Positions 1 through 64,000 of a stretch of 64,000 nucleotides of DNA are shown here, one piece after another. Below the pieces are notes generated by a model. The model did no database searches. It saw only the letters and a program-made list of their open reading frames with translations, and was not told the DNA's origin. Numbering within the stretch: position 1 is the first letter of the stretch; every line of letters starts with the position of its first letter. The DNA lies in assembly GCA_024681515.1 (NCBI GenBank), contig JAILAR010000004.1, forward strand, positions 1-64,000, in the 5' to 3' direction. The translations under genes were made by a program, and so were the position numbers. Source of the DNA: Eubacterium sp. GTDB lineage: Bacteria > Bacillota > Clostridia > Lachnospirales > Lachnospiraceae.

Positions 1-213
1 TATTACTTAGATTTCCTTGATAGTGTAAAATCTTAAAGGTATATAGGCTGAAACCGAACAAAGGCCAACTCGCTATATACAAATAACTATATAAGTAGCC
101 TGAATTAGATCAGGTAGAGGCATCAGGCTAGTGCCATTAAAAGACCAGAATGATGTAAATTATTTCTGGGATTTATAAATATCAACCATAAGTTGGTAAA
201 TAGCCATGGTTGT
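1..213. other. AT-rich left margin, no gene assigned
   Basis: This stretch is clearly richer in A+T than the rest of the window and lies downstream of the last gene of the glycan locus. A plus-strand reading open from base 1 gives eleven codons and a TAA at 34-36, which could be the tail of a gene entering from the left, but that is too short to judge. I see no terminator hairpin and no recognisable RNA. Confidence 0.3.
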
Positions 214-1599
214 TTATGATACGCTGGCCCCCATCACGCCGACGGCCCCGATCACATCCACATCATTTTCCTTACAGAACTGTAACAGTTCCGCAGCTTT
301 CAGGCGGTTGCCGCCCCGCAGCTGCTCCACCAGGATGCACTGCCCTGTGCTGACCAGCTCCGTCAGTGCCCGGCTGTCCTTTCCGACCTTCTCTGTCGCG
401 ATCAGGTCTACCTCCTGCCTGCGAAGTGCAGACGTGAGATCCGATACTGCACTTTGTACCGCATCCGTACTGTCAGAAGAAAGCACTGCGATCTTATCCA
501 CCCCATGATTGTCGCAGTATGCCGCAATCCGTACGGCTGCATATTCCACACTTTCCTCATCGGAATCAAACAGCGATGTCTTCAGTTCCTTCTTCATAAA
601 CCACTCCCGAACCGGATGTCTCTTCGCACCCTTCGTGGTGATCAGACCGAAATTCCGAAGTCCTAAATTCTCACTGTAATCCGAAGGCGTTGCATGCTTT
701 GAGGACAAGAACAGCAGGATAAAGCAAAGAGCCACACCGCCGGCCAGACCGACAACCGCACCCACCACCAGGAATTTCCAGGAGAAGACCGGCTTGGTAT
801 CCTTCACCTCTTCCTCCGTATCCTCCTTCATATATCCCGTCAGATACCGGAAATACGACTGCTGCGCAGCGGTGAATCCGGTATAGGCGTTCATATAGGC
901 ACGTCTGTAGGAAACCATGTTGGAGTATGTGGACTTCTGCGCACTGTCCGTGGTCGCATCATACAGGAAGACCGTTCCTTCCTTCATCGGAGTGATCTTC
1001 AGACGCGGCTCCTCCTTCATCAGCTTCTCCATGTAAGTTTCCACCACTGTGCGGACATCCTCCGCCAGCTTCGGATACTGCGGAAAACGGATCACGCCCA
1101 GAGTAAATTCGCCGCCGCCGGAATTGTTGCACCAGATCAGTTCCTTCAGGAATGCATGCTTGTCATAGTCATGGCTGATCTGGGTCAGATCACTGATATA
1201 CATTCCGTCGTTGATGTAGGACCGGAGCAGCTGCAGATATGCATTTTCCACGGTTCCTGTAGAAAGCTCCGCACCGGTATCCAGCAGCATCCGATACTCC
1301 ACGATCACCTGCTCCTCTTCCTTGGAATTGATCTGCAGAAGCGGAGAAGTATTCAGATACGCTTCCGTCTCCATGGCGTACCGGTACTGAAGTGCCGCAT
1401 TTTCCACATCCGAGCATTCGGATTCCGTCAGGTTACTTCCTGTCTCCTCTTTTTTCAGAGCCGCGTTGCTGGCCTTGTCCTTCTTGTACTTGTAACCTGC
1501 CAGCAGCAGGCCGAAGATCGCAGCCAGTGCCAGGATCAGCCAAAGTTTCCGCAGCATATAATAAAGCAGGCTGCGTATGCTGATTCGTCTTCCGTTCAT
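214..1599 (-). CDS. Wzz/BY-kinase-like chain-length regulator without a Walker A motif
   Basis: A 461-residue membrane protein with the Wzz layout. One membrane helix lies near residues 15-35, a long extracytoplasmic region follows, and a second helix lies near residues 275-300 with a glycine-rich stretch (VVGAVVGLAGG). The cytoplasmic tail of about 150 residues looks like the P-loop fold of bacterial tyrosine kinases, with an ExxxVRI-type entry and the strand IAVLSSDS. Where a kinase would have GxxGxGKS/T it has SSDSTDAVQSAV, so ATP binding is doubtful. Such proteins set polymer chain length in Wzy-dependent export. It is the last gene of the glycan operon, started from an AGAGGAA site. I infer a co-polymerase with a dead or regulatory kinase-like domain. 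Confidence 0.7.
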   Translation of the reverse strand: MNGRRISIRSLLYYMLRKLWLILALAAIFGLLLAGYKYKKDKASNAALKKEETGSNLTESECSDVENAALQYRYAMETEAYLNTSPLLQINSKEEEQVIVEYRMLLDTGAELSTGTVENAYLQLLRSYINDGMYISDLTQISHDYDKHAFLKELIWCNNSGGGEFTLGVIRFPQYPKLAEDVRTVVETYMEKLMKEEPRLKITPMKEGTVFLYDATTDSAQKSTYSNMVSYRRAYMNAYTGFTAAQQSYFRYLTGYMKEDTEEEVKDTKPVFSWKFLVVGAVVGLAGGVALCFILLFLSSKHATPSDYSENLGLRNFGLITTKGAKRHPVREWFMKKELKTSLFDSDEESVEYAAVRIAAYCDNHGVDKIAVLSSDSTDAVQSAVSDLTSALRRQEVDLIATEKVGKDSRALTELVSTGQCILVEQLRGGNRLKAAELLQFCKENDVDVIGAVGVMGASVS

Positions 1600-1647
1600 G
1601 TTTTGTTCCTCTCGTATTTTATATTGATTATGGTTACCGTCAGAAGA

Positions 1648-1715
1648 TCACCCATGCGGTTTGCGTGTTATGTATGATCAGCCGCGGGCCAATAGTCGTT
1701 TGACGCCAACATCAT
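1648..1715 (+). repeat. Intergenic repeat, family 2 copy
   Basis: This lies between the neuB-like gene and the wzz-like gene. It matches the copy near 32.13 kb through the motifs GTTTGCGTG, then GATCAGCCG, then GGCCAA and GTCG in the same order and spacing. It also matches, in inverse orientation, the copy near 46.4 kb, which shares the TTTGAC, CCA and CATCAT part. The copies are diverged, so exact ends are approximate. Confidence 0.5.
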
Positions 1716-1722
1716 GGAATGA

Positions 1723-2766
1723 TCAGATCATATCCCAGGTCAGGATCGTATCCTCCGGCAGATCTGTCTTCACCGGTCGTCCGATCACGATATCCGTGTA
1801 AACCGGTGAGATCCCGGTTCCCGGCCGCTTCGGCATCAGATCCTCCTTTGCGATCACCTCTCCCGCCTTCATGTCCCGGGTCAGGACCAGAGACCGCCGT
1901 GCCTCGCGCCGCGGTACCATCTCACAGGGAAGCACTGTCTTCTCCGGGGATCCCAGCACCTGGTCGATCCAACGGAAGTTCGCGATGGCTTTTGCAAAAT
2001 CTTCCGGATCTCCTGCGTGATAATGATCATTTCCGGGAAGTGTCTTATCCAGCGTGAAATGCTTCTCGATCACCTCTGCACCCAGCAGATATGCGGTTGC
2101 CAGGGTCATCATGGTGTCATCCGGTGCCACATGATCCGAGAAACCGATCCGCACATCCGGGAAATCTCTCTTCAAGGTCTCAATGATCCGAAGGTTTGCA
2201 TTTTCCGGTGCGGTGGGATATGACAGCACGCAGTGGAAGATCACGATATCCTTGCAGCCGGATTCCTTCAGCGCACGGATCGCCTCATCCACCTCGGACA
2301 GATAGGCCGCACCCACCGACATGTACACCGGCTTTCCCTTGGCGCCGATATGCCGGATAAAGGGCAGATTGGACAGATCCGACGAGGAGATCTTATAGAA
2401 ATCCACCATATCATACAGATAATCCGCCGACGCATAATCGAAGGGGGTCGACGTGAAATCCATCCCTTTCGAATGGGTGTAATCACAGAGTTCCCGATAC
2501 TCTGCCTCTCCGAAATGATCGAATTTCAGGAAAAGCTCGTACTGCGTCTTCGTTGCTTCCTTTGTGGTATCCCAGTAAGCCGGAGAGTTTTTCGATACGA
2601 TGGTTCCCGCCTTGTAGGACTGGAACTTTGCGCAGTCGATCCCTGCCTCCGCCGCTTTGTCGATGTACAGCTTTGCCGCTTCCAGGGGTGTGATCCCCAG
2701 TACCCGTGCGGTGTCATAGAAGTTGACACCCATTTCCGCGATCAGATATGGTTTTGTTGTTCTCAC
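1723..2766 (-). CDS. neuB: NeuB-family nonulosonic acid synthase (sialate/legionaminate/pseudaminate synthase)
   Basis: A 347-residue enzyme of the NeuB family, which condenses an N-acylated hexosamine with phosphoenolpyruvate to a nine-carbon acid. The N-terminal TIM barrel shows IAEMGVN, AKFQSYK, DFTSTPFD, the KISSSDL stretch and GFSDHV followed by EKHFTLDK, all typical of the family. Residues from about 285 on form the SAF/antifreeze-like domain that closes the active site. It starts with GTG, set by an AGGAGG five bases upstream that is the end of a dispersed repeat. The stop is TGA. Within the operon it would act with the NeuA-PseG fusion. Which nonulosonic acid is made cannot be told from the sequence; the Bacillus SpsE type is close in layout. 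Confidence 0.88.
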   Translation of the reverse strand: MRTTKPYLIAEMGVNFYDTARVLGITPLEAAKLYIDKAAEAGIDCAKFQSYKAGTIVSKNSPAYWDTTKEATKTQYELFLKFDHFGEAEYRELCDYTHSKGMDFTSTPFDYASADYLYDMVDFYKISSSDLSNLPFIRHIGAKGKPVYMSVGAAYLSEVDEAIRALKESGCKDIVIFHCVLSYPTAPENANLRIIETLKRDFPDVRIGFSDHVAPDDTMMTLATAYLLGAEVIEKHFTLDKTLPGNDHYHAGDPEDFAKAIANFRWIDQVLGSPEKTVLPCEMVPRREARRSLVLTRDMKAGEVIAKEDLMPKRPGTGISPVYTDIVIGRPVKTDLPEDTILTWDMI

Positions 2767-2770
2767 TTTG

Positions 2771-2897
2771 GCCTCCTAATCATTCCATGCTTCGCACTAA
2801 GGCGCGCTCCGTACATTATCACTCGCGCGTATTATTCGTTATATGCTTTTGTATTCCGGTTCTGGTTCGCGCTTCGCGATAATTTCAACACTTCGCG
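2771..2897 (-). repeat. SD-bearing intergenic repeat, family 1 copy A
   Basis: Read on the minus strand it starts at the licD stop and ends in the AGGAGG used by the neuB-like gene. Outer arms 2815-2822 and 2876-2883 pair with one mismatch, and inner arms CGCGCG (2824-2829) and CGCGC (2868-2872) pair. A GCGCG-rich hairpin and a GCGAAGCATGGAAT block precede the ribosome-binding site. The 5' end carries GCGAAGTGTTGAA, seen in similar form in the copy at 60.1 kb. Confidence 0.65.
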
Positions 2898-2899
2898 CC

Positions 2900-3724
2900 T
2901 TACAGTTCAAGATAATCCCGGTAACTGTGCTCGGTGTCGATCACAACTGCTGCTCCGAGATTCGGATCTACCTGCTTCTCCACCGGCGGCAGCTTCATAT
3001 AATCTCCGTAACGCTTCGTCAGGTATTTTTCCGGTTCCGTGGGGCCGAAGAATTTCCGCCCCTCAAATTCCAGAAGCTTCGGTTTTCCGAACCATTCCCT
3101 GGGATAGGTGATGGCACTGCAAAGCGTAATATCCTCACCGTAATAATCCAGAACCTCTTTTCCCTTCGGGACCTTGCGGAGCTTATATTCCATGCGGCGG
3201 ATCATTTTATCCCTGCTCTTTCCTCGGAACACTGTCAGGAAGACCTTGGACATCACCTTCGTTGCCTTCCCATGGTTCTGCGGAATGTAGCCTGCCACCA
3301 GCACCTTGTAAATGTGAGACCGCCAGATATTGAGGAGCAGTCCTGCCTTCGTCTTCGGTGCATTGTAGAAGGGATAGATATCCAGAGCGATGCCCTGATT
3401 AAAGTCCATATGCTTGTATTCATCCCAGACGTACGCAGTTTCCGAATCCCGCAGCTTAAAAGCGATGGAGATGTAATTCGGATCCGTCTTCCGGGTCTGA
3501 ACAAAATACCGGTCTCCGAATTCCTCCTGATATTTCGGCAGCTGCACCGCATCCTTGATGGGCATGATCACGTCAATGTCGTGATCCCAGGGGATAAATC
3601 CCTTGTGGCGGAGCGCACCGATACAGGTTCCGTACGCCAGATAATAACGAAGATGATGCCTGCGGCACACCTCGTCCAGTTTAATGAGCAGATCCATAAG
3701 GATCTCTTTACTTCCTTCTTTCAT
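2900..3724 (-). CDS. licD: LicD-family phosphotransferase
   Basis: A 274-residue LicD protein, the family that transfers phosphocholine or related phosphodiester groups to surface glycans. The signature region near residues 28-52 reads YGTCIGALRHKG then WDHDIDV, keeping the acidic DxD-type pair with His in the middle position. The start ATG lies one base after the stop of the priming transferase, so the two are translationally coupled, and AGGAG sits about 15 bases upstream. In this operon it probably decorates the repeat unit of the polymer. The substrate group (phosphocholine, phosphoethanolamine or sugar phosphate) cannot be read from the sequence. Confidence 0.85.
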   Translation of the reverse strand: MKEGSKEILMDLLIKLDEVCRRHHLRYYLAYGTCIGALRHKGFIPWDHDIDVIMPIKDAVQLPKYQEEFGDRYFVQTRKTDPNYISIAFKLRDSETAYVWDEYKHMDFNQGIALDIYPFYNAPKTKAGLLLNIWRSHIYKVLVAGYIPQNHGKATKVMSKVFLTVFRGKSRDKMIRRMEYKLRKVPKGKEVLDYYGEDITLCSAITYPREWFGKPKLLEFEGRKFFGPTEPEKYLTKRYGDYMKLPPVEKQVDPNLGAAVVIDTEHSYRDYLEL

Positions 3725-3725
3725 A

Positions 3726-4484
3726 TTACACCGATTCTCCTGCTGCTTCCTGCTGCGGGGCCTCCGTTCCGAAAAATTCCTCCATGGTTGCGGAGGTTTC
3801 GGAGCTGATCCCCTCTTTTTTGATCACCGTCTTCACCGTATCCAGAACGATCTTCACGTCCCCGGCAAAGGTGATATCATCCACATATTTTACATCCCAG
3901 TCAAACTTCTCTTCCCAGGTGATGGCATTTCTGCCGTGTACCTGTGCGAGGCCGGTAAAGCCCGGACGCACCTCGTGGCGCCGTGCCTGATGTTCGTTAT
4001 ATCTGGGCAGATATTTCACCAGGAGCGGTCTCGGCCCTACTACAGACATGTCTCCCCGTAAAATGTTCCAAAGCTCCGGAAGCTCATCCAAACTGGTAGA
4101 CCGGAGCAGACGTCCAAATCCGGTCAGGCGTTCCTCATCCGGCAGCAGATTTCCTTCTGCATCCTTCGCATCCGTCATGGTGCGGAATTTATAGAGTTTA
4201 AAGATCTTCCCGTCCTTTCCCGGCCGTTCCTGACAGAAGAAAATGGGGGATCCCAGCTTCGTGCGTACCAGCACCATCAGTACGAGAAGCACCGGCGACA
4301 GCAGGATCAATGCCAGAAGCGAGAGACAGAAATCCAGAGGCCGCTTCACAACCGCTTCATAAACCCCCTTCGGCTGATGTACCTTTACATCTGTATGGAT
4401 CGTTGTTTTTTTCATGGCGTAGATCCCGACAGCGGCTGCCGCTGCCACACCCAGGAATACAAGTCCTGTTTTTCTTTTTTTCAT
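3726..4484 (-). CDS. PglC/WcaJ-like priming sugar-1-phosphate transferase
   Basis: A 252-residue bacterial sugar transferase that would move a sugar-1-phosphate onto undecaprenyl phosphate to start repeat-unit assembly. The core has KRPLDF followed by a long hydrophobic segment (residues about 50-75), PIFFCQERPGKDG, YKFRTM, STSLDELPELWN with its catalytic Asp-Glu pair, and DMSVVGPRPLL, then HEVRPGFTGLAQV. It is the short, PglC-sized form, but carries an extra N-terminal hydrophobic segment (residues 7-24). The start is supported by AAAAGGA. It sits between the NeuA-PseG fusion and licD in one minus-strand operon. Confidence 0.88.
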   Translation of the reverse strand: MKKRKTGLVFLGVAAAAAVGIYAMKKTTIHTDVKVHQPKGVYEAVVKRPLDFCLSLLALILLSPVLLVLMVLVRTKLGSPIFFCQERPGKDGKIFKLYKFRTMTDAKDAEGNLLPDEERLTGFGRLLRSTSLDELPELWNILRGDMSVVGPRPLLVKYLPRYNEHQARRHEVRPGFTGLAQVHGRNAITWEEKFDWDVKYVDDITFAGDVKIVLDTVKTVIKKEGISSETSATMEEFFGTEAPQQEAAGESV

Positions 4485-4518
4485 GTGTCTGTTCCTTTTA
4501 TTGTATTTGTATTTTGAT

Positions 4519-6120
4519 CTACAGATTCTCGATGAGCCCCATCACTCTCCTGCGGCCGCCCTTCAGATCATGGGACAGAAGCAGGTCCTGGAAATGCTGC
4601 CGGCTGCTCTGCGACAGCCCGAGATACATCCGGAGATTACTCTCGATGATCTCATCCGCGGGATCCAGACCGATGTAGGTGAATCCGTTCTCATTGCTGA
4701 CAAATCCGTGTTTCTCTTCTCTCGCATTCTGTGCCATGGCTATGGACGGGATCCCCAGCAGCGCCAGTTCATAACCGGTCCGTCCCCGCGACGTCATGGC
4801 CACATCGCACCGGGTCATCAGCTCCGGCATATTGGACACATCATGCAGCACTTCGATATTGGGATATTTATTATACTCCATCAGGGCTTCCACATTGTTC
4901 TTCGCCTTTCCGAGAACCACGGTGAACTGCACATCCGCGTATTCTTCCTTCGATGCGATGGCCAGGATCCGGTCAGAGTAATTCCGGGGATCCGCTCCGC
5001 CGAAGGCCACAAAAACATGTTTCACCTTCTCCCGGATGGGGATCGGATTGTACATGAGGAAGGTTTTTCCGGCGATGTAGTATTTCTCTCCGGCCCGCAC
5101 CTGAGGCAGATCACTCTCACTGTAAAGCGCATTGAATACCAGATCCGCCTTCAGTATTCCCTCACCGTCATCCTCAAAGTTCACGATCTTTGCCTTCGGG
5201 AGTACCGCCTTCAGACCGATCATATAATCGATGGTCGTACTCAAAATGTCATTGATAAAGATATCATACCGTTCTGTCCTGCAACGATCGAAGAGCTCCG
5301 CGATCCCGTTTACGGGGATCAGTGTGTGCGTCGTTGTTCCGAACACTGCCGGATCCGTCTGATTGGTATCATAGTAAATGTCCGGCTTGCTGTAAAACTC
5401 ATCCGCAAGTTCCAAAGCACGGTAGATATGCCCCATGCCCCGCTTGTTATTTCCATTCACATAAATGGCAACCTTCCTGCGGTTTAAAGAGGCTGCCACC
5501 ACCTGCAGATCCGCAAAGGTATCCACGTCCACGGATTCCGCCTCCGGAACCTCAAAGACATCCACCTTCTCTCCGATCCGGGTTTTCGGCGTTACCACGG
5601 ACGCCCTGGAAACCACGAACGCTCCGGTCTCCAAATAGTTCGGCGGCAGATACTGACGGTTCAGCCGTTCCTTGTAATTCGGGACCTTCTTTCCGTCCTT
5701 CACGCCCCAGGAAAGATGCGGCGCATTGATGGCGGAGATCAGGGTATCCAGATCCTGCTCGATGGCATAGGCGATGGCACGGTCCAGAGTATCCACGGAA
5801 AGCGTCGGGGACGTAGGCTGCATGGTCACAACATAATCCCAGTCCACGCTGCGATCCACCGCATCATCGATCACCGCATCCAACGTCACATCATCCCGGC
5901 AGAGTCGCTCATCTCTCCAACGAACAGCCGCACCCATCTGCGTGGCGATGATCCGAACTGCCTCGGAATCCGTGGTCACGATCACGTCCGTAATGTGCTG
6001 CGACGAAAGCGCGTTTTTGATCGAATAATAGATCAGGGGTTTTCCGCCGATGATCCGGATGTTTTTGTTCGGGATTCCCTTTGAACCGGCCCTGGCCGGG
6101 ATCACTGCAAGGATGCGCAT
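4519..6120 (-). CDS. NeuA/PseF cytidylyltransferase fused to PseG-like hydrolase/transferase domain
   Basis: A 533-residue two-domain protein. Residues 1 to about 210 are a CMP-nonulosonate synthetase: AVIPARAGSKGIPNKN, TTDSEAV and MQPTSP are the nucleotide-binding and sugar-binding motifs. Residues from about 215 to the end resemble PseG/SpsG, with the N-terminal MGHIYR motif that carries the catalytic His, a FVAFGGADPRN stretch, and TSRGRTGYELALLGIP near the end. PseG removes UDP from the diacetamido-trideoxy sugar before NeuB-type condensation, so one polypeptide would cover the steps before and after the synthase. Bacillus SpsF and SpsG are the separate counterparts. The start follows GAGAGGAG. 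The fusion is visible directly; the exact sugar is not. Confidence 0.82.
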   Translation of the reverse strand: MRILAVIPARAGSKGIPNKNIRIIGGKPLIYYSIKNALSSQHITDVIVTTDSEAVRIIATQMGAAVRWRDERLCRDDVTLDAVIDDAVDRSVDWDYVVTMQPTSPTLSVDTLDRAIAYAIEQDLDTLISAINAPHLSWGVKDGKKVPNYKERLNRQYLPPNYLETGAFVVSRASVVTPKTRIGEKVDVFEVPEAESVDVDTFADLQVVAASLNRRKVAIYVNGNNKRGMGHIYRALELADEFYSKPDIYYDTNQTDPAVFGTTTHTLIPVNGIAELFDRCRTERYDIFINDILSTTIDYMIGLKAVLPKAKIVNFEDDGEGILKADLVFNALYSESDLPQVRAGEKYYIAGKTFLMYNPIPIREKVKHVFVAFGGADPRNYSDRILAIASKEEYADVQFTVVLGKAKNNVEALMEYNKYPNIEVLHDVSNMPELMTRCDVAMTSRGRTGYELALLGIPSIAMAQNAREEKHGFVSNENGFTYIGLDPADEIIESNLRMYLGLSQSSRQHFQDLLLSHDLKGGRRRVMGLIENL

Positions 6121-6185
6121 GTGCTGTCTCCTCTCAAATTCTGCTGTCGTTTTATTATATCAATTACTGCCAGTCATTTTTCCGA

Positions 6186-7529
6186 TCAGATATTATCGGT
6201 AAACGTCCTGTCGCGAAGCCTCGTCATCGCATTTGTCGCCGGATGTGTCCCATAAGCCGACTCAGATTCCTGCTTTGACTGTTCTCTGCTTATCACCGTC
6301 TTCTCCTGTGGAGTATCCGTTTTCTCTGACGTATTCGCCTCTTTCGCATATACCCGCCGGAGGATCTTTCCGACCTGTCCGCCGGTTTTCTTTCCCAGTC
6401 CCACGAAATCCGGCAGCAGCACCATGGCGATCACGATGGCCGTCATACGGTTTCCGCCAAACATGTGGTCCGTCAGCCCACGGAAGCACAGCGTCAGGAT
6501 GCAGCAGAGATATACGCCCTTTCCGTTACGGATGGCGCGAAGACACGCCCTTCCGATCAGAAACAGAAACGTACCGAATCCGAAGATCCCCATATAGGCA
6601 TGCACAAACAGAAAGGAATTGTGCAGGTTTCCGTTATAATGCCGTCCCCACCAGAGGGTATCCGTATTGACCCCCAGCAGGAAATTCTTCGCCGAAGAAA
6701 ACATGGCCTGGATATACTCGATCCAGCAGTCGATCCGTCCGCCGCCGTCCATGCCCTTATCCAGGAAACGGTTGATGACATAGAGATCCGAGCCGCTCAT
6801 AAAGATGGACCAGGCAAGGATCACCAGCACGGGGATCATGATGACCGCCAGAAGCAGTCCCAGCAGGATACGGTCGCGGCGCGCCGTTCCGTCCGCCAGA
6901 TACCTCCGCAGGATCACTCCCATAAGGAGGATCGTACTTGCCAGAAGTCCGCCTCTGCCTCCGGCCAGCAGGGACAGTGTCCAGATCACAAAGGCCGGAA
7001 AGATCGGGATCTTCTTTCCTCTGGCATCCAGCAGGCTGTAATACAGCAGGCCCGGTGCCAGAAGATGGATCGACACATAGTTATTTGTGGAACCCACATA
7101 GACGGAAACCTTGTTTCCAAACAGTACCAGACGGATCAGCGCCACGCCGGCGTTCAGATACAGTGCGATCAGGAACGCTCTCTCATCCACTCCTTCATCC
7201 AGCATCAGTGCCGCCACAAAGAAGGACGCCACCATGATCATGGTAAGGACGATGGTCATATTTCCTACGAATACCGTGTTCAGCCCACAGAGTGCCCCTG
7301 CGCCGATGGCCAGAAGCACCGTCGGCCGGATGCCCATGCTACGCTTTAATCCAAAGAAGAGCACTGCTCCGGTAAAAATCGCCAGATAGTAAAATGCACT
7401 TGTGACGGCTCCTGCCACCTGGTTCACGGCAATGATCGCCATGAAGTACATAAGTACCGCCAGAGACAGACCGGTGCGCTGGATATCTATGGATCCTGTA
7501 TTCTGTTTTTGTCCGATCTGTACGGTCAT
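6186..7529 (-). CDS. wzy: Wzy-like O-antigen/polysaccharide polymerase
   Basis: A 447-residue polytopic membrane protein with about ten to twelve hydrophobic helices and a polar C-terminal tail of some 60 residues. The central extracytoplasmic loop contains a WWGRHYNGNLHNSFL-type segment, resembling the O-antigen ligase/polymerase loop (HNSFL). Such proteins polymerise lipid-linked repeat units or ligate them outside the membrane. A CAGGAGAG site precedes the ATG. The assignment rests on topology, the loop motif and its place among glycan genes, since the family is weakly conserved. A ligase role cannot be excluded. Confidence 0.72.
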   Translation of the reverse strand: MTVQIGQKQNTGSIDIQRTGLSLAVLMYFMAIIAVNQVAGAVTSAFYYLAIFTGAVLFFGLKRSMGIRPTVLLAIGAGALCGLNTVFVGNMTIVLTMIMVASFFVAALMLDEGVDERAFLIALYLNAGVALIRLVLFGNKVSVYVGSTNNYVSIHLLAPGLLYYSLLDARGKKIPIFPAFVIWTLSLLAGGRGGLLASTILLMGVILRRYLADGTARRDRILLGLLLAVIMIPVLVILAWSIFMSGSDLYVINRFLDKGMDGGGRIDCWIEYIQAMFSSAKNFLLGVNTDTLWWGRHYNGNLHNSFLFVHAYMGIFGFGTFLFLIGRACLRAIRNGKGVYLCCILTLCFRGLTDHMFGGNRMTAIVIAMVLLPDFVGLGKKTGGQVGKILRRVYAKEANTSEKTDTPQEKTVISREQSKQESESAYGTHPATNAMTRLRDRTFTDNI

Positions 7530-7584
7530 GTACTCTCCTGTTTTTGTTTACTCTATCATTGATTTTTTGATCAGAAATTTTTGA

Positions 7585-8712
7585 TCAGGAATTCAGTTCC
7601 TCCCGGATGGTCCGGATCAGTTCGTCCAGTTCCTCATCCGTATCCGGGATCACGATCCTTCCCGGATCATTATACGTTTTCTTGACCAGCTCAAAGAACC
7701 GATCGCGGTCGGCATCATTTCCTTCCAGACGCTTGAACATATGGTACAGAAGCACGATCCGCGGTTCCTCATCCATCAGCAGCTTCGGCATGATGGTAGC
7801 CGTGGACAGAAGGGTGATCAGTGTCATCTTCGAAGGATCCGACGCCAGACAGGTGATCTCAAAGGGAAGTCGGGTGAATGGATACTCCCGGATCGGATTC
7901 TCATAGGTCCGGGTATCCCTCGGATGCCGCTTTACGATCACGCGGTCCTCGCCGAATTCCGCCTGAAGGCGGTCATAAAGTTTCACGATCCTTGCATCAT
8001 CCTCCGGAGACAGAACCACCTCTTTTAAAGAATCAAGGATGATCACAGGCTCCCGGATCCCCTTCTCAGGGCTCACTTCAAAGACAGCCTTGATGTGTTC
8101 CAGAACCGTTTCATTTTCCCGGAACTGCGGCAGATGATAGACCGGTGTCCGGTTCGTCGGATGCATATTGTTGAAGAGATCCGGAGAATACATATACAAT
8201 CTTCTCGGGCCGCGCATGGCTTTCCGTCCGAGGACCAGACGCTTCGTGAGCTTGTCGGGAAGACTTATCTTGAAAATATCACGATTGTCATAGCTTCCTT
8301 CCCCGTCATCAAAGAAATAAACCTTGGTCCGGATATCATTCTTGGAAATGTACAGCATCAGAAGATTTGCCACAAATACATTATGGGTCGCGTAAAGAAT
8401 CCTGTATCTCCGGTCCGGCAGCAGGAGCTGTGCAGCCGCATCCTCGATATGGCGATACAGACTGATGATCTTATTGTAACGCTGCATCTTTCCGGATGCG
8501 CCGCGTACCTGGTCGATGCAGGAAATATTCTTCAAAACCCGTACCGTATCAAAGATCTTCCGCTGCCGGATCTTCTCTGCCAGGTCCTCCGCGCCTTCAA
8601 ACTGCGCATCGATATACAGATCCGCCGCCTCTTTCCGATTGACCGCCAGACTGATGGCGGACATGATCTGAAAGGGTGTCGTGCAGATGTACATGGCGTC
8701 CATATTCTTCAT
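7585..8712 (-). CDS. GT52-like glycosyltransferase (candidate sialyl/nonulosonyl transferase)
   Basis: A 375-residue protein starting MKNMDAMYICTTPFQ. The TTPFQIMSAISLAV opening and the later FFDDGEGSYDN stretch resemble family 52 and polysialyltransferase-type enzymes, which use CMP-sialic acid. I chose the ATG at 8710-8712 because an AGGAG lies seven bases upstream. A longer start at 8736 would overlap the previous stop and lacks a site. In an operon with CMP-nonulosonate synthesis this is the best candidate for the enzyme that adds that sugar. The family match is by motif only and the acceptor is unknown. Confidence 0.68.
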   Translation of the reverse strand: MKNMDAMYICTTPFQIMSAISLAVNRKEAADLYIDAQFEGAEDLAEKIRQRKIFDTVRVLKNISCIDQVRGASGKMQRYNKIISLYRHIEDAAAQLLLPDRRYRILYATHNVFVANLLMLYISKNDIRTKVYFFDDGEGSYDNRDIFKISLPDKLTKRLVLGRKAMRGPRRLYMYSPDLFNNMHPTNRTPVYHLPQFRENETVLEHIKAVFEVSPEKGIREPVIILDSLKEVVLSPEDDARIVKLYDRLQAEFGEDRVIVKRHPRDTRTYENPIREYPFTRLPFEITCLASDPSKMTLITLLSTATIMPKLLMDEEPRIVLLYHMFKRLEGNDADRDRFFELVKKTYNDPGRIVIPDTDEELDELIRTIREELNS

Positions 8713-8723
8713 GTTTGTTCTCC

Positions 8724-11282
8724 TTACTCGAAGCACCGATGAATCAGTTCTATGATCACATCCTGCTCTTCCGGTGTCATCTTGTTGTCGCTTGGCAGAC
8801 AGAGTCCGCGTTCAAAAACATCCGCGCCCACATCCGTAACCTTACCTTCATCGATATAGGCATTGCTGCGTGCTCTTCCGTTTCCTTCCGCAGTGATATA
8901 CGGATGTGACTGATAGATCGGTTGCATGTGCATGGGTTTCCAGATCGGACGTCCCTCAGCATTAAATTCTGCCAGCTTATCCAGAATCTCCGTCGGGCAG
9001 GTCTTGCCGGGTTCCGTCTGATAAAGAACCGTCCGTTCCCCGCGCACCTGTTTGCACATAGACTCCGGCCGGATGGTGCAGCATGACAGCCAGAAATTCG
9101 GTTCCGAACATGCAAGATACGGATTCATATCCACCGGCAGGTCCGCCAGCCCGGCCTTATAACGTTCATATACCGCCTTCTTCTGGGCAATATGTTCCTC
9201 AAGATAAGGCAGCTGACCACGGATCACACCTGCGATCACATTGCTCATACGATAGTTATAGCCCATTTCCTCATGCTGATACCAGGGGGCATCCTCCCGG
9301 CTCTGAGTAGACCATTTCCGCACTTTATTTGCCAGCTCTTCATCATCCGTCAGCAGCATGCCGCCGCAGGAGCCGGTAATGATCTTATTTCCGTTGGCAG
9401 ACAGGACACCGGAGGGCATTCCGAACCTGCCGGTCTGGATTCCTTTATAGGTTGCCCCGAAGGACTCCGCCGCATCTTCTACGATCAGTGCCCCGTGACG
9501 GTCACAGATCTCCCGGATCTCGTCCATCTTTGCCGGAGTACCGTAAAGATGCGCCAGCATGACGATCCGGACGTCCGGATACAGTTCAAACGCCTTTTTG
9601 AGCGCGACAGGATCCATATTCCAGGTCTCATACTCGGAATCAATGAAGATTGCCTCGCCGCCTTCATAAGCCACGGGATTGACCGTCGCATCAAAGGTCA
9701 TATCACTGCAGAAGACCCGCTTGCCTGCCAGACATCCGTGGATCGGATCCGGCTGGCCGTACAGCTGCTCTGCAGCCAGCTTGATCGCCATATGAAGTGC
9801 TGCGGTACCGGCAGAAAGACCCACGCAGTACTTTCTTCCGACTTTCTCTGCCGTCAGACGCTCTACTTCGTCAATGTTTTCACCTACGGTGGACATCCAG
9901 TTCGTGGCAAAAGCCTGCTGAACATAGGTCATCTCCGGTCCGTGCATGGTCGGAGAGGAAAGCCATATCTTCTTCTCAAAGGGTTTCAGTTCCCGTTTCT
10001 TCTTCGGCTTCGGTGTAAGCTCCATGGCCTTTCCGAAACTCTCGATCACATACTCCAGCTCAATATCCGTCATGCAGGTGTTGAGTGGAAGTGTCAGCTC
10101 ATTCTCATACTGCCCCATGGCATTCGGGTAATCTGCCGGATCAAAGCCCATATTTCGATATGCCGTATACATGGCCAGTGGCTTATAGTGAACGTTCGTT
10201 GCCACGCCGAATCCCGACATTTTTTTAATGATCTCATTACGTTCCTTCTCTCCGATCCCGTGGATCCGAAGCATGTAAAGATGCTTGCTGGATTCCGTTG
10301 CGACCTCCGGTGACTGGATCACATCGATGGGGAAATCCTCAAACGCCTCATTGTAACGATCCACGATCTCCTGTCTTCGCTTCAGAGTATCCTCATAGCG
10401 TGCCAGCTGCGTAAGACCCGCCGCTGCCATCATATCCGTCATGTTGCATTTATAGGCCGGCATCAGGATGTCATACTCCCAACCGCCCAGCTGGGACTTC
10501 TCCAGCGCATCCTTGCTCTGTCCGTGCAGGGTGAGCAGCATCAGTTTCTTATATATCTCATCATCCGAGCACCCCGGAATGCTGCGCCATACCAGCGCAC
10601 CGCCTTCGGCCGTGGTCAGGTTCTTCACTGCATGGAAGGAAAATGCCGTAAAGTCCGCGATCTCGCCGCACATTTTCCCGTTTCTGCGCGCGCCAAGAGA
10701 ATGTGCCGCATCCGCGATCACTGCGATCCGGCCCATGGCCTCCTGATATTTTCCGTTGGGGTGAAATAAAGATTTCTTTTCTTCGATGATCCGGAAAATG
10801 GTCTCGTAATCACAGACCACACCCGCAAGATCCACGGGAATGATGGCCTTGGTCCGCTCCGTGATTGCAGCTGCCATCTGATCATAATCCATTTCATAGG
10901 AACCCGCCTTCGTATCCACCAGAACGATCTTTGCACCCACATGATAGATGGGGCTGGCGCTGGCGGTAAATGTGTAGACGGAGGTAATGACTTCGTCTCC
11001 CGGGCCGATCCCCAGGACGCGAAGGGCCATCTCCAGACAGGAAGTGGCGGAAGTAAGACATGCCGCACGAGGCGCATGGACGTAGGCTGCGATACGCCGC
11101 TCAAATTCTTTGGTTCTCGGGCCGGTGGTGATCCAGCCGGAGCGCAGGGCCTCCGAGACCTCTGCAATATCATTTTCTCGTATATCCGGTGGTGAAAAAG
11201 GTATCTTCATGATGTTCGTTTCCACATTCCTTTCTACATCTGTGTCTGCATTCATATTCGTATTATATCCGAATTTATGCAT
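8724..11282 (-). CDS. Fused double DegT/DnrJ/EryC1/StrS aminotransferase
   Basis: Two complete PLP-dependent sugar aminotransferases in one 852-residue chain. The first (from MKIPFSPPDI to about residue 420) is PseC/ArnB-like, with ADAAHSLGA, SFHAVKNL (PLP lysine about 196 residues after MKIP) and NVHYKPL. The second (about 425-852) is PglE/LegC-like, with VEDAAESFGA, LSANGNKIITG (PLP lysine) and MHMQPIYQ. Both keep the Asp and Lys of the active site. They would aminate UDP-4-keto-hexosamines. The ATG at 11282 lies only a few bases after the predicted transcription start. The ATG at 11210 (MKIP) fits the family start better, though neither has a good ribosome-binding site. It is first in the glycan operon. 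Confidence 0.85.
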   Translation of the reverse strand: MHKFGYNTNMNADTDVERNVETNIMKIPFSPPDIRENDIAEVSEALRSGWITTGPRTKEFERRIAAYVHAPRAACLTSATSCLEMALRVLGIGPGDEVITSVYTFTASASPIYHVGAKIVLVDTKAGSYEMDYDQMAAAITERTKAIIPVDLAGVVCDYETIFRIIEEKKSLFHPNGKYQEAMGRIAVIADAAHSLGARRNGKMCGEIADFTAFSFHAVKNLTTAEGGALVWRSIPGCSDDEIYKKLMLLTLHGQSKDALEKSQLGGWEYDILMPAYKCNMTDMMAAAGLTQLARYEDTLKRRQEIVDRYNEAFEDFPIDVIQSPEVATESSKHLYMLRIHGIGEKERNEIIKKMSGFGVATNVHYKPLAMYTAYRNMGFDPADYPNAMGQYENELTLPLNTCMTDIELEYVIESFGKAMELTPKPKKKRELKPFEKKIWLSSPTMHGPEMTYVQQAFATNWMSTVGENIDEVERLTAEKVGRKYCVGLSAGTAALHMAIKLAAEQLYGQPDPIHGCLAGKRVFCSDMTFDATVNPVAYEGGEAIFIDSEYETWNMDPVALKKAFELYPDVRIVMLAHLYGTPAKMDEIREICDRHGALIVEDAAESFGATYKGIQTGRFGMPSGVLSANGNKIITGSCGGMLLTDDEELANKVRKWSTQSREDAPWYQHEEMGYNYRMSNVIAGVIRGQLPYLEEHIAQKKAVYERYKAGLADLPVDMNPYLACSEPNFWLSCCTIRPESMCKQVRGERTVLYQTEPGKTCPTEILDKLAEFNAEGRPIWKPMHMQPIYQSHPYITAEGNGRARSNAYIDEGKVTDVGADVFERGLCLPSDNKMTPEEQDVIIELIHRCFE

Positions 11283-11292
11283 ACCCGGTCAG

Positions 11293-11298
11293 ATTATA
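11293..11298 (-). promoter_or_regulatory. Extended -10 promoter of the glycan operon
   Basis: On the minus strand the TATAAT at 11293-11298 is preceded by TG one base away (TGCTATAAT). No good -35 hexamer lies 17 bases upstream (GTGCAT). It follows the capD terminator and precedes the aminotransferase fusion. A second TATAAT lies at 11272-11277. Confidence 0.55.
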
Positions 11299-11331
11299 GC
11301 ACAACGGACGGTAAAATGCACCTAAATTCAC

Positions 11332-11369
11332 ATATAAGAAGAACAAGCCGGGAAACTCCCGGCCTGTTC
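11332..11369 (-). terminator. Rho-independent terminator after capD-like gene
   Basis: Arms GCCGGG (11347-11352) and CCCGGC (11358-11363), extended by GAACA/TGTTC, are followed on the minus strand by a weak T-rich run (TTCTTATAT). It separates the dehydratase transcript from the downstream glycan operon. Confidence 0.7.
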
Positions 11370-11389
11370 AGAAAACTGCAATATCCGTT

Positions 11390-13261
11390 TTAGTTTTGCT
11401 CCGCTTGCTGCGGATGATAGGTCGGAACCATACGTTGTACGAAATCACGGATATCGAAAGGTTCCGTGATGACATATTCGCCCAGTTCCTTCAGGTCTTC
11501 CATAAATTTAGCTTCGTCCATCTCGATGGGCTTTCCGATATGGATCAGCTTGTTCGCCGTTTCCTGAAGTCCCTCTTCCTTCATGAGCATCTCCTCATAA
11601 AGCTTCTCACCGGGACGAAGTCCTGTAAAGACGATCTTGATGTCTTCATCCGGCTTATGACCGGAAAGCAGGATCAGGTTCTTTGCGAGATCCAGGATCT
11701 TGACCGGTTCTCCCATATCCAGAACGAAGATCTCTCCACCTTTGGCATACGCTCCGGCCTGAAGAACCAGCGACACCGCCTCGGGGATAGTCATGAAATA
11801 GCGAATGATATCCGGATGGGTTACCGTGACCGGACCACCCTCTGCGATCTGCTTTTTGAAAAGCGGGATCACGCTTCCGTTGGAACCAAGGACATTTCCG
11901 AAACGAACAGCCACAAAAGATGTTTCGGAATGCTTGTCATAGGTCTGGATGATCATCTCACAGAGACGCTTGGAAGCTCCCATGATATTTGTCGGGTTCA
12001 CTGCCTTGTCCGTGGAGATCATGACGAATCGTTTTACCTTCCAGCGATCCGCTGCCTGTACGATCTTCCAGGTACCGAGGACATTGTTCTTGATGGCCTC
12101 GTTCGGACTGTCTTCCATCAGCGGCACATGCTTATGGGCTGCCGCATGATATACGATATCCGGACGATAGATCTCAAAGATCTGATCCATACGCTTGGTA
12201 TTTCGAACCGATGCGATAAGCACCACCAGATCCAGATCCGGATAAGTCTTCTTCAGTTCGTTCTGCACATCATAGGTGGTATTCTCGTAAATATCCACGA
12301 TCACCAGCCTCTTCGGCTTGTGCTTCGCGATCTGCCGGCAGAGCTCGCTTCCGATGGATCCACCGCCGCCCGTAACAAGAACCGTCCTGTTCTCAACATA
12401 GCCCATGATGGAATCCACATTTACCTGGATCGGATCTCTTCCGAGAAGGTCGTTGACTTCCACCTCTCGCAGGTCGGAGATGCTCACCTCTCCCGTTACC
12501 AGCTGGTAGATACCCGGCATCTTCTTCAGTTCACAGCCCGTAGTCTTACATATCTCAAGGATCTCATGCACCTGCTTGGCACTGACGGAAGGCATGGCCA
12601 GAATGATCTCCTCCACGCGGTACTTTTCCGCGATTCGGGGGATATCATCACGTTTGCCCAAAACCTTTACGCCATGGATGTAGTTTCCTACCTTGCCCGC
12701 GTCATCATCGATGGCTCCGACTACCTTCATATTCAGATATTTGCTGTTTTTGATCTCACGGATCAGATCGTTTCCGCCGCTGCCCGCGCCGATGATGAGT
12801 ACTCGTTTTCTTGCTTCCCGGGTCTTGGTTTCCGCCACCTGTTTCTTCACGGAGAAGAAAGTCCGGTAAAAGAAGCGGCTCATGATCACCAGGATCAGAA
12901 GGAATACAAAATACAGGATATAGTAACTTCGCGGAAGCGGTACCGTCTTCTCGGAGTTCAGTGCCATGATGACGCCCATGTTCAGCAGACTGGCCAGTCC
13001 GCAGGCAAGTGTGATATTTTTAAACTCCGTCGCGCCCGCATAACTCCATAAGCTGGAATACAGCCGGAAAAGTGCAAAAACAACAACAGCGGTAACCACT
13101 CCTACCCACAGATTCTTCAGCATGACGGAGCGATACTCCTCCGGCACCTTGGAATACTGCAGATCGAAGCGGACCAACAGTGCCAGAAAACTGGCTGCCG
13201 TGACCGCTCCTGTATCATACAGGATCAATATGATCTTTGTAATAATCTTCCTTTTACTCAT
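11390..13261 (-). CDS. capD: CapD/PglF-type membrane UDP-GlcNAc 4,6-dehydratase
   Basis: A 623-residue nucleotide-sugar dehydratase/epimerase of the WbpM/PglF/CapD family. Four N-terminal membrane helices (within residues 1-120) precede a CoA-binding-like Rossmann domain (GAGSGGNDLIREI) and a catalytic short-chain dehydrogenase domain with TGGGGSIGSELCRQI. The active-site region reads STDKAVNPTNIMGASKR, with Met in place of Tyr, as is usual for this family. The product, UDP-4-keto-6-deoxy-GlcNAc, is the natural substrate for the aminotransferases encoded next. It has its own promoter (13310-13338) and terminator, so it is a separate unit feeding the operon. Confidence 0.9.
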   Translation of the reverse strand: MSKRKIITKIILILYDTGAVTAASFLALLVRFDLQYSKVPEEYRSVMLKNLWVGVVTAVVVFALFRLYSSLWSYAGATEFKNITLACGLASLLNMGVIMALNSEKTVPLPRSYYILYFVFLLILVIMSRFFYRTFFSVKKQVAETKTREARKRVLIIGAGSGGNDLIREIKNSKYLNMKVVGAIDDDAGKVGNYIHGVKVLGKRDDIPRIAEKYRVEEIILAMPSVSAKQVHEILEICKTTGCELKKMPGIYQLVTGEVSISDLREVEVNDLLGRDPIQVNVDSIMGYVENRTVLVTGGGGSIGSELCRQIAKHKPKRLVIVDIYENTTYDVQNELKKTYPDLDLVVLIASVRNTKRMDQIFEIYRPDIVYHAAAHKHVPLMEDSPNEAIKNNVLGTWKIVQAADRWKVKRFVMISTDKAVNPTNIMGASKRLCEMIIQTYDKHSETSFVAVRFGNVLGSNGSVIPLFKKQIAEGGPVTVTHPDIIRYFMTIPEAVSLVLQAGAYAKGGEIFVLDMGEPVKILDLAKNLILLSGHKPDEDIKIVFTGLRPGEKLYEEMLMKEEGLQETANKLIHIGKPIEMDEAKFMEDLKELGEYVITEPFDIRDFVQRMVPTYHPQQAEQN

Positions 13262-13309
13262 TCTTCTTCATCTTCTTATGATTTTTCGCATATCGGCTCA
13301 ACTTGCGAC

Positions 13310-13338
13310 ATTCTATCACTTTGTCCTTCAAATGGCAA
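13310..13338 (-). promoter_or_regulatory. Sigma-A-type promoter of capD-like gene
   Basis: On the minus strand TTGCCA (13333-13338), a 17-base spacer and TAGAAT (13310-13315) form a near-consensus promoter about 50 bases before the start codon. Confidence 0.7.
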
Positions 13339-13346
13339 GCAAATTA

Positions 13347-14090
13347 TCATCCCAAAAGCGCCTTATGGATCGGATTATGGTCCGAAAGCCACTGCAGCCC
13401 GCCGTTATCAACCATCAGGTTATGATAAGAATTCGGATTCATGCAGATGGACAGTATAAACATCAGCGCCCAGATCACAAGGAGGCCCACAAGCACACCA
13501 ACCGCTGCGCCGACAGCCTTATCCACGGTACCGATGATCGGAAGCGCTTTCATGACCTTCCCGACCAGAACCGTTGCTATGATCAGCAGAAGCCGTATCA
13601 CAACAAACGTCAGAATACCCGCCAACACACGGACCGCTACAGTAGCAGCGGTTTTTGCGATATAACGATAGACGGTATTCACGCCCAAAGCGCGGTATCC
13701 TTCCGCATTGTTGCCGTCCAGCAGCTGCTCTGTAAGGAACTCCGGCAGTTCGATCCCACGGATCAACTCGACCTGCTCGTTCTTTGAAGGATTGGTTTCC
13801 ATCATGATCTTCACGTCGGAGTCCGTGATCTGGAGTCCTCCCTCCCGTGTCTGCTGAGCACGTTCCTTCACATCGTCTGCAACCATGGAATAAACCCGTT
13901 CTTCGATCTTCTCATCCAGTCCGGTACCGTTGATCAGCCAGTCCCGCACCACCGGTGTCAGCGCAAAGGAAAGCACCAGTGCGATCACCGTAGCGAAAAG
14001 CCCCAGCACGGTACGGATCAACCCGCGGAGGTATCCGATCAGGCCAAACGCACCCAGAACACAGATTGTTGTAAAAAACAGCCAATTCAT
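13347..14090 (-). CDS. CvpA-family membrane protein
   Basis: A 247-residue protein whose first 50 residues match the CvpA family (helix, then GYLRGLIRTVLGLFATVIALVLS), with four helices in total. Two are N-terminal and two C-terminal (RVLAGILTFVVIRLLLIIATVLVGKV and VGAAVGVLVGLLVIWAL), separated by a charged loop of about 80 residues. CvpA proteins have been linked to colicin V production in E. coli and to envelope homeostasis; the biochemical role is unknown. The start ATG lies 11 bases after the DUF5711 stop, with AAAGG overlapping that stop region, so the two genes are coupled. Confidence 0.8.
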   Translation of the reverse strand: MNWLFFTTICVLGAFGLIGYLRGLIRTVLGLFATVIALVLSFALTPVVRDWLINGTGLDEKIEERVYSMVADDVKERAQQTREGGLQITDSDVKIMMETNPSKNEQVELIRGIELPEFLTEQLLDGNNAEGYRALGVNTVYRYIAKTAATVAVRVLAGILTFVVIRLLLIIATVLVGKVMKALPIIGTVDKAVGAAVGVLVGLLVIWALMFILSICMNPNSYHNLMVDNGGLQWLSDHNPIHKALLG

Positions 14091-14103
14091 CTAGTAATCA
14101 CCT

Positions 14104-15774
14104 TTACTCATCTTCCATGCGCAGCCCGATCCTCTCGGTCTTGCCTTCAAAGGTCACAACATACTCATTTGCGGAGGAAGTCGGGATCATGCTCCGCACC
14201 GCCGAATCAAAGGAATAACGGAACTTCACCCTTCCTTTTTTCGTGATCACCATACACTGAGTTCCGCCTGTCAGGATGATCTCGTCTTTTCCTGCATGAA
14301 TATTCTCATACGCCATATTAAACGAAAAATGAATGATCTCATTTCCATGGAAATCATAGACCCGCATCAGGTAATCCGAATTCATCGACGCATCCTTCGG
14401 ATGCTCGATGGTCCCGATATAGGACGAAGAATAAAAGATGCTCCGGATCTCGGTCTCATATTTGATCTCCGCCTGTTTGGCCGGTTTTTCCTTCATTCCG
14501 TAAATGAGGATCCCTTTATCCGAGAAGGCTGCAACCGTGTCATTGGTCAGAAAGACCACCTTCGCCACAAGTTCATCTTCCAGACTGAAACCGCCCACCA
14601 GACGATCCGCATTTGCATTCTGGCCGACCTCACCGAAGTTGTATGCAGCGAGGTTGTTCTTATTCTTGACACCTTCCATAAAGAAATAGCTGGTGAACAG
14701 TTTCTGCCCGTCCTCGGAGATCGCGATATCCAGCGGATATCCGCTCTTGTCGATGGACGTCTGCATCTCGTACACCGCTTTACCGTTCTTGTCATACATG
14801 TTGACATAGTTTGTGGTATCGCTTTCGAGCACGACAGTAAAGGCTCCCTGCGAAGCGACTGCAATATCCAGGATCTTGTAGGGCATCACCAGATCGCTGA
14901 CCTGTCCTTCGGTATTGAAGATCCATACCGAGTTGCCGCCCTTATCCGCCACCGCCGCGTAGTTTCCGCAGGTGCTGCAGATCGGAACCTTGATATTTGC
15001 TCCCGCTGTCCAGACCGCATCCCCGTTTTCATTGATATAGGAAACACCTTCCTGGGTCAGCTTCAGCAGGTTCCCGCCAAACTCCGTATACTCCGCGTTC
15101 ACTTCCAGAACCATATCCTGGCTGTGAAGCACCTTATATCCACGAAACTCCCGGATCTCCCGGTATACATACCAGACCACACCGATCACGATCAAAAGAA
15201 TGGCAAGCAGCACGATCAGGCGCACCTTGCTGGTACGCTTCTTTTCACGGCGGGCCAGGTTCTCCTTCCGCAGCTCCGAATCTCCGCCGACATTGATCAC
15301 ATTTCCGCTTTTCCTGCGGAATGAATTGCGTGTGCCAGTATTTTTACCGGTATTTTTTTGAAAAACAGACCTTCTCTTTTTGGAAGGGCGTTCTTTCCTT
15401 CGTTTCCCCGCAGGCACCTCATCTTCAAAGTCGTCTTCTCCGAGAGATGCCGTACCGTAGTCGTCATTCCCATAGCCGGCACCTTCGTAACCGGCACCTT
15501 CATAATCGGCATTTTCATAACCGGCGCCATCGAAATAAGCGCCTTCATAATCAGCGTCTTCATATCCGGCGCCATATCCGGCGCCATAGTCTGCATCCGG
15601 ATCACCATACGGCCGGCCTGCATCGTACCCTGCGGGTGCACCGGTATAATCCTCATCAGTCCCTTCATCCCAGTCATCCCGGGGTGTTACCCGAAAGACA
15701 TCCCCCGGATTTCCGGAATCCGTGCCGCCTGAATATGTAGTTCCCCGATTACCCGGTCGTCTTCTGTTTGCCAT
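14104..15774 (-). CDS. DUF5711-family membrane-anchored protein
   Basis: A 556-residue protein. Residues 30-100 are a low-complexity acidic tract made of Gly-Tyr-Glu/Asp-Asp-Ala units, then a Lys/Arg-rich stretch and a single membrane helix (RLIVLLAILLIVIGVVWYVY, about 185-205). The remaining 350 residues look like repeated four-stranded beta blades (YAAVADKGGNSVWIF, IAVASQGAFTVVL, ILIYGMKEK) with a propeller-like pattern outside the cell. This matches DUF5711, often found next to CvpA in Clostridia. No enzymatic motif is seen. It is probably co-transcribed with the coiled-coil protein upstream (60-base gap) and cvpA downstream. Confidence 0.72.
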   Translation of the reverse strand: MANRRRPGNRGTTYSGGTDSGNPGDVFRVTPRDDWDEGTDEDYTGAPAGYDAGRPYGDPDADYGAGYGAGYEDADYEGAYFDGAGYENADYEGAGYEGAGYGNDDYGTASLGEDDFEDEVPAGKRRKERPSKKRRSVFQKNTGKNTGTRNSFRRKSGNVINVGGDSELRKENLARREKKRTSKVRLIVLLAILLIVIGVVWYVYREIREFRGYKVLHSQDMVLEVNAEYTEFGGNLLKLTQEGVSYINENGDAVWTAGANIKVPICSTCGNYAAVADKGGNSVWIFNTEGQVSDLVMPYKILDIAVASQGAFTVVLESDTTNYVNMYDKNGKAVYEMQTSIDKSGYPLDIAISEDGQKLFTSYFFMEGVKNKNNLAAYNFGEVGQNANADRLVGGFSLEDELVAKVVFLTNDTVAAFSDKGILIYGMKEKPAKQAEIKYETEIRSIFYSSSYIGTIEHPKDASMNSDYLMRVYDFHGNEIIHFSFNMAYENIHAGKDEIILTGGTQCMVITKKGRVKFRYSFDSAVRSMIPTSSANEYVVTFEGKTERIGLRMEDE

Positions 15775-15833
15775 TCCTGCACCTGTCCAAATGGATTGTA
15801 TCGGGACGTTCCCCGTATCATTTTACAATATGA

Positions 15834-16886
15834 TCAGGTCTGATCTGACGCCTGATCTGATGTTGATCCAGATGCCTGACCCGGCATCTGATCTGCGCTT
15901 ACGATCACCATACTGATCGCCGAAAGCGCCTGCTCCGTCTGCTCCAGTTCCTTCGCAGCCGCCGCTCTCTTTTCTTTCATCTCACGAAGCGGATCTCCCC
16001 TGCGGGACTCCACCTCCGAGCGGATCTCCTCGGCTGTCTCAAGATCAAATGCCTCCAGCGCCTCTTTCTTCTCGCGCTGTACTTCCTCTTCTTCCCGCAA
16101 AACATCATCCAGCTGAGACTGCAGTTCATCCACATCATAGTGGCTCTCATCTGCATCCTCTTCCACACTACGCCTTATCTCGCGGATCCTCTTGTCATTC
16201 GTATTGAGCGCTTTACGATAGCGACGGGCAAGACGAAGTGTATCGATATGTTTTTTCTTCACCTTGACATTGATCGTAAAAACAATGATAAGAGCAAGAA
16301 TGATCAGGATCGACGGGATCAGGATGCAGACCGCGGTCCTTGCACCTTCTGAGGCATCTCTGAAGAAAAAGTCTCTGACCACAAAGGTCACAGCCGCGGG
16401 GATTCCGGCAAAAATGACAAGGAAGCCAAACAGCATAAGCGCTGTATCTTTGGCGCCTTCCGGCATGAAAAGGATGTAGAACAGCTTGGTTCTTGCAAGT
16501 CTCGGAATCTTTTCCTTTCGAAACAGTCTCCGAAGTTCCTTTTCCGTGTCTTTGGAATCCTCTACATGATCTCTGGTGGCTTCCTTGATCCGGGAGTCCT
16601 TCCCGGCATCCACCTTCTTCTCCTTTTCGGATGCGACCTTTTTCTTTCTTCCCCGGATCTCTTTCAGTTTCTTATCATATCCATCCTCGATCTCATCCCG
16701 CTTCTTCTTTATTTTGGAACTGATCTCATCCCGAATGGATTTCTCCTCTGAGGAGATCTCTTTGTCCATCTGTTTCAGATTATATTTCAGTTCGGAGGCC
16801 CTTCCCAGAAGGCGGTCTTTTTCCGTTAATCCTGCCGGTTCCTGCGGCAAAAAACTATTGTTATTTTCGAAATCATTTTCTGCCAT
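15834..16886 (-). CDS. Coiled-coil membrane protein of unknown function
   Basis: A 350-residue protein not assigned to a family. Residues 20-125 are a highly charged heptad-like coiled coil rich in Lys and Glu. Two hydrophobic segments follow (TALMLFGFLVIFAGIPAAV and ICILIPSILIILALIIVF, about residues 145-210). A second coiled coil runs over residues 215-320. The C-terminus is Gln/Ala/Ser-rich with near-repeats of SDQ. The layout suggests a membrane-anchored scaffold. It has a GGGGGC site before the ATG and lies just upstream of the DUF5711/cvpA pair. Confidence 0.55.
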   Translation of the reverse strand: MAENDFENNNSFLPQEPAGLTEKDRLLGRASELKYNLKQMDKEISSEEKSIRDEISSKIKKKRDEIEDGYDKKLKEIRGRKKKVASEKEKKVDAGKDSRIKEATRDHVEDSKDTEKELRRLFRKEKIPRLARTKLFYILFMPEGAKDTALMLFGFLVIFAGIPAAVTFVVRDFFFRDASEGARTAVCILIPSILIILALIIVFTINVKVKKKHIDTLRLARRYRKALNTNDKRIREIRRSVEEDADESHYDVDELQSQLDDVLREEEEVQREKKEALEAFDLETAEEIRSEVESRRGDPLREMKEKRAAAAKELEQTEQALSAISMVIVSADQMPGQASGSTSDQASDQT

Positions 16887-16899
16887 AAAAGCCCCCTGA

Positions 16900-17110
16900 T
16901 TTTATACTTGCCATGCCGCCCTCTCCGGATGCTTCGCATCCGTCGATGTCGCGGCATTCGCCGTCTCGCTTCGCTCGATGTCGCGACATTCGCCGAATGG
17001 GCATGCAAGCATGCCCGCTCGGCTCATTGTTCGCGCATATACATCCGCTTCGATATTGCTGTGCTCGGGAGCAAGCTCCCGCACAGCATATCACGCGTCT
17101 GTGCATGGCT
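16900..17110. repeat. Hairpin-dense spacer between leuA and the coiled-coil gene
   Basis: About 200 non-coding bases packed with short palindromes. They include CGGATG-CTTCG-CATCCG near 16927, GGGCATGC-AA-GCATGCCC near 17000, and a longer TGCTGTGC...GCACAGCA stem enclosing CGGGAGC-AA-GCTCCCG (17058-17088). A unit TCGATGTCGCG-CATTCGCCG occurs twice, 34 bases apart (near 16942 and 16976). The long stem could end the leuA transcript although no T-run follows. Confidence 0.5.
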
Positions 17111-17112
17111 CA

Positions 17113-18798
17113 TTACTCACGCGCATTTTCCGCCTGAAGGGAACGGTTCACCGCACTGATCAGCGCATACGCAGATGCCACGATGATATCATCCTGGATC
17201 CCGGCGCCCCAGTATACCTTTCCGGATTCCTTCCGCTGGATCCCGACATACGCACACGCCTGAGAATTGGATCCCCGGGTGATCGCATGCTCCTCGTAGG
17301 TGATCAGCGTATAATCGATATGGAAATGCCGCTTCAGCGCGTTGCTGATGGCATCCAGACGACCGTTTCCCTGTCCGTGATATACCTTGTGAACGCCGTT
17401 ACGTTCCATGGTCAGTTCGCAGCGGATGCCGTCCACCTGCTGGAAATGGCATTCGATATATTTGATCGGCGTATCGATATTTACATAGTCCTGCTTAAAG
17501 AGGCCCACAACCTCATCCGGCTGCAGCTCCTTATGCTGACGGTCGGAGTAATCCTTGATGGTGTAGCCCACGTCCTCCTTCATGGCCTTCGGAAGCAGGA
17601 AGCCGTACTTGGTCTCCAGAAGGAAACCGATGCCGCCCTTGCCGGACTGGCTGTTGATACGGATCACGTCACCGTCATAGGTACGTCCGATGTCCTCCGG
17701 GTTCAGCGGAAGATACGGAACCGTCCACATCTGGTTGGGATCTGCCTCACGATACTTCATACCCTTTGCGATGGCATCCTGATGGGAACCGGAAAATGCC
17801 GCAAATACCAGCTTGCCGCAGTACGGCTCTCTCGGATAGATCTCCATGCCCGTCAGACGCTCATAGGTTGCCTGGATCCGCGGCATATCCGTGAAATCAA
17901 GCTCCGGATCTACGCCATGGGTATACATGTTCATGGCAAGGGTGATGACATCCACATTTCCGGTACGCTCACCGTTTCCGAAGAGCGTTCCTTCGATACG
18001 GTCTGCACCTGCGAGAAGCCCCAGTTCAGCGTCCGCCACGCCGCAGCCGCGGTCGTTATGCGGATGCAGGGACAAAACCACGTTCTCCCTGTATTTCATA
18101 TTCTTGTTCATGTATTCGATCTGGCTCGCGTAGACGTGCGGCATGGACATTTCCACCGTTGCCGGGAGGTTGATGATCGCCTTCCGGTCCGGAGTGGGCT
18201 GCCATACATCCAATACGGCGTTGCAGACCTCCAATGCGTATTCCGGCTCGGTTCCGGTGAAGCTTTCGGGGGAATACTCAAACCGATAGGGTGCGCCGTC
18301 CTCGTCTGCCAGACGCTTCAGAAGCTCGGCACCGTCCGTTGCGATCTTCTTGATCTCGTCTTTTGACATCTTAAAGACCTGCTCACGCTGAGCGACCGAG
18401 GTAGAGTTATAAACATGCACGATGACATTTTTCGGATTTGCTCCGCGAACCGCCTCAAAGGTCTTCTTAATGATATGCTCGCGGGCCTGTGTCAGCACCT
18501 GAATGGTAACATCATCCGGGATCAGATCCTCTTCGATCAGTCTGCGGCAGAAAGCATACTCCGTCTCGCTGGCTGCCGGGAAGCCGATCTCGATCTCCTT
18601 GAAGCCGACACGGATCAGTTCCTTATAGAACTCGATCTTCTCGTCAAGGCTCATGGGCACGACCAAAGCCTGGTTCCCGTCGCGGAGATCCACGGAGCAC
18701 CAGATCGGTGCTTTGTCGATATACTCCTTTTTTACCCAGTCGGTGGACTCCACCGGCGGCATGTAATAACCTCTTCTGTAGTGTTCGTAATTCTTCAT
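17113..18798 (-). CDS. leuA: 2-isopropylmalate synthase
   Basis: A 561-residue LeuA of the long form that condenses acetyl-CoA with 2-oxoisovalerate, the first committed step of leucine synthesis. The catalytic barrel shows WCSVDLRDGNQAL (metal and substrate site), GFKEIEIGFP, and LHPHNDRGCGVAD with NGERTGNVD. The C-terminal 120 residues form the regulatory domain that binds leucine. I start it at the ATG at 18796-18798 because GGAGG lies nine bases upstream. Longer readings run back into the leader. A leucine-specific T-box precedes it, so it should respond to uncharged tRNA-Leu. No other leucine gene is adjacent. Confidence 0.95.
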   Translation of the reverse strand: MKNYEHYRRGYYMPPVESTDWVKKEYIDKAPIWCSVDLRDGNQALVVPMSLDEKIEFYKELIRVGFKEIEIGFPAASETEYAFCRRLIEEDLIPDDVTIQVLTQAREHIIKKTFEAVRGANPKNVIVHVYNSTSVAQREQVFKMSKDEIKKIATDGAELLKRLADEDGAPYRFEYSPESFTGTEPEYALEVCNAVLDVWQPTPDRKAIINLPATVEMSMPHVYASQIEYMNKNMKYRENVVLSLHPHNDRGCGVADAELGLLAGADRIEGTLFGNGERTGNVDVITLAMNMYTHGVDPELDFTDMPRIQATYERLTGMEIYPREPYCGKLVFAAFSGSHQDAIAKGMKYREADPNQMWTVPYLPLNPEDIGRTYDGDVIRINSQSGKGGIGFLLETKYGFLLPKAMKEDVGYTIKDYSDRQHKELQPDEVVGLFKQDYVNIDTPIKYIECHFQQVDGIRCELTMERNGVHKVYHGQGNGRLDAISNALKRHFHIDYTLITYEEHAITRGSNSQACAYVGIQRKESGKVYWGAGIQDDIIVASAYALISAVNRSLQAENARE

Positions 18799-18904
18799 GT
18801 TGTCAATCCTCCAATCTCCTATTCTACTATGAAATGTATGTTTTTTCAAGTTCCAGAGTCTGTGCCGCATCTTCCCTCGCCCGATCCGGATCAACCCGTT
18901 CAGG

Positions 18905-19250
18905 CGAAAGAAAACGCCCCCACAGGTTTCCCTGTAGAGGCGTGTTATACGCTGTACCACTCTACTTTACTCTTCCCGGCACTGCCTACCGATAAATCAT
19001 ATCCGGCTGCCATACCATGAAAAGCCTTGTTGCAGATACGCACCGGAGCATGTGCCCGATCGGTGTTATATCCTCCCGATATCACGGTCGGGACCCGTCC
19101 TCAACTACTCAGATCTCCTGTCTTTTCGCCTCGGCTGCTCGAAGGTCAGTTCGCGAATCCATCTCCTGTCGTCTCACACCAACCGACGACTCTCTGTAAG
19201 GTTTCCGGAATCCTACTACTCCTTGTCAACGCTTTGTCATTATCAAGTTG
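18905..19250 (-). promoter_or_regulatory. Leucine T-box leader of leuA
   Basis: The minus-strand leader has the T-box layout. Stem I carries AGAGAGTC and a GAA-CTG-ACC-TTCGAG segment whose CTG (19147-19149) fits a leucine specifier codon. The conserved antiterminator bulge region AGAGTGGTACAGCG lies at 18950-18966. A terminator follows with arms ACGCCTCTACAGG / CCTGTGGGGGCGT (18914-18943) and TTTTCTTTC. Uncharged tRNA-Leu would favour the antiterminator and leuA transcription. Confidence 0.9.
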
Positions 19251-19256
19251 AATCAA

Positions 19257-19285
19257 ACTTTACCACGCAGCCCCATGTATGTCAA
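19257..19285 (-). promoter_or_regulatory. Promoter of the leuA T-box transcript
   Basis: On the minus strand a perfect TTGACA (19280-19285), 17-base spacer and TAAAGT (19257-19262) lie just upstream of the T-box stem I. Confidence 0.8.
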
Positions 19286-19319
19286 GAGCGTTTTCAGATT
19301 ATGATCATCAGATTTTATA

Positions 19320-21068
19320 TCAGATCTTCATCGTCAGACAGTTGAGTCCGAGAGAATTCACGTATTTGACATCCCTGGTCATCTTGAAGACCATACGGAT
19401 CCCGATGTGCTTCGTCGGATCATCCATGTCAGGCTTGGTCATCTGATAATACTTGACGGGGTCGAAGCCCACACAGTTGTCCCGGATCCGGATGATGAGC
19501 TCATCCTGCTTGCAGACCAGACGAATATCGATTTGGTTGTCCTTTCCCGCCTTAAAGCCATGGGTCACGATGTTATTTGCCATCTCCTCGATACAGAGCG
19601 CCGTGTACATCGCCTTTTTGGCCGTTACACCCTTCTCCTTGCAGAATTCTTCTGCCTCGATGGCAACCTCCTGAATGTCTTCCATGCTGCCGATCTCCAT
19701 TTCCATCGCCTGACCGGGCGCCGCACCGAAGTTCTTCGGCAGACATACGAAGCTTTCACGGCTTCCGAACTTCGCCCTGCTCTTCTTCCACACCACAACG
19801 GCAATGTAGATCAGAGACAATACCTCACCGATCATGTAGAAGAACCATACACCGGTTGTACCGAACAGCGCACCGCCGATGATGACGACGAGCGCCGGGA
19901 ATATCAGGTTCTGCATCACGGAAATGGATTCCGAGAAGAAAATGAGTCCGATGGACTGATAATATTTCTTAAATGCCGCGTTCATGGAGCTGACCACCAG
20001 ACAGATCGCAAACATTCGCAGACCGAAGATCGCCGCGGATCGTTCCGGCGCATCCTTGGCCGCAAAGAGGCTGATGACCGGATCTGCCAGCGCCAGGAAA
20101 AAGATGGTCACAAAAAGGTTGATCACAATGGAGAAGATGGTCTGATTCCGCACGATCTCACTGAGGGAATGCTCATCCTCTTCATTGTAGGAGATGCCTG
20201 CCAGCATGAGGGACACTTCGGAGATGCCGTTACCGATGCAGTAACCGATATTGGCAATGGTGGAAACGATGGCGTAAGCCGCGACCGCAACCTCATTTCC
20301 GACGCGCATCATGGTCCGGTTGATCACATAGACCAAAAGTACCAGACTGACCTGATTGACCATCGTAGGAACCCCGCCCTGCGCGATCTCCTTAAACAGA
20401 CCTTTTCCGAGACCTTTCGTACGGAATTTATAAATGCATTTCTTGCTGAAGAAATAGATGATACCGATACCCACGCCGGCAACATAGCTGACAGTGGAAG
20501 CAATTCCCATACCAAAGGTTTCTTTCTTGAACACGAAAACATTCAGCAGGTCAAACGCGATATCAAATACCATCATGCCCAGGACAGCCACTACCAGCCG
20601 CACCCGCTGCCCTGCCATCTGCAGGAACGGCACCAGGATCTGAGCCGCGATAAAGAACGGTGCACCGATAACGAAACCGATGAGATAATCCTTCGTCAGC
20701 CGGAATGCTTCGGTTCCCTTCTTTGCTCCCAGAGCTACACAGAGCGGGTCCGCAAATACCAGAACAACGATCACGCCGAAGATCGAAACCGCCGCCGCAA
20801 TGATCACCGACAGAGAATAGCATCGATTGATCTTATCCTCATCTCCGGTTCCCATAGCTCTGCTGCAGACCACCTGGATCCCGCTGGAAAGCAGGCTTCC
20901 GAAGGCCGCAAAAATAAGCAGTACCGGATTCGCAAATCCGTAAGCTGCCATCGCATCGGTTCCCAGAAAGCGGCTGATCATGATACTGTCGATCACGAGA
21001 CACAGCATGACCGCCATAGCAGAAATGATCTGGGATATCACCATTTGTTTAAACAGTCTCTGAATCAT
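19320..21068 (-). CDS. MATE-family transporter with C-terminal anti-sigma-like HATPase domain
   Basis: A 582-residue fusion. Residues 1 to about 440 form a twelve-helix MATE transporter (MVISQIISAMAVMLCLVIDS, then the two six-helix halves). Residues about 455-582 form a GHKL ATP-binding domain of the RsbW/SpoIIAB type: ALCIEEMANNIVTHGF (N box), IRIRDNCVGFDP (G1-like) and GIRMVFKMT followed by NCLTMKI. No histidine-kinase dimerisation domain or His box is present. The start ATG (21066-21068) follows AAGGAGAG. I infer a membrane transporter whose activity or partner is controlled by an ATP-binding switch domain; substrate and partner are unknown. It shares a divergent promoter region with ung. 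Confidence 0.85.
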   Translation of the reverse strand: MIQRLFKQMVISQIISAMAVMLCLVIDSIMISRFLGTDAMAAYGFANPVLLIFAAFGSLLSSGIQVVCSRAMGTGDEDKINRCYSLSVIIAAAVSIFGVIVVLVFADPLCVALGAKKGTEAFRLTKDYLIGFVIGAPFFIAAQILVPFLQMAGQRVRLVVAVLGMMVFDIAFDLLNVFVFKKETFGMGIASTVSYVAGVGIGIIYFFSKKCIYKFRTKGLGKGLFKEIAQGGVPTMVNQVSLVLLVYVINRTMMRVGNEVAVAAYAIVSTIANIGYCIGNGISEVSLMLAGISYNEEDEHSLSEIVRNQTIFSIVINLFVTIFFLALADPVISLFAAKDAPERSAAIFGLRMFAICLVVSSMNAAFKKYYQSIGLIFFSESISVMQNLIFPALVVIIGGALFGTTGVWFFYMIGEVLSLIYIAVVVWKKSRAKFGSRESFVCLPKNFGAAPGQAMEMEIGSMEDIQEVAIEAEEFCKEKGVTAKKAMYTALCIEEMANNIVTHGFKAGKDNQIDIRLVCKQDELIIRIRDNCVGFDPVKYYQMTKPDMDDPTKHIGIRMVFKMTRDVKYVNSLGLNCLTMKI

Positions 21069-21108
21069 CGGGTCATCTCTCCTTAGCCAACAAACTACAC
21101 ATAAGGGA

Positions 21109-21177
21109 ATTATACCACGCAAGCGAAAAAGGAACAAGAATTCTTTTCTTGTTCCCCGTGCTTTTTTGCGGTATGAT
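21109..21177. promoter_or_regulatory. Divergent promoters sharing a palindrome
   Basis: The palindrome GGAACAAGAA-TTCTT-TTCTTGTTCC (21131-21155) contains both -35 hexamers. Leftward, TTGTTC (21132-21137) is 17 bases from TATAAT (21109-21114) for the MATE-HATPase gene. Rightward, TTGTTC (21149-21154) is 17 bases from TATGAT (21172-21177) for ung. A dimeric regulator bound there would block both. Confidence 0.65.
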
Positions 21178-21229
21178 GTAATCGTTGGCTTCTTTCGCCG
21201 ATCCTCTATTAAAATAACAGGAGTTTCCT

Positions 21230-21895
21230 ATGCCACAGATCACAAATGACTGGGCGCCGGTCTTAAAGGCCGAGTATACAAAGCCCTACTACAAAAAATT
21301 ATATGATTTTGTTCATCAGGAATATGCCACACGGACAATCTATCCGCCGGCGCAGGACATCTTCAACGCCTTTCATCTGACCCCGCTTTCCGAGGTAAAG
21401 GTGGTGATCCTCGGGCAGGATCCTTACCATGAGCCCGGGCAGGCCCACGGACTCTGCTTTTCCGTGCAAAAAGGCGTGGACATTCCGCCTTCATTGCAAA
21501 ACATCTACAAGGAGCTACATGATGATATCGGCTTTGAGATTCCCAGCCACGGCTGTCTCACTCCCTGGGCCGAGCAGGGGGTCCTTCTGCTGAATGCCGT
21601 ACTGACGGTACGCGCCCATGCAGCAGCCTCTCACCAGAACAAGGGCTGGGAGGAATTCACGGACGCCGTGATCCGCGCCGTCAATGAGGTAGACCGGCCT
21701 GTTGTCTTCCTGCTATGGGGAGGCTTTGCCCGCGGAAAACGTTCCATGCTCAATAATCCGAAGCACCTGGTTCTGGAGGCCCCCCATCCGAGTCCTCTCT
21801 CCGCATACAGGGGATTCTTTGGATGCCGGCATTTTTCCCAGGCAAATGCATTCCTGGAAGAGCACGGCGTAAGGCCCGTGGACTGGACGCTGTAA
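21230..21895 (+). CDS. ung: Uracil-DNA glycosylase, family 1
   Basis: A 221-residue family-1 uracil-DNA glycosylase that removes uracil from DNA in base-excision repair. It has the water-activating loop VVILGQDPYHEPGQAHGL, the LLLNAVLTV uracil-binding strand, and the DNA-intercalating loop HPSPLSAYRGFFGC. Length matches the family. A GGAG site precedes the ATG and its promoter is the rightward half of the shared divergent region. Confidence 0.96.
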   Translation: MPQITNDWAPVLKAEYTKPYYKKLYDFVHQEYATRTIYPPAQDIFNAFHLTPLSEVKVVILGQDPYHEPGQAHGLCFSVQKGVDIPPSLQNIYKELHDDIGFEIPSHGCLTPWAEQGVLLLNAVLTVRAHAAASHQNKGWEEFTDAVIRAVNEVDRPVVFLLWGGFARGKRSMLNNPKHLVLEAPHPSPLSAYRGFFGCRHFSQANAFLEEHGVRPVDWTL

Positions 21896-21931
21896 CCGTC
21901 GACAGAGCAATCGATCTAAGGCATTGTTGCC

Positions 21932-21960
21932 TTGACTTTTCAGGTAACATTCCCTACAAT
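21932..21960 (+). promoter_or_regulatory. Promoter of the small unknown gene at 22013
   Basis: TTGACT (21932-21937), 17-base spacer and TACAAT (21955-21960), about 50 bases before the start codon. Confidence 0.65.
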
Positions 21961-22012
21961 CATAAACAGAGAAAACCTGTTGAAGCGCGAAACAATACGA
22001 GGAGGTTACACT

Positions 22013-22390
22013 ATGACTGACCAGACCAATGTTGACGTAAACCCCTTTCTTCCGGAGAAGAAGATCAAGCCTGTAAATGAACTGATCTCCGTTAAAAAAG
22101 GCTATATCAGCGGTATCAAGTATTATTACTTCATCATCATGAAGGAACGCTCCCTGTCCGAATATCCGGAGATCTATGAGGCTCTGGTGCAGTTCGGATC
22201 GAATCTGGCGGATCTTCTGGAATCCGAAAGTGCGGATGCCGTGGCAAATATGTCTGCGCTGTTCCGGACATTTTATCCTGAAGGGAATCTGCACAAGGCG
22301 TTTGAAGCCCTGCAGCTGGAGGTGGCGCTGGACGGGATCAGCGAGTGTCTGCTGAACCTGAAAAAAATGTATCATCTAAGCGGGAAGTAG
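22013..22390 (+). CDS. Conserved-looking small protein of unknown function
   Basis: A 125-residue soluble protein that I do not recognise. I start it at ATG 22013 because GAGGAGG lies seven bases upstream. It is mostly helical by pattern, with a Tyr-rich patch (GIKYYYFIIMKERS) near residue 45 and amphipathic stretches after it. No signal peptide, membrane helix, metal site or nucleotide motif is seen. It has its own promoter and ends before a strong bidirectional terminator, so it is expressed alone. Confidence 0.7.
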   Translation: MTDQTNVDVNPFLPEKKIKPVNELISVKKGYISGIKYYYFIIMKERSLSEYPEIYEALVQFGSNLADLLESESADAVANMSALFRTFYPEGNLHKAFEALQLEVALDGISECLLNLKKMYHLSGK

Positions 22391-22452
22391 GAGCCGCGCC
22401 TTCGGCGCTTTCCATCCGCGATGATACGTCCCGGCACCTGCTTCGCAGGTAC

Positions 22453-22511
22453 GAAACATAGAAGAGGCACTGCTGCCATGCAAGCATGGCGCAGTGCCTC
22501 TTCTATGTTTC
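22453..22511. terminator. Bidirectional terminator between convergent genes
   Basis: Perfect 20-base arms (22453-22472 and 22492-22511), beginning GAAACATAGAAGAGG, enclose a small CCATG-CAAG-CATGG hairpin. It separates the plus-strand small gene from the minus-strand PurF paralogue. Confidence 0.8.
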
Positions 22512-22527
22512 TACTGTGAATACTGCC

Positions 22528-23943
22528 TCACTCGCGTCCGTCCCAGCAGTAGGTGCAGAGGGATTCTTTCGGAAGTCCGGTGGCTGCGATCATATCGTCA
22601 AGCCGGTTATATGCAAGACTCGTGAAATTCAGCTGCTGACGGATCCGTTCCAGCATTCTGTGATAACGGTCGGAATCCGGATTTGCATAGTCTTCCAATA
22701 CAGTTCTTGTAACTTCTTCTCCCTCTTCTTCCTGGATCACTCTTCTGGCGATCAGTTCCATCTCTGAATTGGATCTGGAGAAGTTGATGTACTTGCATCC
22801 GAACAGAAGCGGCGGACAGGCCGGACGGATGTGAACTTCCTTTGCTCCGCTGTCGTACAGGAATTCCGTAGTCTCACGGAGCTGTGTTCCGCGGACAATG
22901 GAATCATCGATCAGAAGAAGTCTCTTCCCGTTGATCAGTTCATGAACCGGGATCAGCTTCATATGCGCGATCAGATTTCGCTTGTCCTGGTGCGTCGGCA
23001 TAAAGGAACGCGGCCAGGTCGGCGTGTATTTTACAAACGGCCGGGAGAAAGGCACACCGGATGCATTTGCATAACCGATGGCATGAGCGGTTCCCGAATC
23101 CGGAACACCGGCAACGCTGTCAATATCGTCCTTCGTAAATCCATCCCGCATAGCCAGCTTCGCACCGCAGGCATTTCGCATGGTCTCTACCGAAATTCCC
23201 TCATACTCCGAAGAGGGATAACCATAATAGATCCAGAGGAAGGTACAGATCTTCATTTCCTTTCCGGGCTGGGAAAGCGTTGTGATGCCCTCCGGGGTCA
23301 TGACCACAATCTCACCTGGGCCCAGTTCCCGTACCGGACGATAGCCCAGATTCAGATACGCAAAGGATTCAAACGTTGCGCAATATCCGGTCTCCTTCTT
23401 TCCGATCACCAGCGGTGTCCGGCCATAACGGTCGCGGGCACAGTAGATGCCCTTTGGGGTAAGCAGCAGGATCGTCATGGATCCATCGATCATTTCCTGC
23501 GCATATTTGATCCCATCCACCAGATTGTCTTTTGTGTTGATGAGCGTAGCCGTAAGTTCGGTCTTGTTAATGTCTCCGCCGCTCATCTCCAGAAAATGGG
23601 TATGATCCTTCTGAAAGATCAGATCCACCAGTTCATCCGTGTTATTGATCTTTCCGACCGTTAAGATCGCATATGTTCCGTGATGAGAACGGACCAGAAG
23701 GGGCTGCGGATCATAATCGGAGATCGAGCCGATTCCGATATTTCCTTCCATCTCTTTCAGATCCGCATGGAATTTACTCCGAAACGGAGAATTCTCGATG
23801 TTATGGATCGCACGGTTAAATCCGTTCTTCCCGTATACCGCAAGTCCGGCACGACGTGTGCCCAGATGTGAATGATAGTCGGTGCCGTAGAAAAGATCAA
23901 AGACGCAATCCTCTTTCAGTGCTGCTGCAAAAAATCCACCCAT
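22528..23943 (-). CDS. PurF paralogue (amidophosphoribosyltransferase-like) lacking the N-terminal nucleophile Cys
   Basis: A 471-residue protein with the two-domain layout of glutamine PRPP amidotransferase: an Ntn-type glutaminase domain (about 1-240) and a PRPP-binding phosphoribosyltransferase domain with LLLIDDSIVRGTQLRE. In PurF the mature enzyme begins with Cys right after Met. Here the protein starts MGGFFAAALKED, with Gly at that place and the first Cys at residue 13. The start is fixed by AAGGAGCGG before the ATG. The family is known in Clostridia in this Met-Gly-Gly form as a paralogue. Glutamine use is therefore unlikely; it may be ammonia-dependent or regulatory. The gene is monocistronic, with no purine synthesis neighbours. 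Confidence 0.82.
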   Translation of the reverse strand: MGGFFAAALKEDCVFDLFYGTDYHSHLGTRRAGLAVYGKNGFNRAIHNIENSPFRSKFHADLKEMEGNIGIGSISDYDPQPLLVRSHHGTYAILTVGKINNTDELVDLIFQKDHTHFLEMSGGDINKTELTATLINTKDNLVDGIKYAQEMIDGSMTILLLTPKGIYCARDRYGRTPLVIGKKETGYCATFESFAYLNLGYRPVRELGPGEIVVMTPEGITTLSQPGKEMKICTFLWIYYGYPSSEYEGISVETMRNACGAKLAMRDGFTKDDIDSVAGVPDSGTAHAIGYANASGVPFSRPFVKYTPTWPRSFMPTHQDKRNLIAHMKLIPVHELINGKRLLLIDDSIVRGTQLRETTEFLYDSGAKEVHIRPACPPLLFGCKYINFSRSNSEMELIARRVIQEEEGEEVTRTVLEDYANPDSDRYHRMLERIRQQLNFTSLAYNRLDDMIAATGLPKESLCTYCWDGRE

Positions 23944-23945
23944 AC

Positions 23946-24062
23946 TCCGCTCCTTTTTATATTCGATACTTCGCACGCAAGCGTGCTCCGTATTTCATGC
24001 GCTTACATTGCCAGCCATACACCTTACACTTGGTTATCAGTTTCGCGCTTCTGTTCAAATGA
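23946..24062 (-). repeat. SD-bearing intergenic repeat, family 1 copy F (diverged)
   Basis: On the minus strand ACGGAGCACGC-TT-GCGTGCGAAGTAT then GAATA leads into the AAGGAG of the PurF paralogue. This is the same order as the other copies, but with a different hairpin sequence that still pairs (GCACGC/GCGTGC). The upstream half is poorly conserved. Confidence 0.5.
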
Positions 24063-24167
24063 TAAAAATAACCGTCCGGCATATCGTCCTGCGGGCGCAA
24101 TGCTGAACGGTTATCATTATGATGTATAAATTGCAAAATGTAAACCCGAAATTTTGACGCTTTGCAG

Positions 24168-24196
24168 CCAAAAAACTATGCACTTTTCACATAGTT
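24168..24196 (-). terminator. Terminator of the tubulin-like gene
   Basis: Arms AAACTATG (24173-24180) and CATAGTTT (24189-24196) are followed on the minus strand by a run of T. It begins directly after the stop codon. Confidence 0.75.
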
Positions 24197-26689
24197 TCAG
24201 GCTCCGGTCTCATCCGTATGCAATCCGAAGAAGGTCCTCCTGTCGATGGCGTCGTAAGAATTCCTCAGTTCATCGATGCACTGCAGCTGTTCCTTCGGCA
24301 CATTGACATACATATCTTCCATGGAGATCTCGGTCTCGCCGGCATTCAGGGTGATGGTCTCATCCAGCTCGTTGTACGGTTCCCGGATCAGGATCTGACG
24401 AACCGCTTCCGAGAAATAAGGCATGTTCTTCGGCAGAGAAATGATCCTCTGCATCTCAAGGAACGAAAGTCCTTCCTTCTTCAGCTGGCAAAGCTGCTTC
24501 TTGGCGATCTTTTCGGTTGCTCCCTGAACAAAGGACTGGGCAGCCCGGCGCATGATATCCTCACGAACCTCATTTGCAGGGGATACGAACATCATGTTCA
24601 GTTCCTGCAACGTGATGGGATTTGCCGAGAAGGCCGACGCGATCAGCTTCTCCGGTGCAAATCCGCCGATGCTGATCAGCAGGTTCCGGTAGATCTTCTC
24701 CATCTCCTGACGCACCGGAACGACTCTGCCGTTGTCGATATCCGCCTCATGGTTCATCATCATATTGATGAGGCTCTTTTTCATGTCCTCGATCTTCTCT
24801 TCCGTCACGTAGTCGGAAGGCAGATACTCATGCCGGACAGCATTTTTCATCATGTAGCTGATGACATTTTTACCGCTTAGCGCAAGATCCTCTACGGAAT
24901 TCCAGAGATCCTGGTCAAACCGTGAGAAAGTATCCACGATCTGCTCCGCACGATGACGCAGCATACGGACCACATCACCAAATACATCCTGATCATTCAG
25001 GCCTTCCCGGATTGCCTTCCGCTCTGTCTCCAGGATCTGTCTCGTGCATGCATCGTAATACCCCTTCTCCGTCTCACGTTTTGCGGACGGGAATGCGAAG
25101 AACCTCTTGGACACGATCTGCAGGATGGAATCAATGATGCGCTGGTTTTCCCCGCTTTCCATGGGAGTGCGGCACATTTCTTCCAGCACCTTTGCTTCCG
25201 CAACCATACCGGTATCCGCAGTCACGCCCTCGAACCCTGCTGCACCGATCATCTGAACGGTAATAAACGGTCCGTAGGTATGCAGATACTCCTGAATATT
25301 TCTCTCCAGAGAGGACAGCATACTGTTCTTGATGGACTTGACGATCACCGGCACTTCACGCATGAAGTTATCCAGCTGCCGCGGCACGGAACCGCGGAAC
25401 TCATCCTCGCCCTTCTTGATCTGCTTATAATTCGGCCGCTGGAAAGAAGCCACCTTGATCAGACCATTTGCCTGCAGGCGGATCTCATCCCCCGGCGCAC
25501 CTTCCAGAAACTCACGGATCTCACCGAAACTCTCCCGCATATCCGCCATCATCTTCCGGTCATCCTGAACCAATTCATGAAGACGCTTGTAAGCTTCTTT
25601 AAATACCTGGAACTCACAGATATTCTCGATCTCACGGATCGGGATCCGATAGTCGGATTCATTTAATACCTTAAACAGACGGGAACCTGCCTTATCAAAG
25701 AACGCATCCCTCATCAGCATTTCCGTTCCCTCTTCCCTGCGGCTGCCGACATACTTTACGCAGGTCAGCTTATACAGGAAATACGCGATATCACTGTAGA
25801 TCACATGCTCCGGAAGGTATCCCTGATCATCCTCTTTTCCGGATACCAGCATACAGGAGTCGAAGATATTCTCTTTCATGGAGAGACGATGTGCACCGCT
25901 CTCAAACGTATAACTCTCTCCACGTTCCGTGAGAGTCATCAGGTTCTCCAGTTCCTTCAGCGTAGCAAATGCATTTGCCTCAAGCACGCTCCGCTTTCCC
26001 CAGTCCAGAGCCGCGTTTGCGAAGAGAACATCCGGTGTCAGAAGACATCCGCCGATCCGGAAATTATGCCAGTGCTTTGATCTCGCATACGCGCGGATAT
26101 TGTAAGCCACATCTGCCAGGATACCGCTGCCGGTACCTCCGCCCAGGCCGCTGATGATCATAACATCCAGCTTTCCGCCCTGGGAACGATTGTATACTTC
26201 ATCCAGTTTCTCAAAAAGAAGGATCCGCATGTCCTCGTACGCATTCGAGAACATCAGACGACCGATCTGACGGTTTCCCCTCGCACCGTCTCTGCCGATT
26301 TGCATCGGTGGGAAATCCGGACGCATCCATTTGGCCAGTGTACTCTGTACCGGGCCTTCCGGCGTTCCGCTTTCCAGGATCGTTTCCAGATTCGGACGGT
26401 AGATACTGATCACCTCAAGAGCATTCAGGCCCACTCCTTCTCTGGAATCCTGGATCGTCGCTTCCATCTGCGGAATATCAGAATCGATGAGAAGAAAATG
26501 GACATTATCCTCCTGTCGGATCTTGCCCTGCATCATCTTCTTATACGCGGTAACGCACTGCCGTCCAACCCCACCAAGTCCGATCAGAAGAAAATCCCCG
26601 TAAAACTGGTTTTCTTCCTCTGCCCTGTTCAGGATCCGGATCTGCCGTAACTTACTGAACTCTTCCTTTTGTGTATCAATCAGAATCAT
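24197..26689 (-). CDS. Large tubulin-like (Tubulin_2-type) GTPase
   Basis: An 830-residue protein with a tubulin/FtsZ-type nucleotide fold. An N-terminal GLGGVGRQCV turn lies at residues 37-46, LLIDSD at 66-71, and the tubulin signature GGGTGSG at 183-189 inside IISGLGGGTGSGILADVAY. The remaining 600 residues are mainly helical and charged, far longer than FtsZ (about 350-400), and resemble the Tubulin_2 group rather than FtsZ or TubZ. No membrane helix is seen. Start ATG has AGGAGA upstream. It stands alone between its own promoter and terminator, so context gives no partner. A cytoskeletal or scaffold role is inferred from the fold only. Confidence 0.78.
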   Translation of the reverse strand: MILIDTQKEEFSKLRQIRILNRAEEENQFYGDFLLIGLGGVGRQCVTAYKKMMQGKIRQEDNVHFLLIDSDIPQMEATIQDSREGVGLNALEVISIYRPNLETILESGTPEGPVQSTLAKWMRPDFPPMQIGRDGARGNRQIGRLMFSNAYEDMRILLFEKLDEVYNRSQGGKLDVMIISGLGGGTGSGILADVAYNIRAYARSKHWHNFRIGGCLLTPDVLFANAALDWGKRSVLEANAFATLKELENLMTLTERGESYTFESGAHRLSMKENIFDSCMLVSGKEDDQGYLPEHVIYSDIAYFLYKLTCVKYVGSRREEGTEMLMRDAFFDKAGSRLFKVLNESDYRIPIREIENICEFQVFKEAYKRLHELVQDDRKMMADMRESFGEIREFLEGAPGDEIRLQANGLIKVASFQRPNYKQIKKGEDEFRGSVPRQLDNFMREVPVIVKSIKNSMLSSLERNIQEYLHTYGPFITVQMIGAAGFEGVTADTGMVAEAKVLEEMCRTPMESGENQRIIDSILQIVSKRFFAFPSAKRETEKGYYDACTRQILETERKAIREGLNDQDVFGDVVRMLRHRAEQIVDTFSRFDQDLWNSVEDLALSGKNVISYMMKNAVRHEYLPSDYVTEEKIEDMKKSLINMMMNHEADIDNGRVVPVRQEMEKIYRNLLISIGGFAPEKLIASAFSANPITLQELNMMFVSPANEVREDIMRRAAQSFVQGATEKIAKKQLCQLKKEGLSFLEMQRIISLPKNMPYFSEAVRQILIREPYNELDETITLNAGETEISMEDMYVNVPKEQLQCIDELRNSYDAIDRRTFFGLHTDETGA

Positions 26690-26799
26690 AATCTGTCTTC
26701 TCCTATAGTCTTCTCCGACAGAAGTATACCCCCTGCGCCATTCCTGCCGGAAAACAATATTTAGGGGTTTTCTCCCCTTTCCGCACCATAGATAGCATG

Positions 26800-26805
26800 A
26801 TTATA
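26800..26805 (-). promoter_or_regulatory. Extended -10 promoter of the tubulin-like gene
   Basis: TGTTATAAT on the minus strand (TATAAT at 26800-26805), about 110 bases before the start. The leader contains a GGGG-AGAAAA-CCCC hairpin near 26770. Confidence 0.5.
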
Positions 26806-26891
26806 ACACATTCTGTACAAATATACCATATTAAACTGTACATTTTATACGATTTATATAACACCAAAGTACGTATTACGGTTCCTAAAAC

Positions 26892-26934
26892 AAAAAAAAT
26901 CCCCACAAACCCTTTTTTACAAGGATCTGTGGGG
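26892..26934 (-). terminator. Terminator after tRNA-Trp
   Basis: Arms CCCCACA (minus strand, from 26928-26934) and TGTGGGG (26901-26907) enclose an AT-rich loop and are followed by eight T on the minus strand. Confidence 0.75.
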
Positions 26935-26946
26935 TGTTTGATGAAG

Positions 26947-27017
26947 CAGGGGATGAGAGAATCGAACTCCCACCAAAGGTTTTGGAGACCCCTATCATAC
27001 CATTTGACCAATCCCCT
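26947..27017 (-). tRNA. tRNA-Trp (anticodon CCA)
   Basis: The minus strand folds as a tRNA. Acceptor arms AGGGGAT / ATCCCCT lie at 27011-27017 and 26948-26954, and the discriminator G is at 26947. The anticodon loop is CTCCAAA with anticodon CCA, and the T arm contains TTCGATT. The terminal CCA is not encoded. It has its own promoter and terminator. Confidence 0.92.
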
Positions 27018-27047
27018 ATGCCGCAGTCTCTCTCGACCACAACGCAT

Positions 27048-27076
27048 AGTGTACATGAAAAGCATCCTTTTGTCAA
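27048..27076 (-). promoter_or_regulatory. Promoter of tRNA-Trp
   Basis: TTGACA (27071-27076), 17-base spacer and TACACT (27048-27053) on the minus strand. Confidence 0.8.
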
Positions 27077-27079
27077 CAG

Positions 27080-27132
27080 AAAAAAAGAAAAGGACGGGCA
27101 GCTTTTTTGAGTTTTTTGAACTGTCCCGTCCT
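27080..27132 (-). terminator. Terminator of the Fe-S scaffold/GGGtGRT operon
   Basis: Minus-strand arms GGACGGGACAG (27121-27131) and CTGCCCGTCC (27092-27101), with one bulge, are followed by TTTTCTTTTTTT. Confidence 0.75.
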
Positions 27133-27168
27133 CTTCTTATTTATGAATTCGTAATTCAGAATTCAGAT

Positions 27169-28188
27169 CTAGAACTTGCCTGCCTTTGCAGCCTCTTCGA
27201 TGGATACAGCGGTAGAAACCGTCATACCTACCATCGGGTTGTTACCTGCACCGATCAGACCCATCATCTCAACGTGAGCCGGAACGGAGGAGGAACCTGC
27301 AAACTGTGCATCGCTGTGCATACGGCCCATGGTATCGGTCATACCGTAGGAAGCCGGACCTGCAGCCATGTTATCCGGGTGAAGGGTACGTCCTGTACCA
27401 CCGCCGGAAGCTACGGAGAAGTACTTCTTACCTGCCTCTACGCGCTCCTTCTTGTAGGTACCTGCAACCGGATGCTGGAAACGTGTGGGGTTGGTGGAGT
27501 TACCTGTGATGGAGACATCAACATTCTCCTTCCACATGATGGCCACACCTTCCTGAACATCGTTTGCACCGTAGCAGTTAACCTTTGCACGCGGAGACTC
27601 CGGATCCTTGGAGTAGCACTTGCGGAATACTTCCTCTACCTCACCTGTGAAGTAGTTGTACTTTGTCTCAACATAAGTGAAACCGTTGATTCTGGAAATG
27701 ATCTGTGCAGCGTCCTTACCCAGACCGTTCAGGATAACGCGGAGCGGTTTCTGACGAACCTTGTTTGCCTTCTCTGTGATACCGATCGCACCTTCAGCAG
27801 CTGCGAAAGACTCGTGACCAGCCAGGAATGCGAAGCATTCTGTGTCCTCTTCCAGAAGCATCTTGCCCAGGTTACCATGACCCAGACCTACCTTACGGCG
27901 GTCAGCTACGGAACCGGGGATGCAGAATGCCTGAAGGCCGATACCGATGGCTGCCGCTGCATCTGCCGCTCTCTTGCAGCCCTTCTTGATAGCGATGGCA
28001 GCACCTACGGTGTATGCCCATTTTGCGTTCTCGAAGCAGATGGGCTGAATACCCTCGATCAGATGATAAACATCGATGCCTGCTGCATCTGTGATCTCTT
28101 TACACTCCTCGATGGAGTTGATCCCATACTCCTTTAATGCTGCAAGGATCTGGGGCTCTCTTCTCTCATAAGATTCAAATAATGCCAT
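27169..28188 (-). CDS. GGGtGRT protein
   Basis: A 339-residue soluble protein named for its motif, seen here as SVASGGGTGRTLHPDN at about residue 245, followed by a Gly/Met-rich conserved tail (GAGNNPMVGMTVSTAV). The family occurs in anaerobes and is almost always beside a NifU-like Fe-S scaffold homologue, as here, where the scaffold gene ends 18 bases upstream. The function is not established, though the pairing suggests metal-cluster or selenium/sulfur chemistry. The start has GCGAGGA upstream. Confidence 0.88.
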   Translation of the reverse strand: MALFESYERREPQILAALKEYGINSIEECKEITDAAGIDVYHLIEGIQPICFENAKWAYTVGAAIAIKKGCKRAADAAAAIGIGLQAFCIPGSVADRRKVGLGHGNLGKMLLEEDTECFAFLAGHESFAAAEGAIGITEKANKVRQKPLRVILNGLGKDAAQIISRINGFTYVETKYNYFTGEVEEVFRKCYSKDPESPRAKVNCYGANDVQEGVAIMWKENVDVSITGNSTNPTRFQHPVAGTYKKERVEAGKKYFSVASGGGTGRTLHPDNMAAGPASYGMTDTMGRMHSDAQFAGSSSVPAHVEMMGLIGAGNNPMVGMTVSTAVSIEEAAKAGKF

Positions 28189-28206
28189 TTTCTAATCCTC
28201 GCTTTC

Positions 28207-28899
28207 TTATTCTTTTCTGGGATCGATCAGACGTACAGCGTCAGCTACACGTCCGTACTGTCCGGATGCCTTATCTACAGCTGTCTTCGGATCGTCACCT
28301 GCCTTGATGAAGTCCATCATCTTGCCGAAGTTGATGTACTTGTAACCGATGATCTCGTCGTTCTCATCCAGAGCAACGTGTGTGATGTAACCGTCTGTCA
28401 GCTCCAGGTAACGCGGACCCTTGTCCAGTGTACCATAGGTTGTACCAACCATGGAACGAGCGCCCTTACCCAGATCCTCAAGACCTGCACCGATCTGAAG
28501 GCCGTCTTCAGAAAATGCACTCTGAGTTCTTCCGTATACGATCTGCAGGAACAGCTCACGCATAGCGGTGTTGATGGCATCACATACAAGGTCTGTATTC
28601 AGAGCTTCCAGAACAGTCAGCCCCGGAAGGATCTCAGCTGCCATAGCTGCGGAATGTGTCATACCGGAGCATCCGATGGTCTCCACCAGAGCCTCCTGGA
28701 TGATACCGTCCTTCACGTTAAGAGAAAGCTTGCAGCAGCCCTGCTGCGGAGCACACCAGCCGATACCATGCGTATAACCGGAGATGTCTTCAACCTTCTT
28801 TGCCTGTACCCACTTTGCCTCTTCCGGGATGGGTGCAGCACCATGATGTACCCCCTGTGTTACAGGGCACATGTTCTTCACTTCTGTTGAGTAAATCAT
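28207..28899 (-). CDS. NifU-like iron-sulfur cluster assembly scaffold homologue
   Basis: A 230-residue protein with cysteines spaced as in IscU/NifU-type scaffolds: GIGWCAPQQGCCKL around residue 50, ETIGCSGMTHSAAMAAEIL around residue 75 and LVCDAINTAM near 105. The ATG at 28897-28899 is chosen because AAAGGAGG lies four to five bases upstream; a longer reading lacks a site. It forms a two-gene operon with the GGGtGRT protein. I infer a scaffold or cluster carrier dedicated to that partner, separate from the housekeeping assembly system. Confidence 0.82.
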   Translation of the reverse strand: MIYSTEVKNMCPVTQGVHHGAAPIPEEAKWVQAKKVEDISGYTHGIGWCAPQQGCCKLSLNVKDGIIQEALVETIGCSGMTHSAAMAAEILPGLTVLEALNTDLVCDAINTAMRELFLQIVYGRTQSAFSEDGLQIGAGLEDLGKGARSMVGTTYGTLDKGPRYLELTDGYITHVALDENDEIIGYKYINFGKMMDFIKAGDDPKTAVDKASGQYGRVADAVRLIDPRKE

Positions 28900-28945
28900 A
28901 TGGTCCTCCTTTATGTTTTGTTTGGGCATACGCCCACTAACTTAT

Positions 28946-28974
28946 AGTTTATTCGTTCCCGACGTATTTCGCAA
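28946..28974 (-). promoter_or_regulatory. Promoter of the scaffold/GGGtGRT operon
   Basis: TTGCGA (28969-28974), 17-base spacer and TAAACT (28946-28951) on the minus strand, about 45 bases before the start. Confidence 0.5.
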
Positions 28975-29020
28975 GAAAAATTTGATAAAAAATTTGATAA
29001 TTCATGCGTTTTCACACCAC

Positions 29021-30334
29021 TCAAATCACCCTGCACACCACACACCCATGCGGCGCCAGCCTCTTCCGGGGCTTTCCATCCATACACAGGATCCTCTCCC
29101 CTGTCCAGAAATCAATGCCGTAAATATCCGTCTCGAAATTATCCGTCAACAAAATATCCGTCAGCACATCCATATCCTGCTCCACCTCACGTTCCTCATC
29201 CGACAGATTGAACAGCGCCAGGAAATGCTCTCCGGTCTTTTCATTCACCGCTTCCCAAACCGCTTCCTCCTCCGACCGACGGATCTGATGCGGCTTTGCA
29301 TCCGGGGTAAGCATGGAGAGGACCGCCCGGTTTGTAAGCAGGGACACCGTAAAATCATCCATCAGCGGCAGCTCACTTCCGATCATCAGCGGAGATCCGA
29401 AGAGACACCAGAGGGTCAGCATGGTCCTCTGTTCATCCCGTGTCAGATTGCAGGTCCAGGGATGACCGAAGCCCTTCCCCAGAGATCCGATGGGAAGCAT
29501 ATCGCAATCCGGGAAGCATCCCACCGACACATGTCTTTGCCAGAGTTCGCAGCGGCGGAACATATCCTTCACCAGCGGCCACTGATCCCAGAGATCGTCA
29601 GTGATCCGCCAGAGATTGGCATAGGTTTCATAATGCCAGGCCTGCTCGATCAGCGCCGGCCCCGGGGAGAGCGACAGCACGATGGGGCGCCCGCATTTCT
29701 GAATGGCCGCCGCAATCATCTCGATCTCATGGCGCCCGGAATAGGGATCATGGGGATAGGCGTTGGTATTGCAGATATCATCACATTTGACGTAGTCCAC
29801 ACCCCAGGAGGCGTAAAGTTCAAAAACGGAATCATAGTACGCCTGCCCGGCGGCAGTATCCCTTACCCCGTACATATCCGGGTTCCACCGGCAGATGGAG
29901 GAAGGGTCCGCGATATCGTCCGCAGTCAACGCCGTGCCCAGCACCGGCATATGGGCATGGGCTGCATTCCGCGGGATTCCTCGCATGATATGGATCCCGA
30001 ACTTCAGCCCTCTGTCATGCACATAATCCGCCAGTGGCTTAAACCCTGCGCCTCCCGCAGAAGACGGAAACCGCTCCGGATCCGGGAAGAGTCTGGCGTG
30101 GTCATCCATTTCCAATTCGGAGAACGGGATATACTGGTAAGTGTCCCTCCGGCTTCCCGCACCGTGTGCGTACCACTGGATATCCACCACCACGTACTCC
30201 CAGCCGAATGCCGCCAGATGCTCCGCCATATAATCCGCATTCCGTTTCACATCCGCTTCCGTAACGGTCGTGTCATAATAATCATAACTGTTCCACCCCA
30301 TGGGCGGCGTAACTGCAAATGTATTCTTGTTCAT
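29021..30334 (-). CDS. GH27 alpha-galactosidase-like glycosidase
   Basis: A 437-residue cytoplasmic enzyme (no signal peptide) of glycoside hydrolase family 27. The N-terminus TPPMGWNSYDYY, the nucleophile region DYVKCDDICNTNAYP and the acid/base region WRITDDLWDQW are the family hallmarks. A beta-rich C-terminal domain follows (about 340-437). Released sugar would be galactose or a related alpha-linked residue such as N-acetylgalactosamine. I prefer the ATG at 30332-30334, preceded by GGAGG, over the adjacent TTG. It follows the glycosidase-like gene with an 85-base gap in the same direction, which suggests joint use in glycan breakdown. Confidence 0.88.
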   Translation of the reverse strand: MNKNTFAVTPPMGWNSYDYYDTTVTEADVKRNADYMAEHLAAFGWEYVVVDIQWYAHGAGSRRDTYQYIPFSELEMDDHARLFPDPERFPSSAGGAGFKPLADYVHDRGLKFGIHIMRGIPRNAAHAHMPVLGTALTADDIADPSSICRWNPDMYGVRDTAAGQAYYDSVFELYASWGVDYVKCDDICNTNAYPHDPYSGRHEIEMIAAAIQKCGRPIVLSLSPGPALIEQAWHYETYANLWRITDDLWDQWPLVKDMFRRCELWQRHVSVGCFPDCDMLPIGSLGKGFGHPWTCNLTRDEQRTMLTLWCLFGSPLMIGSELPLMDDFTVSLLTNRAVLSMLTPDAKPHQIRRSEEEAVWEAVNEKTGEHFLALFNLSDEEREVEQDMDVLTDILLTDNFETDIYGIDFWTGERILCMDGKPRKRLAPHGCVVCRVI

Positions 30335-30419
30335 CAAAATATCCTCCGGTGATAAACAGGAGCGAAGAACCCGGCCTTCCAGATCAGCCCAAACGATTCA
30401 TCGCTCCCATAGATAATCC

Positions 30420-31973
30420 TTATTCCACCATCTTGCACGGCTCGTACCGTACCCTGAGCCGTGGAAGCTCCGGCAGCTTTGTATAATAATTCGTTGCCCA
30501 GTCTTCTTCCTCCGTTTCCGGATTCTCACCGTCCGCCGGAGGCGCAAAGATCAGGATTCGGATCTCGTCTCCCTCAGCCACAGGCTTTGCATCTTTTCCG
30601 AAAAATGCCGGCATGGCATCGATCACGGTCACGCCCGGGCGTTTGTAGAACCATCTGTCATTGACCGAAATCATCAGGTTCGATTCCTTCGGGCAGGCAA
30701 GCTCAAAGAAGACCGGCATCCCCTCCAGGGTCAGCTTCATTTCGATACCGTCAGCATCCTCCGCGCCACCCCAGCGCATACCCAGATTACACAGGTTTTC
30801 GGGAAGCCAGTCATTTACGGGAGGCTCCGGGTCCTCCGGACCCACCGCCCTGAACACTGTCTCCGTCTTTTCGATGCCCGGCTGAAAGAACGGTCTCCGC
30901 AGAACCTTCTTATAATCCTCCATCAGTGGTTGCTCGATGCCCACCTCCGGACAGTTGGGATCCTCCATTTCCAGTCCCAGCCGTCCACGGTCGCGGAACT
31001 GGTACATGGACAGACTGTACTGCCAGTCCGGACGTTCCATTTCCATATAGTCGGCAAACCGGAGCAGGCTTTCTCCCTGTGCCACGGGTCCCGTCACATC
31101 CCCGTCAATATTGAACTCCGACGCGGAGAACGGCCGCTGCCGTCCGTCTCCGATCTCCGTCAGGCGGCGCACGGTCTTATCCACATTGGAAAGATACTCA
31201 GAGAGCTTCTCCGCCATAAAACTGCGGTCACCCTTCTCACAGATATCAAAGGGCCATCCGAAATGAAGTGCAAAATATTTGTCCGCGGACCACACATCGG
31301 CGATCCGGTATGCCTCCCGGAATTCTTCTTCCTTCGGAAGTTTTCCGTCCGGTGTCACGATGCCGGAGCAGAAGATCATATCCACATTCGGAGCCTCCTG
31401 CTTCACGATCTTTGCGAAGCGGACGAAGAAATCGCCGATCTCCTGATAGCTGTATCTCCGGTTGTGCGTAAACCAGGTTCCGGCACATTCGTGATTAACA
31501 CGAAGGCGCATACGTCCGAAGGTCCGAAGATCCCGGGCGATGGCCGAGATCTGCTCATCCGTTATGGCACAGTCCGTAGTCAGCGTCAGAGTCACATCCT
31601 GTCCATGCCTGCGGATATCCCGCATCTGTTCAAATGGCTGCGCCAGGAGACTTCCGCCGATGCCTCCGCCATACGGGAAATAATCATCATAGGGATAATC
31701 CCACTGTCCATGGACCTCCATGTCGGGATGAGCCTCGCTGCTGCGGGCCGGCCACTCCCTGTCATTCGGATAATAGGTATACATGAGACCGATATTCCGA
31801 TGCGGACGTCCGAGGCGCTGCAGGATATAGTCCTGGCTTACATATTCGCCCCGCTCACTGCCATCGCCCAGATCCAGCGCACAGGTTGCCGGCACAAGCC
31901 GCACAAAACTTATCTCTGTCACCTCATCCAGCCCGAACCGGCCGGTATCAACTTTCAGTTTTTGGATATCCAT
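30420..31973 (-). CDS. Glycosidase-like protein of unassigned family
   Basis: A 517-residue protein without signal peptide. The middle (about residues 60-370) alternates strands and helices like a TIM barrel. It has two conserved-looking acidic sites: RLRVNHECAGTWF (candidate acid/base Glu) and PFSASEFNIDGDV (candidate nucleophile Glu), the spacing expected for clan-A glycoside hydrolases. The C-terminal 130 residues look beta-rich and may bind carbohydrate. I cannot name the family. The ATG at 31971-31973 is supported by AAGGAG supplied by a repeat. It lies upstream of the GH27 gene in the same direction. Confidence 0.6.
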   Translation of the reverse strand: MDIQKLKVDTGRFGLDEVTEISFVRLVPATCALDLGDGSERGEYVSQDYILQRLGRPHRNIGLMYTYYPNDREWPARSSEAHPDMEVHGQWDYPYDDYFPYGGGIGGSLLAQPFEQMRDIRRHGQDVTLTLTTDCAITDEQISAIARDLRTFGRMRLRVNHECAGTWFTHNRRYSYQEIGDFFVRFAKIVKQEAPNVDMIFCSGIVTPDGKLPKEEEFREAYRIADVWSADKYFALHFGWPFDICEKGDRSFMAEKLSEYLSNVDKTVRRLTEIGDGRQRPFSASEFNIDGDVTGPVAQGESLLRFADYMEMERPDWQYSLSMYQFRDRGRLGLEMEDPNCPEVGIEQPLMEDYKKVLRRPFFQPGIEKTETVFRAVGPEDPEPPVNDWLPENLCNLGMRWGGAEDADGIEMKLTLEGMPVFFELACPKESNLMISVNDRWFYKRPGVTVIDAMPAFFGKDAKPVAEGDEIRILIFAPPADGENPETEEEDWATNYYTKLPELPRLRVRYEPCKMVE

Positions 31974-31983
31974 AAATTGCTCC

Positions 31984-32150
31984 TTATTCCATACTTCGCG
32001 CCTACGCCATAGTGACAGAATACCGTAATTCATCCGTTTCGGTCTATCGGAAAAACACGACATGAACTACCGACAATATTTGATGATACGGTCACATTGC
32101 ACACGAAGTTTGCGTGCTGCGTATCATCAACCGGAGGCCAAAGGTCGCAA
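31984..32150 (-). repeat. Composite repeat E (family 1 end plus family 2 body)
   Basis: On the minus strand the end reads GGCGCGAAGTATGGAATA followed by AGGAG, identical to family 1. The upstream part is a family 2 element with perfect TTGATGATACG / CGTATCATCAA arms enclosing GCACGCAAACTTCGTGTGC. It fills the gap between the DUF3737 gene and the glycosidase-like gene. Confidence 0.55.
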
Positions 32151-32151
32151 A

Positions 32152-33096
32152 TCAGGTTGACCTCGTACCGTTTTCCCTCGCCTCCGCAGCTGCCGTGGAT
32201 TCTCCGGGGATGATCCCGTCAAACTTCGTAAGCCGCTCCCCTGTCTCTGCCTCGATCACCGTTTTCTCCGGATCCACCTTTGTCGGATCCAAAATCAGCT
32301 TGTCGATCCGCGGTGCGCGGATCCTCCCGCCGAGAGGATTGATCACGCTGTCAATGGGGGTTACCGACTCCACATCTACCGTGGCATACTCAAACGCCAG
32401 GCTGGTGTTCTCCAGCCGACAGTTCACCAGCTTCAGCTCCTCGATATAACACATCCCCTGCAGACTCTCGATGGTGCAGTTGACAAATGTGATCCGCTTC
32501 GAATTCCATCCGATGTACTCCGCACGGATCTCCGAATCGTACACCGTGATCTCCTCCGCGTTCCAGAAGCAGTCCTTGGTATGCAGGACTGAATTCCGGA
32601 TCTCCACATTTTTGCAGCCGTCAAAACTGTATTTTCCTTCCAGTGTCAATCCGTTGATCTTCACATTCTCACAGTTCATCAGGAAATAGTCACCCCTGGC
32701 ATATACCCGATCCAGGGACACGTCCCGGCAGAACCAGAGTGTCTCCACCGCCTTCGGGAAACGAACGTCCGTGATCGACACTCCGTTACACCGGCGAAGT
32801 CCCTTCGGACCTTCATAGTCACAATCCGAAAGTGAAACATTCTCTCCGTACCAGATCGCAGCCCTGCAGGTATCCGCAAAAAAGGTCTTGCATATCTGTA
32901 CATTCTTCGCATACCACACCGGGTACCGCCCGAGGAAACGGGTATCCGTGATTTCCAGATCCGCCGTCTCCTTAAAGGGGGACTCTCCCACATCAAAACT
33001 GCAGTCCTCGATCCGAAGCCCCGTTTCCCCGAAGAACGGACGTTCCTCCGTAAAGTTTTTTCCTGAAATCGTTTTTTTCGTGATTCTTTTTTCCAT
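32152..33096 (-). CDS. DUF3737 family protein (parallel beta-helix)
   Basis: A 314-residue protein made of imperfect repeats of about 20 residues, such as NVSLSDCDYEGPKGLRRCNG, VKINGLTLEGKYSFDGCKN and ITVYDSEIRAEYIGWNSKR, the pattern of a right-handed beta-helix. This fits DUF3737, whose members are of unknown function but often sit with sugar-metabolism genes. I start it at the ATG at 33094-33096, matching the family's charged N-terminus. No signal peptide and no catalytic triad is evident. It is divergent from guaD. Confidence 0.72.
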   Translation of the reverse strand: MEKRITKKTISGKNFTEERPFFGETGLRIEDCSFDVGESPFKETADLEITDTRFLGRYPVWYAKNVQICKTFFADTCRAAIWYGENVSLSDCDYEGPKGLRRCNGVSITDVRFPKAVETLWFCRDVSLDRVYARGDYFLMNCENVKINGLTLEGKYSFDGCKNVEIRNSVLHTKDCFWNAEEITVYDSEIRAEYIGWNSKRITFVNCTIESLQGMCYIEELKLVNCRLENTSLAFEYATVDVESVTPIDSVINPLGGRIRAPRIDKLILDPTKVDPEKTVIEAETGERLTKFDGIIPGESTAAAEARENGTRST

Positions 33097-33170
33097 ATAT
33101 CTCACCCTTTTTTCTCCACGGCGGAGCAAGGGACCGATCCGCCCCCCGCACACATTCGCGTGAAATCCGC

Positions 33171-33199
33171 TTGTAAGAGCCGCTTATTTGATATAAAAT
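33171..33199 (+). promoter_or_regulatory. Promoter of the purine salvage operon
   Basis: TTGTAA (33171-33176), 17-base spacer and TAAAAT (33194-33199). Downstream a 12-base unit TTTGAAAGGACA occurs twice (33216-33227 and 33230-33241), so the Shine-Dalgarno is duplicated. No purine riboswitch core was found. Confidence 0.6.
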
Positions 33200-33247
33200 A
33201 ACACTATGTAACACATTTGAAAGGACACTTTTGAAAGGACATTTTGT

Positions 33248-33724
33248 ATGAATCCATATATGAAGACAGCAAATGACCTTGCCGCGGATAATCTCATCAC
33301 CCATGTCGGCGGTCCTTTCGGCGCCGTGGTGGTGAAGGACGGCGAAGTGATCGGACAGGGTTCCAACCATGTCATCGCCCGGCACGATCCCACCGCACAC
33401 GCAGAGATAACCGCGATCCGAAATGCCTGCGAAAATCTGGGCACCCACGACCTCTCCGGCTGCACGGTGTACACCTCCTGCTATCCCTGCCCCATGTGCC
33501 TCTCGGCCATCATCTGGGCTAACATCCGCGAAGTTTATTACGGAAATACCAAAGAGGACTCCGCAGCCATCGGATTCCGGGATGACATGATCTACAGCTA
33601 TCTGGACGGTCTGACCAAAGGGTCGGAGGACGTCGGCACACTGGCGCTGCATCCCATGGATCGGAAGGAAACCATCAAAACGTTCCGTGCATACGCCGCA
33701 CAGGAAGATAAGACGGTATACTAA
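33248..33724 (+). CDS. guaD: Guanine deaminase (cytidine-deaminase fold)
   Basis: A 158-residue zinc deaminase like the B. subtilis guanine deaminase, converting guanine to xanthine. The zinc site is HAE (His51, Glu53) and PCPMC (Cys81, Cys84). The flanking segments GGPFGAVVVKDG and YTSCYPCPMCLSAIIWA match the guanine deaminase subgroup rather than tRNA adenosine deaminase. Its product xanthine is the substrate of the xpt gene starting 12 bases downstream, and the permease two genes on would import the base. The three genes form a plus-strand salvage operon. Confidence 0.9.
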   Translation: MNPYMKTANDLAADNLITHVGGPFGAVVVKDGEVIGQGSNHVIARHDPTAHAEITAIRNACENLGTHDLSGCTVYTSCYPCPMCLSAIIWANIREVYYGNTKEDSAAIGFRDDMIYSYLDGLTKGSEDVGTLALHPMDRKETIKTFRAYAAQEDKTVY

Positions 33725-33735
33725 GGAGACTGATT

Positions 33736-34323
33736 ATGAAACTGCTTGAAGAACGGATCCGAACCGACGGCCGCATCTATCCGGGCAACATCCTGAAGGT
33801 AGACGGCTTCCTGAATCATCAGATCGATGTTACGCTGATGGACAGGATCGGCGAGGCATTTTATAAAAAATACAAGGATTGTGGCATCACCAAGGTCCTG
33901 ACCATCGAAGCCTCCGGCATCGCCATCGCCTATGCTGCGGCGCGCTGCTTCGGTGTTCCTCTTCTCTTTGCAAAAAAATCCCAGAGTCTGAACCTGGGAA
34001 ATGATCTCTATGTGGCAAAGGTCCACTCCTTTACCTACAAAAAGGATTATCAGGTCATTCTCTCGAAGCGGTATCTCTCTTCCGAGGACCGGGTTCTGAT
34101 CGTGGACGACTTTCTGGCCACAGGAAATGCCATGCTGGGCCTGACGGACCTCTGCAAGACGGCCGGTGCGTCCGTTGCCGGGATCGGCATCTGCATCGAG
34201 AAGGCCTTCCAGAGCGGTGGAAAAGAGCTCCGCGACATGGGATTTTCCGTTACATCTCTGGCCATGATCGATCACATGACCGATGACGGAGATATCGTGT
34301 TCCGTCCGACCGAAGAACCATAA
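33736..34323 (+). CDS. xpt: Xanthine phosphoribosyltransferase
   Basis: A 195-residue type-I phosphoribosyltransferase converting xanthine and PRPP to XMP. The PRPP loop is VLIVDDFLATGNAM. The N-terminal MKLLEERIRTDGRIYPGNILKVDGFLNHQID is split between conserved blocks typical of Xpt, and the flexible loop has KKSQSLN. Length is that of the family. AAGGAG precedes the ATG, only a few bases after the guaD stop. Confidence 0.95.
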   Translation: MKLLEERIRTDGRIYPGNILKVDGFLNHQIDVTLMDRIGEAFYKKYKDCGITKVLTIEASGIAIAYAAARCFGVPLLFAKKSQSLNLGNDLYVAKVHSFTYKKDYQVILSKRYLSSEDRVLIVDDFLATGNAMLGLTDLCKTAGASVAGIGICIEKAFQSGGKELRDMGFSVTSLAMIDHMTDDGDIVFRPTEEP

Positions 34324-34479
34324 CCTCTCTCTCCCGGTCGAATCAATCGAATCAAACGGATCACTGATCATAAATAATATGATCATATTATTTCCGATCG
34401 AGTCCACAAGGTGCTTATTTCCGAAATTTCAATGTGTGACAGACCGCGCATAACAGACATACGGGGAGGAAACTCAGAC

Positions 34480-35904
34480 ATGTCTGCAGAAAAGAAAAAC
34501 CAACCCGATATCGCAAATATTTATCAGATCGACGGCCGCGTTCCCGTCGGCCGTGCGATCCCCTACGGACTTCAGCATGTGTTGGCCATGTTCGTGGCGA
34601 ATCTGACACCGATCACATTGCTGGCCGCCCTGGCTCAGCCCGCCATATCCGATGCGAACCTCGGCAAGCTGATCCAGGACGCCATGTTCATCGCCGGGAT
34701 CGCCACACTGCTCCAGCTCTATCCGGTATGGAGGATCGGTTCCAGACTCCCCATCGTCATGGGCGTCAGTTTCACCTTTGTGTCCGTGCTGGGCGTTGTC
34801 GCCGCAAATTACGGCTACCCCGTCATGATCGGCGCCGTATTGGTGGGCGGTCTTTTTGAAGGCCTGTTGGGGCTTCTCATACGAAAGGTACTTCGATTTA
34901 TACGTCCCATCGTTCCTGCCACGGTTGTCTGCGGAATCGGTCTGTCTCTCTTCTCCGTCGGTGTCCGTTCCTTCGGCGGCGGCTACACAGAAGATTACGG
35001 ATCTCCTGAGAATCTTCTCGTGGGAGGCGTAACACTCCTGGTCTGCCTGATCTGGATGACACAAACCCGTGGATATCTTCGTTCTCTTGCAGTTCTGGCC
35101 GGCCTGCTTGTAGGTTACTTCCTGGCCGCCTGCCTTGGCATGGTGGATTTCAGCAAGATCCTGGACGGCGGCATCGTTACGGTTCCGCATTTCCTGATCT
35201 TTACACCGGAATTTCGGTTGGGCCCCATCCTGTCCGTCTGTGTCGTCTATCTGGTTTCTGCCACGGAAACCATCGGTGATACCTCCGCTCTTGCGGTCGG
35301 AGCTTTGGGCAGAAATGCCACCGAGAAGGAAATCTCCGGCGCACTGGCCGTTGACGGTTTTGCTTCTTCCGTGTCTGCGCTGTTCGGATGTCCGCCCATC
35401 ACCTCATTCTCGCAGAATGTCGGTCTGGTCTCCATGACGAAGGTCGTAAACCGTTTTACGATCATGACCGGAGCTGCGATCCTGGTACTGGCCGGATTCT
35501 TCCCTCCCATCGGATATTTCTTTTCCACCGTTCCGCAGTGCGTTCTGGGCGGATGTACCATTCTGATGTTCGGACAGATCTTCGTATCCGGCGTCATCAT
35601 GCTGTCCCGCTGCGGTTTCAGTCAGAAAAATATCACCATCGCCGCCCTCTCTCTGGCTCTTGGCGTCGGTACTACCGCCACCTCGGAAGCCGGGATCTGG
35701 GACAATGCTCCGGAGATCGTTCAGGATATCTTCCGCTCCAATGTGGTGGCTGTCGTCTTCGTGGTTGCACTTCTTCTGTCCTTCCTTTTGCCGGATAATA
35801 TGGACAGCCCGACCAGGAACAAACGGCTGGTGAAGACGGATCCAAAAAACCTGCCGGAACAGCCAGAGAAAGAAGATTCTGATTCAAACCAGGCAAAGCA
35901 ATAA
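34480..35904 (+). CDS. NCS2-family xanthine/uracil permease
   Basis: A 474-residue transporter of the nucleobase-ascorbate (NCS2) family with about 14 hydrophobic segments. It carries the FGCPPITSFSQNVGLV block and the SATETIGDTSALA block that form the substrate site, and an LQHVLAMFVANLTPI opening. I start at ATG 34480 with GGGGAGGA upstream; upstream codons have no such site. Placement after guaD and xpt points to xanthine or related purines. It ends only 14 bases from the convergent MATE gene, with no clear terminator between. Confidence 0.9.
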   Translation: MSAEKKNQPDIANIYQIDGRVPVGRAIPYGLQHVLAMFVANLTPITLLAALAQPAISDANLGKLIQDAMFIAGIATLLQLYPVWRIGSRLPIVMGVSFTFVSVLGVVAANYGYPVMIGAVLVGGLFEGLLGLLIRKVLRFIRPIVPATVVCGIGLSLFSVGVRSFGGGYTEDYGSPENLLVGGVTLLVCLIWMTQTRGYLRSLAVLAGLLVGYFLAACLGMVDFSKILDGGIVTVPHFLIFTPEFRLGPILSVCVVYLVSATETIGDTSALAVGALGRNATEKEISGALAVDGFASSVSALFGCPPITSFSQNVGLVSMTKVVNRFTIMTGAAILVLAGFFPPIGYFFSTVPQCVLGGCTILMFGQIFVSGVIMLSRCGFSQKNITIAALSLALGVGTTATSEAGIWDNAPEIVQDIFRSNVVAVVFVVALLLSFLLPDNMDSPTRNKRLVKTDPKNLPEQPEKEDSDSNQAKQ

Positions 35905-35918
35905 AGTAAACATACAAA

Positions 35919-37289
35919 TCATACCTCACGCATTTTCCTGAGTTCAGAGGCCGCCAGAGGAATTGCCAGGCAGATGGAACATACATCCGCAACCGCCTGT
36001 GCCATTTCCACACCCGTCAGCCCTAAGAAGATGGGGAGAACCAGGATCGCGGGAATGAAGAACAGTCCGTTCCTGGCGGATGCCGTAACGGAAGCCTTTA
36101 CACCCTTTCCGATGGACTGCAGCATCATGTTGATCATGACCGTAGTGGCCAAAAGCGGAAGCGTCGCAGCCTGATACCGAAGCGCTGCGCTTCCCACCTC
36201 CACCACCGCCGGTTCATCCCGGAAGATCCTTACGATATCCGGCGCGAACAGGATACACACGGCCGAAACCACCACCAGAAATACCGTTCCCCACCGAAGG
36301 CAGAACCAGAAGCCCTGACGCACCCGGTCTTTTTTCCCTGCTCCGTAATTGAACGAACATACCGGCTGATAACCCTGTCCGAACCCGATCAGTGCCGAGG
36401 ACAGCATCATGAGGACACGGGTCACGATGGACATGCCTGCGATAGCCGCCTCCTGTCCGTACTCTCCTGCAGCACGGTTCAGCAGGACCGTGGCGATGGC
36501 TGCCATACCCTGCCGTACCAGAGACGGAAATCCCCCATTCAGCACCTGTCCGATGTAATACCCGTTGATATGGATGTTCCGGAAATGCAGCTTGATATTC
36601 TCTCCTCTGCGGCTTCCTGCCAGTAGTATGATAAAACTGAAAGCCTGTCCGGAAATGGTGGCCAGAGCCGCGCCCCGCACTCCCATATCGAATCCAAGGA
36701 TCAGAAGCGGATCCAGCCCCACATTGATCACCGCGCCTGCCAGGAGTCCTACCATGGCATACATGGCCGCTCCCTGGAAGCGGAGCTGGTTATTGATCAC
36801 AAACTGACACATCATAAAAGGCGCACCGATCAGGATGATCCGGGCATACTGCATGGTGAGGTCCAGAGTTTCTTCCGTTACATCAGAGGAAGCCAGAAAC
36901 TCCGTCAAAGGTCTGAGAAAGACCGTCCCCAGCGACAGTACCAGCAGCCCTGTCAGAAGCGCCAGGGCAAAGCCGGTGGAAGCCATTTCCGAGGCTTCCT
37001 TCTTCTTACCCGCGCCAAGCATCCGGGACAGGAAGTTGCCGGAACCATGTCCGAACATGAACCCCAACGCCTGGATCACCGCCATCATCGGGAACACGAT
37101 CCCGACTGCCGCCGTCGCCTGGGTCCCCTTGTCCGGGATCTGCGCCACGAAATACGTGTCTGCCATATTATAGAGACCGGTCACAAGCATGCTGATGATC
37201 GTCGGAACCGCAAGCCGCATGATCAGCTTCGGAACCGGCGTTTCCGTCATCATGGTGTAACGATCCGATTTTTGAGTTGATTTAATCAT
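35919..37289 (-). CDS. MATE-family efflux transporter
   Basis: A 456-residue multidrug and toxin extrusion family protein with twelve predicted helices in two six-helix halves. Family features include LYNMADTYFVAQIPD, GHGSGNFLSRMLGAG in the first half and GFGQGYQPVCSFNYGA at the start of the second. The ATG at 37287-37289 has only a weak purine-rich site (AAAGAGA), so the Met-Met pair 12 codons later is an alternative. The substrate is unknown. It differs from the HATPase-fused MATE at 19-21 kb, which has an extra domain. Confidence 0.88.
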   Translation of the reverse strand: MIKSTQKSDRYTMMTETPVPKLIMRLAVPTIISMLVTGLYNMADTYFVAQIPDKGTQATAAVGIVFPMMAVIQALGFMFGHGSGNFLSRMLGAGKKKEASEMASTGFALALLTGLLVLSLGTVFLRPLTEFLASSDVTEETLDLTMQYARIILIGAPFMMCQFVINNQLRFQGAAMYAMVGLLAGAVINVGLDPLLILGFDMGVRGAALATISGQAFSFIILLAGSRRGENIKLHFRNIHINGYYIGQVLNGGFPSLVRQGMAAIATVLLNRAAGEYGQEAAIAGMSIVTRVLMMLSSALIGFGQGYQPVCSFNYGAGKKDRVRQGFWFCLRWGTVFLVVVSAVCILFAPDIVRIFRDEPAVVEVGSAALRYQAATLPLLATTVMINMMLQSIGKGVKASVTASARNGLFFIPAILVLPIFLGLTGVEMAQAVADVCSICLAIPLAASELRKMREV

Positions 37290-37321
37290 AACAGTCTCTT
37301 TGCCGATGATCGTCCGTAAAA

Positions 37322-37412
37322 AACATGTCATTCCGAGGCTGCCAGACCGAAGGATCCCTTCACGTTCCCCAGGATTCTTCGCACTCCGTGCTCAGAATGA
37401 CATGTTGTTTTT
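37322..37412. terminator. TCATTCTGAG-type inverted repeat acting as terminator
   Basis: Arms AACATGTCATTC (37322-37333) and GAATGACATGTT (37395-37406) are flanked by A-runs and T-runs on both sides. It lies after the HD-GYP-like gene and before the MATE gene. Inner motifs CGAAGGATCC and GGATTCTTCG are those of a widespread repeat type. Confidence 0.6.
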
Positions 37413-37438
37413 TATCTGAAGTAATACCTCACCTCGCC

Positions 37439-38683
37439 TTATTCTTCCGTATCGACTAGGGACGCATAATAGCGGGCGCTTTCCTTGCGGACTTCTTCAT
37501 CGCGGATGGTGAAGATATCATCGAAATTCTTCAGCATCAGTTCCACGATATAACCGGACACGGCACCCTTCTCGATGCTTTCGGCAAGGGCCTTCATTAC
37601 GCCCTCTTTTTCCACACTCTGACGATACGCACGCGCCTCCCCCAGTGCGGAGAACATATCCGCTACTGCCAGGATCTGTGCCCCCATGGGAATATCCTTG
37701 GCACGGAGGCCGAAGGGATAACCATAGCCATTCAGTTTTTCATGGTGCAGAGCTGCCCAGCGTCCGATCTGCTCGAAGCCCGGAAGATCCTTCAGCAGCA
37801 AATGAGTGTAATACGCATATTCCTTTACGACATTGAACTCTTCATCCGTCAGCTTATCACCCTTTTCCAGAATGTTCTTCGGAACCTTCAGCTTTCCGAT
37901 ATCATGAACATATCCGGCGATCAGCATCATCTTGCACTCATCCTCGGACATACCCATGATCTCTGCAAGTCGAACAGAAGAAACCGCCACACCCACGGAA
38001 TGAGCCGCCGTATAGGAACTGCGGAAATCGATCACACGGGACATAAAGCGCGCCAGCTGGATGGATTCATCCAGCGACAGATCCATACCATCCGGAATGT
38101 AGGTCAGCACGACCTCCGGCTGATGCAGAAGATCCATCCAGATGAACTCGATTTTTGCCACACGCAGGAAACACTCAACCGCCCAGGTCTGAAGCTCCTT
38201 GCCCGCCTTATTTGAAATGGTCTCACAGATATCTTCCACCTGATTCAATGCCGCATCATCCTGACGAAGCAGTTTGGATACTCTCCTCGACAGATCGATG
38301 ATCTCTGCAAACCGTGCCTCCTTGGAAAGCACCTCATATGCCGGATCCCCCTGCTGCTCTGCCTGTCCCGCCTGGAACATCCGCCGGACAAACTGAAGCT
38401 GGTTCACATCACCGACAATATTAAGTCCGGCTGCGGACAGTTCCTGAAAACTGTATTCCTTACCCTCCGCAGGAACGGGAAGGATGACGCTTCCGACATC
38501 ATACATCAGCGCATCCCAAATGATCTCGATCCGATCTTCCTCCGGATAACCGAGTTCATTCGCCATCCGATAAGCCAGATACGCCGTCTGCTGCTGATGC
38601 TTCGGTGTTCCTTCTGCCAGCAGGTTCAGTGCATTTGCAAAGACCCCTGCGATCGCACGCTTGCTTGTAAACTTCTTCTCCAT
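37439..38683 (-). CDS. HD-GYP-like phosphohydrolase with a degenerate first HD domain
   Basis: A 414-residue soluble protein with two HD-type helical domains. The second has VHDIGKLKVP and HHEKLNGYGYP, close to the HD-GYP signature of cyclic-di-GMP phosphodiesterases. The first, near residues 35-75, has YDVGSVILP where HDIG is expected, so its metal site is probably lost. No receiver domain or membrane helix is present. The ATG at 38681-38683 follows GGGGG. A TGG-extended TATAAT at 38810-38815 provides a promoter. The role in cyclic-di-GMP turnover is inferred. Confidence 0.8.
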   Translation of the reverse strand: MEKKFTSKRAIAGVFANALNLLAEGTPKHQQQTAYLAYRMANELGYPEEDRIEIIWDALMYDVGSVILPVPAEGKEYSFQELSAAGLNIVGDVNQLQFVRRMFQAGQAEQQGDPAYEVLSKEARFAEIIDLSRRVSKLLRQDDAALNQVEDICETISNKAGKELQTWAVECFLRVAKIEFIWMDLLHQPEVVLTYIPDGMDLSLDESIQLARFMSRVIDFRSSYTAAHSVGVAVSSVRLAEIMGMSEDECKMMLIAGYVHDIGKLKVPKNILEKGDKLTDEEFNVVKEYAYYTHLLLKDLPGFEQIGRWAALHHEKLNGYGYPFGLRAKDIPMGAQILAVADMFSALGEARAYRQSVEKEGVMKALAESIEKGAVSGYIVELMLKNFDDIFTIRDEEVRKESARYYASLVDTEE

Positions 38684-38809
38684 CTTGCCCCCTATCCGAT
38701 TCTTCCCCCTGCAGGACCCGAATGTCAGCACATAATAACAACGCCGATTATTCCTGATTATTCCGACCGGGAAAGACCGTTTCTTTATCGTATAAAACCT
38801 CTGCATATC

Positions 38810-38815
38810 ATTATA
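38810..38815 (-). promoter_or_regulatory. Extended -10 promoter of the HD-GYP-like gene
   Basis: TGGTATAAT on the minus strand; the -35 position holds only a weak GTGTAA. Confidence 0.5.
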
Positions 38816-38880
38816 CCAAAAAAAGAATGATATTACACGTTTTTTTTCATGGGATTTAGAGGATGTGCACAGTTCATTTT

Positions 38881-38917
38881 TCGAAAAGAAAGCGGCGCCG
38901 GGTTCCCCCGACGCCGC
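38881..38917 (-). terminator. Terminator of the large cell-wall-binding protein gene
   Basis: Arms GCGGCGTCGGG / CCCGGCGCCGC on the minus strand (38907-38917 and 38892-38902), one mismatch, followed by TTTCTTTTC. Confidence 0.75.
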
Positions 38918-38944
38918 GATACTGTTTATTTGCTTCGTATAAAA

Positions 38945-41900
38945 CTATTTCCAGTAACCCTTGGCATTGAATTTGTAGGACTTTCCGTCGATCACAAGGG
39001 TTTCGTTCTTTGCATACCAGCCACTGGTATCACCGAACCACCAGCCGTTCTTGTCCTGGTGCCAGCTTCCCTTCGGCTTGTAGCTCCAAACCATGTCCTT
39101 GCCGATCCAGTAATAGCCCTTTACCCATTCATTTTTAGCCGCATAACCGTTCGCCTTGAAGTAATACCATTTGCCGTCGATCATCGCCCAGCACTTCTTC
39201 AGATACGTGCCATCCGGAAGCTGATACCAGTATCCCTTGGAATCCTTCTTCCACTTCGCCTTGCCCTTGCCGTCGTACGCACCGGTCTTGGTCAGGTAGT
39301 ATCCGTCACGATAGCACTCGCTCTCCATGTAACCGTTCTTGCCGAAATAGTAGTCCTTGCTGTCGATCCTCTGCCAGCAGTTCTTTGCACACCAGCCGGA
39401 GGTATCTGCGAACCAGGTACCCTTGGAATTGCTCTTCCAGGAACCCTTGTACTTATACGTCTGCGTACCGTCCTTATTGTACCATACGCCCTTCACCCAT
39501 TCATTCTTGTACGGGTATACGACCTTCTTTGCCTTATATATGTTTTTCAGGGTTACCTCAGTTTCCTCATCCTCAGCAACCACCACTTCATCTGTCGCAA
39601 GGATCGACTTCGCCTCTACCAGGTCATAACCGGAAACTGCCACCGAATCCTCATCCTCGAACACCAGATATCCGCCCACCGGAAGGTTTTCAAATACGAC
39701 CGGCGTGCCCGGCTTGATGGCGATCCAGATCTTATCTTCATTATCGATCACCGTACCGTCAAGGCCGTAGTAGGATTCATCGTCCAGATTTGCCAGAGCG
39801 ATCTTTACGTTCTTCGGCGTTGCGCCTTCTGCGAGCAGACTCACCTTGATGGATCCCTTTGCAAAGCCTTCTCCAGGTTCAAAATGAATCTTTACCGTCG
39901 TATTAAGTGTATCCTCTCCGATCTTTTGACCCTGCTCGTCAAGATGGATCGCTTTAATGGTAACATCTGTGAGAAGCGTGAACACTCCGTCAAATTCCTT
40001 GTCCGGTTCCTTTGTGATCGTTACCTTGACACCGGAATCGGTATTTGCAAATTCAACAAAATCCGGTTCATCCACATTTTCAACACTGACGCCGCTTACC
40101 GTAGATGTCATGGATCCGCCTTCATCCGCGATCGCCATACCGTTGATATAGAACTCCATCGCATCCGGTGTGTAGACTACATCCTGTCCGATCAGTGTTT
40201 CCATGGATACATCTTCGGAAGTATAGGCAGCTGCGAACGGGAAATCTACCCAGACAGTTACCTCATCCGAAAATCTTCTGTCTTCCAGTTTTTCATCCAC
40301 TGCCTGTGCGCCGGTATACTTGATCGTATACAGACCCGGCCGGTCAAACCATACATCGTAAATGTTTCCGTCATTGTCCTGCCGCTCCATATAGACCGCC
40401 GGAGCTTCACTGCCGTCTTCATACGTAATAACCAGATCCTCGATCTCCTCCGGATCTATGATCTGAACCAGCTGTCCGCTCGAATCTCTCCAGGCAAAGA
40501 TCACCGAGATACCGCTGTTTGCAAAGACACCGTCCAGATGATCACGCATATCTTCATCCGCCATGAGGGTGTACGGATTCGGATATCCGATGGTGAAACC
40601 GTAACGCTCTTTCTCAAAGTACCAAAAATTCATGCGTTCGTCTTCGTTCCATACCTGATCTTCATATTCCCAGGTCTGGGTCTGCTGGTTGTAATGCTGA
40701 TTCTTGACCGTTGTCTTAACGATCACATCGAATCCTACCCGGCAGTCATCAGCGATGACTACCTTCAGGACATGATCCGATACCTTTGTAATGGTCACGA
40801 TCTCAGCTTCCTGATCTTCAAATCCATAAGGCAGTTCCACATCATAAGAAGTGATCGAACGTTCCATCTTATTCCACGAATCGATCTGATCCGTAACCAG
40901 GATATAGTATTCCTTCTCGCTGTCTTCCGTAAACTGAACACTGTGTCTGTCGATCAGAGATTCGTCCGAAACCGTCGTACTGTCATAGATACCCACCGTC
41001 GGATACGTAACATCGAAGATTACCGAGGTATTTACCGCCATACCGTCCGGTACTTCAATTCCGGAAACGTCCTTATCCAGCGTTATGGTATAATACCCTG
41101 TTCCGGGGAATCTCACTTCAAAAAGTCCTTCGATATCAAGCGGGATCTCTTCCTGACTTTGCTCATCCCAGCGGGTCGGAAGACCGATCCAGTCCACCTT
41201 CACTTCCTTGCCTTCCGGATCATACAGATGCAGCTTGGAAATGTCCGTCAGCGCCAGCGGTGTTACGGTTCCGTCTGCGTCTTCCCAGCCAAACGCCATG
41301 GTGAGACTGTTCTTTGCATCGATCCCCAGCCAATGGAACACCTCCTCCGGGAATGTCGGGAGATCCTCCTCATGAGGTTCCGGCCATGCCACGCCGAGGC
41401 CAAAGGGTGTCGGCTCCCAGAAATCAAAATCGATCCAGTAATCATACTCCCATTCGTTGATCTTTTCCCATTCGGATTCATTCAGGCTGTATTCCTCAAC
41501 CTTGATATATGCCCGAATGTTGAAATGATCCGTATAGCCATCGTCAACCGTGATCTTGTAATTTCCGCTTTCCAGCAATTCCACCAGCACGTGGTCTCCC
41601 ACGTCCGAAGAGCCCTCCAGCTGGAATCCGTCCAGAGTGTACTGACGCTTTATATTTCCGTCAATATTATCCTGTGAATTAATATAGAACTCTCTCTGCT
41701 CAGCCGTATACTCGGCATGCGGGCCGATGAGTGTTTCCAGAGATATCTCTTCTGAAGAATAGAGAGATACATGCGGCATAACGGCATAGATCTTTACGCT
41801 GTCAGAGAAATATCCGTCATCCGGAATATTACCGAACGCTTCTCCGGAATTGAACTTTACCGTGTATACGCCCGGAGTATCAAATTTCAGATTAAAGGAG

Positions 41901-43081
41901 CCCTCTCCGATGCTTTCATCTTCCTGTTTCTCATCATTCCAGCGAGTGGTCTTCCAGATGCAGGGATATGTGACCTTCTGTCCCTTTTCATCATAGACCT
42001 CAAACTTGGACATGTCCTCATCTGCGATCGGGGTGATCTTCCCGTCCGCATCCTTCCAGCCGAAGGTAAAGGAATTATCCGCCTTGATCTCATAATCATA
42101 CAGAGATCCGGTCAGTCGGTCCGGATAAAATACCGGTCCATCATCTTCCCACGCAGTCCAGTCTACCAGCAAACCATACCGCTCCGGCGGATAACAGTCA
42201 AACCAGCGATCCTCACGGCGAGTACCGTTTTCTTCGTAGGTTTCCCCGTTATAATCATAGTCGACCATATCCATAACCGCCTGGAAATTGAAGGGATAAT
42301 CGATCTCTTTCGGAACGGTTATCTTATATACCGAACAGTTTTCAACATTCTCGACCTTCTCAACCTCAGCCGAATCCCTCACTCGTTCATCGAAGAAGTT
42401 GACCTCTGCGATCTCGATCTCCGTCTTGTAGTTCTCTCCGTACCGATTCTCGGCGATCAGATAAAATGTTCCGCTTGTTCCATAGGAAACCTGATTTCCG
42501 AGCAGATACTGCTCATCGGTGCTCGCACTTGAATAAACTGCCATGATCGGTTTTTCCACATGGATCGTTGCCTCTGTGAAAACGTCCTGATTCTGAGGAA
42601 ATTCTTCATTCTTCAGAGACCCGGAATACGTCATCTTCAGATCTCCGCTCTTCGGGAAGAGGGCCTGATAAAAGCCGTCCCCTACGCGTTCTTCGATCCA
42701 CTCATGCGTTTCTTCGTCATCATAGCCTTCCATGATCGGCTGGATGTTTGCATCCACTTCCTGATCATTCTCATCCGTGATGGTGATGTATGCAAGATCC
42801 TCATCCGTAAACGGTGTCACCGTACCGTCTGCATGCCGCCAGCCGATGGTGAACTCACCTCTGGATCTGGTCTCAAACCACATCTCATTTACCATTACGT
42901 CCGTGTTCATTTCTCTCTGACCGTCACCGTTCCATTCAGGCCATCCCAGAATAAGGCCTCCTGCTTTCGGCCCCTCATCTACCGGGAACTCCTCTGCCCG
43001 AACCGGGAAGCCCGACATCAGGCTGAAAAGCATCACAACGACTGTCAGAAGACTGATGTACCTGCGTCTTCGTTTACCCAT
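38945..43081 (-). CDS. Large secreted repeat protein with choline-binding-like C-terminal repeats
   Basis: A 1378-residue exported protein. A signal peptide (YISLLTVVVMLFSLMSGF, cleavage near Ala28) is followed by four diverged tandem units of about 230-260 residues. Each has a FGWxDADGxVTP-like block, a YSSxxxSxETLIG block and a YTxxxxEFYI block. Near residues 1080-1170 lies a Cna-B-like beta domain ending VTLKNIYK. The last 200 residues are aromatic Gly-Trp/Tyr repeats such as GWYAKN, IDGKWYYFKANGY and GYWYQLPDG, which bind cell-wall choline or polysaccharide. The protein should sit on the cell surface. The function of the four units is unknown. Its 5' leader contains repeat copy B. Confidence 0.82.
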   Translation of the reverse strand: MGKRRRRYISLLTVVVMLFSLMSGFPVRAEEFPVDEGPKAGGLILGWPEWNGDGQREMNTDVMVNEMWFETRSRGEFTIGWRHADGTVTPFTDEDLAYITITDENDQEVDANIQPIMEGYDDEETHEWIEERVGDGFYQALFPKSGDLKMTYSGSLKNEEFPQNQDVFTEATIHVEKPIMAVYSSASTDEQYLLGNQVSYGTSGTFYLIAENRYGENYKTEIEIAEVNFFDERVRDSAEVEKVENVENCSVYKITVPKEIDYPFNFQAVMDMVDYDYNGETYEENGTRREDRWFDCYPPERYGLLVDWTAWEDDGPVFYPDRLTGSLYDYEIKADNSFTFGWKDADGKITPIADEDMSKFEVYDEKGQKVTYPCIWKTTRWNDEKQEDESIGEGSFNLKFDTPGVYTVKFNSGEAFGNIPDDGYFSDSVKIYAVMPHVSLYSSEEISLETLIGPHAEYTAEQREFYINSQDNIDGNIKRQYTLDGFQLEGSSDVGDHVLVELLESGNYKITVDDGYTDHFNIRAYIKVEEYSLNESEWEKINEWEYDYWIDFDFWEPTPFGLGVAWPEPHEEDLPTFPEEVFHWLGIDAKNSLTMAFGWEDADGTVTPLALTDISKLHLYDPEGKEVKVDWIGLPTRWDEQSQEEIPLDIEGLFEVRFPGTGYYTITLDKDVSGIEVPDGMAVNTSVIFDVTYPTVGIYDSTTVSDESLIDRHSVQFTEDSEKEYYILVTDQIDSWNKMERSITSYDVELPYGFEDQEAEIVTITKVSDHVLKVVIADDCRVGFDVIVKTTVKNQHYNQQTQTWEYEDQVWNEDERMNFWYFEKERYGFTIGYPNPYTLMADEDMRDHLDGVFANSGISVIFAWRDSSGQLVQIIDPEEIEDLVITYEDGSEAPAVYMERQDNDGNIYDVWFDRPGLYTIKYTGAQAVDEKLEDRRFSDEVTVWVDFPFAAAYTSEDVSMETLIGQDVVYTPDAMEFYINGMAIADEGGSMTSTVSGVSVENVDEPDFVEFANTDSGVKVTITKEPDKEFDGVFTLLTDVTIKAIHLDEQGQKIGEDTLNTTVKIHFEPGEGFAKGSIKVSLLAEGATPKNVKIALANLDDESYYGLDGTVIDNEDKIWIAIKPGTPVVFENLPVGGYLVFEDEDSVAVSGYDLVEAKSILATDEVVVAEDEETEVTLKNIYKAKKVVYPYKNEWVKGVWYNKDGTQTYKYKGSWKSNSKGTWFADTSGWCAKNCWQRIDSKDYYFGKNGYMESECYRDGYYLTKTGAYDGKGKAKWKKDSKGYWYQLPDGTYLKKCWAMIDGKWYYFKANGYAAKNEWVKGYYWIGKDMVWSYKPKGSWHQDKNGWWFGDTSGWYAKNETLVIDGKSYKFNAKGYWK

Positions 43082-43091
43082 TAATAAAACC

Positions 43092-43199
43092 TCCTATTCC
43101 ATACTGCGCGCCTAAAGCGCTCCGTGGATTATCATTTCGCACGTATTTGCATATAATTTGCTTTACATTCCCTGTTCGAGTACGTGCTCCATGATAATC
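43092..43199 (-). repeat. SD-bearing intergenic repeat, family 1 copy B
   Basis: This lies inside the transcribed leader of the large surface protein. Outer arms GATTATCAT (43127-43135) / ATGATAATC (43191-43199) and inner arms GCACGTA (43139-43145) / TACGTGC (43181-43187) pair perfectly. Downstream on the minus strand come a GCGC hairpin, CAGTATGGAATA and the AGGAGG ribosome-binding site. Confidence 0.75.
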
Positions 43200-43241
43200 A
43201 GTCCATATACTCCCTTTCACGCAACTATCAAGATATTGTAA

Positions 43242-43270
43242 ATTATACTACAATCCTGCCTTTTTTACAA
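43242..43270 (-). promoter_or_regulatory. Promoter of the large surface protein
   Basis: TTGTAA (43265-43270), 17-base spacer and TATAAT (43242-43247) on the minus strand, placing repeat copy B wholly in the 5' leader. Confidence 0.75.
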
Positions 43271-43338
43271 TGAAACCTGTAAACATTTTCATTTTGCATA
43301 CAACGTTACACACGTGAATCCATACAGAAATTAACCAC

Positions 43339-43370
43339 AAAAAAATCGGCCGGAGACTGGCTCCGGCCGA
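43339..43370 (-). terminator. Terminator after the YjfF-like permease
   Basis: Perfect 10-base arms TCGGCCGGAG / CTCCGGCCGA (43346-43355 and 43361-43370), followed by seven T on the minus strand. Confidence 0.9.
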
Positions 43371-43376
43371 AAGGAT

Positions 43377-44330
43377 TTAGAGGGTTTTTCTCTTTTGTCT
43401 TCTCTTTAATACGACGCTCTGCAGAATGATGAAGAAGCAGAGCATTCCGCCGGTACTGATCTGCTGCCAGTACGGGTGATTGAGTCCGCTGCTCACGACT
43501 ACCTTCTTGATGGTGGTAAGTGTCAATGTTCCAAAGAAGGTACCGACTACGCTTCCCACACCACCGGTAAGAAGGGTTCCACCAATGATTGCAGAGGCGA
43601 TGGCATTCATTTCCATGCCGGCTGCGTTGGTTGCATTTCCGGCACCGGTATGCATCATAAAGACGAAACCGGCGATTCCGCACAGAAGACCACTGATCAC
43701 ATATGTGAGGAAACGGGTCCGTTTCACATTGATACCAAGCATCAGTGCGCTCTGCTGGTTTCCGCCGATGGCATAGACGTTACGGCCCAGACGGATATAT
43801 CTCAGCAGGATAAAGACCACGACTACAACAATGATGGCAACCACAACACCAAGCTCGATCCGGGCCGGGATCTGATTTCCGTTCTTTGCCGTATAACCCA
43901 GCCAGGAGATCTCGATCCGCTTGCTCATCAGATCCTGGAAACCTTCATGATCCACTTTCTGCGGATTTACGGACAGGATGGTGGTCATACCACAGGCAAA
44001 GAAGAGTCCCGCAAGAGTTACGATAAATGGCTGGATCTCCAGATAACTGATCAGAAAGCCCTGAACCACGCCGAATGCAAGCCCGATCCCCAGCGCAAGC
44101 AGGATAGCTACGAAGATATTTCCGCCCTTGTTCAGATAAAGAACACAGCTCATAACGACCAGCGATGTCACCGCACCGACACTGATATCGATGCCACCGC
44201 CGATCATGACGATGGTAAGGCCACAGGCCACGATGATCAGCGGGCTGTTGTCATTCAGAAGGTCGAAGATCTGCTGCGGATGCAGGAACCCGCCTCCGAT
44301 GAAGATCATGGACAGAACGTACATTAACAC
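43377..44330 (-). CDS. YjfF/RbsC-like sugar ABC permease, 5' end fused to a ytfQ remnant
   Basis: A 317-residue permease of the ribose/galactofuranose type, with MIGGGIDISVGAVTSLV, VYAIGGNQQSALMLGI and AIASAIIGGTLLTGGVGSV as family blocks. It starts with GTG at 44330 inside sequence that in another frame is the end of a substrate-binding protein remnant, so its natural first 15-25 residues appear lost to a deletion. In intact systems the order is ytfQ, ytfR, ytfT, yjfF. Here the ATPase and the other permease are missing. The reading frame is otherwise open, but without an ATPase it is unlikely to work as a transporter. Confidence 0.7.
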   Translation of the reverse strand: MLMYVLSMIFIGGGFLHPQQIFDLLNDNSPLIIVACGLTIVMIGGGIDISVGAVTSLVVMSCVLYLNKGGNIFVAILLALGIGLAFGVVQGFLISYLEIQPFIVTLAGLFFACGMTTILSVNPQKVDHEGFQDLMSKRIEISWLGYTAKNGNQIPARIELGVVVAIIVVVVVFILLRYIRLGRNVYAIGGNQQSALMLGINVKRTRFLTYVISGLLCGIAGFVFMMHTGAGNATNAAGMEMNAIASAIIGGTLLTGGVGSVVGTFFGTLTLTTIKKVVVSSGLNHPYWQQISTGGMLCFFIILQSVVLKRRQKRKTL

Positions 44331-44337
44331 GAATCCG

Positions 44338-44972
44338 GCCGTCCTTTCGGATCGTATCCATAAACCCTGCCTGTCTCTGCCGCATGGGCGTAGAATCCTC
44401 GGTTCCCGTGATCTCCACGATCTTCATATGGCTCTTTCCGAGAGCATCGGCCTTTCGGATCAGATACTCTCCGGCCATAACGCCTTCCTGATAGAAATCC
44501 GCACCGATCAGGCAGGTGGCAAGTCCCTCTTCCTTCGTGTTAATGTCCCTGTCCACCAGGATCACGGGGATCCCCGCATCCTTTGCCTCCTTCAGCACAT
44601 TACCCAGCCTTCTTCCACAATGGGAGAAAATGCGATCACATCCACCTTGTAGGCAATGAACCGCCGGATCGCAGCGATCTGATTTTCCTGCTTCTGGTTT
44701 GCATTCTCCAGCATCAGGCTGATCCCGTACTCTCCGGCCTTCTTTTCGATATCCCGGGTGTTGCCGATTCTCCACGCACTCTCGGAGCCCAGCTGGCTGA
44801 AGCCCAGCAGAAGCTTCGGGCCCTCCGACTCCTCCTTTGATCCGCACCCGGAAAGGGCGATGGCAAAAAGGACTGTGATCACAGCGAAGAACCATTTCAG
44901 ACGGCGAACCTTTTTCCCCGTTTTATTTTCACTTTTATTTGCAGTTTTATTTCCAGAATTAACCACAACCAC
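44338..44972 (-). pseudogene. Broken YtfQ-like sugar-binding lipoprotein gene
   Basis: The N-terminal part encodes a lipoprotein signal (IALSGC at the lipobox) and the start of a periplasmic sugar-binding protein (LLLGFSQLGSESAWR, YKVDVIAFSPIVEEGW). After GGC TGG the frame runs to a TGA at about 44597. The following family residues NVLKEAKDAGIPVILVDRD continue one frame over, so a single base is missing near 44606. The reading then goes to about 44340, where it joins permease sequence, losing the C-terminal half. It is a two-hit pseudogene, from a one-base deletion plus a large deletion. Confidence 0.82.
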
Positions 44973-45001
44973 TTCACCCCGGTTTTCAAACAGATCCCAT
45001 A

Positions 45002-46057
45002 TCAGCTCAGGACACGTCTCGGATAGATCACCTGTCTGTTTTTGTCCAGAACCACATATTCCACGATCCCTTCTTCGTTCAGTGTTATCTTCACATGGAC
45101 CGTCTGACTCCGATACTGCTCCGGGATCCTGCAGGTTCCGATGGGTTCATCATAGTCCCGATTACGATAGTTCCCGGCATAAAAGCAGAGAACATTATCG
45201 TAGGAAATGGACAGATCCACCGTATTCTGCACCGGCAGCTCCGTATTGCGTTTAAACACCTCCTGAAGATCACCGCCCACACCGGAGCCGATACTGATCC
45301 CCTCCACACAGCAGTCTACGAGGAAGCATTTACGGATCTGATCGCATCGAAAATCCGCCAGCTTCATAAGAAGGCTAAGAGCTCCTTTTGAAATCTCATT
45401 TTCTATGGATGTCGGAGTTTTCGCAAAGGAAGCTTCCATGATCCGCGGGAAAAGGGCTCCGACCGGTCCGGCATTTTCATCTGCCATAATATAAAGCTCT
45501 TCATCCTTCTCACCGACGGTCATACCCAGCTCCGCATACAGGGCTTTCAGTTCATCCAGTGTTTTCTTCAGGAGATTATTTGCGTCTTCCACGGCAGCTT
45601 CTTTCGTAAATGCGATCGTCGTGGATCCATGTACCCGAAGAACTTCCCCATCAACATGAAAGAGCAGATATTCCGCATAATTGGAATGTACGTTGCAGAG
45701 AAATACTGTCTTCCCGTCCAGAGCCGCCGTCTGATACAGACCCAGCGCAGAAGCAAGTGACCCCTTGATCATGGTCCTTACCTTCATCCCACAGGCCTGC
45801 GCCGCTTTTTTTACTCGTTCCCGACCGGCATAATTACAGTAAGCAGGAACCGCAAAGATCGTTTCCGTGATCACGACTCCGGTACATTCGATCATATCCT
45901 TTGCCACCCGAAGGAGGGCCGTAAGCCCTGCCTCATCCTGAAACAGGTCCTTTGTCCGAAACCCGACTATGTATCTCAGGTACTCCGTAACGATCGAACT
46001 GCCGTCATGATAGGAATACGCGATCACATCACCTGTAAGATCCAGTGCTACTAACAT
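45002..46057 (-). CDS. Divergent Hsp70/DnaK-like ATPase-domain protein
   Basis: A 351-residue protein with the actin-like ATPase fold of Hsp70 in reduced form. IFAVPAYCNYAGRERVKKAA corresponds to the DnaK AVPAYFND block. IKGSLASALGLY stands where NEPTAAALAYG would be. FLVDCCVEGISIGSGVGGD is a degenerate phosphate-2/adenosine region. The usual N-terminal GIDLGTT is replaced by VALDLTGDV, and there is no substrate-binding domain. ATP use is uncertain. AAGGAG precedes the ATG. It lies between remnants of signalling and transport genes but is itself intact. Confidence 0.62.
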   Translation of the reverse strand: MLVALDLTGDVIAYSYHDGSSIVTEYLRYIVGFRTKDLFQDEAGLTALLRVAKDMIECTGVVITETIFAVPAYCNYAGRERVKKAAQACGMKVRTMIKGSLASALGLYQTAALDGKTVFLCNVHSNYAEYLLFHVDGEVLRVHGSTTIAFTKEAAVEDANNLLKKTLDELKALYAELGMTVGEKDEELYIMADENAGPVGALFPRIMEASFAKTPTSIENEISKGALSLLMKLADFRCDQIRKCFLVDCCVEGISIGSGVGGDLQEVFKRNTELPVQNTVDLSISYDNVLCFYAGNYRNRDYDEPIGTCRIPEQYRSQTVHVKITLNEEGIVEYVVLDKNRQVIYPRRVLS

Positions 46058-46079
46058 AAAACAATCTCCTTTTATAACA

Positions 46080-46440
46080 TCATCCCATCAGGGACAGCAG
46101 CGTTTCATAAAGCGCTTCCGGATGATCCGATACTCAACATAATCCAGATTATCCTCATTGTGAAGGATCTGTGTCTGGATCGATTCCGAGATCGCCTGAT
46201 AATCTTCCGGATGCAGCATCCCCCGAAACGTAAAACCGGTCAGTGCCTTAAAATCTTCCAGATCATCACATCCGAAAATGTCAAACACCGCATGGTTCGC
46301 ATAGATCAGTTCCTCCGGTGCTTCCGCCTTATAAATGAAGAACCCGCCGGGCATATGCCTGCCGAGTTCCTCCACTACCGGCATCGTCTGTTCATTTAAT
46401 GATGCTGGGGTCAAAAGGTATTTTGCCCCCAGCTGATGAT
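46080..46440 (-). pseudogene. PAS-domain remnant of a sensor protein
   Basis: About 95 codons encode a PAS-like domain (GGFFIYKAEAPEELIYANHA, FTFRGMLHPEDYQ). The frame then breaks after EYRIIRK. One frame over, EALYETLLSLMG and a TGA at 46080-46082 look like the tail of a receiver domain, so most of a hybrid sensor kinase seems deleted. Upstream, the reading frame runs into a repeat element (46400-46520) with no credible start. It follows an HPt gene in the same direction. Confidence 0.6.
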
Positions 46441-46520
46441 TCGCAGCACGCACACTACGTGTGCAATGTGCTGCTAAAACACTCACGGAAAAAACAGCAC
46501 TCCGTGCCGACGCGCCATCA
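46400..46520 (+). repeat. Intergenic repeat, family 2 copy, inverted
   Basis: Contains GGGGTCAAAA / TTTTGCCCC arms and GATGATTCGCAGCACGC followed by CACTACGTGTGCAATGTG. This matches, apart from single changes, the minus-strand copy near 32.1 kb (ATGATACGCAGCACGCA, then TTCGTGTGCAATGTG). It has replaced the 5' end of the PAS remnant and abuts the HPt stop. Confidence 0.6.
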
Positions 46521-46868
46521 ATCCTTGCAGAGCTTTGCCAGTTCATCTAAATTCTTTCGGATCTGACTGAGATTCTCTGTCTGATCCTCCTCACTCCGAT
46601 GCCGGAGGGGCTCCGTGATCTCCACCACATACTCGTAAAGCGGTGTCAGAGACAGATTCCCCGTAACACCCTTCATCGCATGGGCAGCCTCAAACGCAGC
46701 GTCCAGATTACCGGCAGCGAGCGCAGCTTCCAGTTTTCCATACATCCCCTCGCACTCATCCACTGCCTTTTGCACCAGTTTGAGATAAAACCCCTCATTA
46801 TTCATGCAGCGCTTCAGACCGCTTTCCACGTCCGCGCCGTACTGCTTTAAACCCTCGATCGTAACCAT
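46518..46868 (-). CDS. Histidine phosphotransfer (HPt) protein
   Basis: A 116-residue four-helix HPt protein. The phosphoacceptor is His63 in AAHAMKGVTGNLSLT, and the flanking helices have the expected length. The ATG at 46866-46868 has AAGGAG eight bases upstream. The longer reading frame through 46946 is the spacer after the EAL domain. It would shuttle phosphate between a hybrid sensor kinase and a receiver. Both likely partners in this locus (the PAS remnant and the REC-GGDEF-EAL gene) are broken, so it may be an orphan. Confidence 0.85.
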   Translation of the reverse strand: MVTIEGLKQYGADVESGLKRCMNNEGFYLKLVQKAVDECEGMYGKLEAALAAGNLDAAFEAAHAMKGVTGNLSLTPLYEYVVEITEPLRHRSEEDQTENLSQIRKNLDELAKLCKD

Positions 46869-46946
46869 ATAATACTTCTCCTTATAAATAACACTACGTG
46901 TTTCCGTGTGTATACCGGTCGTTTCCGGTGCTCCTTTACTTCGCAC

Positions 46947-48653
46947 CTACGATTCTGACTCCCGATCACGAATTTCCTTCTCGATAAAGACACGGAATTC
47001 TTCCGGCGGTACAGGTCGCGAGAAATAGTAACCCTGAATGATGTCGCAGCCCATTTGAGCAAGAAGCTTCAGCTGTTCCTCTGTTTCCACACCCTCGGCT
47101 ACCACCGGGACCTGCAGGAACCGGGCGATGTCAATTACCAGCTCCACCAGCTTCTGGCTCTTCTCATCCCGCTGCATGTTCCGGATGAATTTCATATCCA
47201 TCTTCAGCACGTCGATGGGAATGGTGGTCAGCATATTCAGGGATGAATAGCCGGAACCGAAGTCATCCATTTCGATCCGGAAACCTTCCTCCCGGAGATG
47301 ATTCACGGTCTCGATCAGTCCCTGTGCATTGTTGGAATACGCTGACTCCGTGATCTCCAGCAACAGATTTTCAGGAGACAGTGCATATTTCCGCAGCAGG
47401 GTAAGCAGCTTCTCTTCCAGCTCCGGATCGTAAATATCGATTCGTGAAACGTTCACGGACACCGGGATCGTGATCCCGAATTCATCCTTCCAGAGTTTCA
47501 CCTGTGCGGCCGCTTCCTGCCATACGTAATTATCCAGTTTCTGGATCAGTCCGTTGCTCTCAAAAAGCGGGATGAAATCTCCCGGGCTGATCATTCCCAG
47601 CTCCGGATGTTTCCATCGGATCAGTGCTTCGGCACTCTTTAACTTCGGACGTCCTTCACTGATATCATACTTCGGCTGATAGAAAACCACGAAATCCTTA
47701 TTCTTCAGAGCATCATCCATGTCATGGATCAGGCGCTCGCTGTAAAGATTCTTCTTGTTGGTTTCCTAGTTATAGAAAGAGATCTGACGTGTATAATCCC
47801 CCCGGATCAGGTCGCAGGCCTGCTTGGCACGATCAAACCATGCCTCATACGGCTTGCTGCGGTCCACATCCTGACAGATCCCGATACGGAACCGGATACG
47901 CGGAACATGCGTCAGCCGTGCCAGTTCTTCCTGAAGGCCGGCAAAGACACCGTCATACTGCTCTGCATGATCCACGTAGAGACAGAATTCATCCGCATTC
48001 GGACGGCAGCCGATGCAGCTTTTATCAGCGAAAAGTTTCGTAAGCATTATTCCGGTCATCCGCAGGATATCATCTCCCACTTCCCGGCCGAACATTTCGT
48101 TCAGAAGATGAAAATGCTCGATGTTCAGCACGATGGCATCCTTCCTCTGATCCGGCTGATACGTATCCATCTGTCGGATATACTCGAAAAAGAATTCCCT
48201 GGAATACAGGCCGCTGATCTCATCCCGCTCCGCTGCCCGGATCAGGCTCTGATCCTCATAGAATTCCACGATCCGTTCGCATCTGGCCCGGATCACCTCC
48301 GGCATGTCATACGGCTTTGTAATGAAATCCGCCGCACCCAGCTTGATGCTCCGTACCTCAGCCGACTCATCCGCCGTCATCACGATTACCGGAGGAACCA
48401 CCAGATTCTCCTTCTCCCGAAGCTTCTCCAGAAACTCATAGCCATCCATTTCCGGCATCAGAAGATCAAGAAGGATCAGGGAATAATGCATCGTCCGGTC
48501 CTGCAGCATATTCCATGCCTGGACTCCGTTCTCTGCATATGAAACCTCATATAGATCCTCGAAGATCCCACCCAAAAGCTCCCGGTTGATCAATTCATCA
48601 TCTACTACCAGTATTCAGCGTTTAAATCCTTCTGCCTGTCTGATTTTCTCCAT
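46947..48653 (-). pseudogene. REC-GGDEF-EAL response regulator gene with two in-frame stops
   Basis: From the ATG at 48651-48653 (preceded by GGGGG) twelve codons run to a TGA at 48615-48617. The frame continues as ILVVDDELINRELL, the start of a receiver domain. A GGDEF domain with degenerate site (RPNADEF) follows, then a TAG at 47766-47768. After it the same frame goes on through an apparently complete EAL domain (SAEALIRWKHP, EITES, DDFGSGYSSL, AEGVET). Both stops are single-base changes in an otherwise colinear gene. An internal start could still produce the EAL part (46947-47720). Intact relatives turn over cyclic-di-GMP in response to phosphorylation. Confidence 0.85.
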
Positions 48654-48757
48654 AGCGTCCCCCATATTCTGTCTTTTTTATTGCTTTGATATGTCGCTTT
48701 TGTCTGTCAGACACCCGATGCAGGCCTTGATGTCCATCAGCCTATTTCACCGCATGT

Positions 48758-48785
48758 ATTATACCATGACACACCCCTCATACAA
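48758..48785 (-). promoter_or_regulatory. Promoter upstream of the REC-GGDEF-EAL pseudogene
   Basis: TTGTAT (48780-48785), 16-base spacer and TATAAT (48758-48763) with an extended TGG on the minus strand. It looks intact although the gene is broken. Confidence 0.6.
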
Positions 48786-48904
48786 AACTTTTTTTTGCCG
48801 ACTTATCTGTCAGGTAATCGTCGGCACGATTTCTGTCACTTGATTTGTCCTTGGCACTATAGCCCGGCTACAGTACCTCGTCTAATGGCCATAATGAAGG
48901 AGCC

Positions 48905-50131
48905 TTAGTACAGCGTCCCGTCATAGTACTGCAGCAGCAGATCCGTCACACGGCCGTAGCTGGCGATCCCGTCCTCGATCCCGTAATAATGCATATATCC
49001 ATTTGTAAAATCGTCATGGATCTTCCCCATGGTATCCGTATTGAAGATGGAGTTTTCTTCCACTTCCTCCCAGGCTTCTTTCGTCAGAAAAATGTCATCC
49101 GTTTTCACGTGCTCCGAAAAAGAAGGCTGTGCCTTATAGCGCTCCGGATCCGCCACCTTCATGTTGTCATAATATGCATTCTGAACGTAATTCAGAACCC
49201 CGAGGTAACCGGAGTAAACCACATAGGGATCCTCCGAACGAAGGCAGGCACGAAACGCCAGATAGTTGGCCTCATCCTCCTGCATGTACCCTTTCAGGTG
49301 CGCGTATTCATGACAGAAGACAAAGGCATGATTTGTGATATACATCTTTGTGTTGTAATTTGCTTCCATGGAAAACGGAAAGAAGATCCCCATGAGCCGG
49401 CTCTGGGACATGACGGAGGAAAAAAAGACCGGTTTCATGTCCGGATAATATCCCGCCAGCCGCGGATACTCGTCTTCCATGGACTGCATGAGACGTCGGC
49501 ACTCCCCGTTAAGGTCCGAAAGATCCGGATCGTAGATCAGCCTGCCCTTGTCATCCCGGGGAAACTCCGCTGCCATGGCATTGCATTTCTCCACCAGGTA
49601 ATTTCGAAGGATCTCCAGCTCCCCCACAGTGTATGCCCGTGCCTGTCCTTTGACCTCCATATCCGAGCAGCCATAAGGGATGGAACAGTTAAGTGTCATG
49701 ATCAGGGCCACAGACAGCAGGATCATAAGAAAGGTCTTATAAAACACCCGGCAGAATCTCCGGAATCCTGCTTTTTTTCGAAGAAAGATCAAAAGTATAC
49801 CGAGGATCAGAACCGCAGCGATGAGCAACAAACCGAGAACGATCAGAATCTCTCCGACAGAGAACGGAAACAGTCCGGTAAGCCTTCCATAGGTGTTCAG
49901 AATGACCGGTGTAATATGTGAGGTATAGAAATCACAGAACCCTTTCCACATGGCCAGCAGATTAAAAACAAGTATCAAAAGCAAAAGGGCCCCGGCCGAA
50001 ATCCAATACGGACTCCGGAGGATCCTTCCACCGATTCTCTTCAGTTTTTTATTCAAGTCTTTATTCACGTTTTTATCATATTCTTTCCCTGGACACCGAT
50101 CAGTTCTGTCCATAATATGCATTTGCCCCAT
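48905..50131 (-). CDS. DUF3810-type membrane metallopeptidase-like protein
   Basis: A 408-residue protein with three N-terminal helices (residues about 45-150, including [19 protein letters not shown] and [20 protein letters not shown]). A soluble part with the zinc-protease motif HEYAH follows, inside [25 protein letters not shown], the DUF3810 hallmark. Family members are membrane-bound putative zincins of unknown substrate. The frame opens at 50131, overlapping the araD end by 32 bases. A GTG at about 50068 is another possible start, as no strong site marks either. It is not obviously related to arabinose use. Confidence 0.75.
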
Positions 50132-50795
50132 GTTTCCGGAAGAAATGCTTGTCTCGGATGCAGTCCGGTGCCGGACGAACCTCCGGATTGATGAGCTCCG
50201 TCTTCAGGGCCATCTTCGCAACTTCCTCCAGCACAACCGCGTTATGTACGGCTTCCGCCGCATCCTTGCCCCAGGTGAATGGGCCGTGATTGGTGCAGAG
50301 CACGCCGGGGGTATACATGGGATTGATGCCCCGCTTCTCAAAAGTCTCGATGATCACAAGACCCGTATTCTTTTCGTATGCCTCATCGATCTCCTCCGGC
50401 GTCAGGTTCCGAGCGCAGGGAATCTCCCCAAAGAAATAATCCGCATGGGTGGTTCCGTACAGCGGAATACTTCGTCCCGCCTGAGCCCAGGAAGTCGCCT
50501 CCGGACTGTGAGTATGTACGATACCGCCGATCTCCTTGTAATACTTGTACAGTTCCAGATGGGTCGGGGTATCCGACGAAGGTCTCATGTCTCCCTCCAC
50601 CTTCCGGCCGTCCAGATCCATCACCACCATATCTTCCCAGCGCATGGTCTCATAATCCACCCCACTGGGTTTGATCACGAAAAGCCCTGACTCACGGTCG
50701 ATACTGCTGACATTTCCCCAGGTGTAGGTCACAAGCCCCCGACGGGGAAGCTCCATATTCGCCTCGTATACCTTCTTCTTCAGTTCCTCAAGCAT
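50100..50795 (-). CDS. araD: L-ribulose-5-phosphate 4-epimerase
   Basis: A 231-residue class-II aldolase-like epimerase that makes D-xylulose-5-phosphate from L-ribulose-5-phosphate. Motifs include [32 protein letters not shown], and the zinc site [14 protein letters not shown] with YGTTHADYF. Start ATG at 50793-50795 uses AGGAG that is the terminal part of repeat copy C. It follows araB in the arabinose operon. Confidence 0.95.
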
Positions 50796-50805
50796 TGTTT
50801 TGTCT

Positions 50806-50917
50806 CCTATTCCATACTTCGCGCCTTCCGGCGCTCCGTTACGAATCATTTCGCGCGTATATTCCGATCACTCACTTTATCCTTCGTTCTTTAGTCCGCG
50901 CTCCATGATTCGTCATA
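50806..50917 (-). repeat. SD-bearing intergenic repeat, family 1 copy C
   Basis: Between araB and araD. Perfect outer arms ACGAATCAT (50841-50849) / ATGATTCGT (50905-50913), inner CGCGCG/CGCG pairing, then a GCGCC-TTCC-GGCGC hairpin (50821-50834) and, on the minus strand, GGCGCGAAGTATGGAATAGG leading into the araD start. The last block is nearly identical to copy D. Confidence 0.75.
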
Positions 50918-50923
50918 ACGTAA

Positions 50924-52510
50924 TTATAGTGTATCGACTGCCGCCTTCTCGATGGGGATCGTAGCCTTGAAGGTTTCCATGAACCGCGTGAAGCCTTCGA
51001 TCTCTTCCGGCGTTGCGGTAACCGTCGTTCCCTTTTCCCCTGCGAAGATCACTTCATTCAGATATGCTGACAGGGATGTGGACTCTGCCGCCGCCATGTA
51101 CAGTGCCAGAACAGCCATGCCCCAGGCACCGCCCTCTCCTGCCGTCTCCATTACGGTGATGGGACCTCCGGTGGCAGCTGACATGATACGCTGACCCACT
51201 TCCTTTGTCTTAAAGAAACCGCCGTGACCGTAAAGCTGATCCACCTTCACGCCCTCGCCCTGCAGCAGGATATCCAGTCCCACCTTCAGGGTGCTGACTG
51301 CAGAGTAAAGATGCAGCCGCATGAAGTTGGCCAGGGTGAAATCCGCATCCACCTTCCGGGCAAATACCGGCCGTCCTTCCGTAAAACCGGTTACCGGTTC
51401 GCCGGAGAAATAATTAAAGCCTGCCAGACCGCCGCAGTCCGGTGCTCCATCCAGCGCTGCCGTGAAAAGCGTAGTGTAAAGCTTGTCCGTATCCACCGGT
51501 GCACCGATAGCCTCCGCGAACTGACGGAACACACCTGCCCAGGCATTGATGTCCGAGGTGCAGTTATTGCAGTGCACCATGGCCACATCATCTCCCACCG
51601 GAGTGGTCACCACGTCGATCTCCTCATGCACTTCTTTCAAAGCCTGTTCCATAACGATCATGGCGAAAATGGAAGTACCTGCGGACATATTTCCGGTGCG
51701 GACCGCTACACTGTTGGTTGCCACCATACCGGTACCTGCGTCGCCCTCCGGCGGACAGAGCGGGATGCCTGCCTCAAGGTTGCCGCTGACATCCAGCTTC
51801 GCGGCGCCCTCTGCGGTAAGACTTCCGGCCTTCTCTCCGGCCACCAGCACCTTCGGCAGGATTCCGGACAGCTTCCAGGCGAAGCCGCGGTCTGCCACCA
51901 GCGCCTCATATTTTGCAAGATAATCTGCATTGTAATTCCGGGTCCGGCTGTCGATGGGGAACATGCCCGAAGCATCCCCGACGCCCAGCACCTTCTCTCC
52001 CGTCAGCTGCCAGTGAATATAGCCTGCCAGAGTCGTGAAGAAGGTGATATCCGGTACATGGGGTTCCTTATTCAGAACCGCCTGATGCAGATGGGCGATG
52101 CTCCATCGCTGCGGGATATTGAAACCGAACTCCTTCGTCAGCTCCGCCGCTGCCTCTCCGGTCACCGTGTTTCTCCATGTACGGAATGGTACCAGAAGAT
52201 TGTCATCTTTGTCAAACGCCATATAGCCGTGCATCATGGCCGAAAATCCGATGGCCGCGGTGGTATGGATCACTGTACCGTACTTCTCCTGCACATCCTT
52301 CGCCAGCTGCGTGTATGCATCCTGCAGTCCGCTCCAGATCATGTCCAGACTGTAGGTCCAGAGGCCGTCCACGTACTGATTCTCCCAGGTGTGTCCGCCC
52401 TCAGCCAGCGGCTTTCCCGTCATATCCACCATGACCGCTTTGATCCGGGTGGAACCGAACTCTATTCCTATCGCGGTTTGGCCCGCGTCGATCATTTCTT
52501 TTATATCCAT
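50924..52510 (-). CDS. araB: L-ribulokinase, FGGY family
   Basis: A 528-residue FGGY carbohydrate kinase. The N-terminal phosphate loop reads [17 protein letters not shown], the middle has [10 protein letters not shown], and the C-terminal ATP site has [16 protein letters not shown] with ATGGPI. Position between an isomerase and araD marks it as ribulokinase, phosphorylating L-ribulose at C5. The ATG follows GGGGG. Length is close to other FGGY ribulokinases of Firmicutes. Confidence 0.88.
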
Positions 52511-52591
52511 GTGTAACCCCCATATTTTTGTTAATTACATATTCCGGAATAACGATAGTTTTCCCCTATCACAATTGATCGTGCGAGTGAT

Positions 52592-52702
52592 GGGATTCTT
52601 CGGCTTCGCCTCAGAATGACAAGAAAGCCTGTCATTCTGCAATCGCACTGAAAGCTATTCTGTCATTCTGAGGGAGCGCCTGTGGCGCGACCGAAGAATC
52701 CC
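52592..52702. repeat. Inverted TCATTCTGAG-type repeat pair
   Basis: Outer arms GGGATTCTTCGG (52592-52603) / CCGAAGAATCCC (52691-52702) and inner arms CTCAGAATGACA (52610-52621) / TGTCATTCTGAG (52661-52672) form a long inverted repeat between the isomerase gene and araB. Confidence 0.7.
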
Positions 52703-52719
52703 GTCACTTTATACACAGT

Positions 52720-54201
52720 TCAGCAAAAAGGGTTCTCGGACGGATACCGTACTCCCTTCGGACGGTTGTAGTCGATCTCATCCAGCTCGACCCCGATGAA
52801 TTTGAACACTTCATACAGAAGCCGTCCGTTGTGGTGGAAGGTAATTGCTGCATGGTGCGGGTAATTCTTCTCGATCAGAACGTGGCGGTAGAAGCGGCCC
52901 ATTTCCGGGATGGCGAAGATACCAATGCCGCCGAAGGAACGGGTGCGTACCGGAAGGATCTCGCCCTCTGCCACATAGGCACGAAGCCCTGCATCCGAGG
53001 TGCTCTGCAGACGGTAAACCGTTGCATGACCGGGGATCAGATCACCTTCCAAGGTTCCGTTGGTAACCTCTTCCGGAAGGGTTCTTGCCATGATCTTCTG
53101 GTTCTTCATCTCGTGGAATGCCAGCTTCGTACTGCAGGTGTTACCGCAGTGGAAGCCCATGAATGTATCCTTGATATCGTAGTCATATGCGAACTTGCCC
53201 TTGATCTCGGACTCGTACATATCTCTCGGTACGGAGTTATTGATATCCAGAAGGGTTACTGCATCATCGCTTACCAGCTGTCCGATGTACTCGGAAAGAG
53301 CCCCGTAGATATCCACCTCACAGGATACCGGGATGCCCCTTGCAGCCAGACGGCTGTTGACATAGCAGGGAACGAAACCGAACTGGGTCTGGAATGCAGG
53401 CCAGCATTTTCCTGCGATCACCACATGGCTGCGACTGCCCTTGTTGGCCTCGATCCAGTCAAGGAGCGTCAGCTCATACTGTGCCAGCTTGGAAAGAACC
53501 TCCGGCTTCCTGTTGCCGTCTCCCAGTTCCTTCGCCATATCCTCAACCACGGCCGGGATGCGCTCGTCGCCGTCATGCTTATTGAAGGCTTCAAACAGAT
53601 CCAGCTCGGAATTCTCCTGGATCTCGATGCCCAGATTGTACAGCTGCTTGATGGGCGCGTTGCAGGCCAGGAAATCCTGAGGTCGCGGACCGAAGCTGAT
53701 GATCTTCAGATCATTCAGCGCGATAGACGCACGGGCGATGGTCTTGAAATCATTGATCATATCAGCGATCTCAGAAGCCGTTCCCACCGGATACTCCGGG
53801 ATGTAAGCCTTCAGATTGCGGAGTTTCAGATTGTAGCTGGCATTCAGCATACCGCAGTAAGCGTCGCCGCGGTCGTCGCAGAGACGGTCTCCTGCCTCTT
53901 CCGCTGCGGCAACCACCATGGACGGTCCGCAGAATTCCTTCACCAGAAGGATCTCGCTGGACTCCGGTCCGAAGTTGCCCAGGAAGACAACCAGCGCGTT
54001 ACAACCGGCAGCATTTACCTCTGCCAGAGCCTTCCGCATATCCACTTCATTCTCCACGGTGGTCTGGCACTCATAGATCTCACCGTAGGTCTTTGTGTAC
54101 TCTGCAACAACTGCCTGTCTCCTGGAAATGGACAGGCTCATAGGGAAGCAGTCACGGCTGACTGCGATGATTCCAAGTTTTACGATGGGCATATTTTCCA
54201 T
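52720..54201 (-). CDS. L-fucose/L-arabinose isomerase superfamily protein
   Basis: A 493-residue sugar isomerase of the FucI/AraA fold, but not the classical AraA sequence. It has an N-terminal Rossmann-like domain (LGIIAVSRDCFP, NALVVFLGNFGPE) and a middle domain with VVIAGKCWPAFQTQFG. The C-terminal half has LLDINNSVPRDMYES, DTFMGFHCGNTCS and AITFHHNGRLLYE, with Glu, Asp and His positions for the metal. In the operon it lies between the aldolase and araB, where an aldose-ketose isomerase is needed. Because the true araA is broken, it may now supply L-arabinose isomerase activity. A role with L-fucose-like sugars is the alternative. Confidence 0.82.
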   Translation of the reverse strand: MENMPIVKLGIIAVSRDCFPMSLSISRRQAVVAEYTKTYGEIYECQTTVENEVDMRKALAEVNAAGCNALVVFLGNFGPESSEILLVKEFCGPSMVVAAAEEAGDRLCDDRGDAYCGMLNASYNLKLRNLKAYIPEYPVGTASEIADMINDFKTIARASIALNDLKIISFGPRPQDFLACNAPIKQLYNLGIEIQENSELDLFEAFNKHDGDERIPAVVEDMAKELGDGNRKPEVLSKLAQYELTLLDWIEANKGSRSHVVIAGKCWPAFQTQFGFVPCYVNSRLAARGIPVSCEVDIYGALSEYIGQLVSDDAVTLLDINNSVPRDMYESEIKGKFAYDYDIKDTFMGFHCGNTCSTKLAFHEMKNQKIMARTLPEEVTNGTLEGDLIPGHATVYRLQSTSDAGLRAYVAEGEILPVRTRSFGGIGIFAIPEMGRFYRHVLIEKNYPHHAAITFHHNGRLLYEVFKFIGVELDEIDYNRPKGVRYPSENPFC

Positions 54202-54247
54202 GTGATCATAAGCTCCGATTTTATATTCTCTTATATTCCGTGACGGG

Positions 54248-54278
54248 ATTCTTCACCGTGCTGCGCACGGTGAAGAAT
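54248..54278. terminator. Strong hairpin between aldolase and isomerase genes
   Basis: Perfect 14-base arms ATTCTTCACCGTGC / GCACGGTGAAGAAT with a three-base loop. No T-run follows, so it may be an RNA-processing or partial-stop site; the sequence resembles half of the TCATTCTGAG-type repeats. Confidence 0.5.
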
Positions 54279-54288
54279 GACATGCTGT

Positions 54289-54942
54289 TTAATCTCCAAA
54301 TACCTTCTTATAGTCTTCCTGGAACTTCACGATACCCTGATCCGTCAGCGGATGCTTGGTCATCTGCTCAAGCACTGCATAAGGAACGGTCGCAATGTCT
54401 GCACCGGCCAGCGCACACTCGGTCACATGCACGGTGTTGCGGATGCTGGCTGCAATGATCTCGGTATCGATATCATAGTTCCGGAAAATGTCTACGATAT
54501 TCTCCACCAGCTCGATTCCCGGGGAACTGATGTCATCCAGACGTCCCAGAAACGGGGAGACGTAGGTTGCGCCGGCACGGGCTGCCAGCAGCGCCTGGTT
54601 TGCGGAGAAGATCAGCGTTACATTTGTCTTGATGCCCTCCTTGGAAAGGACCTTTACGGCCTTCAGACCTTCCACGGTCATGGGGATCTTCACCACCATG
54701 TTGGGGTGGATCGCTGCGATCTCGCGGCCCTCGGCGATCATGCCTTCCGCATCCACGGTGGTAGCCTTCACCTCACCACTGATGGGGCCGTCCACGATCT
54801 CGGTGATCTCCTTGATGACCTCCTTGAAGTCCCGGCCTTCCTTGGCGATCAGGGACGGATTCGTGGTCACTCCGCAGATCACGCCCATATCATTTGCCTT
54901 CTTAATGTCCTCTACGTGTGCTGTGTCGATAAAGAATTTCAT
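54289..54942 (-). CDS. Transaldolase / fructose-6-phosphate aldolase-like
   Basis: A 217-residue short transaldolase of the TalC/Fsa type. Landmarks are [45 protein letters not shown] with the Schiff-base lysine, and [12 protein letters not shown]. The ATG at 54940-54942 has AGAGGAG seven bases upstream. In an arabinose operon it would serve the pentose phosphate branch that turns xylulose-5-phosphate into hexose phosphates. Fsa activity cannot be separated from transaldolase by sequence alone. Confidence 0.9.
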
Positions 54943-55051
54943 GTTGGTACTCCTCTCATTTATGTTTGCTTTTTGTGTCATGCCTCCGATGACACCTGTG
55001 ATCATCTCATATACGTGATTCCTTCGCTACACGAAGGATCGTGCATGTTTT

Positions 55052-55951
55052 ACCGGTAGAATACTTCCCCCAGTTTCAGATCTCTCTTGAACTCCGGGAT
55101 GGTGGTATTCTTATTGATGAATACTGCCTCGATACCCATCATCTCGGCCCAGTCTCCCATATGCTCCGCCGTAAGGTCATACGTAAATGCGGTGTGATGC
55201 GCGCCTCCCGCCAGGATCCAGGCCTCTGCGCCGGTTCGAACTGATACCTGCTCTCGTATTCGTCCACCAGAGCATTTACATCAGAATCCGATACGGCATC
55301 CACGCTGGCTGCGATCTCATTTACGGGATACGCATCCACCTCCCAGCCGAACTTGATCTGAGCCTCTACCTTGTCGCCCTCGGTGACGGCTACATTTCTC
55401 ATATTGTCAGCCACACGCATGACGCGGATGTGACTGGACTCGATCACGCCCACCGCGGTACGCATCCATGTGGCGATCTTGCCCTGTACCACCGGATCCT
55501 TTCAGTAGCCGACGACCACCTTCCGCTCGATCCGCATGCGGCTGACGATGTGGCCGTACTCCCGGTCACCGTGAGCCGCCTGATTCTCGTTCATGAAATC
55601 CATGTCGATGGTATCGTAGGGCAGTTCCTCATTATACTGGGTATGCAGGTGCAATAACGGTTTGCGGAACTCCTGCAGTCCCAGGATCCAGGACTTGGCC
55701 GGCGAGAAGGTGTGCATCCATGTGATAACACCTGCGCAGCATTCGTCCTCATTTGCCTTGTTAAATGTTTCCCGGATCAGCTGATTCGTTATGAGCACCG
55801 GCTTCCACACCACCTTGTAGGGCAGAGTGCCGGATGCGTTCAGCGTATCCACGATTTCTTTGGAATGTGCAGCGACATGCTGCAGAACCTCGTCCCCATA
55901 CAGATCCTGGGAACCGGTACAGAACCAGAACGTGTAGTCCTTCTTTTTCAC
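55052..55951 (-). pseudogene. araA: L-arabinose isomerase gene broken by a nonsense codon and an internal deletion
   Basis: It begins with GTG (55949-55951) after GGAGGAGG and reads as classical AraA for 149 codons (WFCTGSQDLYG, HTFSPAKSWI). A TGA at 55502-55504 then stands where the family has Trp (GYWKDP). The frame continues through NMRNVAVTEGDKVEAQIKFG to ALVDEYESRYQFEPA. Near 55233 it jumps to the C-terminal AEAWILAGGAHHTAFTYDL in another frame and ends at TAA 55052-55054. About 190-200 central codons of the usual 500 are missing. The product cannot be functional. Confidence 0.9.
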
Positions 55952-56027
55952 GATTTGTCCTCCTCCGAATCAAAATAATAGTCCCATGATATGCCACGGT
56001 TAGTTAACCCCATGGTTCTATCATGGA

Positions 56028-56043
56028 ACTTGTATACACAACT
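56028..56043. promoter_or_regulatory. Putative AraR operator before araA
   Basis: ACTTGTATACACAACT is a 16-base near-palindrome (six of eight pairs) with the ACTTGT half-site form of AraR boxes. It lies about 80 bases before the araA start and next to a second AAGTTG motif at 56048-56053. Confidence 0.5.
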
Positions 56044-56073
56044 TCGCAAGTTGTTTTTTCGTTCAGAAGTTGA

Positions 56074-57168
56074 TCAATCGATTGCTTTTGTCGTATCCCC
56101 CACGATCAGTTTCGGTTCGATCACGATCCTCCGGTCCGATTCTTCTCCCCGGATCAGATGCAAAAGCATTTCCGCGGCCAGCCGCCCCAGCTCTTCCTGG
56201 GGATGTACGATAGTGGTGAGCTGCGACCCGTCCACATTCGCGCTTTCGGAATTATCATAGCCGGTGACCGAGATATCCTCCGGCACTCTCTTTCCGGTTT
56301 CCCGGATGGCGCGGATCACCGAGCGGGCGATCTGATCATTGTAGCAGACCACGGCATCCACCTGCCTTCCGCTTCGGATGATATTCTGCAGGCTGGTACA
56401 GGGATGAACCTTCCGGTCTTCGGTATAGAACCAGATGACTCTGGACGGATCATAGGGAATCCCGGCCTCCGCCAATGCCCTGGCGTAACCGTTATGCCGC
56501 TTCTGCCCCTGGCTGTCATCGCTCTTGAATATCCCATAGATCTCACGATGGCCCTGACGGATCAGATGCTGCGTCAGGAGAAAGCTTCCCTTCTCATCGT
56601 CCAGCAGCACGTGCGGTTTTTCCGCCATGGCCTCGTATTCTCCCTGAATAAAAACATAAGGGATCTCGTACTGTTCCAGTTTCTCAAAAAGCTCCGTATG
56701 TCTGCAATACAGATTGCTCTTGCTGGGTTCGATGATGATCCCGTCGATATCCTTCTCCAGCAGTTCCGTCAGACATGTGATCTCGCCATGTCTGGAGTTG
56801 TTTGTATGTTTCAGGATAAGATCATAGCCATTTTCAGACAGCACTTCATCGATCCCACTGATCACCTTCGGGAAAATATAATCCGACAGATAGGTCATTA
56901 CCACTGCGATATTTCTGGACTGCTTTCGGTGCAGCATCCGCTCGGAGACATACCGTCCGCTTCCATGGACCGCGTAGATATAACCTTCTCTTTCCAGGCT
57001 TTCCAGCGCCTTCCGTACCGTCTGTCTGCTGACGCCGTACTGCCTCGCAAGTTCATTTTCCGAGGGAAGCTTATCGCCCGGCTTACAGAGTTCGGAAAAA
57101 ACCAGGTTTCTGAGCTCCTCTTCGATCTCGCTGTATTTCTTTTCCTTTTTTCCTTCTGAATCACCCAT
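56074..57168 (-). CDS. araR: AraR-type GntR/LacI transcriptional regulator
   Basis: A 364-residue repressor with an N-terminal GntR winged helix (KLPSENELARQYGVSRQTVR, about residues 33-55, then GYIYAVHGSGRYV). A LacI-type sugar-binding domain follows (NIAVVMTYLSDYIFP, IIIEPSKSN, VVCYNDQIARSVIRAIRE, DISVTGYDNSE). This is the AraR layout, which releases DNA on binding L-arabinose. It lies upstream of the arabinose genes in the same direction, with possible operators before araA and before itself. Confidence 0.9.
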   Translation of the reverse strand: MGDSEGKKEKKYSEIEEELRNLVFSELCKPGDKLPSENELARQYGVSRQTVRKALESLEREGYIYAVHGSGRYVSERMLHRKQSRNIAVVMTYLSDYIFPKVISGIDEVLSENGYDLILKHTNNSRHGEITCLTELLEKDIDGIIIEPSKSNLYCRHTELFEKLEQYEIPYVFIQGEYEAMAEKPHVLLDDEKGSFLLTQHLIRQGHREIYGIFKSDDSQGQKRHNGYARALAEAGIPYDPSRVIWFYTEDRKVHPCTSLQNIIRSGRQVDAVVCYNDQIARSVIRAIRETGKRVPEDISVTGYDNSESANVDGSQLTTIVHPQEELGRLAAEMLLHLIRGEESDRRIVIEPKLIVGDTTKAID

Positions 57169-57188
57169 AGTTACGTCCCCCTAACCAA

Positions 57189-57247
57189 ACTTGTCCGCAA
57201 CTTGTCTGTAACATCATCATCCTATCACAGAAAAAAGCAGTGCGCAA
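57189..57247 (-). promoter_or_regulatory. araR promoter with ACTTGT repeats
   Basis: TTGCGC (57242-57247), 17-base spacer and TAGGAT (57219-57224) on the minus strand. Just downstream ACTTGTCC (57189-57196) and ACTTGTCT (57200-57207) repeat the half-site seen before araA, which suggests autoregulation. Confidence 0.5.
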
Positions 57248-57281
57248 GCCTGATAACACTCATTGCGGAGTTCAAAAAAGG

Positions 57282-57310
57282 TGGCACAGCCTCCCGAAAC
57301 ATACTATAAT
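57282..57310 (+). promoter_or_regulatory. Promoter of the small cell-wall-binding protein
   Basis: TATAAT (57305-57310) with a weak TGGCAC (57282-57287) 17 bases upstream. Confidence 0.5.
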
Positions 57311-57343
57311 ACAACCAAAAGAGTGTGGAATGGAGGTCAGGAT

Positions 57344-58150
57344 ATGAAACACAGAAAACACGCAGTCTGCCTGCTTGCGTTTCTTCTGTTTGCAGGTGTG
57401 TGGGCTGCTGCGCTGCGTGCATCGGCGGCATGCAGCGATTTATCGAACAATGTACAAAACAAAATACAGATCCAGAGCGTTTCGGATCAGTTTCCAGAAG
57501 ACGTCGGAGTCTTGATCTGCGTTTCGGATCCGGACGGGGAAATCATATCCGGCGGAACCTTCTGCATCGATTCCGATCCCGAGAACTGGGTAAGTGAATT
57601 CTACGAAGAGCTCCCCCAGGGAACACAGCTTACTCTGGAGGCAAAACCGGAGCCGGGGTACAGATTTGTCTGCTGGATGACCGGTGTCGGTCAGCTTCTT
57701 TCAAAGGATTCTGTCTTTACCTATACGGCAGAAACCGATATGCCGCTCTATGCCGTCTTTGAAGAGATCCATCCCGGCTGGCGGCACAATGCAAAAGGCT
57801 GGTGGTACATCAAAGAGGACGGCTCCTATGCTTCCTCCGAATGGATGAAGATCGGCGGCAAATGGTATCGGTTCAAAGCAGACGGTTTCATGAAAACCGG
57901 ATGGATGCAGGAATCGGACGGCAAATGGTATTTTCTTAATCCGGACGGTGCCATGCAGACCGGATGGAAAAAGATCAAAGGGGTCTGGTACTTCTTCCGG
58001 TCCAACGGTTCCATGCAGACCGGATGGCGGCAGATTAAGGGCAAATGGTACTGGTTCAAAGCGGACGGTGCCATGGTCGCTGACACATCCGTAACAATCC
58101 GGAATAAGCTCTACCATTTCGATAAAAACGGAGCCTGCATAGATCCATGA
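57344..58150 (+). CDS. Small secreted protein with choline-binding-like repeats
   Basis: A 268-residue exported protein. The ATG at 57344 follows TGGAGG and begins a signal peptide (AVCLLAFLLFAGVWAAAL, cleavage near Ala-Ser-Ala-Ala). The next 110 residues form a small beta domain (LTLEAKPEPGYRFVCWM, then YAVFEE) like bacterial InlB-type repeats. Five repeats of about 20 residues follow, such as GGKWYRFKADGFMKTGWM and GVWYFFRSNGSMQTGW, the aromatic cell-wall-binding type. It should be held at the cell surface by wall glycan. The same repeat type occurs in the 1378-residue protein at 39-43 kb. Confidence 0.85.
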   Translation: MKHRKHAVCLLAFLLFAGVWAAALRASAACSDLSNNVQNKIQIQSVSDQFPEDVGVLICVSDPDGEIISGGTFCIDSDPENWVSEFYEELPQGTQLTLEAKPEPGYRFVCWMTGVGQLLSKDSVFTYTAETDMPLYAVFEEIHPGWRHNAKGWWYIKEDGSYASSEWMKIGGKWYRFKADGFMKTGWMQESDGKWYFLNPDGAMQTGWKKIKGVWYFFRSNGSMQTGWRQIKGKWYWFKADGAMVADTSVTIRNKLYHFDKNGACIDP

Positions 58151-58204
58151 TCCACATAAATCCATGATCCTGCATATGAGTGAAATGATCATGCTCAATA
58201 ACAA

Positions 58205-58247
58205 AGCCTGTCATTCCGATTCACCGTCTCGGAACGACAGGCTTTTT
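58205..58247. terminator. Bidirectional terminator between convergent genes
   Basis: Arms AGCCTGTC-TTCCGA and TCGGAA-GACAGGCT (58205-58219, 58229-58243) with one bulge, T-run on the plus side and TTTGTTATT on the minus side. Confidence 0.75.
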
Positions 58248-58251
58248 ATAA

Positions 58252-59346
58252 TCAGAATTCGGTAACATCCGCCTTGCCCATGCGACGGCCTTTGGCGATG
58301 ATCATCGGAACCATCACGGTCAGATTGGAGATCGCAAAACAGCTCATTCCCAACCCTGACACATAGGGCAGATACTTCCCCTCCGGAATGTACATCAGTT
58401 CATTCAGCAGGAACGTTATCAGGAAATGCGCCGCTGTCCCGATCAGAATCGCGATCAGATCCATGAGAAGCAGCTCTGCGGCACATTTTCGGAACACCGT
58501 CTTCTTCGAAAGACCAAGCGCCCGATAAATCCCAAACTCATAGGTCCGTTTCTGATACTGACCGTTTACCACAGAGTTCACGGTAACGGCAAGGATCACG
58601 GAGAGCAATGCTGCACCTGCAAACATTACGATGTGCAGCGAAGCCAGGCTCTGGCGGACATTTTCCTTCATACGACTGGTCATCTTGACCTGGCGGTCGC
58701 CGATCATGTCCGCAATGTAGTTATAAAGCGCATCCCCCTCCAGATCGTCGCTGTAAACGTAAAACCGGGCCAGATTCCTGTCATCCTCTATCAGATAAAA
58801 CGTGACATAAATATCTTCTTCGATCAGTGCATCCACCGTGAATTCTGAACTCAGGCTTTGATCCACCGTGCCGTCTATGGTATCCCCCAGATGGATCCCC
58901 TTGTTTCGGGCCAGTGCCTTGCTGATCACAATGCTGCGATCCTTCACCCCGGAAAGATCCACGGTGAGGCCGAGGCGCCGGATGGCCGATTCCATCTCTT
59001 CCTTTGTATTAAAAACGTAGCTGGAGCTGTCCATTTCAATACCGATGGTACAAAACCAGCTGAGGCCGCCGAAGCCATAGCCCGTTCGCTCTGCAACGTT
59101 GAGCTTCGGATCTGCCTGCATTTCAGCCATCGTTGCATTGTAATCCTTCTGATCCTCATCACCGGGGATATACTCCACCAGAGCGATCTTTTCTGATGAA
59201 TCAATCGCCTCCTCAAAGTACCAGTCGCAGCTGGCCACAAAGTTTCCGGCCATGAACATCAGGGTCGTGAAGAACAGCATGAAAATGATCAGCGCGGATC
59301 TGCCTTTGTTGTTCCGAATATAGTAAATTGGAGATAGTGGATTCAT
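58252..59346 (-). CDS. FtsX-type ABC transporter permease
   Basis: A 364-residue MacB/FtsX-family permease. One N-terminal helix (SALIIFMLFFTTLMFMAGNFV) precedes a large extracytoplasmic domain of about 190 residues, then three C-terminal helices (FAGAALLSVILAVTVNSVVN and following, with YEFGIYRALGLSKKTVF between them). The ATG at 59344-59346 is chosen for its GGAGG upstream. It is the last gene of a three-gene exporter operon. Members move peptides, lipids or lipoproteins, often in resistance to cell-wall antibiotics; the substrate is not evident. Confidence 0.82.
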   Translation of the reverse strand: MNPLSPIYYIRNNKGRSALIIFMLFFTTLMFMAGNFVASCDWYFEEAIDSSEKIALVEYIPGDEDQKDYNATMAEMQADPKLNVAERTGYGFGGLSWFCTIGIEMDSSSYVFNTKEEMESAIRRLGLTVDLSGVKDRSIVISKALARNKGIHLGDTIDGTVDQSLSSEFTVDALIEEDIYVTFYLIEDDRNLARFYVYSDDLEGDALYNYIADMIGDRQVKMTSRMKENVRQSLASLHIVMFAGAALLSVILAVTVNSVVNGQYQKRTYEFGIYRALGLSKKTVFRKCAAELLLMDLIAILIGTAAHFLITFLLNELMYIPEGKYLPYVSGLGMSCFAISNLTVMVPMIIAKGRRMGKADVTEF

Positions 59347-59395
59347 ATCGTCCTCCATGACAGTATCGTTATCTGCTTTACTCTCGATCTTCTGT

Positions 59396-60058
59396 TCATG
59401 ACACTTTGCTCACCATTCCGTCCCACATTTCCACCGTCAGGTCCACATCCGAAAGAATGGAACGGTCATGGGTTACCACCAGCACCAGCCGGTCCTTCGA
59501 ATAATCCTTTAAGATCTTCATCACATTAAATGCATTCTCATGATCCAGGGAAGCCGTGGGTTCGTCCGCAAAGATCACCTTCGGATCGTTGACCATGGCT
59601 CTGGCGATGGCAACTCTCTGGCACTGCCCGCCGGAAAGCTTAGCCGGCCGTTTGCCGAACTCCCGCTCGGAAAGGCCGAGTTTTCTCAGGAAGTCTTTTG
59701 CCCGATTTACGGAATCTCTGCCGCGGTCAGTAGCCGCAACCAGCACATTATCCAGCGCGCTCATGTAGGGCACCAGGTAATGCTTCTGGAAGACAAATCC
59801 GAATTCCTTCCGACGCAGCTGCTCGCGTTCGTCATCCCTGCACTCCGTCACCTCACGGCCGTTGTAGCTGACGCTGCCTTCCGTAGGTTTCTTCAGCGTG
59901 GACATGCAGTACATCAATGTACTCTTGCCGCTGCCGGAAGGACCGATGATCCCCACCAGACCGGTGTCCGGAAGATCCAGGTCAAAACCACCGAGCGCGT
60001 ACATTTTCTCATCTGTATCCGAATCATAGATCATACTGATATTTTTAATCTCAAACAT
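59396..60058 (-). CDS. MacB/LolD-type ABC transporter ATPase
   Basis: A 220-residue ABC ATPase. Walker A is GPSGSGKST, the signature is LSGGQCQRVAIARA, Walker B is VIFADEPTASLD and the H-loop is VVTHDRSIL. The ATG at 60056-60058 is used because repeat copy D ends in AGGAGG just upstream. A longer reading goes into the repeat. It lies between the two FtsX-type permeases and would drive both. Confidence 0.93.
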   Translation of the reverse strand: MFEIKNISMIYDSDTDEKMYALGGFDLDLPDTGLVGIIGPSGSGKSTLMYCMSTLKKPTEGSVSYNGREVTECRDDEREQLRRKEFGFVFQKHYLVPYMSALDNVLVAATDRGRDSVNRAKDFLRKLGLSEREFGKRPAKLSGGQCQRVAIARAMVNDPKVIFADEPTASLDHENAFNVMKILKDYSKDRLVLVVTHDRSILSDVDLTVEMWDGMVSKVS

Positions 60059-60063
60059 GGGAT

Positions 60064-60185
60064 TCCTCCTATTCCACACTTCGCGCCTTCCGGCGCTCCG
60101 TGATTCATCATGTCGCACATATTAATCGTTTATCCGCTTTACGTTTTTGTTCGAGTCCGTGCTCCATGATTCTTGTTCAACACTT
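60064..60185 (-). repeat. SD-bearing intergenic repeat, family 1 copy D
   Basis: Between the first permease and the ATPase. GCGCC-TTCC-GGCGC hairpin (60083-60096), inner arms GCAC/GTGC (60115-60118, 60159-60162), an imperfect outer arm, and on the minus strand GAAGTGTGGAATAGGAGG as the ATPase ribosome-binding site. The 5' end carries CGAAGTGTTGAA as in copy A. Confidence 0.75.
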
Positions 60186-60189
60186 CGTG

Positions 60190-61344
60190 TTAATCTTCCA
60201 TCAGGTCCACCGTACGGATACTGTGAACCGTGATCAGGATCGGGATCTGCAACAGTCCGATGATCACCGCAAATGCCACCAGACTCGCTCCCACCTGTCC
60301 CGGATACCACCAGCCGGAGATCAGACCCTGCGGATGGATCAGGAGGGCATCCAGGAGCGCCATCCCCGCTATGGAACAGATTCCCCCAAGCAGGATCCCA
60401 GTGCCGAAGAGGATCCCCATCTCCCGCATCATCATGCCGTAGATCTCTCTTCTCGAGAAACCGATGGAGGCATACAGGCAGTACTCATTTACGCGGTTTC
60501 TCATAAAGGAAATGTATGCCACAAGAACGGAGATTGCCAGGAAGACCATGACCACGATCAGGATCACACGACTCACGCTGTCTACCATGTCCTGCACATC
60601 CGTCTTAAGCACTGCTCTGTTTGTCTCCAGGTCATCGAACCGATCCAGATCCGTGATCTGATACCCAAGAGATTCCGCCATCTTCTTAAAATCCGCATGG
60701 GATTCATCTGTCAGGATGGTGAAATACCAGCCGGTGTTATTAAAGCCATTTGGTGTTCCGATGCAGAACATATAATCCGATTCGATAACTCCCACTACCT
60801 TGAAGACCTTCCCGTAGGAATTCACCATAAACCAGTCTCCCACGCTTATGCCCTGATTCCTGAGGATCACGCTGTCACACAGGATCTCGCCGTCACCGGA
60901 AGGCATCTCCCCTTCCACAAGCCTTGCTCCGATATGATCCAGAAACTCCGGGATCTTCTCCGGCTCCACCAGCGGGAACTGAAAACCCGTCATGCCAAAG
61001 ACTGCATTGTAGCCGGCGTTCAGCACCTGCGTGTAATATGCGTCCCTGACTCCTTCCGCCGATTTCAGTTTTCGGACCGCTTCGTCCCTTGCCTCCGGAT
61101 GAGAAAGACCGGGATCATCTGTCCCATTTCCTTCGCGAACCCCCAGGGTTTCCGGAGTCAGATCCGCGTAGATCACCTTCTTCGGCTGCTCCAGGTAGAT
61201 GGGTTTAAAGCTCTCCTCCGTCACCATCAGAAGATAATGGACCAGATACATGGCGCTAAAGGTCAGCCCCAGTGCAATGATCAGTACAAAGCACGTTCGC
61301 TTGTTGTTGAATATGTATTTCGATGCGGATAAACCGGATTTCAT
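60190..61344 (-). CDS. FtsX-type ABC transporter permease
   Basis: A 384-residue MacB/FtsX permease, first of the exporter operon. A helix at residues 15-38 (CFVLIIALGLTFSAMYLVHYLL) precedes an extracytoplasmic domain of about 215 residues. Three C-terminal helices follow (VILIVVMVFLAISVLVAYIS; GILFGTGILLGGICSIAGMALL; LVAFAVIIGLLQIPILI). The cytoplasmic NEYCLYASIGFSRREIYGM motif is the FtsX coupling region. AAAGGA precedes the ATG. The leader has a CCTGAAC-C-GTTCAGG palindrome (61369-61383). Confidence 0.85.
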   Translation of the reverse strand: MKSGLSASKYIFNNKRTCFVLIIALGLTFSAMYLVHYLLMVTEESFKPIYLEQPKKVIYADLTPETLGVREGNGTDDPGLSHPEARDEAVRKLKSAEGVRDAYYTQVLNAGYNAVFGMTGFQFPLVEPEKIPEFLDHIGARLVEGEMPSGDGEILCDSVILRNQGISVGDWFMVNSYGKVFKVVGVIESDYMFCIGTPNGFNNTGWYFTILTDESHADFKKMAESLGYQITDLDRFDDLETNRAVLKTDVQDMVDSVSRVILIVVMVFLAISVLVAYISFMRNRVNEYCLYASIGFSRREIYGMMMREMGILFGTGILLGGICSIAGMALLDALLIHPQGLISGWWYPGQVGASLVAFAVIIGLLQIPILITVHSIRTVDLMED

Positions 61345-61442
61345 GGCATGTCCTTTCCGTATATTTTTCCTGAACCGTTCAGGTTTTCCATATGCAACTC
61401 ACTGTAGCTATAATCTATCACATAGCTCCCCGTCACATAAAG

Positions 61443-61479
61443 TGACCGCGGTCATATCTTTTCGGTATGACTGTGGTCA
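61443..61479. promoter_or_regulatory. Twin TGAC-GTCA palindromes before the ABC exporter
   Basis: TGACCGCGGTCA (61443-61454) is a perfect 12-base palindrome and TGACTGTGGTCA (61468-61479) is a second copy with one mismatched pair on each side. They lie 25 bases centre to centre, upstream of the exporter and just after the comEC stop, and look like a two-dimer operator. Confidence 0.55.
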
Positions 61480-61493
61480 TATGTTCAATTATG

Positions 61494-64000
61494 CTACGGA
61501 AGATCCACGATCACAGCTCCGTTTTGGTCCGTACGATAGATCGTAAAGCCCGCTTCCCGAAGGCGATCCAGCGTTGCCGGAGCCGGATGTCCGTACATAT
61601 TCCTCCTGCCGCAGGAGATCACAGCCACACGATTCCCGGAGGTCCCGGCCTTGTCGTCCGTTCCGTCTGTACCATTTGGATCAGATGAGCCATCCAAACC
61701 ATACGGATCGTCTGAACTATCCTCACCCGATGATGCCTCCCCCCAGATACGCAGAAACTCCTCACCGGAAGAATACTTCGATCCGTGATGGGCCACCTTC
61801 AGGATATCCGGCGGCTCTGCCATCAGGGACGCCGGCAGGTTATACGCTGTTGGATCCCGAAGGACCTCCACCAGTTCCTCCTCCCTCTCCTGTCCGATAT
61901 CACCGGTGAAAAGGACGGTGCAGTCTCCGACCGTCAGAAGATCCACCATGGAATAGTCATTTCCTTCTCCTTCCTCTCCGGGCGCAGGAAGCAGTACCGT
62001 TACCTCCGCAGAGCCACAGGTTACGGTTTCTCCCTGGGTAAGATACAAAAACTCCGCATCGGTTAATTCCCGAAGTTTCTGAAGATTATCATCCTCCATG
62101 GTGCCCTTTCCCAAAACGATCCGTCGGATCTCAATTCCGGACAGATCTCCCTGTTCCAGAAGCTGCAACACTCCATTTACATGATCCGTATCCGTATGGG
62201 AAATGAAAGCTGCATCCACACAGTCAATGCCGTAATACCGAAGTGCCGGGATCAGCACCCCAAAGCCCACCTCCGTCTTTGAGGAGGATCCACAGTCAAA
62301 GAGCAGGTTTGTTCCGTCGGAGGTATGGACGATGCATCCGTCCCCCTGTCCCACATCCAGGAAAATGATCCTGCCGACCATTCGGTTTTTCAGCGCCGCA
62401 TACAACGCTCCGCCCACCAGCAAAGCAGCGGCCGAAGCAAGGGTGATCGCATAGTAACGCCATTTCCGGCCGGAGCTTTTTCTGCTCCGAATAAAAGAAA
62501 AAAGTATCCATACCATAACCGCAGCCAGGCCAAGGAAAAGAAGCATTTCCGAAGTAGTGATATGCCCCGTGATCACCTCATGTCCCGGCACCTGCAGCAT
62601 ACATCTGCAGAGCCATTCGTAAAACTGAAGGATCCAGCGGCAGGGAAGGACACACACCTCCGCCACCGGCTGAAATCCCGGAAGGAAGCTGATCAGCACT
62701 CCCAAAGCCCCACAGGCCACAGCCACTGTAAGGAGCGGGATGACGATCAGATTCAGCAGCGGTGCATAAGGGGACACTGCAAAGTATTCCCTCAGAAGCA
62801 GCGGCTGCATAAAGCATTGAAGCATTGCCGCAAAAAGACCTGCATGCAGCAGCTTTTTAAACCCGGAGCGAAACCGGAGCGGAAGGAACAGAAACCGCTC
62901 TTTCCCGAAGATCACCCGATACATTTCTCCGGATGCAAGTACACCGAAGACCGCAAGAAAGCTCATCAGCATCCCGGTACTCGTAATCCGATAGGGCTGG
63001 ATCATCAGGATCAGAAAGAGCGATGTTCCCATGGAAGTCGCCGGATCTGCGGTCCGCTGCAGGGCGCCGCCGAGATTTACCGCTGAAAGCATGATCACCG
63101 CACGGAGCGTAGCAGGCGAAAAGCCCGTGAGTGCACCGTACAGAAGCAGAAGCAGGATCGTGAGGATCGACGCCTTCCTTCGGGACAGATGAAGAAAGCG
63201 CAGCAGCCACATCAGTGCGACACCGATGAGCGATACATGCAGACCGGAGATCGCCAGGATGTGTGCGATCCCGCTTTGCCGGTACAGTTCCTTCAGTTCC
63301 CGATCCACACCGGAGCGTTCTCCCAGCAGCATGGCCGTAAGAACCCCGGCTTCCTTTTCCGGCAGAAGCGCATACACATGTTCCCGGCAGCTTTCACGGA
63401 TCCCGCTTAAAAAAGAGATAGACCAGGAGTCCTGTTTCCCCAGAAGTTGTTCCTCCTCTGCCCGGATCTGCCACCGAATTCCCTCGCTCTCATAATACTC
63501 CGCCGAATCAAACGCTCCCGGATCGGTTGCCTTCGGAACAGGCTCCGGCGTTCCCGCTATCCGGACGCGGTCCCCCACTTGCAGTGTCTCACTTTCCAGG
63601 GTTCTGTTCGCATCCCATGACGATTTCTCCCCGGAATGATCAGATTCAGACTCCGTATTTCCTTCGAAAAACCATGAAGCATCCTTCTCCGGATATACCA
63701 GGATCCTCCCCACGTCACTCTCCAGAATCCACGAGGTCTCCTTTACCTCCGTGACCGTACCTTCAAGGCAGATACTCTCCCCATATTCCGCACATCCCAT
63801 AAGCGGTGTTTCCTTTGCCACATTCTGTTTTCCGACCGCATATGCAACGAAAGCCCCCAAAGAAAAAACAACAAAACAACAAAAAAGAAGCAACAGGTTG
63901 TTGCGATTTTTTAAGGCCGCAAACATCCTGTTGCTTCTTATGACGATCCCGGTGGCGGCCAGAGCCGCTCCGCCGGAATACCATATATTTTTATCGATCC
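61494..64000 (-). CDS. comEC: ComEC/Rec2-family DNA internalisation protein (5' end outside window)
   Basis: At least 810 residues of ComEC, the channel for single-stranded DNA in natural transformation. An N-terminal OB-like part (about residues 40-170) precedes the competence domain with HILAISGLHVSLIGVALM and some ten helices. A C-terminal metallo-beta-lactamase-like domain follows: FLDVGQGDGCIVHTSDG, FISHTDTDHVNGV, LFTGDIGQE and VAHHGSKYSSGEEFL. The Met at 63926 is only one possible start: the frame stays open to base 64000 and codes a preceding hydrophobic stretch (YSGGAALAATGIVI), so the gene probably continues beyond the window. No other competence gene is nearby. Confidence 0.93.
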   Translation of the reverse strand, partial: IDKNIWYSGGAALAATGIVIRSNRMFAALKNRNNLLLLFCCFVVFSLGAFVAYAVGKQNVAKETPLMGCAEYGESICLEGTVTEVKETSWILESDVGRILVYPEKDASWFFEGNTESESDHSGEKSSWDANRTLESETLQVGDRVRIAGTPEPVPKATDPGAFDSAEYYESEGIRWQIRAEEEQLLGKQDSWSISFLSGIRESCREHVYALLPEKEAGVLTAMLLGERSGVDRELKELYRQSGIAHILAISGLHVSLIGVALMWLLRFLHLSRRKASILTILLLLLYGALTGFSPATLRAVIMLSAVNLGGALQRTADPATSMGTSLFLILMIQPYRITSTGMLMSFLAVFGVLASGEMYRVIFGKERFLFLPLRFRSGFKKLLHAGLFAAMLQCFMQPLLLREYFAVSPYAPLLNLIVIPLLTVAVACGALGVLISFLPGFQPVAEVCVLPCRWILQFYEWLCRCMLQVPGHEVITGHITTSEMLLFLGLAAVMVWILFSFIRSRKSSGRKWRYYAITLASAAALLVGGALYAALKNRMVGRIIFLDVGQGDGCIVHTSDGTNLLFDCGSSSKTEVGFGVLIPALRYYGIDCVDAAFISHTDTDHVNGVLQLLEQGDLSGIEIRRIVLGKGTMEDDNLQKLRELTDAEFLYLTQGETVTCGSAEVTVLLPAPGEEGEGNDYSMVDLLTVGDCTVLFTGDIGQEREEELVEVLRDPTAYNLPASLMAEPPDILKVAHHGSKYSSGEEFLRIWGEASSGEDSSDDPYGLDGSSDPNGTDGTDDKAGTSGNRVAVISCGRRNMYGHPAPATLDRLREAGFTIYRTDQNGAVIVDLP

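Follow-up and report, generated by a model that had tools for sequence, protein, structure and literature searches.

A structured intergenic repeat lying directly upstream of Shine-Dalgarno sequences in a Eubacterium genome

Described small repeats and the present element

REP sequences are imperfect palindromes preceded by a conserved tetranucleotide, GTAG or GGAG, and are found mostly after genes, not before Shine-Dalgarno (SD) sequences. The repeat described here was found in a window of 64,000 nucleotides (the whole stretch of DNA covered by the first-pass annotation) from a Eubacterium sp. genome, and full copies consist of a longer hairpin 1 and a smaller hairpin 2. It resembles the REP/BIME repeats with their RAYT transposases in having hairpins in single and multiple units that are dispersed between genes, and differs from them in that no intact RAYT was found in the present genome. 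With respect to the REP tetranucleotide, hairpin 2 starts with ACGGAG, but the last G is paired, and hairpin 1 has GGA in only 8 of 19 alignment rows.

The BOX, RUP and SPRITE families of Streptococcus pneumoniae are short, structured intergenic repeats with many copies, thought to be parasitic and moved in trans; RUP is about 107 bp long, while BOX is modular and forms arrays (PMC3049150). Compared by description alone, the present element is likewise short, intergenic, structured and abundant, and it differs in its placement, as the passages of that paper describing the three families give them no fixed position beside the SD. MITEs, as portrayed in the relevant part of another source, are also small non-coding repeats thought to be moved in trans (PMC10969869). 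Our element, also small and non-coding, differs from them in having no terminal inverted repeats: its 5' arm pairs inside hairpin 1, and its 3' tail is unpaired in the supported structure. MRSC-65-2 and similar candidates are covarying structured repeats with dozens of copies per genome, built as a single long stem, and the corresponding section of that paper takes inconsistent orientation relative to genes as a sign of mobility (PMC11109978). The present element shares the covarying structure and the many copies; it differs in that at least 114 of 146 3' cores lie in sense.

In position, the nearest relatives in the portions of the literature available are the TAACTGA heptamer repeats of Beggiatoaceae, which occur mostly in sense directly before start codons (169 sets in one genome), precede genes without a functional pattern, and have been proposed to play a translational role (PMC4679880). 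According to the pertinent sections of that report, they overlap the expected ribosome-binding site, and an SD is present in only about 10% of the regions that bear them. The likeness lies in the sense orientation before the starts of functionally mixed genes; the difference is that those repeats are short direct heptamers, whereas the copies of our element mostly adjoin an intact SD. As far as these sources extend, the nearest kinds of element are thus BOX-type repeats, REP/BIME and MITEs, and the TAACTGA repeats are the only family with a fixed place next to the SD that the retrieved parts of open-licence PMC papers yielded. The first-pass annotation of this DNA knew of no described family with such an arrangement, and Rfam 15 agrees: there was no gathering-score match on the element in the window or at six further loci, and lax filters gave only two matches, with E values of 2.6 and 3.9. 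What sets this small structured and probably mobile repeat apart is its unusual SD-adjacent placement.

Copies, structure and distribution of the family

Three covariance models were used: R1 describes the full element (107 positions, 21 pairs), R2 hairpin 2 alone and R3 hairpin 1 alone. The focal full-length element (50808–50914, minus strand; R1, 112.6 bits) comprises two hairpins and a tail and lies directly 5' of an araD-like class II aldolase gene (50100–50795, minus strand; PF00596, 1.8e-53). Its hairpin 1 (50840–50914, minus strand; R3, 76.1 bits) has a long covarying stem, a 3x3 internal loop, which is GGA/GAA in this copy, and a terminal loop of about 38 nt, with covariation in helices 1 and 2. 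Hairpin 2 and the tail (50808–50839, minus strand; R2, 52.8 bits) read AC-GGA-GCGCC-GGAA-GGCGC-GAA-GT followed by ATGGAATA, an exact match to the hairpin pattern. The GGAG at 50804–50807 (minus strand), the SD of the araD-like gene, is judged to be native and to lie outside the repeat; an SD-like motif stands at the same place in 11 of 11 element-free congener sequences.

The other copies of the window are also on the minus strand. One (2781–2885; R1, 85.5 bits) precedes a neuB-like gene that starts at 2766 (PF03102), another (43095–43200; R1, 106.9 bits) a large gene with weak choline-binding-repeat similarity that starts at 43081, and a third (60070–60175; R1, 102 bits) an ABC-transporter ATPase gene that starts at 60058 (PF00005); the latter gap is without a match in the five congeners examined (5/5). 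A diverged copy, which we call type II (23960–24060; R1, 43.3 bits; hairpin 2 pattern with one mismatch), lies before a gene with a glutamine amidotransferase domain. A coding reading of the type II copies, for which L018 offers a short frame, was rejected, the hairpin loop lengths differing out of frame between copies when compared by eye. All five dispersed copies that the first-pass annotation had listed were thus confirmed, and the family turned out to be larger than it had claimed. Of the sixth copy, whose end had been placed near 31984, the 3' core GCGAAGTATGGAATA is present and exact at 31985–31999 (minus strand), followed by AGGAG and ATG; the stretch 5' of it shows no typical fold and folds no better than shuffled sequences (z −0.39), and the core may be read as a degenerate or shortened copy. 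Four of the five window copies are more stable than their shuffles (z −2.49 to −4.20), the type II copy at 23960 being the one that is not (z +0.58). Allowing up to three mismatches, we counted 9 occurrences of the core in the window where 1.3 were expected, and no shuffle out of 100 gave as many as 9.

Two further features of the window are recorded. A T-box leader (Rfam RF00230) occupies 18933–19238 on the minus strand, and a second dispersed repeat of about 95 nt is found at 46391–46489 and, inverted, at 32093–32142. The latter has many copies, with 81–98% identity, in congeners such as G021, G060 and G024, and a stretch similar to it seemingly lies in the panC-panD gap of G060 (L357).

In the whole source genome (3.13 Mb, 197 contigs), R1 found at least 149 matches at E ≤ 1, at least 136 of them at E < 0.001, while R2 matched at least 116 places and R3 at least 104 places at E ≤ 0.001. 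The candidates scored numbered 150 for R1, 115 for R2 and 150 for R3. The 32-nt pattern of the 3' hairpin, with up to three mismatches, has 86 matches in the genome, and the reversed control pattern has none. The full element is about 105 nt long, with two hairpins followed by the constant 3' end GYGCGAAGTRTGGAAT. In hairpin 1, nine pairs form the outer stem, which a 3x3 internal loop separates from the inner stem GCRCG/CGYGC, and the terminal loop, about 40 nt long, contains a conserved TAAAGC. The internal loop varies between copies: its 5' half is GGA in 8 of 19 rows, its 3' half GAA in 7 of 19. Hairpin 2, which can also stand alone without hairpin 1, has the form AC-GGA-GCRC...GYGC-GAA-GT, followed by ATGGAAT, and its internal loop shows GGA in all 19 rows and GAA in 17 of them, the rows having been chosen by a pattern that contains both.

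The pairing is supported by compensatory change. On 19 rows, 92.4% of the cells are paired, and 44 cells have changed on both sides, compared with 14.2 in shuffles; on 101 rows (95 copies of the source genome and 6 from congeners), 89.9% are paired and 230 two-sided changes stand against 64 in shuffles, in an alignment that was fitted to the model and leans towards it. Two-sided change is seen in 18 of the 21 pairs. Upstream of 164 cores found with the approximate pattern, a type I hairpin 1 was recognised in 78, the diverged type II in 13 and neither in 73; these cores include 18 with four mismatches, some spurious-looking by eye, which were dropped to leave 146 cores for the category counts. 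Near-identical copies occur at unrelated genes, as for the window copy at 50808 and G000:C44:2118-2224 (0.99 identity), and an identical head-to-tail pair lies at C5:52604/52709.

The repeat is lineage-specific and expanded in this species. The first-pass annotation had proposed a covariance-model search of the genome and its relatives, and beside the large family here this search found the repeat in 5 of 61 genomes of the genus, the source genome included, with at least 64, 11, 5, 2 and 2 matches to R1 and at least 116, 15, 7, 3 and 2 to R2; the 56 other genomes gave no R2 match. Among 200 genomes sampled across the Lachnospiraceae, under stricter filters and with 19 candidates considered in each, the source genome alone matched. 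The exact 3'-hairpin pattern gave no match in genome-contig and viral-contig collections (from which the source genome or near records may be omitted), and the focal copy had no match in phage or plasmid collections.

Nineteen copies in congeners were inspected, and an automatic rule found 12 of them to precede an SD with a start codon. The element is present both here and in a congener at three loci (L406/C2:21216, L398/C182:25389 and L400/C26:32297, the last with differing 5' parts), and one copy is common to G034 and G016, without a difference in the stretch compared; because of this sharing, some copies must be regarded as old or exchanged, and not all as recent. In three loci of G060 (L401, L402 and L405), hairpin 2 alone forms head-to-tail arrays with a period of about 30–37 nt, close to contig ends. 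Where L070 is compared with G060:C74 (L400), the genes are 94–96% identical, and about 3 kb lies between two copies here while G060 has a single copy, as if the elements were recombination points or the segment had been exchanged.

Position relative to genes and the probable mode of spread

Of the 146 good 3' cores, 114 have an SD and a start codon in sense within 45 nt, mostly at 9–18 nt, 9 precede another copy, and 23 have neither according to the automatic rule. On inspection by eye, several of these 23 prove to lie before a start codon, such as that of a short L36-like ORF on C83, and others are followed by terminator-like or promoter-like sequence or by another repeat; about 12 face no gene start by eye, and four of these adjoin GGA. 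The bias to start codons, which the first-pass annotation had singled out as the check on its proposal, is marked: a strong SD followed by ATG within 40 nt was found for 82 of 167 rows (166 distinct places), compared with 3.6% of 3000 random positions. This count leaves out the place on C195, and the places added by the R2 search stand outside the start, offset and category counts.

The annotation also held that each repeat ends with the AGGAG used by the gene. An AGGAG does follow, but the constant part stops at GGAAT(A), and the AGGAG lies beyond it at a variable distance. In the 110 best cores, the first GGAG comes 0 nt after GGAAT in 14, 1 nt in 32, 2–10 nt in 23 and 15–19 nt in 5, and 36 have no GGAG within 25 nt. 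The base after GGAAT is A in 80 of the 110 and the next is G in 73, so that, with these bases continuing past GGAAT and 36 cores lacking a nearby GGAG, the end of the element is not sharply defined.

Genes behind the repeat look functionally unrelated, as had been stated. Pfam bears this out for six window genes, and elsewhere metK, folB, panD, recG, leuC, deoB and an L36-like gene were named by eye from their N-termini. As to the individual names given before, the araD-like gene and the ABC ATPase are supported by Pfam, the “PurF paralogue” behind the copy at 23960 has a glutamine-amidotransferase domain, and the “glycosidase” after the core at 31985 matches no Pfam family and is unconfirmed.

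These observations are best explained, with a probability that we put at about 0.6, by a mobile repeat, neither autonomous nor coding, whose 3' end is constant and whose copies insert, or persist, in sense immediately before (A)GGAG. Copies would be made by an enzyme supplied in trans that keeps the fixed 3' end, and what is copied would be a small hairpin with a GGA/GAA internal loop, closed by the constant end, to which full copies add the longer upstream hairpin. Integration would be sense-oriented and would adjoin the 5' side of a purine-rich (A)GGAG, a motif that between genes mostly represents the SD of the gene that follows; in dense operons the insertion would fall in the few nucleotides between the upstream stop codon and the SD. 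It would be tolerated even inside operons because the preceding gene keeps its stop codon and the following one its SD and start codon, and the resulting RNA would carry one or two hairpins a few nucleotides before the SD. Under this explanation, the repeat would have spread by transposition, and its present position would reflect both target choice and selection against other sites. The 46 of 110 best cores with GGAG 0–1 nt after GGAAT argue for it.

The manner of copying may have left a trace in the lengths of the copies. In an anchored extension of the 146 cores (up to three mismatches), 86 reach at least 55 nt upstream, a few of them low-scoring, and 60 stop earlier, 42 of these within 20 nt of the core. 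Conversely, the 3' core is retained within 50 nt by 84 of 104 hairpin-1 matches (37 of 2000 random windows have it), and of the 20 without it, nine have a decayed hairpin 2 by eye and about ten have lost the 3' part. Loss is therefore commoner on the 5' than on the 3' side. That copies are often shortened at the 5' end while the 3' end stays constant is slight evidence for copying that begins at the 3' end of the RNA, as in reverse transcription. If synthesis stopped in the stem of hairpin 1, shortening would be commoner at the 5' end, but a 5' half under weaker constraint would decay to a similar picture. We consider it possible, although rather doubtful, that the whole of a more specific proposal holds, namely, that the element targets the Shine-Dalgarno sequence, being copied from its 3' end and integrated sense-wise immediately 5' of (A)GGAG, and so sets hairpins at the translation start of more than 100 unrelated genes, core-metabolism genes included, in one species. 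Small repeats scattered through a genome are common; if this proposal is true, however, a mobile element exploits the single short motif that signals a safe gap between the genes of a dense operon, and more than 100 genes with the repeat a few nucleotides before a native SD constitute a natural replicated experiment on translation initiation regions. Because congeners offer both occupied and unoccupied sites, what the repeat does to translation, to the stability of mRNA and to the coupling of genes in operons could be tested directly.

Rates of change were estimated from 15 mutual nearest pairs of sister copies, so the numbers are small. In hairpin 2, changes per site amount to 0.062 in the helices, 0.038 in the GGA/GAA loop and 0.146 in the terminal loop; in hairpin 1, to 0.043 in the inner stem, 0.151 in the outer stem, 0.174 in the terminal loop and 0.256 in the internal loop, which is the fastest class; and in the tail, to 0.075. 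Hairpin 2, its GGA/GAA loop and the tail thus change 2–5 times more slowly than loop 1. Among 34 pairs changed between sisters, 7 changed on both sides and 10 on one side while still pairing, and 17 are unpaired in one sister. On these small numbers, the 3' part of the element is constrained and the 5' part hardly so, which agrees with a role of the 3' part for the host, or with a requirement of active copies for it.

The slow change of hairpin 2, its loop and the tail could mean function at host loci, and it speaks against a purely mobile repeat. A regulatory 5' leader would account for it: a factor acting in trans, such as a CsrA-like protein that binds GGA or another RNA-binding protein, would recognise hairpin 2 or both hairpins beside the SD and control a large regulon, the leader having spread and then been kept by selection. 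The strong covariation, with 18 of 21 pairs changed on both sides, the near-constant GGA/GAA loop of hairpin 2, the sense orientation and the place before the SD all speak for such a leader. Against it, the genes downstream look unrelated in function, 56 of 61 genomes of the genus have no match, copies exist that stand in tandem or ahead of no gene start, hairpin 1 has an internal loop that is neither conserved nor slow to change, and 17 of the 34 changed pairs have lost their pairing in one sister. CsrA-regulated leaders carry ANGGA in hairpin loops and at the SD, where CsrA binds; ACGGA does occur in hairpin 2, but in an internal loop. We regard a regulatory leader as rather unlikely.

It is more improbable still that a mobile repeat without any target preference inserted anywhere and that mainly the copies in tight intercistronic gaps just 5' of the SD survived. 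Coding insertions would indeed be lost, and in 36 of 95 co-directional cases the copy starts no more than 15 nt after the stop codon of the preceding gene. This measure is crude, and the tally of neighbouring strands from which it comes (95 co-directional, 50 opposite, 1 short) is unreliable, as long antisense ORFs are common, and only the co-directional distances were used. Such a history, however, predicts many copies in both orientations in long intergenic regions and at 3' ends, yet 114 of the 146 cores face an SD and a start codon in sense and 9 precede a further copy; moreover, the distance to the first GGAG peaks at 0–1 nt.

Equally improbable in our estimation is a REP/BIME-type repeat moved by a RAYT or another Y1 (HUH) transposase with the target CTCC on the bottom strand. 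Imperfect hairpins in single and paired forms, with a short motif on one side, would suit that kind of element. Against it, the only trace of a Y1 transposase in this genome is a fragmentary match to 33 of 121 model positions, located where contig C191 ends (in an assembly of 197 contigs, where absence is no proof), and none was found in three of the four other carriers (G060, G016 and G034), the fourth, G006, having 11 matches, while 34 of the 56 non-carriers have at least one.

Other repeat-like sequences were met beside some copies. In G000 at C12:46593, C62:7958 and C32:17812, elements without a gene start are followed immediately by a palindromic repeat starting with AGGATTCGATTCTCC or AGGAATCGATTCTCC, with an AGGA motif at the junction. 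At G000 C100:6637, C63:74555 and C186:4435, and at L410 in G016, repeat-like sequence around GCGACATCGACGG and GGCATGGC adjoins decayed elements or is fused to them.

Orthologous sites without the element

Orthologous starts without the element were compared at 8 loci, picked for conserved genes and not at random, with 51 congener stretches in all: 11 for the araD-like gene, 8 for panD, 6 for folB, 5 for fabG, 7 for recG, 3 for aspartokinase, 6 for deoB and 5 for the ABC gene. The locus names other than araD and ABC were read by eye, and two araD sequences (L185 and L187) in which one flank aligned were left out. With all three models (R1, R2 and R3), the 51 stretches give no match, even when the threshold is relaxed to E ≤ 5. 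A 4-nt piece of the SD is found 4–20 nt 5' of the orthologous start in 47 of the 51, and GGAG or GAGG in 37. The araD start reads GGAGAAGAAAAC-ATG in G024 and GGAGACAAAACA-ATG in the source genome, and the panD start AAAGGAGAACGAT-ATG in G050 and AAGGAGAAACGAT-ATG in the source genome. In some cases, the sequence that separates the SD from the start codon is recognisably alike, as for araD in G024, panD in G050 and aspartokinase in G016 and G034. The intergenic DNA of the congeners is too diverged for base-exact empty sites, and junctions or target duplications are unreadable in it.

The first-pass annotation had proposed that the last bases of the repeat are the functional SD, delivered to each gene, that the repeat would thereby retune or insulate translation, and that orthologous loci with and without the element be compared. 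This comparison goes against delivery. An SD-like motif is already present at 47 of 51 element-free starts, and the variable distance from GGAAT to GGAG is unlike that of a carried motif; for these two reasons, we take the SD to be native, and judge from the aligned starts that the repeat does not, as a rule, deliver a ribosome-binding site and probably adjoins a native SD on its 5' side. The terminal A of the repeat may extend a GGAG to AGGAG. SDs of the AGGAG class follow the element in 39 of 59 genes, compared with 90 of 345 controls (90 of 230 when controls in which no SD was found are excluded), an excess that may be partly due to this last A. That the repeat carries its own SD and gives it to the gene is therefore very improbable, even with the terminal A and with GGAG 1 nt after GGAAT in 32 and 0 nt after it in 14 of the 110 best cores, given the motifs at element-free starts, the variable distance and the 36 cores with no GGAG within 25 nt.

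The aspartokinase leader of G016 and G034 (L382 and L383; CACCCGG..GG..TGCGTGGATAAGGAGG) is loosely like hairpin 2 with its tail and matches no model; the likeness could be chance or could hint at the origin of the repeat. In several congeners (G034, G038, G016 and G060), a different repeat, of the GTCATCCTGAGCGAAGCGAAGGATCC type, lies in the same gaps before the SD (L174, L176, L373, L381 and L382), and these gaps therefore seem to collect repeats.
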